Shown here piece after piece: positions 1-33,235 of a DNA stretch of 33,235 nt (positions are counted from its first letter, which is position 1; each line of letters begins with the position of its first letter). This DNA is from Ilumatobacteraceae bacterium (GTDB taxonomy: Bacteria; Actinomycetota; Acidimicrobiia; Acidimicrobiales; Ilumatobacteraceae), in assembly GCA_007117775.1 (NCBI GenBank), contig SKFX01000071.1, forward strand, positions 1 through 33,235, in the 5' to 3' direction. Under the pieces are notes generated by a model. It saw only the letters and a list, made by a program, of their open reading frames with translations, was not told where the DNA came from and ran no database searches. A program made the translations under genes and the position numbers.

Positions 1-492
1 AGCCCCGAGTGCGGTCCCGATCTGTAGCACCACCCACGCGAGTCCGATCGGTCCGATGATGCGCACCACCGCAGCGATCGGGCCGCCGACCTGTGAGATC
101 GCCACACTGGCCAGTGGCACACCGCCGAAGGGGAAAGCGAAGCGGACCGCTTCGACCAGTGCCAGCGCTGCGGGTCGGGCGATCACCCGCCATGGCCCGG
201 CCGGTCCAATGGCGACGGCGAACGCGTACATCACAGCGAACAACGCGGTGGCCACGAGATAGCCGGGGGCGGTCAGGAACCACATCCAGCCGAGGCCCAT
301 CGCCATCCATCCGAGGCCGAACGCGAACCCGATGCCGAAGCGTTGTCGGCTCGATGATCGTTGGCCGATGGCGATCTCGAGCAATGCGGCAGCGATGAAG
401 GCAAGCGGCCACCAACCCCATGGCGGCATGGCGAAGGCCAGTGAGGCGCCGGCTCCGAGCGCCAGCGCTGCGGCAGCCCACACAGCTCTCAT
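1..492 (-). CDS. lnt: Apolipoprotein N-acyltransferase, N-terminal part (truncated by window edge)
   Basis: Manual minus-strand translation from ATG at 492: MRAVWAAAALALGAGASLAFAMPPWGWWPLAFIAAALLEIAIGQ...GLGWMWFLTAPGYLV...ALVEAVRFAFPFGGVPLASVAISQVGGPIA; matches the Lnt N-terminal pattern. Open to position 1. Confidence 0.8.
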   Translation of the reverse strand, partial: MRAVWAAAALALGAGASLAFAMPPWGWWPLAFIAAALLEIAIGQRSSSRQRFGIGFAFGLGWMAMGLGWMWFLTAPGYLVATALFAVMYAFAVAIGPAGPWRVIARPAALALVEAVRFAFPFGGVPLASVAISQVGGPIAAVVRIIGPIGLAWVVLQIGTALGA

Positions 493-498
493 GGGAAC

Positions 499-1227
499 TC
501 AGTCGTCATCGGCTCCGGCATCGAGCCATGGATCGAGGTCCATGTCGGCGCCGGTGGCGGTGAGATCGCCGGCCGTCAATTCAGACACCAGATCGGCGAA
601 GACGACAATGCGTTCAGACACCGAACCGGGCGGGTGGCAGGCGAACAGGGTGGTGATCGCCTCGGGTGAGGACTCGATGATCCACAGCGATTCGGGGGTC
701 ACCACCATCACATCGCGCACCGCGTAGACGTGGACACCATCGGGCATGTGGTAGATGATCTCGTCACCGGCTTCGAGGCGATCGAGGTTGCGGAAGACCC
801 GGTTGTGGGCGGTGCGGTGGCCGGCGACGGCGGTATTGCCGAGTCGTCCCGGCTCCGCGCTGCCGGGCCAGTGGCCCGGGCCGATGTCGAGGGTGGTCAG
901 TCGGATCCCCTGATACAGCGTCGAGTCGACATCGATCGCCGGGATCTCGATCCGTCCGAACTCCACGAGTGGTTCCTCGCCGTACTCATCGGCCGGCACC
1001 GGGATCGGAGTCGGCAGAGTGGTCGTCGTGGTGGTCGTGGTGGTCGTGGTCGTCGTGGTCGTGGTCGTGGTGGTCGTGGTGGTCGCCGTTGTGGTGGTCG
1101 GCACATCGGTGGTGGCGCTCTGCGCGGCCGCCCCACAGGCGCTCAGTAGCACGGCGCCGGCCACGAAGGCAGCGGTGATCACGGTGGAGCGTGTGGCTCG
1201 CGAGGGGTGGTTCGCCATCGATGTCAT
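499..1227 (-). CDS. Class E-type sortase with lipobox-like N-terminus and poly-Thr linker
   Basis: ORF 242 aa; sortase features GNTAVAGHRTAHNRVFRNLDRL, GDEIIYHMPDGVHVYAV and catalytic-Cys region TTLFACHPPGS followed by SERIVVFADL. N-terminus VAGAVLLSACGAAAQS. Confidence 0.85.
   Translation of the reverse strand: MTSMANHPSRATRSTVITAAFVAGAVLLSACGAAAQSATTDVPTTTTATTTTTTTTTTTTTTTTTTTTTTLPTPIPVPADEYGEEPLVEFGRIEIPAIDVDSTLYQGIRLTTLDIGPGHWPGSAEPGRLGNTAVAGHRTAHNRVFRNLDRLEAGDEIIYHMPDGVHVYAVRDVMVVTPESLWIIESSPEAITTLFACHPPGSVSERIVVFADLVSELTAGDLTATGADMDLDPWLDAGADDD
1018..1083 (-). repeat. Low-complexity ACC/ACG tract encoding an uninterrupted Thr22 run in the sortase linker
   Basis: Irregular GGT/CGT triplets on + strand (ACC/ACG on -), then Ala (1084-1086) and four more Thr codons. 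Confidence 0.9.
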
Positions 1228-1305
1228 TCTGGCAGCACCTTCGGCTCGGCTGGTGCCAATCTCATCATTGCCGCGGATTCGATATTCGTTCAGTCGCCGA
1301 CGACG

Positions 1306-2676
1306 TCAGACCGTCAGGATGCCGACGGCGCGTTGGGCATCGCCCACACAGGCTGGGATGCCGATTCCGCGATAGCTGGCTCCGATGACCGCGAGCCCAG
1401 CGGGCAGGGCGGCATCGATCGCCGCCACCCACTCGTGATGGTGCGGACGGTATTGCGGGAAGGCTGTCGGCCAGCGGGTGATACGCACTGCGAGCGGCTC
1501 GAGATCGAGACCGAGATGGTCGTTGACCTCACCGATGGCGGTGTTGAGGATCGTGTCATCGTCGAGATGCTCGACGCTGGCGCCGTCGCGGCCGAGAGAG
1601 ATGCGTAGGATCTGACTCGCGTCGGGAGTGTTCCAATGGGCCCATTTCTGCGAACCGAACGAGACCGCAGTCACGAGTCGTTGGACCGGTTTGGGAACCA
1701 GATAGCCGCTGCGACCGTGCAGGCGCTCAGGCCACCGCATCCCATCGACGGCGACCGTCACGATGGTGACCCCGGCGGTCTCGGCCCGACCGAGGAGTGC
1801 AGACGCCTCAGGTCCAGCCGCAGCCAGGATCGAGGCCGCGGCGCCCGCCGGACAGGCGAGCAATACCCGATCGGCGAGTCGTCCGTCGACCGACCAGCGA
1901 TCACCGCTGCGTTCGATGGTCTCGACTGCGACCCCGGTGTGGATCTGCCCACCGGCGCTGCGGACATCGTTCGCAACGGCATCGACCAGGGCGCCCACAC
2001 CACCCAATGGGGTGGCGAAGATCGGGCCGGTCGACGCGGTCGCGGCGCGTCGCGCTCGGCGGCCGCCGAGGATCAGGCTGCGCGAGGAGTTGGCGAGCGC
2101 GGCCAGCTGTGGGACGGCGCGCAGGCTCATCGCATCGGTGTCAGCAGCGTAGATGCTTCCGATAAGCGCATCGACGAGCCGCTCATGCACCTCGTCGCCG
2201 AGCCGGGCGCGGCTGTAGGCGCCGAGGGAGTCCGTCGCCGTGGAGGTGCGGCCGAGCAATGGTTCGAGTGCAGCGCGAGCCTTGGCGCGCGCTGAGAGCA
2301 GGCGCGATGCGGCGAAAGGACGCAGATCGGTGGGGACCCCGAGCAGGAGACCATCAGGGATCGGATGCAGTGTCTGGGAACCGCGCGGGTACCACACCGC
2401 AGCGCGCGCTGAGGTCGGCGACACCAGATCCTCGCCGAGTCCGACGCGACCGGCAAGGCCGACTGCGGTCGGGATACGCGCCAGGAACGCATCGGCACCC
2501 TCATCGACGGCGCTGACACCGTGGAACGGTGATGTGGCGATATTGCCGCCGATGCGATCGGCGGATTCGAGCACCGTGACCTCGCTGATCCCGGCTGCCA
2601 GCAGGTGATGAGCCGCCGCCAGGCCGGTGATGCCAGCACCGATGACGATGGTGCTCTGCAGATCGGCAGCGGGCAT
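1306..2676 (-). CDS. hemY: Protoporphyrinogen/coproporphyrinogen oxidase (FAD-dependent)
   Basis: N-terminal dinucleotide-binding motif TIVIGAGITGLAAAHHLLAAG...ESADRIGGNIAT; C-terminal GASYRGIGIPACVGDAQRAV; next to hemH and hemE. Confidence 0.9.
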   Translation of the reverse strand: MPAADLQSTIVIGAGITGLAAAHHLLAAGISEVTVLESADRIGGNIATSPFHGVSAVDEGADAFLARIPTAVGLAGRVGLGEDLVSPTSARAAVWYPRGSQTLHPIPDGLLLGVPTDLRPFAASRLLSARAKARAALEPLLGRTSTATDSLGAYSRARLGDEVHERLVDALIGSIYAADTDAMSLRAVPQLAALANSSRSLILGGRRARRAATASTGPIFATPLGGVGALVDAVANDVRSAGGQIHTGVAVETIERSGDRWSVDGRLADRVLLACPAGAAASILAAAGPEASALLGRAETAGVTIVTVAVDGMRWPERLHGRSGYLVPKPVQRLVTAVSFGSQKWAHWNTPDASQILRISLGRDGASVEHLDDDTILNTAIGEVNDHLGLDLEPLAVRITRWPTAFPQYRPHHHEWVAAIDAALPAGLAVIGASYRGIGIPACVGDAQRAVGILTV

Positions 2677-2679
2677 GGC

Positions 2680-3630
2680 TCAGCCGTTTCGGTGCAGTTC
2701 GATCACTCGGTCGGCAAGTGCGCCGATCACCGCCGCGTCATCGTTCACACAGGCGGTCCGGTCGAAGGCCAGACCGCGTTCCTCGGCGTGCTGGCGCGCC
2801 TCGATGTCGAGGTCGTAGAGCACCTCGAGGTGGTCGGCGACGAATCCGCAGGCACTGATGATCACTCCGTCGGCAGCCTCAGATGATGCGAGATCATCGA
2901 TGACGTCCAAGATGTCGGGCCCGATCCATGGTTCCGGTGTGCGACCGGCGCTCTGCCAGGCGATTGACCAGTCCGACCATTCGTCGAGTCCGAGGCGTTC
3001 GGCGACGGCCATGGCGGTCGAGCGCAGTTCATCGGGATACGGATCCCCGCCGTCGATGATCCGCTGGGGGAGTGAATGCGCGGTGAACAGGACCTTGGTG
3101 TTGGGTGGTGCCGACTCGAGACGGGCGCGCAGGTCGTCGGCCAAGAAGTCCACGAACGCGTCTTCGGTGGCCCAGGACTCGACACCGTCCACGGTGATCG
3201 AATGGGGTTCGGCGGCGGTGCGGGCCCGGCCGAGGTATTGGCCGATCGAATAGCTGGAGAAGTGCGGGGCGAGGACCAGTCCGATGATGCGATCGAGGCC
3301 GCGCTCGGCGATGTCTGCCACGGCGGTCTCGATCATCGGTTCGGCATGTTTGAGTCCGAGGGTCACCCAGTACGTTCCAGGCGAACGTTGGTCGAGGGCC
3401 GCCTGCAATGCATCGCGCTGGGCCTCGGTGAGTTCGGCCAATGGCGAGATCCCGCCGATCGCCTCATAGCGTTCGACGAGTTCGGCGAGGGCCTCGGGTG
3501 TCGGCGGCCGGCCACGACGGATATCGGTGTAGTACTCCTCGATCTCATCGGGGTGCCGCGGGGTGCCGTATGCCATCAGCAGCACGGCGACGGTCGGGAC
3601 GGTCCCGGTGGTGGTCTCGGTTTCGGTCAT
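2680..3630 (-). CDS. hemH: Ferrochelatase (coproporphyrin/protoporphyrin ferrochelatase family)
   Basis: VAVLLMAYGTPRHPDEIEEYYTDIRRGRPPTPEAL, GLVLAPHFSSYSIGQY, LFTAHSLPQRIIDGGDPY and SACGFVADHLEVLYDLDIEA are ferrochelatase motifs. Confidence 0.95.
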   Translation of the reverse strand: MTETETTTGTVPTVAVLLMAYGTPRHPDEIEEYYTDIRRGRPPTPEALAELVERYEAIGGISPLAELTEAQRDALQAALDQRSPGTYWVTLGLKHAEPMIETAVADIAERGLDRIIGLVLAPHFSSYSIGQYLGRARTAAEPHSITVDGVESWATEDAFVDFLADDLRARLESAPPNTKVLFTAHSLPQRIIDGGDPYPDELRSTAMAVAERLGLDEWSDWSIAWQSAGRTPEPWIGPDILDVIDDLASSEAADGVIISACGFVADHLEVLYDLDIEARQHAEERGLAFDRTACVNDDAAVIGALADRVIELHRNG

Positions 3631-4688
3631 GGTGCGGTCCTTTCGTGTACCAGTTCGACGACGGCGGCGAGTACCTCGGGATCGGTGTCGGGTTGCACCC
3701 CGTGGCCGAGGTTGAAGATATGGCCCGGGTGGCTGTCGTTATCGGCCAGCACCGCTTCGGCTCCGGCGAGAGCGACCTCGGTTCCGGCCAGCACGAGGGC
3801 TGGATCCAGGTTCCCTTGGACCACCAGATCCGGGCCGAGTCGACGGCGCGCCGCCGCGATCGGCGTTCGCCAGTCGAGGCCCATCACCACCGGCCGGCCC
3901 GGTATCGCAGTCATCGCCTCATGCATCGCCTCGAGCAGGTGATCGCAGCCGATCCCGAACCCGATGCCGGCGACGTCGGGGTGTCGAACGGCGAGTTCAT
4001 CGAAGACCGTCCGGGTATGGGGCGCCACGAAGCGGCGATAATCGGCATCGCTGAGCGCGCCGGCCCATGAGTCGAACAATTGGAACGCCCGGGCGCCGTG
4101 GCGGAGTTGGATGTCGATGAACTCCAGCGACATCGCAGCCAGGTGTTCCATCAGCCGATGCCAGAGCACCTCATCGGAGTGCATCAACGCCTTGGTGTGC
4201 TGATAGGTGCGCGAGGGGCGGCCCTCGATGAGATAGCTCGCGATCGTGAACGGTGCACCGGCGAAAGCGAGGACCGGGACCTCGGCGGGGAGTTCAGCCA
4301 CCACCAACTCGACCGTGCGAGCCACATAGTCGACGTCCTCGGCCTGCAGCGATCGCAGCCGGTCGAGATCCGCCGCGCTGCGCAGCGGCCGTTCGGCCAC
4401 CGGGCCGGTGCCGGGGGCGACGTCGATGCCGAACCCGACGGCATGGGCTGGCACGACGATGTCGCTGAACAGCACCGCGGCGTCCACGCCATAGCGACGG
4501 TAGGGCTGCAGGGTGATCTCGGCGGCCACCTCGGGCCGCGTGATGGCCTCGAGGATCGATCCCTCACCGCGGATCGCCCGATACTCGGGCAGGCTCCGGC
4601 CCGCCTGACGCATGAACCAGACCGGGGTGTGCCGGACGCGCCGACCGGTGGCTGCGGCCAGGAACGGGGAGTCGGTCTGCAACGCCAT
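3627..4688 (-). CDS. hemE: Uroporphyrinogen decarboxylase (start set at MALQTDSPFL; ORF open to 4724)
   Basis: RRVRHTPVWFMRQAGRSLPEYR signature, FSDIVVPAHAVGFGIDVAPGTGPV, FAGAPFTIASYLIEGR, QGNLDPALV, FNLGHGVQPDTDPE. ATGA-type overlap with hemH. Confidence 0.95.
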   Translation of the reverse strand: MALQTDSPFLAAATGRRVRHTPVWFMRQAGRSLPEYRAIRGEGSILEAITRPEVAAEITLQPYRRYGVDAAVLFSDIVVPAHAVGFGIDVAPGTGPVAERPLRSAADLDRLRSLQAEDVDYVARTVELVVAELPAEVPVLAFAGAPFTIASYLIEGRPSRTYQHTKALMHSDEVLWHRLMEHLAAMSLEFIDIQLRHGARAFQLFDSWAGALSDADYRRFVAPHTRTVFDELAVRHPDVAGIGFGIGCDHLLEAMHEAMTAIPGRPVVMGLDWRTPIAAARRRLGPDLVVQGNLDPALVLAGTEVALAGAEAVLADNDSHPGHIFNLGHGVQPDTDPEVLAAVVELVHERTAP

Positions 4689-4801
4689 CGCCTCTGACGC
4701 TATCGCTGGTGGATCGGGCCTCATCAGAGGTCGCGTTCATGTGTCGGCGGAGCCCACCGTGGTTGGCGGAGTGGGCCGATAGCATCACTCAACTACCCGA
4801 A

Positions 4802-6937
4802 ATGAGCCAGCAACATCCTGAACTCGCCGCAGAACAGGCCTATGTCGATCATGCCTATGACTGCCTGGAACGGACCCGTGAAGCCGCGTGGCAGTTGCGG
4901 GACCTCACCGAGGCTGACCTCGGAGGCACCATGCAGGCGCGTTTTGAGCGCAATGCCTTCGATGAGAACCTGATTCGTCGGCTCACCGAACTCGATATCG
5001 GCGATGCGGCGCTCGTGTTCGGCCGGATCGATCGGATCGTGACCGAGGCCGCCGGTCAGGGCGCTCCAATCGGTGCTGATGCGGTGCCGGTCGATGGCAC
5101 TGAATCGTTCCATATCGGTCGACTCGCTGTGGCTGATGAGCGTTCTGAGCCGGTTGTGGTCGACTGGCGTGCCCCGGTGGCCGAGCCGTTCTATCGGGCG
5201 ACTGGCCGTGATCCGATGGGCATCGCCCGCCGACGCCATTTCGTCGTCGAGGGTCGCCGGGTGCTGGCGCTCGAGGACGAACTGTTCGGTGAGGGACATC
5301 TCGGCATCGGACATGATGAGGGTCTCGATGGTCGGGCACTGCGCGGCCATTCGACGCTGCTGGCATCTCTCGAGCGGGCCCGCACCGGTTCGCTCGGCGA
5401 CATCGTCGCCACCATCCAGGCTGAACAGGACGAGATCATTCGGGCTCCCCAGGCCGGTGTGCTCGTGGTCCAGGGTGGCCCGGGAACCGGCAAGACGGTG
5501 GTCGCGCTGCACCGCGCCGCTTACTTGCTCTACACCCACCGGTTCCCACTCGAGGACCAGGGCGTCCTCGTCATCGGGCCGAACCGGGTCTTCCTGCGCT
5601 ATATCGAGCGGGTCCTGCCGTCATTGGGTGAGGCCGGGGTCCATCAGGCGGTGCTCGCCGATCTGGTCCCAGATGTGGCCTTCGGCGGTCATGATCCCGA
5701 TGCGGTGGCGCGCTGCAAGGGTGATGCGGTGATGGCCAAGGTCATCGCCCGGGCGATCTCGCATCGTGAGCGACCGCTGCGCATCGAAGCCAAGATCCCG
5801 TTCCGGCACGGATTCGTCCGCGTCAGTGTGGAAGAGAGCATCCGGATCGTCAAGACGGCCCGTCGGCGCGCCCGTCACCATAACGCCGGGCGACGCCTCG
5901 TGGAGGCCGAACTGTGGGCGACGTTGGCCTCGTCATGGCGTGCCGGTGATGTCAGCGGGGCTGAGGTGCGCTCCGAGGTCCGTCGTGATCCCGTGGTGCG
6001 CGAGATCCTCGAGCGCATGTGGCCGGTGCTGACTCCAGCCGATCTGCTCCATGACCTGTTCGGTTCCGCGGCCCTGCTCCGCCTCGCCGGAGAGGGCCTC
6101 ATCGACGACCCGACCCTGCTCTGGCGCGAGCGCAGCGCCCATGTCGATGACGTGATCTGGTCACTCGATGATGTCGCGCTCTTGGATGAAGCCCGTGAGC
6201 TGCTCGGGCCGCGACTCGGACCGAAGGGCAGACCCGATGAGGCCGACGAGATCCGCACCTTCGGTCATATCGTCGTCGACGAGGTCCAGGACCTGACGCC
6301 GATGCAGTTGCGGATGCTGACGCGTCGATCGCTGAACGGGTCGATGACCATCGTTGGAGACATCGCACAGGCCACCGGGCCGCTCGCTCCCGACGATTGG
6401 GATGATGTGCTCGCACATCTGCCCGATCGCCGGCCGCCGCGTATCGTCGGGTTGTCGGTCGGCTATCGGATCCCAGCCCAGATCATGGATCTCGCTGTTG
6501 CGGTGATGATGGCGGCGACACCACAGTTGCGCCCGCCGAATTCGATCCGTGTCGGTGATGCGCCGCCGCGGATCCAGCGCGCCGATGACTTGGGTGATGC
6601 GGTGGTGGAGGCGGTCCGCGCCATGGCCGCTGAGGTGCCGACGGTTGCGGTCGTAGTTCCCGAGGAACTCGTGGAGGAGGTGTCGGCACGTCTCGATGCA
6701 GCCGGTGTCGACTACGGCTCAGCACGCGCCGCTGGACTGGATCGATCGATCACCGTGGTGCCGACCGGTGTGGTCAAGGGGCTCGAGATCGACGGTGTGG
6801 TGCTGGTTGAGCCGGCCGACGTCGTGCGCAGTCATACCCACGGTCTGCGGCTGTTGTATGTGGCGCTGACCCGAGCCACGCAGCGTCTCAGCATCGTGCA
6901 CGCCGAGGAGCTGCCCTCGGCGCTGCAGCCGGACTGA
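4802..6937 (+). CDS. helD: UvrD/Rep-like helicase of the HelD/HelR (RNA polymerase-associated) type
   Basis: AEQAYVDHAYDCLERTREAAWQL N-terminus, PVVVDWRAPVAEPFYRAT, Walker A VVQGGPGTGKTVVALHRAAYLLYTHR, HIVVDEVQDLTPMQLRML, C-terminal VALTRATQRLSIVH. ATG at 4802 preferred over upstream 4709. Confidence 0.85.
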   Translation: MSQQHPELAAEQAYVDHAYDCLERTREAAWQLRDLTEADLGGTMQARFERNAFDENLIRRLTELDIGDAALVFGRIDRIVTEAAGQGAPIGADAVPVDGTESFHIGRLAVADERSEPVVVDWRAPVAEPFYRATGRDPMGIARRRHFVVEGRRVLALEDELFGEGHLGIGHDEGLDGRALRGHSTLLASLERARTGSLGDIVATIQAEQDEIIRAPQAGVLVVQGGPGTGKTVVALHRAAYLLYTHRFPLEDQGVLVIGPNRVFLRYIERVLPSLGEAGVHQAVLADLVPDVAFGGHDPDAVARCKGDAVMAKVIARAISHRERPLRIEAKIPFRHGFVRVSVEESIRIVKTARRRARHHNAGRRLVEAELWATLASSWRAGDVSGAEVRSEVRRDPVVREILERMWPVLTPADLLHDLFGSAALLRLAGEGLIDDPTLLWRERSAHVDDVIWSLDDVALLDEARELLGPRLGPKGRPDEADEIRTFGHIVVDEVQDLTPMQLRMLTRRSLNGSMTIVGDIAQATGPLAPDDWDDVLAHLPDRRPPRIVGLSVGYRIPAQIMDLAVAVMMAATPQLRPPNSIRVGDAPPRIQRADDLGDAVVEAVRAMAAEVPTVAVVVPEELVEEVSARLDAAGVDYGSARAAGLDRSITVVPTGVVKGLEIDGVVLVEPADVVRSHTHGLRLLYVALTRATQRLSIVHAEELPSALQPD

Positions 6938-6953
6938 ATCGGTCACGCACCGC

Positions 6954-7460
6954 TCAGCCGGCAGCGCTGGCGCGCATCTCGAGCGCGATCCGTTGAGCCT
7001 TGGTGGCATCCGCGGGGCGGCGCCGCTCGACAGCGAGTGTGGCGAGGTCGACGGCCTGGGTGAAACCGTGGTGAAGTCCGGGTCGCTCGTCGATCAGGCG
7101 TGTCTCAAGCACCGCCCACAGCGAGAGGATGTCGTCGAGTCGACTGCGGTCGCCCACGGCGGCGTCATCGTCGAGACCTTGGAAGTTGACGACCAGTGCG
7201 TCGATGAGTTCGGTGAGCGAGGCCGTCTCCAGATCGCCGGTGAGGACATCGTCGACGCTGGGAGCATCCGGTGCCACGGCGATGGTGGTGCCGATGATCG
7301 AAGTGGTCGTGGTCGTGGCCAGATCGATCGTCTCGCCGCAGCTGACCGAGACGGTCACTGTGCCGACCGCCATGACCGACACTGCTGTTGCGACGCGCCA
7401 CCGTTGCGTGGTCGAGTGCCTCGAGCGTGCCGAGCGATGAGGCGACCCGACGTCGGTCAT
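6954..7460 (-). CDS. Small exported or lipid-anchored hypothetical protein with Thr-rich segment
   Basis: ORF from ATG 7460: MTDVGSPHRSARSRHSTTQRWRVATAVSVMAVGTVTVSVSCGETIDLATTTTTSIIGTT...; hydrophobic signal-like segment then Cys; start is 1 nt after the dtxR stop. Confidence 0.6.
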   Translation of the reverse strand: MTDVGSPHRSARSRHSTTQRWRVATAVSVMAVGTVTVSVSCGETIDLATTTTTSIIGTTIAVAPDAPSVDDVLTGDLETASLTELIDALVVNFQGLDDDAAVGDRSRLDDILSLWAVLETRLIDERPGLHHGFTQAVDLATLAVERRRPADATKAQRIALEMRASAAG

Positions 7461-7461
7461 C

Positions 7462-8121
7462 TCAGTTGGTGACGAGGATCCGCTCGCTGGCGAAGGACCC
7501 GACACCGATATGGCGGCCGTCGATCTCAACGGTGAGTGTGCCGTCGGGTGATGCGGCGGTGATGGTGCCAGCGCGGCCGGGCTGAATGGCGGCTGATTCG
7601 AGGAACTCGAGCAGGCCGGGGGTGAACTCGAGTTCTTCGGGGATCCGTGAGACGGTGAAGTTCGATCCGACTGCGAGTGTGGCGAGTGGCTTGGAGTCCG
7701 GATTCTCGTAATCCGATCCCGGAATCGGGTTGCCGTGCGGACAGGTGGTCGGGCTGCCGAGCATGCGGTCCATGGCCTCTTCCACCGACTGGCTCATGAT
7801 GTGTTCCCATTTGCCGGCCTCGTGGTGGGCCTCGGCCCAAGACAACTGCAAGACATCGGTCAAGAAGCGTTCGGCGATCCGGTGGCGCCGCACAACGCGC
7901 TCGGCGAGTTCGCGTCCGGATGCGGTGAGGGTGATGGTCCCGTCGTTGACGATGAGGCCCTCGGACTCGAGCCGGCGGATCATCTCTGAGACCGCCGGCC
8001 TGCTCACCTGGAGTCGTTCGGCGATGCGCGCCTGGATGACTTCGACGTCATCTTCATCGAGTTCGAAGATGCACTCGCAGTACTCCTCGAACGCCGGATG
8101 ATGTTCTCCGGGGGCGGGCAT
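7462..8121 (-). CDS. DtxR/IdeR/MntR-family metal-dependent transcriptional regulator
   Basis: YCECIFELDEDDVEVIQARIAERLQVSRPAVSEMIRRLESEGLI HTH; RHRIAERFLTDVLQLSWAEAHHEAGKWEHIMSQSVEEAMDRML; CPHGNPIPG motif. Confidence 0.95.
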   Translation of the reverse strand: MPAPGEHHPAFEEYCECIFELDEDDVEVIQARIAERLQVSRPAVSEMIRRLESEGLIVNDGTITLTASGRELAERVVRRHRIAERFLTDVLQLSWAEAHHEAGKWEHIMSQSVEEAMDRMLGSPTTCPHGNPIPGSDYENPDSKPLATLAVGSNFTVSRIPEELEFTPGLLEFLESAAIQPGRAGTITAASPDGTLTVEIDGRHIGVGSFASERILVTN

Positions 8122-8168
8122 GGAGCCATGTTACCCATCGGTGCGTGACGCTGCGTCGTGGTGCTGTG

Positions 8169-8213
8169 TCATGGTCAGGGGTCATGGTCGGGGGTCATGG
8201 TCGGGGGTCATGA
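8169..8213. repeat. 13-bp tandem repeat, about 3.4 units (tcatggtc[a/g]gggg)
   Basis: 8169-8181 tcatggtcagggg, 8182-8194 tcatggtcggggg, 8195-8207 tcatggtcggggg, then tcatga. Confidence 0.85.
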
Positions 8214-8262
8214 TTGGAAACCACGGTTGCGAGTGGCTCGGCGCCATGGCACACTTGTGGCG

Positions 8263-8313
8263 ATGCGTTCACTGGATTTCCGCCCAACCCTGACGGTAGT
8301 ACGCATCTCGTAG
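8263..8313 (+). CDS. Putative 16-aa leader peptide of the ilvBNC operon (MRSLDFRPTLTVVRIS)
   Basis: Manual translation ATG 8263 to TAG 8311-8313; carries Leu, Leu, Val, Val and Ile codons and ends at the base of tandem hairpins upstream of ilvB. Confidence 0.75.
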   Translation: MRSLDFRPTLTVVRIS

Positions 8314-8342
8314 CGCGCGCCTGGACATACCAGACGCGCGCT
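8312..8342 (+). promoter_or_regulatory. Leader hairpin (protector/pause-type) of the ilvB attenuator
   Basis: agcgcgcgcctgg-acata-ccagacgcgcgct: 12 of 13 positions pair (one C-A mismatch). Confidence 0.75.
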
Positions 8343-8343
8343 C

Positions 8344-8378
8344 ACAACCTCCCCACAAGGGAGGTTGTTTTCATTTTC
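8344..8378 (+). terminator. Intrinsic terminator/attenuator upstream of ilvB
   Basis: acaacctccc-cacaa-gggaggttgt perfect 10-bp stem followed by TTTCATTTT, about 95 nt before the ilvB ATG. Confidence 0.85.
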
Positions 8379-8472
8379 GGCCCAGAATGGATCCCTGACG
8401 GCGCCGAGCCCCGCAGATGAACCATCACATCAACACGACCATCCGAGTACTTCAGACAGGACAGGACAGGCA

Positions 8473-10239
8473 ATGGATATCCCCGACGGCACCAAGATGA
8501 CCGGTGCACAGGCACTGATCAAAGCGCTGGAGAAGGAACGGGTCGAGGTGATCTTCGGTCTCCCAGGCGGCTGCATCCTGCCGGCCTATGACCCGTTGTT
8601 GGAGTCCTCGATCCGCCACGTGCTGGTCCGCCATGAACAGGGTGCGGGCCATATGGCCGAGGGCTATGCCCATGTCACCGGTCGACCCGGGGTCGCAATG
8701 GTGACCTCCGGTCCGGCGGCCACCAATCTGGTGACCCCGTTGATGGATGCCTACATGGACTCGATCCCGATGGTCGGCATCACCGGCCAGGTCGGCACCA
8801 CCGCCATCGGTACCGACGCATTCCAGGAATGTGACACCGTCGGCATCACTCGCTCGGTAACCAAGCACAACGAGTTGGTCATGGCCGGCGATGACCTGCC
8901 ACTCGCGATTCGTCAGGCCTTCCACATCGCCTCGACCGGTCGACCCGGCCCGACGCTCGTGGACATCCCCAAAGACGTCCTGCAGAACGAGATGACGTGG
9001 CATTGGCCGAGCGATGACGAACTGATCGACTCGCTGCCCGGTTACCGGCCCATCGGCAAGGGTCATCCGCGGATGATCAAGGAGGCGGCGAAGCTGATCC
9101 TCGAGTCTGAGCGGCCGATCATCTACGCCGGCGGCGGCATCTTGAAGGCCCGTGCGGCAGATGCGCTGCGCGAACTGGCCGAGATGACCGATATCCGCGT
9201 CGTGACGACATTGATGGCCCGTGGTGCGTTCCCCGATGACCATCCGTTGTGTCTGGGCATGCCCGGAATGCATGGCAATGCCACGGCGGTCACCTCGATG
9301 CAGAAGAGCGATCTGTTGATCGCCCTCGGAGCGCGTTTCGACGACCGGATCACCGGCAAGGTGTCGGCGTTCGCACCCGAGGCCAAAGTCATCCATGTCG
9401 ATATCGACCCAGCTGAACAGGGCAAGGTCCGCCGTCCCGATGTCCCCATCGTCGGCGACTGCCGCCTCGTCATCGAGGAGATCATCATCGCCATCCGCGA
9501 CCTCCTCGCGAGCGGTGTCGTCCAGGCCGACTCCTCTGAGTGGAAGAGTCGGATCTCGGGGTGGCAGGAGCAGTTCCCGTTCGCCTACGACGCGGCGGAG
9601 CCCGGTGACGCGCTCAAGCCGCAGTACTGCTTGGAGAAACTGCGCGATGCCGCGCCGGAGGGCACGATCGTGTCGTCGGGAGTGGGCCAGCACCAGATGT
9701 GGGCCTCACAGTTCTGGAACTTCACCGAGCCCTACACCTGGGTCAACTCCGGTGGTCTCGGCACGATGGGCTTCTCGATTCCAGCGGCGATCGGCGCCAA
9801 GATCGGTCGACCGGACCGCACGGTGTGGGCCGTCGATGGTGACGGGTGTTTCCAGATGACCGCCCAAGAACTTGTCACGGCCACCACCGAGCGCATCCCG
9901 ATCAAGGTCGCGCTGTTGAACAACAGCTACCTCGGCATGGTGCGCCAGTGGCAGGAGATGTTCTATGAGGAGCGTTACTCCGAGGTGTATCTGTCCACCG
10001 AGGTGCCCGACTACGTGAAGTGGGCCGAGTCGATGGGGTGTGTCGCGATCCGCGTCGAGTCCCCCGAGGAGGTGGAGCCCGCGATCGAGAAGGCGAATTC
10101 GATCAATGACCGCTCCGTCGTTGTCGAGTTCCGCGTCGATGCCCGCGAGAAGGTGTTCCCGATGGTGCCGGCGGGCCAGAGCAACGACGATGTGTTGTTG
10201 CATCCGTCGCAGGATTCATGTCGGTGGGCGCTGTCATGA
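8473..10239 (+). CDS. ilvB: Acetolactate synthase large subunit
   Basis: [88 protein letters not shown]; ThDP motif [17 protein letters not shown]...[21 protein letters not shown]. Confidence 0.97.
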
Positions 10240-10808
10240 CCGCCATCACACCTACGACCGAAGTTCATCACCACATCTTGTCGGTGCTGGTCCAGAACCG
10301 CCCCGGCGTGCTGGCGCGCGTCGCTGGGCTCTTCGCCCGCCGCGGGTACAACATCTTCTCGCTCGCGGTCGCGCCGGCCGAGGAGGAGGGGATGAGCCGG
10401 ATCACGATCGCCGTCGATGTCGAGTCGACCCCGCTGGAGCAGATCGTCAAACAGCTCTTCAAGCTGATCGAGGTCATCAAGATCTCCGAATTGGATCCGC
10501 GCCGGTCCGTCGAGCGCGAACTGCTCCTCGCCACGGTGCGGATCGCGGCCGATGAGCGCAGTCAAGTGCTCGAATTGGTCAACATCTTCGAGGGCAAGAT
10601 CCTCGCGGTCGGTTCCGATGCACTCACCGTGAGCCTCGAGGGCCATCCTGACAAGCTCAACGATTTTGAAGCACTGCTGGGTGGATATGGCATCGTTGAG
10701 ATGCAGCGCACCGGGCGCGTTGCATTGCCCAAGCTCGACCAGCAGTCCCGGCTGCGCACCATGGTGACCCCGGGATCATCTCCCGCTGAGAAAGGAAAGG
10801 TGAGCTGA
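10236..10808 (+). CDS. ilvN: Acetolactate synthase small (regulatory) subunit
   Basis: [50 protein letters not shown] domain; ATGA overlap with ilvB. Confidence 0.97.
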
Positions 10809-11837
<1,029 letters not shown>

Positions 11838-11863
11838 GCAGCGCACCCGAACCAAAATCTGAC

Positions 11864-11892
11864 TTGCTAGGTCGGGATTTAGGCTCTAGCCT
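11864..11892 (+). promoter_or_regulatory. Putative sigma70-like promoter of metY
   Basis: TTGCTA (11864-11869), 17-nt spacer, TAGCCT (11887-11892); ATG at 11902 is only 9 nt beyond the -10. Confidence 0.5.
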
Positions 11893-11901
11893 GTGTCGCC
11901 T

Positions 11902-13215
11902 ATGAGCAGCAACTGGGGTTTCGAGACCAAGCAGATCCACGTCGGCGGCGAGCCCGACCCGACCACCGGGGCGCGGGCCGTACCGATCTATCAGACGACA
12001 TCGTATGAATTCCGCGATGCCGAGCATGCCGCGAATCTCTTCGCGCTCGCCGAGGTCGGCAATATCTACACCCGGATCATGAATCCGACTCAGGCCGCCC
12101 TCGAAGCCCGGGTGAACGCCCTCGAGGGCGGGTGCACCACCGCCATCGGCCTACCCGGAACACTCGCGGTGGCATCGGGTCAAGCCGCCGAAACCCTCGC
12201 GCTGCTGACGCTGTGCGAGGCCGGCGACCATGTGGTCGCATCGCCGTCGCTGTACGGCGGCACGTACAACCTGTTGCACCACACCATGCCCAAACTGGGC
12301 ATCGAGGTCAGCTTCGTCGACGACCCCCATGATCTCGCTCAGTGGGAGGCAGCGATCCGGCCGAACACCAAGGTCTTCTTCGGTGAGGTGCTCCCGAATC
12401 CGAAGAACGATGTGTTCGATATCGAGGGGGTCAGCGGTGTGGCCCATGCCAACGGCATCCCGCTGATGGTCGACAACACCGTGCCCACCCCGTATCTGAT
12501 CCGTCCCCTCGAATGGGGGGCCGACATCGTGATCCACAGCCTCACCAAGTTCTGCGGTGGTCACGGCACCTCGGTCGGCGGCGCGATCGTCGACGGTGGC
12601 ACGTTCGACTATGCGGCATCGGGACGGTTCGCGAACTTCACCGAACCCGATCCGAGCTATCACGGCCTCGCCTATTTCCCGGCGCTCGGACACGGGGCGT
12701 TCATCCTCAAAGCCCGCGTCCAGCTACTGCGCGATCTCGGCATGGCGATCTCGCCGTTCAACGCGTTCATGATCCTGCAGGGTCTCGAGACCCTCAGCCT
12801 GCGCATGGAGCGCCATTTCGCCAACGCTCAGGCGGTGGGTGAATACCTCGACGCCCACCCACAGGTGGAATCGGTCCGCTATTCAGGTCTGGTGTCGAGC
12901 CCATGGCATGAGCGCGCCACTCGCTATGGCGGCGGCAGAGGCTACGGGTCGGTGTTGGCCTTCGAGATCGAAGGCGGTGTCGACGCCGGCCGCAAGTTCG
13001 TCTCAGGTCTCGAACTGCACAGCCATGTGGCCAATATCGGTGATGTGCGCTCCCTGGTCATCCACCCGGCCTCGACGACGCATTCCCAGCTCACCGAGGA
13101 CGAACAGCGGGCTTCTGATGTCACCCCCGGTCTGATCCGTCTCAGCGTCGGTCTCGAATCAGCCGACGACATCCTGGCCGATCTCGAAGCCGGGTTCGCC
13201 GCCGCCCGGAGCTGA
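11902..13215 (+). CDS. metY: O-acetylhomoserine sulfhydrylase/aminocarboxypropyltransferase (PLP-dependent)
   Basis: WGFETKQIHVGGEPDPTTGARAVPIYQTTSYEFRDAEHAANLFAL...YTRIMNPTQAALE; PLP-Lys region DIVIHSLTKFCGGHGTSVGGAIVDGG. Confidence 0.92.
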   Translation: MSSNWGFETKQIHVGGEPDPTTGARAVPIYQTTSYEFRDAEHAANLFALAEVGNIYTRIMNPTQAALEARVNALEGGCTTAIGLPGTLAVASGQAAETLALLTLCEAGDHVVASPSLYGGTYNLLHHTMPKLGIEVSFVDDPHDLAQWEAAIRPNTKVFFGEVLPNPKNDVFDIEGVSGVAHANGIPLMVDNTVPTPYLIRPLEWGADIVIHSLTKFCGGHGTSVGGAIVDGGTFDYAASGRFANFTEPDPSYHGLAYFPALGHGAFILKARVQLLRDLGMAISPFNAFMILQGLETLSLRMERHFANAQAVGEYLDAHPQVESVRYSGLVSSPWHERATRYGGGRGYGSVLAFEIEGGVDAGRKFVSGLELHSHVANIGDVRSLVIHPASTTHSQLTEDEQRASDVTPGLIRLSVGLESADDILADLEAGFAAARS

Positions 13216-13244
13216 CACTCAACGCAACGGTTCAGGCCAACAAC

Positions 13245-14114
13245 TCAGGCCTCATCGGGACGCTGATCGCGCAGGAACTCCTCGAACTGCGCGCCGAGGT
13301 CATCGGCGCTCGGGATCTGCGCCTCGGCGCGCCGGTCGTACTCCTGCTCGAGCATCTGGACATACAGCGTCAACTGCCGATCCTCATCGACGATCTCATC
13401 GTGGAGTTCGCGCCAGTGCGCGAGGTCGTCGGCGTCGACGCCGGCGGTCTCGACGCCGAGTACGTGGGAGAGGTGCGTTTCGAGGGCTGCGACGGCTTGG
13501 GGGTGTTCGGTCTGCACCAGGTAGTGGGGGATGCCGACGCGCAACGAGACAGCGGGGATGCCGGCGGCGTCGAGGGTGCCCTGGAGGACGCCGACGATCC
13601 CGGTCATGCCCTGATAGCTCGGTGAGCTGAGGCCGAGCCGCCGGGCCAGTTCGGCATTGGTGGTCGAGCCCGTCACCGCTGGGGTCCGGGTGTGGGGGAC
13701 CGCCTCGGCAGCCGCACCGACGGTCACCACCGCCTCACAGCCGAGCTGGTGTGCCACGGTGACCAGATGATCGGCCCAGGTCCGCCAGTGCAGATGCGGC
13801 TCGGCTCCGGTGACGATCACCAGATCACGGCCGTCGCCGCGCGAGACCGCCATCTTGCAGGTGGGCCAGTCGATATCGGTGACGAGACCATCGGTGATGC
13901 GGATCATGGGTCGCTGCTGGGTGAAATCGAAGAACGGGTCGGCGTCGATCTCGGCCACGGTCACCGATGATCGTCCCGTCCCCAGCAGCTCGAGTGCCCC
14001 AGACGCCGCACCACCGACATCGAACCAGCCGCGCAGGGCAATCACCATGACCGGTGATTCGAGCGGGCCGAGCTGTTCGATCCCGAGGCGCAGAGCATCG
14101 GCGGCGCGGTTCAT
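13245..14114 (-). CDS. PAC2-family protein
   Basis: SPVMVIALRGWFDVGGAASGALELL...RPMIRITDGLVTDIDWPTCKM...DLVIVTGAEPHLHW...TGIVGVLQGTLDAAGIPAVSLRVGIPHYL. Confidence 0.85.
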   Translation of the reverse strand: MNRAADALRLGIEQLGPLESPVMVIALRGWFDVGGAASGALELLGTGRSSVTVAEIDADPFFDFTQQRPMIRITDGLVTDIDWPTCKMAVSRGDGRDLVIVTGAEPHLHWRTWADHLVTVAHQLGCEAVVTVGAAAEAVPHTRTPAVTGSTTNAELARRLGLSSPSYQGMTGIVGVLQGTLDAAGIPAVSLRVGIPHYLVQTEHPQAVAALETHLSHVLGVETAGVDADDLAHWRELHDEIVDEDRQLTLYVQMLEQEYDRRAEAQIPSADDLGAQFEEFLRDQRPDEA

Positions 14115-14144
14115 CTCGACCAGTGTGTCACCGAGTCCGGGTCG

Positions 14145-15263
14145 TCACGATGCGCGGAGTTGGTCGACGATGAGATCGATACAGCCGACGAGCGCCTCCA
14201 CATCGGCGGGGTCGATGGCGGGGAACATCCCGATGCGCAACTGGTTGCGACCCAGTTTGCGATAGCTGTCGGTATCGACGATGCCATTCGCGCGCAGCGC
14301 AGCACAGACATCGTCTGCCAAGACCGACTCATCGAGATCGATCGTGCCGACCACATTGGACCGCTTGGAGGGATCGGCCACGAACGGCGACGCCCACTCG
14401 CGTTCGGCTGCCCAGCCGTACAGGATCTGTGCTGAATGCTGTGAGCGGCCCGCCGCCCAGTCGAGACCACCGTGATCGAGCATCCAGTGGATCTGGGCAT
14501 CGAGCATGACCAGGGTCGCGAGCGCCGGGGTGTTGTAGGTCTGATCGGCCCGGCTGTTGGTCAGCGCGATCGCGAGATCCAGCGATGCCGGCCGCCACCG
14601 CTGCGATGCGCCGATCGACTCGATGCGTTCGACGGCAGCCGGTGAACACGCCGCCAGCCACAGACCACCGTCGGATGCGAAGCTCTTCTGCGGTGCGAAG
14701 TAGTACACGTCCACCTGGTTCGGATCCCAGATGAGGCCCCCGGCGGCCGAGGTGGCATCGACGAGCACCATGCCACCACCGCTCGGACGCACCAGTTCCA
14801 TCGCCACGCCCGTCGACGTCTCGTTATGGGTGAAGGCGTACACGTCGATATCGGCCGCAGGGTTGGGTGCGGGGTGATCACCGGGAGCGGATTCGACGAT
14901 GTCGGGCTCTGGCAGATGTGGTGCGGCGGCGACCGCAGCGGCGAATTTGGACGAGAACTCACCGAACACCAGATGCTGGCTGATGCCGTTCAACAACCCG
15001 AATGTGGCCACATCCCAGAACACCGTGCTGCCACCGTTTCCCAACACGATCTCCCAACCGTCAGGCAGGCCGAACAAGTCACTGAGGCCCGTGCGGACCG
15101 ATGAGACGACGTTCTTGACCGGAGCCTTGCGGTGCGAGGTGCCCATGATCTGTGACGCGGCGAGTGCCTCGAGTTGTTCGGGCCGGACCTTGGAGGGTCC
15201 GCAGCCGAAACGGCCGTCGGCGGGCAGGGCGTTCGAGGGGAGTCGGATCGATGTCGGGTCCAC
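14145..15263 (-). CDS. serC: Phosphoserine aminotransferase (GTG start)
   Basis: [95 protein letters not shown]. Confidence 0.95.
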
Positions 15264-15280
15264 GTCCCCAGCATGCCAGC

Positions 15281-16483
15281 ATGGGGGACGTGAATCGCAT
15301 CTCAGCCCGTCTCGCCGCCATCGCCCCGTCGGCCACGCTCGCCGTGGACGCCAAGGCCAAAGCCATGCAGGCCGAAGGCCTCGACGTCATTGGTTTCGGT
15401 GCCGGTGAACCCGACTTCGCGACCCCGGACCATATCGTCGCCGCCGCCCAGGCGGCCTGTGGTGACGTGCGCAACCATCGCTATTCACCCGCCGGGGGTC
15501 TGCCCGAACTCAAGGCCGCCGTGGTGGCCAAGACGGCGCGCGACTCAGGGTATGGGATCGATGCCTCCCAGGTGCTGATCACCAACGGCGGCAAGCACGC
15601 GGTCTACACCGCATTCGCCGTGCTCTGCGATCCGGGCGATGAGGTGATCTGTCCCGCTCCGTACTGGACCACCTATCCCGAGGCGATCGCCCTCGCGGGT
15701 GGGGTCCCGGTGGTCATCGACACCGATGACACGTCGGGATTCAAAGTCACCGTCGACCAACTCGAGGCGGCCCGCACCGAGCGGACCAAGCTGATGCTCT
15801 TCGTCAGCCCCGACAATCCCTCGGGCGCGGTGTACAGCCCCGATGAGGTGGCCGAGATCGGCCGCTGGGCGGCGGCCAACGACATCTGGGTGCTGACCGA
15901 CGAGATCTATGAACACCTCGTCTACGGCGAGCACGCGTTCGCCTCGATGCCGGTGCTGGTGCCCGAGATCGCTGATCGCTGCATCGTCGTCAACGGTGTG
16001 GCCAAGACCTATGCGATGACGGGATGGCGCGTCGGTTGGATGATCGCTCCGGCCGATGTCACCAAGGCCGCCACGAACTACCAGAGCCACGTCACCTCCA
16101 ATGTCGCCAATATCTCCCAGCGCGCCGCCATCGCTGCGCTCGAGGGTCCCCTCGATGATGTCATGGAGATGCGTACCGCCTTTGAGCGGCGCGGCACCAC
16201 GATGTGGCGGATGCTGAACGAGATCGATGGGGTCAGCTGTCTCGAACCCCAGGGGGCGTTCTATTGCTTCCCGAACATGACCGGATTGCTCGGGCGCGAG
16301 ATCGCTGGCACCACTCCGACGACGACGCTCGAGTTGGCCGAACTGGTCCTCGCCGAGGCCAAGGTCGCGCTGGTGCCCGGTGAGGCGTTCGGCGCGCCGG
16401 GTTATGTGCGGCTGTCGTTCGCGCTCGGCGATGATTCGCTCGCCGAGGGGATCGGACGCCTGGCCGACTTGGTGGCGCGCTGA
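15281..16483 (+). CDS. Aspartate aminotransferase (class I PLP); GTG at 15290 is an alternative start
   Basis: [48 protein letters not shown]...[18 protein letters not shown]...[21 protein letters not shown]. Confidence 0.93.
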
Positions 16484-17355
16484 GCGGTCGCCTCGACCAC
16501 GAGGATCGCAGCGAAGGCGGCGACGGCCAGGGCGACTGGGATCCAGACCTGTTCGCGCGGTGCTGACATCTCGGTGGTGCTGACCCCACCTGGCCATGGC
16601 CACAGCACCCGCAACGACCCGATCATCAGCCCGATCATGGTGGCAATGACGAGGTCGTGGTGGTGCTCGAGCAGCCAGTTGAGCAGTGTCGAGAACACTG
16701 CGAGGCCGGTGATGCAGCCGACGACGAAGACCGCGAGTGTCACCAGATCGCGCTCTGAGACCGCCCCGAGCACCTCTGCGTACATGCCGATCATCACGAG
16801 GATCAACGATCCGGAGATCCCGGGCAGGATCATCGCGCAGATCGCGATCGCCCCGGCGAAGAAGAACACCCACAGCGGTTCGGTGACCACCTTCTCCGCC
16901 GTCGACTCGGTATTCGAACGCAGACCGAGCACCAAGAACAACATCACGGCAGCAGCCACCGCAGCGCCGATCGCTGTCGGGGTGATCGTGCCGATCAGCC
17001 GCCAAGCGATGACGATGGCACCGGTGACGAGACCGAAGAACACCGCTGCGGTCGCGATCGGCTGCTCATCGAGCAACCGGGTCAGCAGGCCCGAGAGAGC
17101 GATGACCGCTGCGAGGATGCCGACGAGCAGGCCGATCAGCCATCCCCATTCGACGGCTGCGAAGCGGTCCTTGATCCGCTCGACATCTCGCCCGAGGATC
17201 GCCCGGAGCACCTCGGCGCCAGCGTGCACATTGGCGATCAGTCGCTCGTAGATCCCGGTGACGAGCGCCACGGTGCCGCCCGAGACACCGGGCACGAGAT
17301 CGGCGGTCCCCATGGCGAAGCCGCGGGCGATCTGGGAGACGACGGTGCGTGCCAT
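16402..17355 (-). CDS. DUF368-family polytopic membrane protein (family linked to undecaprenyl-phosphate translocation)
   Basis: [30 protein letters not shown]...[21 protein letters not shown]; repeated PG[VI]SG motifs typical of DUF368. Confidence 0.88.
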
Positions 17356-17480
17356 GGCCTCAACCTAGTGCGCACGGTGGGGCGGCATCGGTGAGACCAC
17401 CACGGCATCGCTGCGGTCGGACGGCCTCGTCGTGGTCGGGTCCGCAGATGACGATTCTCGACACTGCGTAACGTGGGGGG

Positions 17481-18791
17481 ATGGGAGAACTCTGGGTACA
17501 GCTGGTCGTGGTCGCAGGATTGATCATTCTCAACGCTGCGTTCGCCGGCACCGAACTCGCGTTGGTGTCGCTGCGCGAGACCCAGATCAACGATCTCGAG
17601 CGTCGCAGCCGAACCGGCGCCAGTCTGGCGCGGCTCGCCCGGCAGCCGAATCGCTTCATGGCGACCATCCAGATCGGGATCACCCTGGCAGGATTGCTCG
17701 CCTCGGCGACCGCAGCGGTGTCGTTGGCGCGACCCCTCGAGGACCGGCTCGGGTTCTTCGGTGCCGCGGCCGCCCCGGCGTCGGTGATCATCGTCACCCT
17801 GGTGCTGGCGTATTTCACGCTGGTCATCGGCGAACTCGCTCCCAAGCGCATCGCCATGCAGCGCGCCGAGGCATGGGGCCTGGTGATGGCCCGCCCGCTC
17901 GGCGCGCTCTCGGTGGTGACGCGCCCGGTGGTGGCGCTGTTGTCGGCATCCACCGATCTCGTGGTGCGCCTCGCCGGCGGCGACCCGCGGGTCCGCACCG
18001 CAGAGGTGACCGTCGAGGAACTGCGCGAGATGGTGGCACTGCATCGCACCTTCACCCCCGAACAGCGCCGGATCGTCGATGGGGCCTTTGAGATCCTTGA
18101 GCGGCGTCTCGACGAGGTGCTGGTGCCGAGGCGCGATGTCTTCGTCCTCGACGCCGACCTCGATACCGCCGATGCCCTGGTCGCGTTGCAAGATTCGGGC
18201 CATACGCGTGCCCCGGTGGCCCCCGAGCGGAATCTGGACCGTGTCACCGGCACGGTCCATCTGCGCGACCTCATCGGGGTCCAGGGTGCGGCGGTCGGCG
18301 AATTGGCCGCACCAGTGCCGGCATTCCCGGGTACCGCGACCGCGCTGGTGGTACTGCGCGAACTTCAGAATCAGCGCCGACAGATGGCGCTTGTGGTGAA
18401 TGAGCACGGCGGCTCGATCGGCATCGTCACCGTCGAGGACCTCGTCGAGGAGATGGTCGGTGAGATCTACGATGAGGTTGACCGCGAACCGGTCACGGTG
18501 CAGATCGGCGACGACGGTACGGTGACGCTGCCCGGCAGGTTCGCGATCCACGATCTCGCTGAGATCGGCGTCGACCTGCCGACCGGTGAATACGTCACGG
18601 TGGCCGGACTGATCCTGCATCGGCTCCAGCGCATTCCCCAGACCGGGGACGTGCTCGAGCTCGAGGGCTGGGAGATCACGGTGGTGGTCGTCGAGCGCCA
18701 CTCGATCCGATCCGTCAGGCTGCGTCCGCTCAGACCGAATCGCGCCGATGCTCCATCGGGGCCCGAGGGGTCTGATCCTCGCCGGGATTGA
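17481..18791 (+). CDS. CNNM/CorC (TlyC-like) protein: DUF21, CBS pair, transporter-associated C-terminal domain
   Basis: LIILNAAFAGTELALVSLRETQINDLE...RFMATIQIGITLAGLLASATAAVSLA; GELAPKRIAMQRAE; RRDVFVLDADLDTADALVALQDSGHTRAPV; VTVEDLVEEMVGEIYDE. Confidence 0.92.
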   Translation: MGELWVQLVVVAGLIILNAAFAGTELALVSLRETQINDLERRSRTGASLARLARQPNRFMATIQIGITLAGLLASATAAVSLARPLEDRLGFFGAAAAPASVIIVTLVLAYFTLVIGELAPKRIAMQRAEAWGLVMARPLGALSVVTRPVVALLSASTDLVVRLAGGDPRVRTAEVTVEELREMVALHRTFTPEQRRIVDGAFEILERRLDEVLVPRRDVFVLDADLDTADALVALQDSGHTRAPVAPERNLDRVTGTVHLRDLIGVQGAAVGELAAPVPAFPGTATALVVLRELQNQRRQMALVVNEHGGSIGIVTVEDLVEEMVGEIYDEVDREPVTVQIGDDGTVTLPGRFAIHDLAEIGVDLPTGEYVTVAGLILHRLQRIPQTGDVLELEGWEITVVVVERHSIRSVRLRPLRPNRADAPSGPEGSDPRRD

Positions 18792-18879
18792 CCATCGGGT
18801 CACCGGGCCGGATCACAACGGCGTACAGCTCCGCGGGTTCGGTCTTGGCGATCTTCGACTCAGCGCCACCAGAGTTCAT
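18730..18879 (-). CDS. Candidate 49-aa small protein at the end of the cob operon (MNSGGAESKIAKTEPAELYAVVIRPGDPMVNPGEDQTPRAPMEHRRDSV)
   Basis: Below the track cutoff; found by manual translation. Starts inside the cobS 3' end (20-nt overlap), ends inside the CNNM gene antisense; third codon positions GC-rich. No clear SD. Confidence 0.4.
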   Translation of the reverse strand: MNSGGAESKIAKTEPAELYAVVIRPGDPMVNPGEDQTPRAPMEHRRDSV

Positions 18880-19633
18880 GGTGGCCGGCGAGTCCGACGA
18901 CCGTCACCAACACTGCGATCTCGGCGATCTGCTCGATCGCCCCGAGCACATCGCCGCTCAATCCGCCGATACGACGCCGGGCCAACACGATCACCACTGC
19001 GGCAGCGACTCCGGCGACCACGGTCACCGGGATCACCCACCAGCCGATCACCGCGGTCGTGATCGCAAGACCTGAGATCACTGCGATGAGGGTCCGGTGC
19101 GTCGACACCGATGAGACGTATCCGGCACCGAGGCCGTCGGGCCGAGCCAATCGGCCGGATTTCATCGATGCCACCGCAATGGTGCGCGCCAGGGTGTGCG
19201 CAGCGATGAGACCGGCAGCGGCCACGGCGGGCACCAGAGCCGCGACGGCCAGGATCCGGATGATGAGCGACCCGCTGAGCGCTGCCACACCGTAGGTGCC
19301 ATGGCGTGGATCGTTCAGGATCCGCAGGCGCTCCTCGACGCTCCAACCCCCAGCGAAGGCATCGGCGATATCGGCGAGGCCGTCCTCGTGGAAGGCGCCG
19401 GTGATGAGCACCCCGACCAGCACCGCAAGCGCAGCTGCCACCGACATCGCGAGGACCTGCGACGCTGCGAGCACGACTGCCGCAGTGATCGTGCCGATGA
19501 GCGCACCGACGGTTGGGAACCACGCCACCGCAGCGTCGAGTCGGCCGGCGGTCGGCATCGGTGCGGGGATCCGCGTCAGGAACTGGACTGCGCCGCGCAG
19601 GCCGTAGGCCGGTGTGTGCTCAGCCGGATCCAT
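18860..19633 (-). CDS. cobS: Adenosylcobinamide-GDP ribazoletransferase
   Basis: GLRGAVQFLTRIPAPMP...TGAFHEDGLADIADAFAGGWSVEERLRILNDPRHGTYGVAAL CobS signature. ATG at 19633 preferred. Confidence 0.92.
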   Translation of the reverse strand: MDPAEHTPAYGLRGAVQFLTRIPAPMPTAGRLDAAVAWFPTVGALIGTITAAVVLAASQVLAMSVAAALAVLVGVLITGAFHEDGLADIADAFAGGWSVEERLRILNDPRHGTYGVAALSGSLIIRILAVAALVPAVAAAGLIAAHTLARTIAVASMKSGRLARPDGLGAGYVSSVSTHRTLIAVISGLAITTAVIGWWVIPVTVVAGVAAAVVIVLARRRIGGLSGDVLGAIEQIAEIAVLVTVVGLAGHHELWWR

Positions 19634-20618
19634 CGAACCACTCGTCGAAGGTGGGCACCTCGCTGATCCCGGCACAGGCCATCGCGACGAGGGGTACCGC
19701 CGCCATGGCACCACTGCCCTCTCCGAGGCGCATATCGAGATCCAACAGCGGCCGTTTGCCCAAGCGGTCGAGGAGGCGGCGGTGACCCGGTTCGGCCGAA
19801 CAGTGGCCGACCATACAGTGATCGAGCGCCGTGGGTTCGATCGTCGCGAGCGGCAGCACCGCAGCGGTCACGACATAGCCATCGAGCATCACCGGGATCG
19901 ACCGCAGTCGAGCCGCCACGGTTGCGGCTGCGAGGGCGACGAGTTCAGCACCGCCGACCTCGCGCAGCACCTCGATCGGATCGGTGATCCCAGCGATCCG
20001 TCGCACTGCTTCTTGGACGGCGACGCGTTTGCGTTCGAGCCCGTCATCGTCGATTCCGGTGCCGCGACCCACCCACGCGGCGGTCTCGCCGCCGGCGAGC
20101 GCGGCGGCCACCGCCGCTGATGGTGTGGTGTTACCGATGCCCATCTCGCCGAGCACCAACAGATCGGTGTCGAGGGCGTCGACCGCCGCAACGGCAGCCT
20201 CGACGACGTCGGCGAAGCGGGCCTCATCGAGTGCGGCCTCGTAACGGATGTCGCCGGTCGGGACGCCGATTCCCACATCGACGGCGGTCACCTGGGCGCC
20301 GGCGAGGCGGGCGAAGGCGGTGATCGTGGAGCGATGTTGGCGGTAGGCGTTGAACATCGCCTCGGTGACACCGGTCGGATAGGCGCTGATTTCGGTGGCG
20401 GCTGCCACCCCGTGATCGGCTGCGAAGATCAAGCCGGCTGGTGCTTGGATGCGCGGCATGGCGGTGTGGTGCCAGCCGGCGATCCATTCGGCCACCTCAT
20501 CGAGCCATCGCAGGGCACCGTTGGGCCGCAGTACCTGAGCGGCGCGGGTGTGGACCGCAGCGGCCGCTGACTGATCGCAGGTCGGTAGGCGTTTGAGCGC
20601 ATCATGGATCCAGGTCAT
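19620..20618 (-). CDS. cobT: Nicotinate-nucleotide--dimethylbenzimidazole phosphoribosyltransferase
   Basis: IFAADHGVAAATEISAYPTGVTEAMFNAY...LVLGEMGIGNTTPSAAVAAALAG...GRGTGIDDDGLERKRVAVQEAV. Confidence 0.95.
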   Translation of the reverse strand: MTWIHDALKRLPTCDQSAAAAVHTRAAQVLRPNGALRWLDEVAEWIAGWHHTAMPRIQAPAGLIFAADHGVAAATEISAYPTGVTEAMFNAYRQHRSTITAFARLAGAQVTAVDVGIGVPTGDIRYEAALDEARFADVVEAAVAAVDALDTDLLVLGEMGIGNTTPSAAVAAALAGGETAAWVGRGTGIDDDGLERKRVAVQEAVRRIAGITDPIEVLREVGGAELVALAAATVAARLRSIPVMLDGYVVTAAVLPLATIEPTALDHCMVGHCSAEPGHRRLLDRLGKRPLLDLDMRLGEGSGAMAAVPLVAMACAGISEVPTFDEWFDGSG

Positions 20619-21154
20619 CTCAGTCCTTCGGGCGGGTCGGTGAGCATCACGGCTCGACCGGCGACCAGCATCAGGCGGTGATCCGCTGCGGCCATGACCG
20701 CCTGGTTGACACGGCCGAGGATCTCACTGAAGTGCCGGCCGAGTTCGGATTCCGGATGCACGCCGAGGCCGACCTCATTGGTGATCACCAGACTGGGCGG
20801 GACTCGAGCGGTGAGCGCGGTGACCACGTTGGTTGTTGCAGTGGCGATCGCCGACGCATCGTCGCCGCGCCATATGAGATTGCTGACCCAGAGTGTGAGG
20901 CAGTCGATGATCACGATGTCGTCTGGAACCGTCGCGAGCACTCGGGCCAACTCGACCGGTTCCTCGATGAGGCCCCAGTCATCGGGGCGCTCGGCGCGAT
21001 GGCGCTCGATGCGGGTATCGAGGTCGACGTCACCGTCGATGCGCGGCGCAGTGGCGATGAAGGTGACGCGACGATCCGCGTGCTCCGTGACGGTGCGCAC
21101 CGCGTAGGCGCTCTTGCCACTGCGGACCCCGCCGATGATCAAGGTGAGAGACAT
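20615..21154 (-). CDS. cobU: Bifunctional adenosylcobinamide kinase/adenosylcobinamide-phosphate guanylyltransferase
   Basis: MSLTLIIGGVRSGKSAYAVRTV P-loop; FIATAPRIDGDVDLDTRIERHRAERPDDWGLIEEP; VIIDCLTLWVSNLIW; VITNEVGLGVHPESELGR. Confidence 0.95.
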   Translation of the reverse strand: MSLTLIIGGVRSGKSAYAVRTVTEHADRRVTFIATAPRIDGDVDLDTRIERHRAERPDDWGLIEEPVELARVLATVPDDIVIIDCLTLWVSNLIWRGDDASAIATATTNVVTALTARVPPSLVITNEVGLGVHPESELGRHFSEILGRVNQAVMAAADHRLMLVAGRAVMLTDPPEGLR

Positions 21155-21208
21155 CTGTCGCAGAGTGGTAGGCCGGGTGTTGGCAGAGTGTTGGCAGGAT
21201 CGGATCGG

Positions 21209-21796
21209 TCAGTAGTCGATACCGCGCTTGGCGCGGATCCCGCGCTGATAGGCGTGCTTGACCTCGCGCATCTCGGTCACGGTGTCGGCCATCTCGATGA
21301 ACTCCTCGGGCGCATCGCGTCCGGTGATCACGACGTTGACCGTCTCGGGTCGGCCGGTGACGGTGTCGACGACATTCTGGGCGGGCAGCCATCCCCAACT
21401 GCACAGATAGGTCAACTCGTCCAAGATGATGAGTTGGTAGTCGCCGCTGTTGATCAGGCGAGATGCCTCTGCCCAGCCCTCAGCGGCATGGGCGCGGTCT
21501 CGGTCGAGGTTGTCTGAGTCCCAGGTGAACCCGTCACCGAAGGCGAACCAGTCCACGCCGAGCTTGCGGCCCATGGTCTCCTCGCCGACCTTCCAGTCGC
21601 CGCTCTTGATGAACTGCACCACCGCGACCTTCCAGTCGAGAGCGAGGGCGCGGACCATCACGCCGAATGCTGCGGAACTCTTGCCCTTGCCGTTGCCGGT
21701 GTTGACCAGCACCAGTGACTGAGCTGAGCGCAAGCCGTCGGGTCGCGGATCCTCGGTGAGCGGATCGGTGCTGGAGTCGGAGTCGTGATTCGTCAT
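21209..21796 (-). CDS. cobO: Cob(I)yrinic acid a,c-diamide adenosyltransferase
   Basis: LVLVNTGNGKGKSSAAFGVMVRALALDWKVAVVQFIKSGDWKVGEE...LIILDELTYLCSWGWLP...VVITGRDAPEEFIEMADTVTEM. ATG at 21796 preferred over 21853. Confidence 0.95.
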   Translation of the reverse strand: MTNHDSDSSTDPLTEDPRPDGLRSAQSLVLVNTGNGKGKSSAAFGVMVRALALDWKVAVVQFIKSGDWKVGEETMGRKLGVDWFAFGDGFTWDSDNLDRDRAHAAEGWAEASRLINSGDYQLIILDELTYLCSWGWLPAQNVVDTVTGRPETVNVVITGRDAPEEFIEMADTVTEMREVKHAYQRGIRAKRGIDY

Positions 21797-21914
21797 GGAT
21801 CCCCGAGCATACGCAGAGCGCTGTACCGCGCGAGATGACGGGGCTGAGATCAACCTCGTATCAACTCGTCACTCGAGGACGCGATCGGAATCTGTGCCGC
21901 GTCGAGGTCGATGG

Positions 21915-22110
21915 TGTATGGTCACCGATGAGGACGAACCAGCGAAGTCCGGTGAGATTCCGGCACTGTCCCGCAACGGTAATCCTGACGAACTGAGAGT
22001 TCGGGCCCCCGGGGCCCGCACCGGGTTCGATCAGGTGAGTCCGGTCGCCTGGCCGCCCTCGCGAAATCAGACCCTCGAGGCAAGGGCGGTTCGCAGACCG
22101 GAAGGTCGCA
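21915..22110 (+). ncRNA. Cobalamin riboswitch aptamer (approximate bounds)
   Basis: gaagtccggtgagattccggcactgtcccgcaacggtaat (B12-box core) and gagtccggtcgcctggccgcc downstream, followed by btuFCD. Confidence 0.92.
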
Positions 22111-22122
22111 GACCCAACTTGT

Positions 22123-22140
22123 CCTCCATGACCATGGAGG
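22123..22140 (+). promoter_or_regulatory. SD-sequestering hairpin (riboswitch expression platform)
   Basis: cctccatg-ac-catggagg perfect inverted repeat; GGAGG (22136-22140) is the likely SD for the ATG at 22145, or 22154. Confidence 0.7.
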
Positions 22141-22144
22141 CACG

Positions 22145-23140
22145 ATGCGCTACATGAATGGGGCCGGCGACCATGCCGGCTTGTCAACGACCCCACCGAT
22201 ATCCCTTCTTCGGGCACGATCCCGGCGGCGTGCCGGTGCGTTGACGGCGCTCGCAGCGCTCGTCATTGCAGCCTGTGGCTCTGGCGATGACTCCGGTGAC
22301 ACCACCGGCGATGTTCCTGAGCGGATCATCTCGCTCTCGCCGACCCATACCGAGATGTTGTTCGCGATCGGTGCCGGTGATCAGGTGATCGCCGTCGACG
22401 GGTTCTCGAACTATCCGGCGGCAGCGGAGGCCAAGATGACCGATCTGTCGGGTTTCGAACCCAACGTCGAGGCCATCGCGTCCTATGACCCTGATCTCGT
22501 GATCACCGAGGGCACCAACCCCGCCCTCATCGAGCAGCTCGACAGTCTCGAGATCCCGAACTGGTCCGGCCCGGCGGTGTCAGACTTCGATGGGGTCTTC
22601 TCCCAGATCGAACAACTCGGTGAGGCGACCGGCCAGGTGGAGGGCGCCAGCGCCCTGATCGAGTCGATGCGCGATCAGATCGCCGAGATCGACGCTTCGG
22701 TAGCCGATATCGATGTCGATTTGGTCTATTACCACGAGTTGGATCCGACCTACTTCTCGGTCACGTCCGACACCTTCATCGGCTACGTCTACGGGCGTCT
22801 CGGCCTGACCAGCATCGCCGATGCCGCCGACGGCGCCGGTGGCGGGTTCCCGCAGCTGAATGCCGAATTCATCTTGGATGCCGATCCCGATCTCATCTTC
22901 TTGGCCTGCACCAAGTACTGCGGTGAGACCGCCGGCTCGGTGGCGGCACGTCCCGGATGGGATGGGTTGCGCGCTGTGACCGGAGGTCAGGTGCTCGAGA
23001 TGGACGATGACATCGCGTCGCGTTGGGGTCCGCGCATCGTGGACTATTACCGCGTCGTCGCAGACTCGATCGTCGAGATGTCATCGTCGATGGCCGGGGC
23101 GGCTGGTAGTTCGGGCTCCGAAGGGGGCCGCGGCTACTGA
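22145..23140 (+). CDS. btuF: Cobalamin ABC transporter substrate-binding lipoprotein
   Basis: Lipobox ALVIAACGSGDD; RIISLSPTHTEMLFAIGAGDQVIAVDGFSNYPAAAEAKMTDLSGFEPNVEAIASYDPDLVI; behind a B12 riboswitch. Confidence 0.92.
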   Translation: MRYMNGAGDHAGLSTTPPISLLRARSRRRAGALTALAALVIAACGSGDDSGDTTGDVPERIISLSPTHTEMLFAIGAGDQVIAVDGFSNYPAAAEAKMTDLSGFEPNVEAIASYDPDLVITEGTNPALIEQLDSLEIPNWSGPAVSDFDGVFSQIEQLGEATGQVEGASALIESMRDQIAEIDASVADIDVDLVYYHELDPTYFSVTSDTFIGYVYGRLGLTSIADAADGAGGGFPQLNAEFILDADPDLIFLACTKYCGETAGSVAARPGWDGLRAVTGGQVLEMDDDIASRWGPRIVDYYRVVADSIVEMSSSMAGAAGSSGSEGGRGY

Positions 23141-24204
23141 TGGGTGACCGGGTCGATCGTGGTGTGCTCGCCATCGGCGGGCGCCGGGTCTGGTGGTACG
23201 CGGGCGGCACCGTTCTGGTGCTCGTCGCAGTGCTGGCGGGAACCATGATCGGCCCGGCAGGCCCGGTGTGGTGGCGGGTGCCGCTCGCCTTCGCCGAGCG
23301 GATGCCGTTCTCGCCGATCGATAGCGGTGTCAGCTCGGCGGAATGGAACATCATCTGGCAGATCCGCATGCCGCGTGTGCTGTTGGCCGGAGTGGTCGGA
23401 GCGATGCTGTCGGTGGCGGGGGCGAGCTATCAGGGGGTGTTCCGTAACCCGCTGGTCGACCCCTATCTGCTCGGCGCTGCCGCCGGTGCAGGCCTCGGCG
23501 CCACCATCGTGTTCACCGTCGGGCGTTCGGCCACCGCGAACTGGCCGGTCGATCCGGCTCCGACGGTGGCGTTCATCATGGCGCTCGCAGCGGTCGCGCT
23601 GACCTACCTGGTCGGTGCGGCGTTCGGTGTGGCCCGCTCGGGGGTGACGCTGGTGTTGGCCGGTGTCGCCATGGTGTCGTTGACAACGGCGGTCCAGACC
23701 TTCTTGCTCCAGCGCAACTCCGAGGTGGTTCGCGAGGTCTACAGCTGGATCCTCGGCCGGCTCTCGACCGCGACATGGGGTGATCTTCGGATGGTGGCGC
23801 CCTATGTGGCGTTGAGCACGGTCGTACTGTTCGCCCATCGTCGTCATCTCGATCTGCTGCGCGTCGGCGATGACGAGGCTGCCACCCTCGGGGCACCGGT
23901 GGCTCGGATCCGGCTCATCGTCGTGGTCGCCGCCACGCTCGGCACCGCAGCGGTGGTGGCGGTCAGCGGCCTGATCGGCTTCGTCGGACTCGTCGTGCCA
24001 CATATCGTCCGCCTCATCGCCGGCGCCGGATACCGGTTGCTGTTGCCGATGTCGTTGGCGGTCGGTGCCGGATTCCTGATCTTGGCCGATATTCCCGGCC
24101 GGGTGCTGTCGTCACCGGCGGAGACCCCGATCGGCGTGGTCACGGCGTTCTTGGGCGCGCCATTCTTCATCGTGTTGTTGCGGACCCGATCGGTGGACCG
24201 ATGA
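23140..24204 (+). CDS. btuC: FecCD-family ABC permease (cobalamin)
   Basis: IIWQIRMPRVLLAGVVGAMLSVAGASYQGVFRNPLVDPYLLGAAAGAGLGA; LIGFVGLVVPHIVRLIAGAGYR; TPIGVVTAFLGAPFFIVLL. Confidence 0.95.
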   Translation: MGDRVDRGVLAIGGRRVWWYAGGTVLVLVAVLAGTMIGPAGPVWWRVPLAFAERMPFSPIDSGVSSAEWNIIWQIRMPRVLLAGVVGAMLSVAGASYQGVFRNPLVDPYLLGAAAGAGLGATIVFTVGRSATANWPVDPAPTVAFIMALAAVALTYLVGAAFGVARSGVTLVLAGVAMVSLTTAVQTFLLQRNSEVVREVYSWILGRLSTATWGDLRMVAPYVALSTVVLFAHRRHLDLLRVGDDEAATLGAPVARIRLIVVVAATLGTAAVVAVSGLIGFVGLVVPHIVRLIAGAGYRLLLPMSLAVGAGFLILADIPGRVLSSPAETPIGVVTAFLGAPFFIVLLRTRSVDR

Positions 24205-24214
24205 GCGTGAACCT

Positions 24215-25075
24215 GTGAGTTCGGTGATCGAGGGTGCGCCGGGCCATGATGCTCACGTGGCGCAGATGTCATTGACCCTCGAGGCGGTCGGTGTGCGCTA
24301 TGGCCGCACTGAGGTGCTGCGCAATTTCGACGGGCATCTCGCTGCGGGGGAGTGGCTCGGCCTGATCGGACCGAACGGTGCCGGCAAGTCGTCACTGTTG
24401 CGCGCCATCGTTGGCCTCGTCGCGTATTCGGGTTCGATTCGCGTCGGTGATGAGGATCTCGCAACACTCGGTCGCCATCGTCGCGCCGGTCTCGTGGCCT
24501 ATGTACCCCAAGATCCGGTGGTGCCAAGCGATATGACCGGGTTCGACTACGCGCTGCTCGGCAGGTCGCCGTTCATCGGGTACTTCGGGTCCGAGTCGCG
24601 CACCGATCGGCGTCTGGTCGCCGACACTCTCGAGCGACTCGGTCTCGCATCGTTCGCTGATCGACCGATGGGCACGCTCAGTGGCGGTGAGCGCCAACGC
24701 CTCGTCATCGCCCGCGCCCTCGTCACCGAAGCGCCGGTGCTGGTCCTCGACGAGCCGACCAGTGCACTCGATATCGGCCATCAGCAGCAGGCGCTGGAAC
24801 TGGTGGCCTCACTGCGCGCCGAGCATGGGCTGACGGTCATCGCAGCGATGCATGATCTGACCTTGGCCGGGATGTACAGCGATCGCCTGATGCTGCTGCA
24901 CGAGGGGGTTGCGGTCGCATCGGGTTCGGTGGCTGAGGTATTGCGTCCCGAGACTCTGGCCGAGTTCTACGGGGTGCGCGTCACGGTACACCATGACCCC
25001 GATGGGACCGTCGTGGTCATCCCGCGCCGCCATGACCTCGGTGCTGATCTGCGCGTCGGCGACCCCGGATCATGA
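24215..25075 (+). CDS. btuD: ABC transporter ATP-binding protein (cobalamin); start may be ATG at 24266
   Basis: GLIGPNGAGKSSLLRAIVGL Walker A; GTLSGGERQRLVIARALVTEAPVLVLDEPTSALDIGHQ. Confidence 0.95.
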   Translation: MSSVIEGAPGHDAHVAQMSLTLEAVGVRYGRTEVLRNFDGHLAAGEWLGLIGPNGAGKSSLLRAIVGLVAYSGSIRVGDEDLATLGRHRRAGLVAYVPQDPVVPSDMTGFDYALLGRSPFIGYFGSESRTDRRLVADTLERLGLASFADRPMGTLSGGERQRLVIARALVTEAPVLVLDEPTSALDIGHQQQALELVASLRAEHGLTVIAAMHDLTLAGMYSDRLMLLHEGVAVASGSVAEVLRPETLAEFYGVRVTVHHDPDGTVVVIPRRHDLGADLRVGDPGS

Positions 25076-25794
25076 GTTCGGCCGACGGGGACCGAGACAT
25101 CGACCGAAACACCGACGCCGGGGTCCAACGCGATCTCGATCGGTTCGTGGCCGGGGCGTCATCGGCACACCAGCGCCTGCTCAGTGGACTCGACTTGCTC
25201 GGACGCGACACCATCGTTGGGTCATCGGTCGCGACACGCCTGTTGGGTGCGTTGATCGAGCAGGCCGATCAACAATTGCTGTTATTCGATGGTGCCGATT
25301 CGGCGATGGATCCGCTGGTGGCCCTGATGGCAGCCACTGTCGACACCAGAGATGACATTGCTGAAGACACGGGTTCGATCGCCGGGTCGTCCATCGACGG
25401 GGTGTCGATCATCGCGGTGCGGCGTTCGATCTGGGCGCTCGAGATGGCGTGGTCATCGACGATGCACTGGGATCGGGCATGTGTCGAGGCGGTATTCATG
25501 CGCTGGCGGACGGTGGAGTTGGCGCATCTCGAACTGTCGGATCACCTCGATGGACTCAGCCCCGGCCTCGATGCGCTCCCAGGCGACTATGTCCGCGAGG
25601 AGTTGCGGCGCTTGGAGATGCTGTGGCGGGCGCGCCGGCCGATGGGGATGAGCACACTCCCTCCTGCCGTGTTGGCGCTCGAGCCCGCCGAGCGGCTCGG
25701 ATGGTTCCTCGGTCGCGTCAACCTCGATGGTGTCGACCCGGCTGGTATCGACCCGGCTGGTATCGACTCAGCCAGCGTCGACCGTGACCCGTGA
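25072..25794 (+). CDS. Uncharacterised protein coupled to btuD; C-terminal half faintly MDMPI/DinB-like
   Basis: ATGA overlap with btuD; segment MRWRTVELAHLELSDHLDGLSPGLDALPGDYVREEL resembles maleylpyruvate-isomerase-type proteins; tail of DG(V/I)DP-like repeats. Confidence 0.6.
   Translation: MSSADGDRDIDRNTDAGVQRDLDRFVAGASSAHQRLLSGLDLLGRDTIVGSSVATRLLGALIEQADQQLLLFDGADSAMDPLVALMAATVDTRDDIAEDTGSIAGSSIDGVSIIAVRRSIWALEMAWSSTMHWDRACVEAVFMRWRTVELAHLELSDHLDGLSPGLDALPGDYVREELRRLEMLWRARRPMGMSTLPPAVLALEPAERLGWFLGRVNLDGVDPAGIDPAGIDSASVDRDP
25726..25785 (+). repeat. 15-bp in-frame tandem repeat (DGVDP-AGIDP-AGIDS-ASVDR)
   Basis: gatggtgtcgacccg / gctggtatcgacccg / gctggtatcgactca / gccagcgtcgaccgt. 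Confidence 0.85.
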
Positions 25795-25811
25795 GCACCC
25801 GGGGGTGGCGC

Positions 25812-27659
25812 TCAGCCGAGGGAGTCCTCGCCGCTGATGGCGCGCACGGTCTCGAGATAGGTGTCGAGTGCGGGGTCGGCGGCCATGATCGACTCGATGG
25901 CGACCAGGGCGTCGACATCTGAGGGATCGTCCTCGAGGATGCCGAGATGATGACCGAGACGCTCGACGATGTCGTCGTCGAGGTGGTCGAGTCCGATCGC
26001 CCGGCGCAGCGGCGCAGGCCCGACCACCATCGAGACCGCGGCGGCGGTGAAGTGGACGGCAGCGTCGGCCTGCAGGCCTTCGCCGATGCGCTCGGTGCCG
26101 TCGGGAGTCAGCGCGGTCACGATCTCAGCAGCGGACAATGAGATGAGATGGCTGGCGCGCAGTACGAACGGGCCCGCTGGCCCGGTCAAGAGCGCGGCAG
26201 TGATGCCGAGGGTGGTCAGCACCTGTTGGACCTGGCGTTTGGACATGGCGAAGTCGAACAGTTCGGTGTCGACATGGCGTCGCTGCGCGGCACCGACCAG
26301 TTCGAGCACCCGGGTCACGTCCGCGAGCGAGGCACCGATCATCCGCGTCGCCGTACCCGGGTCGGATCCGTCGGAGTCCGCCAATATGGCTTGGACGTTC
26401 TCCAACTGGTCCATTCGGTACGCGCCGAACATGGTGCCGAGTGCCACTTGGGCCGGAGCATCATCGAGGACCTGTGAGACGAGATCGGCGAGCGCGTTGT
26501 AGTCGCCGAGCCGAACGGTGTCGGTGCCGAGAGCAACGCTCACCGGCCGGCGGTGGTCGAGGTGGACCCCGAGCAGTCCGAGCACTGGTCCGAGACCGCG
26601 GGCAGTGCCGCGCCGGGCGCCGGGGCTGAGTCGGTGGTCGCCAGCGATGGTGGTGAGCCCGGCAAGCACCTCGAGCGATGCCATCGATGGCACCGGGCCA
26701 TCGTGATCGTCTCCGCTGGCCGCGCCGACCCCGCCGCCGATCGCTGAAGCCACCAACATCTCGACGGCGTCAGCATCGACGCTTGGATCGGTCACCAGTC
26801 GTGTCAAGATCTCTGGCGCGGTCAGCAACCGGGTTGCATCATCTGCATTGTGGGCGATCACCACCAACAGCAATGCCAGTGACTCAGCGAGTGCGGGCTC
26901 GAAACCGTTGGTCCCTGCGCCGGAGGTGATCGCCGTGGCCAGTCGCAGCGTCGTCGCTGGCGGGAACCGTCGGTGATGTCGGGCGACGAGTGCGCTGAGG
27001 CCGGGATCGGCCACTGCGGCGCGACCGAGCGTGTCGAGATCGGCGTCGCTGGCGATGGCGCGGGCCGTGAGGCCGGCGAGTGCATCCTCGACCGCCCCGG
27101 CATCGCCGATGCCGATATGGCCGTGGGCGAGCGCCCAGTGCAGTGATGCAAGCAGTTCCACGAGCTCATCGAGTCCCACGACCGCGCCCTCGGGGAGCGC
27201 GGTGGTGTTCGTGAGCACCTCGATGCGCCGCATCGCCACCGCCAACGATCCCGTGCCCGATAGTGCCTCGTCGAGAGCGCGTAGTGCACTTCGCCAGATC
27301 GCGGTCCGGATATGGTCCTGGACCGGTGCCATACCGGTGAGATTGCCCGGGGCGGTGTGCGGCCGCCTGCGCCGCTCGACGGCGCGCGCCCCGAAGTCAT
27401 CGACCAGGCGCACCAGCGCATCGGTCGGGCCATCGAGCCGGTCGAGTTCACGCCAGTCGACCATGGCGGGGCTCTGGTAGATCTGCTCGATGAGGTTGAG
27501 CCATGAGCCCTCGAGGTTGAGGCGTATCAGACCGATCGCATGCAGCGCGGGTGCGGCGGCGGGGTCAGATGAGTGCAGTTGGGTGAGTTCATCGATGGCA
27601 TCGAAGGTGCGTTGGCGCAGCGCGATGATGCGCAACGGGTCGTAGGTGAATGCGGTCAT
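25812..27659 (-). CDS. 615-aa protein of unknown function, predicted largely alpha-helical
   Basis: Long ORF with Ala/Leu-rich helical composition; no catalytic motif recognised; ATGA overlap with the upstream 92-aa ORF. Confidence 0.8.
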   Translation of the reverse strand: MTAFTYDPLRIIALRQRTFDAIDELTQLHSSDPAAAPALHAIGLIRLNLEGSWLNLIEQIYQSPAMVDWRELDRLDGPTDALVRLVDDFGARAVERRRRPHTAPGNLTGMAPVQDHIRTAIWRSALRALDEALSGTGSLAVAMRRIEVLTNTTALPEGAVVGLDELVELLASLHWALAHGHIGIGDAGAVEDALAGLTARAIASDADLDTLGRAAVADPGLSALVARHHRRFPPATTLRLATAITSGAGTNGFEPALAESLALLLVVIAHNADDATRLLTAPEILTRLVTDPSVDADAVEMLVASAIGGGVGAASGDDHDGPVPSMASLEVLAGLTTIAGDHRLSPGARRGTARGLGPVLGLLGVHLDHRRPVSVALGTDTVRLGDYNALADLVSQVLDDAPAQVALGTMFGAYRMDQLENVQAILADSDGSDPGTATRMIGASLADVTRVLELVGAAQRRHVDTELFDFAMSKRQVQQVLTTLGITAALLTGPAGPFVLRASHLISLSAAEIVTALTPDGTERIGEGLQADAAVHFTAAAVSMVVGPAPLRRAIGLDHLDDDIVERLGHHLGILEDDPSDVDALVAIESIMAADPALDTYLETVRAISGEDSLG

Positions 27660-27934
27660 GGTGCGAGCGCGGCGGCCTCAGCGGCTGCAGCGCGGTCCTC
27701 GAGGAGACGGGCATCGGTGCGTAACCGGCGTCCGGCATCGTCGATCTGGGCGAGGTTGGCCCGCAGTAACTCGCGGCACAGTTCGGCGCGTGGGCTGTCC
27801 CAGGTCTCTGGGCCCGCCAACGCAAGCAGGTCGCGTGCTCGGATCGAGTCGAGTCTGATGGCCAAACGACGCAGCATCTCGGCGCGGTGACGCAACTGGT
27901 TCGGGTGCTGGTGGTGCGATGCGAACTGGTTCAT
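27656..27934 (-). CDS. 92-aa WXG100-like small helical protein (WDS in place of WXG)
   Basis: MNQFASHHQHPNQLRHRAEMLRRLAIRLDSIRARDLLALAGPETWDSPRAELCRELLRANLAQIDDAGRRLRTDARLLEDRAAAAEAAALAP: two helices flanking a TWDSP turn. Confidence 0.65.
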   Translation of the reverse strand: MNQFASHHQHPNQLRHRAEMLRRLAIRLDSIRARDLLALAGPETWDSPRAELCRELLRANLAQIDDAGRRLRTDARLLEDRAAAAEAAALAP

Positions 27935-28002
27935 ACCCCACGGTGTACGCCGAGACCCGCCGGCCGGAAGGCCCGGATGTCGGGCGAGGGACCCTTGACG
28001 GA

Positions 28003-28623
28003 TCAGTCCATCTCGATGATGTGATCCGCGACGGTGCGCGCCTCGGCACGGTCATGGGTGACCCAGATCGCTGCGATACCGGCTGCGGCCACGATGCCGA
28101 CGATTTCGGTTGACAGGCGGCCATGCAGTTCGGGGTCGAGGCCGCTGAGCGGTTCGTCGAGCAGCAGGACCCGCGGTGATGCCGCCAAGGCGCGCGCCAG
28201 TGCCACCCGTTTGGCCTCACCACCCGACAGTTCATTGACGCTCCGCTGGTCGAATCCGCCGAGGCCGACGGTCTCGAGGAGCTCCGATGCCATGGCGCGA
28301 CGTTCGCGCCGTGCCATCCCGGCCATCTGGGCGGCGAAGGCGACATTGTCGACGACGCTGCGATGCGGGAAGAGTTGATCATCCTGGAAGACCATCGCGA
28401 TCTGGCGGCGATGGGTCGGCATCGTCGTGAGATCGGTGCCATCGAGCAGGATCCGGCCGTGGCTGATCGGCACGAATCCGGCGATGGCGCCGAGGAGTGT
28501 GCTCTTGCCGCAGCCCGATGGGCCGTGGACGGCAAGGATCTCGCGGTCGGCCACAATCAACGAGAAGTGATCGAGGATCACCTGCTCGCCATAGGAGACC
28601 TTGATCTCATCGACGGTGAGCAT
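28003..28623 (-). CDS. thiQ: ABC transporter ATP-binding protein (thiamine-type)
   Basis: LAVHGPSGCGKSTLLGAIAGFVPISHGRILLDGTDLTTMPTHRRQIAMVFQDDQLFPHRSV; LSGGEAKRVALARALAASPRVLLLDEPLSGLDPE; TPP-riboswitch cluster. Confidence 0.9.
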   Translation of the reverse strand: MLTVDEIKVSYGEQVILDHFSLIVADREILAVHGPSGCGKSTLLGAIAGFVPISHGRILLDGTDLTTMPTHRRQIAMVFQDDQLFPHRSVVDNVAFAAQMAGMARRERRAMASELLETVGLGGFDQRSVNELSGGEAKRVALARALAASPRVLLLDEPLSGLDPELHGRLSTEIVGIVAAAGIAAIWVTHDRAEARTVADHIIEMD

Positions 28624-30256
28624 CGACCGGGTCCTCTCGGGAGGCGATGAGCGCATCGACGGCCGCCACGGTGGCGGTGGTCAACACCGCAAGGATCGTC
28701 GCGAGGGCGAACGCCTGAGCCTGTAGGACCGTGCCGGTGCGAGAGAGCAGGCGTTCGATGATGATCGGCAGGGTCTCGGTGCCGCGCCGTGACAGGAAGC
28801 TCGTCGCACCGAACTCGCCGAGGGAGATTGCGGCGGCGAGACCGGCGGAGATGACGAGTGGTCGCCACAGGAACGGCACCACGACCTCTCGCCAGGCCCG
28901 GATCGGCCCGGCACCGAGGGTCGCGGCCGCGGCGCGCAGTCTCGGATCCACCGAGGCCAGCACCCCGAGCGTGGTTCGGACCACGAACGGCACGGCGACG
29001 AGGGCATGGCCGATGGGGATCAGCCACCATTGAGCCCGCCAGTCGATCGGCGGTCGGGCGAATGCGATCAGCATGCCGAAGCCGATCGTCACCGCCGAAG
29101 TCGCGAGCGGCAACATCAGTCCAGCATCGAGGATGCGGCCGCGCGCCCCGGCAGTATCGATGGCAAGTGCCGCGAGGCCGCCGATCACGACGGCGAGCAC
29201 CGTTGCCCAGAGCGCCGACTGCAGGCTCGATCCGATCGCTGACCACGGATCGATCCCGAGTCGGATCCCGGGGCGGATCTCCGAGCTGCCGAGGTTCGTC
29301 CAGGCGGCGAGGCTGAAACCGTCGGGGCTGCGGAGCGATCGCAGCGCCATCGTGGCGAGCGGGGTCAGCACCACCGCTGCGGTTGCAGCGGCGATCGTGT
29401 AGACCGCGGCGCGTTCGGTTCCGGTGCGCGGCCGGCGCTGTGGTCGCTGTGGGAGCAACGACAGCGATACCTGGCTGCGCCGCTGGGTGCGCAGCGACCA
29501 TGCGACCAGAGCGATGAGGACTGCGAGTTGAGCGAGACTCAACAGCGCTGCGGCCGAGATATCGCCGAGTTGGGTGGCACGCCGCCAGATCTCGACCTCG
29601 AGGGTGGTGCGACCCGGCCCGCCGAGGACGCGCACCACGCCGAATGAGGTGAAGGTGAACAACCAGATGATCGCTGCCGCGGCGGCGAGGGCCGGTCGCA
29701 GGATCGGCAGCGTGATATGCCAGAGCACCCGCAGTGGCCCTGCACCGAGGGTCGCCGCCGCGGATTCGAGGCGCGGATCGAGATGCTGCCAGGTGGCGCC
29801 GACGAGGCGCACCACCACCGCGAGGTTGAACACGATATGGGCGCCGAGGATCGCCCAGACGCTGCGCTCGAGAGGGCCGGGCATGACCGCGATGAATGCA
29901 GCGCCCATCACGACGGTCGGCAGGACGAAGACGGCGGTCAGCGCGGCGAGCAGGAACTGGCGGCCGACGAAGCGGTAGCGGGCGATGACATATGCCGGGG
30001 CGAGGCCGACGATGAGGGTGGCGACGGTGCTGATGGCCGCCTGCCAGGCGGTGAACCACACGACGCGTCCCATCTGTGGCGTCAGCAGTGACGACGCGGT
30101 GTCACCGAGGCCTCTGAGACCGCCGGGGCCCAGGGCGCGGCCGATGAGCGCGGTCAGCGGGAACAGATAGAACACCACCACGAGCGCGACGGGAACGACG
30201 CCGAGTGCGGCGACGAACGCCGGCGGGAGTCGGTTCGGATCCCGGCGTTGCCTCAT
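28607..30256 (-). CDS. thiP: ABC transporter permease with two fused permease domains (thiamine-type)
   Basis: Two EAA-like loops: LESAAATLGAGPLRVLWHITLPILRPAL and LRAAAATLGAGPIRAWREVVVPFLWRPL. ATG 30256 overlaps the thiB stop. Confidence 0.9.
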   Translation of the reverse strand: MRQRRDPNRLPPAFVAALGVVPVALVVVFYLFPLTALIGRALGPGGLRGLGDTASSLLTPQMGRVVWFTAWQAAISTVATLIVGLAPAYVIARYRFVGRQFLLAALTAVFVLPTVVMGAAFIAVMPGPLERSVWAILGAHIVFNLAVVVRLVGATWQHLDPRLESAAATLGAGPLRVLWHITLPILRPALAAAAAIIWLFTFTSFGVVRVLGGPGRTTLEVEIWRRATQLGDISAAALLSLAQLAVLIALVAWSLRTQRRSQVSLSLLPQRPQRRPRTGTERAAVYTIAAATAAVVLTPLATMALRSLRSPDGFSLAAWTNLGSSEIRPGIRLGIDPWSAIGSSLQSALWATVLAVVIGGLAALAIDTAGARGRILDAGLMLPLATSAVTIGFGMLIAFARPPIDWRAQWWLIPIGHALVAVPFVVRTTLGVLASVDPRLRAAAATLGAGPIRAWREVVVPFLWRPLVISAGLAAAISLGEFGATSFLSRRGTETLPIIIERLLSRTGTVLQAQAFALATILAVLTTATVAAVDALIASREDPVDAHRR

Positions 30257-31386
30257 CGCAGCACGATCTCGGTCCATTCCTCGATCCAGTCGGCCCGATC
30301 GGTCTCGATCAGGTCGGCATCCACGGTGTACGGATCGGCGGGGATGATGGCATGGTCGACGAACTCGGTGGGCAACTCGATCCCGTCGACGGCCGGATAG
30401 ACGAACAGGGTCAGGGGCAGAGCGGACTGGAACTCAGCTGACACCAAGAAATCCAGCAGGCGGCGAGCACCGTTCGGATTGTCGGTACCGCGCAGGATGC
30501 CGGCGAACTCGACCTGTCGCAGACAGGTCTGCTCGATGACTCCCGTCGGGGCCTCAGCCAAGGGCTCGGGGGCGAAGATCACCTCGGCCGGTGGGCTCGA
30601 CCCGTAACTCACCACCAGCGGGCGATCGCCACCGCCGGCGTGGGTGAAGCGTTCGTAATAGGCCTCGGTCCAGCCGTCGGTGACCGCGACACCATTGGCG
30701 CGCAGATCGGCCCAGTACTGCGGCCAGTCCTCGCCGAAGGCTGCCACGGTCGCAGCGAGGAAGGCGAGCCCCGGCGATGAGGAGGCCGGATTCTGCACCA
30801 CCAGCAGATCGGCGTATGCCTCCTCGGTGAGGTCGCTGAGCGATGCCGGTGCTTCGAGGTCGCGCTCGGCGAACCAGCCGAGATCGACATTGACGCAGAC
30901 ATCACCGTAGGTCACCGGTGTAGCGATGCCGCCCGGCGCACCGGTGCGCAGCCGATCTGGGATCGCCGATGCATCGGCGGGGGTGTATGCCTCGAGGACC
31001 TCGGCCTCGATGGCGCGCGAGATGAATGTGTTGTCGATCCCCCAGATCACATCACCTTCGGGGTTGCCGGCGGTGAGCGCCGCTTTGGACACCATGGTCC
31101 CGGTATCGCCGGCGATCAGGATCTCGACGTCGATCCCGGTCTGTGCGCTGAACGATTCGAGCGCGGAGTTGAGATCGGTGTCGGCCACCGGGAACGACTC
31201 ATAGGCAACGAGCGTGACCGTCGAGCTGGCATCGTCGACGAGCACGTCATCGACGACATCGGGCTCTTCGGCGTCATCGGCGTTCGAGCAGGCAGCCGCC
31301 ATGAGCGCAACGGCGGTGAGGATCGCGACCGAGCGGACATGGGAGCGGACATGGGAGCGGGAACGGGAGGTGGGCGAGGTGGTCAT
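30253..31386 (-). CDS. thiB: Thiamine ABC transporter substrate-binding lipoprotein
   Basis: Signal peptide AILTAVALMAAACSNADD; VTLVAYESFPVADTDLNSALESFSAQTGIDVEILIAGDTGTMVSKAALTAGNPEGDVIWGIDNTFISRAIEAEVL. Confidence 0.92.
   Translation of the reverse strand: MTTSPTSRSRSHVRSHVRSVAILTAVALMAAACSNADDAEEPDVVDDVLVDDASSTVTLVAYESFPVADTDLNSALESFSAQTGIDVEILIAGDTGTMVSKAALTAGNPEGDVIWGIDNTFISRAIEAEVLEAYTPADASAIPDRLRTGAPGGIATPVTYGDVCVNVDLGWFAERDLEAPASLSDLTEEAYADLLVVQNPASSSPGLAFLAATVAAFGEDWPQYWADLRANGVAVTDGWTEAYYERFTHAGGGDRPLVVSYGSSPPAEVIFAPEPLAEAPTGVIEQTCLRQVEFAGILRGTDNPNGARRLLDFLVSAEFQSALPLTLFVYPAVDGIELPTEFVDHAIIPADPYTVDADLIETDRADWIEEWTEIVLR
31331..31366 (-). repeat. 12-bp tandem repeat in the thiB signal-peptide n-region (encodes RSHVRSHVRS)
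   Basis: gagcggacatgg x2 then gagcgggaacgg. Confidence 0.85.
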
Positions 31387-31396
31387 CGGGTTCCTT

Positions 31397-32089
31397 TCAT
31401 CGGTTCGGTGGGGGTGGTTCGGCATTGACGAAGACGCACAGGACGCCGTTGCGGACCTCGACGCGCACCGGTGATGCGGTGGTCACATTGGACACCCCGA
31501 CCCCCGACAGCGCCTCGAGGTCGGTGTCCTCGAGCTCCCAGCGGGTGCCGGTGATCGAGACACCCTCGCAGCGGCCATGCAGCGCCAGCAGCGAGATCGT
31601 GGTGCCCACCGAGATCGGGATCGATTGTCGGGCTGGGCCGTGGAGGAGGTGGAGGTGTTGTCCACCCCAGATGCATTCGAGCTGCTCAGCCGCGGTCAGC
31701 GCCGGATCGCCCAACGAACCGATCGCGGCGATGGTGTGGTCGAGGCGGTCACCGCCACCAGCGATCAGCACGATGCGCGCCGGGTGCAGACCGAGCGCAT
31801 GACGGACGGCGAGTTCGGTGTCGGTCAGGTCCTTATCGGGCGAATGTCGGACCACTTGGCTGTGACGGCGCGCCCATTCGAGGCCCTCGGTGGTGATCGA
31901 GTCCAGATCACCGATGACCACATCGGGTTCGATACCGGCGGCGAGCGCATGGTCGAGTCCACCATCGGCTGCGATGACCACTGCCGCATCGGGGATCGCT
32001 GCGACGGCCACTGCATCGAGCGGCGCTGCCCCGGTGATGACGACAGCGCAGTCGATGGCGGTGTCGTCGGTTCGGGCTGTGTCGCTCAT
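31397..32089 (-). CDS. thiN: Thiamine pyrophosphokinase
   Basis: VVIAADGGLDHALAAGIEPDVVIGDLDSI...HSPDKDLTDTELAVRHAL...IAGGGDRLDHTIAAIGSL. Confidence 0.95.
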   Translation of the reverse strand: MSDTARTDDTAIDCAVVITGAAPLDAVAVAAIPDAAVVIAADGGLDHALAAGIEPDVVIGDLDSITTEGLEWARRHSQVVRHSPDKDLTDTELAVRHALGLHPARIVLIAGGGDRLDHTIAAIGSLGDPALTAAEQLECIWGGQHLHLLHGPARQSIPISVGTTISLLALHGRCEGVSITGTRWELEDTDLEALSGVGVSNVTTASPVRVEVRNGVLCVFVNAEPPPPNR

Positions 32090-32090
32090 C

Positions 32091-32182
32091 GTCCCTCCGC
32101 CGGCATTATCCGGATCAGGTTCATGGGTCGGTGGCGGCAGCCACCCTCTCAGCCTGTTGGTCCCACAAGCTCCCCGGTCGGT
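32091..32182 (-). ncRNA. TPP riboswitch (THI element), approximate bounds
   Basis: Minus strand: ggggagcttgtgggaccaacaggctgagagggtggctgccgccaccgacccatgaacctgatccggataatgccggcggaggga, then cgATG of thiN. Confidence 0.95.
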
Positions 32183-32199
32183 CTCGTCATCTCACCATA

Positions 32200-32218
32200 G
32201 CGTGCCCCCATGGCACGC
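32200..32218. promoter_or_regulatory. Perfect 7-bp inverted repeat between surE and the TPP riboswitch
   Basis: gcgtgcc-cccat-ggcacgc. Confidence 0.6.
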
Positions 32219-32243
32219 CCACTGCAATGGCGCGCCCCGGGAT

Positions 32244-33071
32244 TCAGGACCGTGCAACGAGTGTGTCGAGGCAGGTGGTGACCCCGTCGAGGTCGGGTCG
32301 CGATTCGGCCATCAGGCGTGACAGGTAGGTCACTGAGATGTAATCGCGTTCGATGAGGCCACCGTCGGTGTCGGCCGCGAGGGGTTCGGGTTCACCCCAC
32401 GACATCGCCACGGTGTACGCCTCCTCATGGCCGAGGATCGGCTCGAGGCGGGCCGTGGCCATCGCCCGCGGCGGACGATCGCCGACTGTGCCGAATCGCC
32501 AACCGGCGATCTCGTCGATCGGGAGATTCGGGACGTTGAGGTTCACCACCACCGGCTCAGTGGGCTGCTTCGCGATGAACGCTTCGGTGAAGACCGCGGC
32601 CACTTCGGCTGCGGACTCCCAACGTTGGTTGATCAGCATCTCGTCCCAGCCCTGGCCCTCGACACCGAAACCGGTCACGGCCTGGCTGACGGCGATCCCG
32701 CTGATCCCGCCGTTGCGCGCCGTCAGACACGCACCGATGGTGCCCGAGTGATATACGGACCGTCCGACATTGGCACCCGGGTTGATTCCCGAGACGACCA
32801 GATCGAAACCGGCGCCGAAGGCGCCGAGGCGAGCGAACATCGTGCACAGACCGGGAGGGCCGTTGACCGTCCACACCTCGTCGACGCCGTCGATGGTGGC
32901 GCGTCGGACCTCGGGTTGGATGAGATGCAGGGCCCCGAGGGCAGCACTCGCGCCCGAGTACTCGCGGTCGGGTGCCACAACGACCACCTCACCGAGATGG
33001 CCGATGGCACGCGCCAGCAGGTGCAGGCCGATCGAGTCGACACCGTCATCGTTGGTCACCAGAATGCGCAT
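32244..33071 (-). CDS. surE: 5'-nucleotidase SurE
   Basis: MRILVTNDDGVDSIGLHLLARAI...VVAPDREYSGASAAL...VVSGINPGANVGRSVYHSGTIGACLTARNGGISGIAVS. Confidence 0.96.
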   Translation of the reverse strand: MRILVTNDDGVDSIGLHLLARAIGHLGEVVVVAPDREYSGASAALGALHLIQPEVRRATIDGVDEVWTVNGPPGLCTMFARLGAFGAGFDLVVSGINPGANVGRSVYHSGTIGACLTARNGGISGIAVSQAVTGFGVEGQGWDEMLINQRWESAAEVAAVFTEAFIAKQPTEPVVVNLNVPNLPIDEIAGWRFGTVGDRPPRAMATARLEPILGHEEAYTVAMSWGEPEPLAADTDGGLIERDYISVTYLSRLMAESRPDLDGVTTCLDTLVARS

Positions 33072-33142
33072 CCACACTGCCTACCAGCACATCGGAGCGA
33101 TTCAGGTGACGCGCTGGTGAACTCGCAGGGATCAACCCGCCC

Positions 33143-33179
33143 GACAGCACTGCGGACATCCATGTCACAGAGTGCTGTC
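33143..33179. promoter_or_regulatory. Nested inverted repeat in the surE-rightward intergenic region
   Basis: gacagcact (33143-33151) and agtgctgtc (33171-33179) enclose gacat-cc-atgtc. Confidence 0.6.
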
Positions 33180-33190
33180 ACACTGGGTGA

Positions 33191-33235
33191 ATGTCTGGGG
33201 AACTGCCGCTGCCGTCGTCACCGTCACCGTCACCG
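33191..33235 (+). CDS. Possible start of a rightward gene (MSGELPLPSSPSPSP...), truncated by window edge
   Basis: ATG 33191 open to the window end; an alternative GTG in another frame is also open; only 15 codons visible. Confidence 0.3.
   Translation, partial: MSGELPLPSSPSPSP

Follow-up and report, generated by a model that had tools for sequence, protein, structure and literature searches.

The window, that is, the whole stretch of 33,235 nucleotides that was analysed, belongs to the fragmented assembly of an Ilumatobacteraceae genome (G000, contig C183) and carries, 3' of the leader described here, the genes ilvB, ilvN and ilvC of the matching pathway, recognized with NCBIfam models. The upstream neighbour is a gene for a DtxR-like regulator (7462-8121, minus strand), which diverges from the ilv genes, and therefore the terminator found in the leader is not the terminator of that gene. 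The interval from this gene to the ilv promoter contains a tandem repeat, GTCATGGTCGGGG (3.5 copies, 8168-8212). Elsewhere in the window a TPP riboswitch above the gathering score (32074-32186, minus strand) is located 5' of genes for a thiamine pyrophosphokinase, a solute-binding protein and an ABC permease.

Table 1. Features of the ilvBNC leader and operon, in window coordinates.
Feature	Position	Strand	Remark
-35 box TTGCGA of leader promoter	8227-8232	+	conserved in relatives; inferred promoter
Extended -10, TGG-CACACT	8247-8255	+	conserved in relatives; inferred promoter
Leader-peptide ORF, MRSLDFRPTLTVVRIS-stop, 16 codons	8263-8313	+	probably leaderless; ATG 8263, TAG 8311-8313
Tandem Val codons GTA GTA (-5/-4)	8296-8301	+	presumed stall site; conserved GTA at -4
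Ile codon ATC (-2)	8305-8307	+	
Hairpin 1, proposed antiterminator-type element	8312-8342	+	arms 8312-8324 / 8330-8342
Intrinsic terminator	8344-8377	+	stem 8344-8353 / 8359-8368, 10 pairs, 5-nt loop, tail TTTCATTTT
ilvB, acetolactate synthase large subunit	8473-10239	+	NCBIfam NF005860 above cut-off
ilvN, acetolactate synthase small subunit	10218-10808	+	NCBIfam; start codon as given by ORF finder
ilvC, ketol-acid reductoisomerase	10809-11837	+	NCBIfam

Leader, hairpins and promoter

The preliminary description of this DNA had placed upstream of ilvB a 16-codon ORF with Leu, Val, Val and Ile codons, a 12/13-bp hairpin at the end of the ORF and then a 10-bp hairpin with a U-rich tail, and all of these elements were found in place. 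Hairpin 1 has 12 pairs and a single internal mismatch, and the AG of the stop codon takes part in its first pairs. The intrinsic terminator, situated between the leader ORF and the structural gene, is the sole terminator-like site in 8100-8480, with 0.1 expected in shuffled sequences. The 201-nt region folds at -91.7 kcal/mol, compared with -69.5 ± 4.4 kcal/mol for shuffled controls (z -5.1, 0/200 shuffles). An in-frame extension of ilvB to a TTG within the terminator was rejected, because the distance between terminator and ilvB does not preserve the frame among relatives. At the leader locus no Rfam family matched above its gathering score; the best sub-threshold match was RF01859 Phe_leader, with 24.3 bits against a gathering score of 55 and an E-value of 0.047.

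The regions upstream of ilvB were sampled from 80 named and 30 unnamed relatives and gave 94 distinct regions of sufficient length, 86 of which could be parsed into a leader ORF and a terminator; clustering and removal of one atypical leader (L075) reduced these to 71. The leader is present in two cultured relatives, Desertimonas flava and Ilumatobacter nonamiensis. All 71 leaders contain a short ORF ending in branched-chain codons, a hairpin that begins at the stop codon, and a terminator followed by its tail. In their last seven codons Ile, Leu and Val account for 75% in frame versus 5% and 3% in the other frames, so that a short ORF with control codons for the amino acids made by the pathway is present and its translation is predicted. 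The usual C-terminus is L-V-V-L/V-I/V-x-stop. The fourth codon before the stop (-4) is GTA in 61/71 leaders, and GTA represents 1.9% of the Val codons across ilvB genes. GUA also serves as a control codon in Corynebacterium glutamicum and Mycobacterium tuberculosis (PMC11857589, PMC13236596). Selective-charging theory attributes bias among control codons to isoacceptor sensitivity, with a preference for codons that are used heavily in relation to their tRNA (PMC1183508); therefore the rarity of GUA alone is not a full explanation of its choice.

Both hairpins covary strongly across the 71 distinct relatives. The two helices are paired in 94.6% of cells, and compensatory cells number 133, compared with 45.6 ± 4.7 after shuffling and 7-27 in slid controls; RNAalifold and pair counting located compensatory changes at 12 of the 16 pairs. 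The inner terminator stem CCUCCC/GGGAGG (8348-8353 / 8359-8364) is almost invariant in the ilvB leaders, with covariation in the outer pairs. Since leaders of cimA (see below) have GAGCCGCCC in place of CCUCCC/GGGAGG, this invariance is not a general requirement of the device. Regulation of ilvBNC by a branched-chain amino acid (BCAA) leader-peptide attenuator, as proposed in the preliminary description, is thus supported by the conserved ORF, the conserved, covarying hairpins and the pathway-matched leader codons. Two observations had been named there as incompatible with it, a lack of conservation of the leader ORF and hairpins, which are in fact conserved in the 71 relatives, and a transcription start downstream of 8370, for which several relatives with a terminator-ilvB gap of 5-20 nt leave no room for a promoter.

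The inferred promoter, TTGCGA-17-TGGCACACT, lies 7 nt 5' of the leader ATG. Among the 86 ilvB upstream regions the motif (g)gTTGCGA(a) is kept 16-19 nt 5' of the extended -10, and the -10 variants TGGCACACT, TGGCAGACT and TGGCACAAT stand 6-9 nt 5' of the leader start codon in 82/86 leaders. The combined promoter score exceeds 99% of shuffles in 93% of the 71 leaders, and that of the window exceeds all of them. The conserved spacing and the scores make it very probable that the start of the leader ORF coincides with the transcription start and that the leader is translated without a 5' UTR. Leaderless translation is reported as shown for the C. glutamicum ilvBNC leader (Morbach et al. 2000, as cited in PMC10272879) and has been reported for the Streptomyces ilvB leader (PMC8079986).

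Spread of the element and paralogous leaders

A covariance model of the element (R1) was used for genome searches and matched 212/296 Acidimicrobiia genomes and 82/397 genomes drawn across the phylum; some of the matches, such as L149 (tRNA-like) and L147, are probably due to chance. Twenty second loci were fetched, 11 upstream of cimA, 7 of leuB and 2 of ilvB. The leader codons follow the pathway, with Val, Leu and Ile 5' of ilvB and Ile runs 5' of cimA. A run of three or four Ile codons closes 10 of the 11 cimA leaders, and L117, the exception, ends in TIVIT; the leuB copies carry Val and Ile codons. The genome of the window itself has a cimA leader, MCSTDVATFIIIE followed by a stop codon (L156, G000:C86:13687-13728), with a stop-codon hairpin and a terminator. 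A literature search on attenuation of citramalate synthase found nothing relevant.

In another actinobacterial family (f76) similar leaders were found upstream of aceA, the gene for isocitrate lyase (L161-L175, together with L144, L145 and L152). They have a promoter and a short ORF beginning ATGTTTGAACGnnCGTTCAA, mostly with GTA near the stop and without a BCAA run, followed in most cases by a hairpin plus terminator. The ORF start ATGTTTGAACGnnCGTTCAA is itself palindromic and resembles a repressor operator. A further locus (L153) has a BCAA leader, MGFKDRTGLLVVVT followed by a stop codon, 5' of an isochorismatase-like ORF and then ilvB.

Ribosome position and the switching step

The position of hairpin 1 is fixed with respect to the leader ORF. 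Counted from the end of the stop codon, it starts at -3 to 0 in 71/71 leaders, its 5' arm ends mostly 7-9 nt past the stop codon, and the spacer between hairpin 1 and the terminator measures 0-4 nt in 70/71 leaders and 1 nt in the window. The leading edge of the ribosome was placed 15 nt 3' of the first nucleotide in the P site, an E. coli value assumed for this host. With this footprint, a ribosome whose A site holds codon -4 barely reaches the stop codon and would leave hairpin 1 intact (mean -18.0 kcal/mol over the 71 leaders); the mean free energy of hairpin 1 on the later steps is calculated as -12.4 (A site at -3), -5.5 (-2), -2.4 and -1.3 kcal/mol (stop), so that codon -4 would be the last A-site position at which hairpin 1 stays intact. 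In the window the value is -21.5 kcal/mol when the A site holds the second Val codon, and 0.0 with the ribosome at the stop codon. The earlier suggestion that stalling at Val-Val/Ile disrupts hairpin 1 does not agree with these values: in the model a Val stall leaves it folded, a stall at the Ile codon -2 melts it partly (-6.3 kcal/mol left), and it is lost only toward the stop codon. Hairpin 1 should hence form during a valine stall and melt once the ribosome reaches the stop codon. Since an Ile stall at codon -2 leaves little of the hairpin, valine is expected to be the main signal for the ilvB switch.

The segment ggttgcgag (8225-8233), put forward in the preliminary description as an antiterminator by pairing with ctcacaacc, overlaps the conserved -35 box and lies 5' of the inferred transcription start, and is probably not transcribed. 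The 8-of-9 complementarity does exist, but at least one such match occurs by chance in 16% of shuffles; in the relatives 6.00 of the 9 positions pair, compared with 5.96 ± 0.08 for non-cognate pairs, 8 being reached in 3/71 leaders and without covariation. A systematic comparison of the terminator arms, loop and tail with the leader segments, by cognate versus shuffled-partner scores, gave no partner beyond the two hairpins, the arms of which served as positive controls and scored strongly as real stems. Pairing of hairpin 1 with the leader start ATGCGTGCC, which resembles the 3' arm of hairpin 1, was rejected as no better than non-cognate. An extended hairpin 1 overlapping the terminator base in the C. 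glutamicum style occurs in some leaders, although not above chance: if its 3' arm is made unavailable, hairpin 1 captures a mean of 1.8 nt from the terminator stem, versus 2.0 ± 0.1 for non-cognate partners. Therefore, as hairpin 1 and the terminator have no conserved nucleotides in common, secondary structure alone gives no mutual exclusion.

These results bear directly on the three-hairpin attenuator of the preliminary description, with anti-antiterminator, antiterminator and terminator, in which ribosome stalling prevents hairpin 1 and the 5' arm of the terminator is taken up by an alternative antiterminator pairing. It is the usual textbook arrangement and is backed by mutants in C. glutamicum (PMC11857589), but here it appears unlikely, given that nothing in the leader complements the terminator 5' arm above the non-cognate level under conditions in which real stems score strongly, that the candidate ggttgcgag fails and that a ribosome at the conserved GUA is predicted to leave hairpin 1 folded. 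Somewhat less improbable, yet still not the reading we would choose, is that the main role of hairpin 1 is to pause or synchronise RNA polymerase and that ribosome/polymerase coupling or a factor (NusG, Rho), not exclusion between hairpins, decides the outcome. This would suit two hairpins without sequence overlap, the first placed where a paused polymerase could await the ribosome, and pausing by the apex of the first hairpin has been proposed in C. glutamicum (PMC11857589); it leaves unexplained, however, why the spacer is held at 0-4 nt in 70/71 leaders when terminator and ilvB are anywhere from 5 to 152 nt apart among relatives. That the terminator is constitutive and the short ORF incidental, for instance at the end of another transcript, recalls the S. 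coelicolor leader, the codons of which are reported to be without effect (as cited in PMC1262725). The divergent upstream neighbour, the in-frame codon conservation, the rare GUA fixed in place and the Ile codons of the cimA paralogues nevertheless make this explanation very improbable.

We consider it reasonably probable that the leader is a ribosome-mediated transcription attenuator of ilvBNC in which a Val stall allows the abutting hairpin 1 to hinder the terminator. Transcription would begin at the leader ATG or within 1-2 nt of it, and the ribosome would load straight onto the leaderless ORF. When charged tRNA-Val is scarce, above all the one reading GUA, the ribosome would stall with GUA(-4) in the A site and its leading edge at the stop codon, and hairpin 1 could fold; lying 1 nt from the terminator stem and flush with its base, it would hinder completion of the terminator, and ilvBNC would be transcribed. 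With ample charged tRNAs, the ribosome would reach the stop codon and cover the entire 5' arm of hairpin 1, and the terminator would fold. Steric hindrance of terminator closure, or else pausing or coupling, is what we infer from the lack of both a terminator-pairing segment and a systematic overlap. Counting against this proposal are the lack of conserved nucleotides shared by hairpin 1 and the terminator, the dependence of the direction of the stalled state on an E. coli-type footprint, the Ile codon at -2, a stall at which would come when most of hairpin 1 is already melted, and the substitution of leader codons in S. coelicolor, which according to the citation in PMC1262725 had no regulatory effect.

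More tentatively, and with rather more doubt than confidence, it may be speculated that actinobacteria possess a class of attenuators working by abutment. Such a device would have no sequence-sharing antiterminator; a stop-codon hairpin, able to fold only during a ribosome stall at a rare codon four triplets upstream, would block termination flush at the terminator base, and one chassis would be reused for ilvB, cimA and leuB (and, with a single GUA, for aceA in another family) by exchange of the control codons.

Comparison with known attenuators

The ilvBNC leader is a real, conserved element, most likely an attenuator relieved by a shortage of charged tRNA-Val or tRNA-Ile, with close precedents in Corynebacterium and Mycobacterium. 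With it, ribosome-mediated BCAA attenuation would reach into Acidimicrobiia, a class whose members are mostly uncultured; the open-access literature searched yielded no earlier report of it there. The analysis supplies a covariance model of a family that Rfam does not cover at the gathering score, and joins ilvBNC, cimA and leuB in a single putative leader-peptide regulon. Moreover, the fixed geometry of rare GUA, stop codon, hairpin and terminator opens the disputed switching step of actinobacterial ilvB leaders to direct testing.

The RF01859 Phe_leader family likewise combines a hairpin and a terminator, which is probably the reason for the sub-threshold match, but the peptide here is without a Phe run and the score far below gathering. 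The Streptomyces ilvBHC leader, MRTRILVLGKRVG, resembles the present one in having a leaderless BCAA peptide before ilvB, hairpins and a U-rich tail (PMC8079986, PMC1262725); it differs in the peptide and has no BCAA run at the stop codon.

C. glutamicum ilvBNC, of the ilvB-II motif, is like M. tuberculosis ilvB1 an experimental precedent for the logic proposed here. It shares with the present leader an ORF translated without a ribosome-binding site, LVV-type codons with GUA (its control codons being CUU and GUA), a terminator, and an antiterminator with its base adjacent to that of the terminator (PMC11857589, PMC10272879). In ilvB-II, however, the first stem (P1) encloses most of the ORF and the terminator is P2, whereas hairpin 1 here begins at the stop codon and follows the control codons in 71/71 leaders; antiterminator and terminator overlap there at a GCC trinucleotide, with no conserved overlap here. 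M. tuberculosis ilvB1NC (PMC13236596, 2026) has a comparable ORF, LVVI-type control codons including GUA and a terminator before ilvB, and exchange of LVVI for AAAA abolishes induction of ilvB1. Its antiterminator and terminator are described as mutually exclusive folds, in contrast to the abutting hairpins here, which have no conserved overlap, a comparison made with the published description of that leader. The logic proposed for it is like that proposed here, in that a stalled ribosome permits the antiterminator and a ribosome at the stop codon prevents it, and the calculated energetics of hairpin 1 match the antiterminator behaviour of the M. tuberculosis model.
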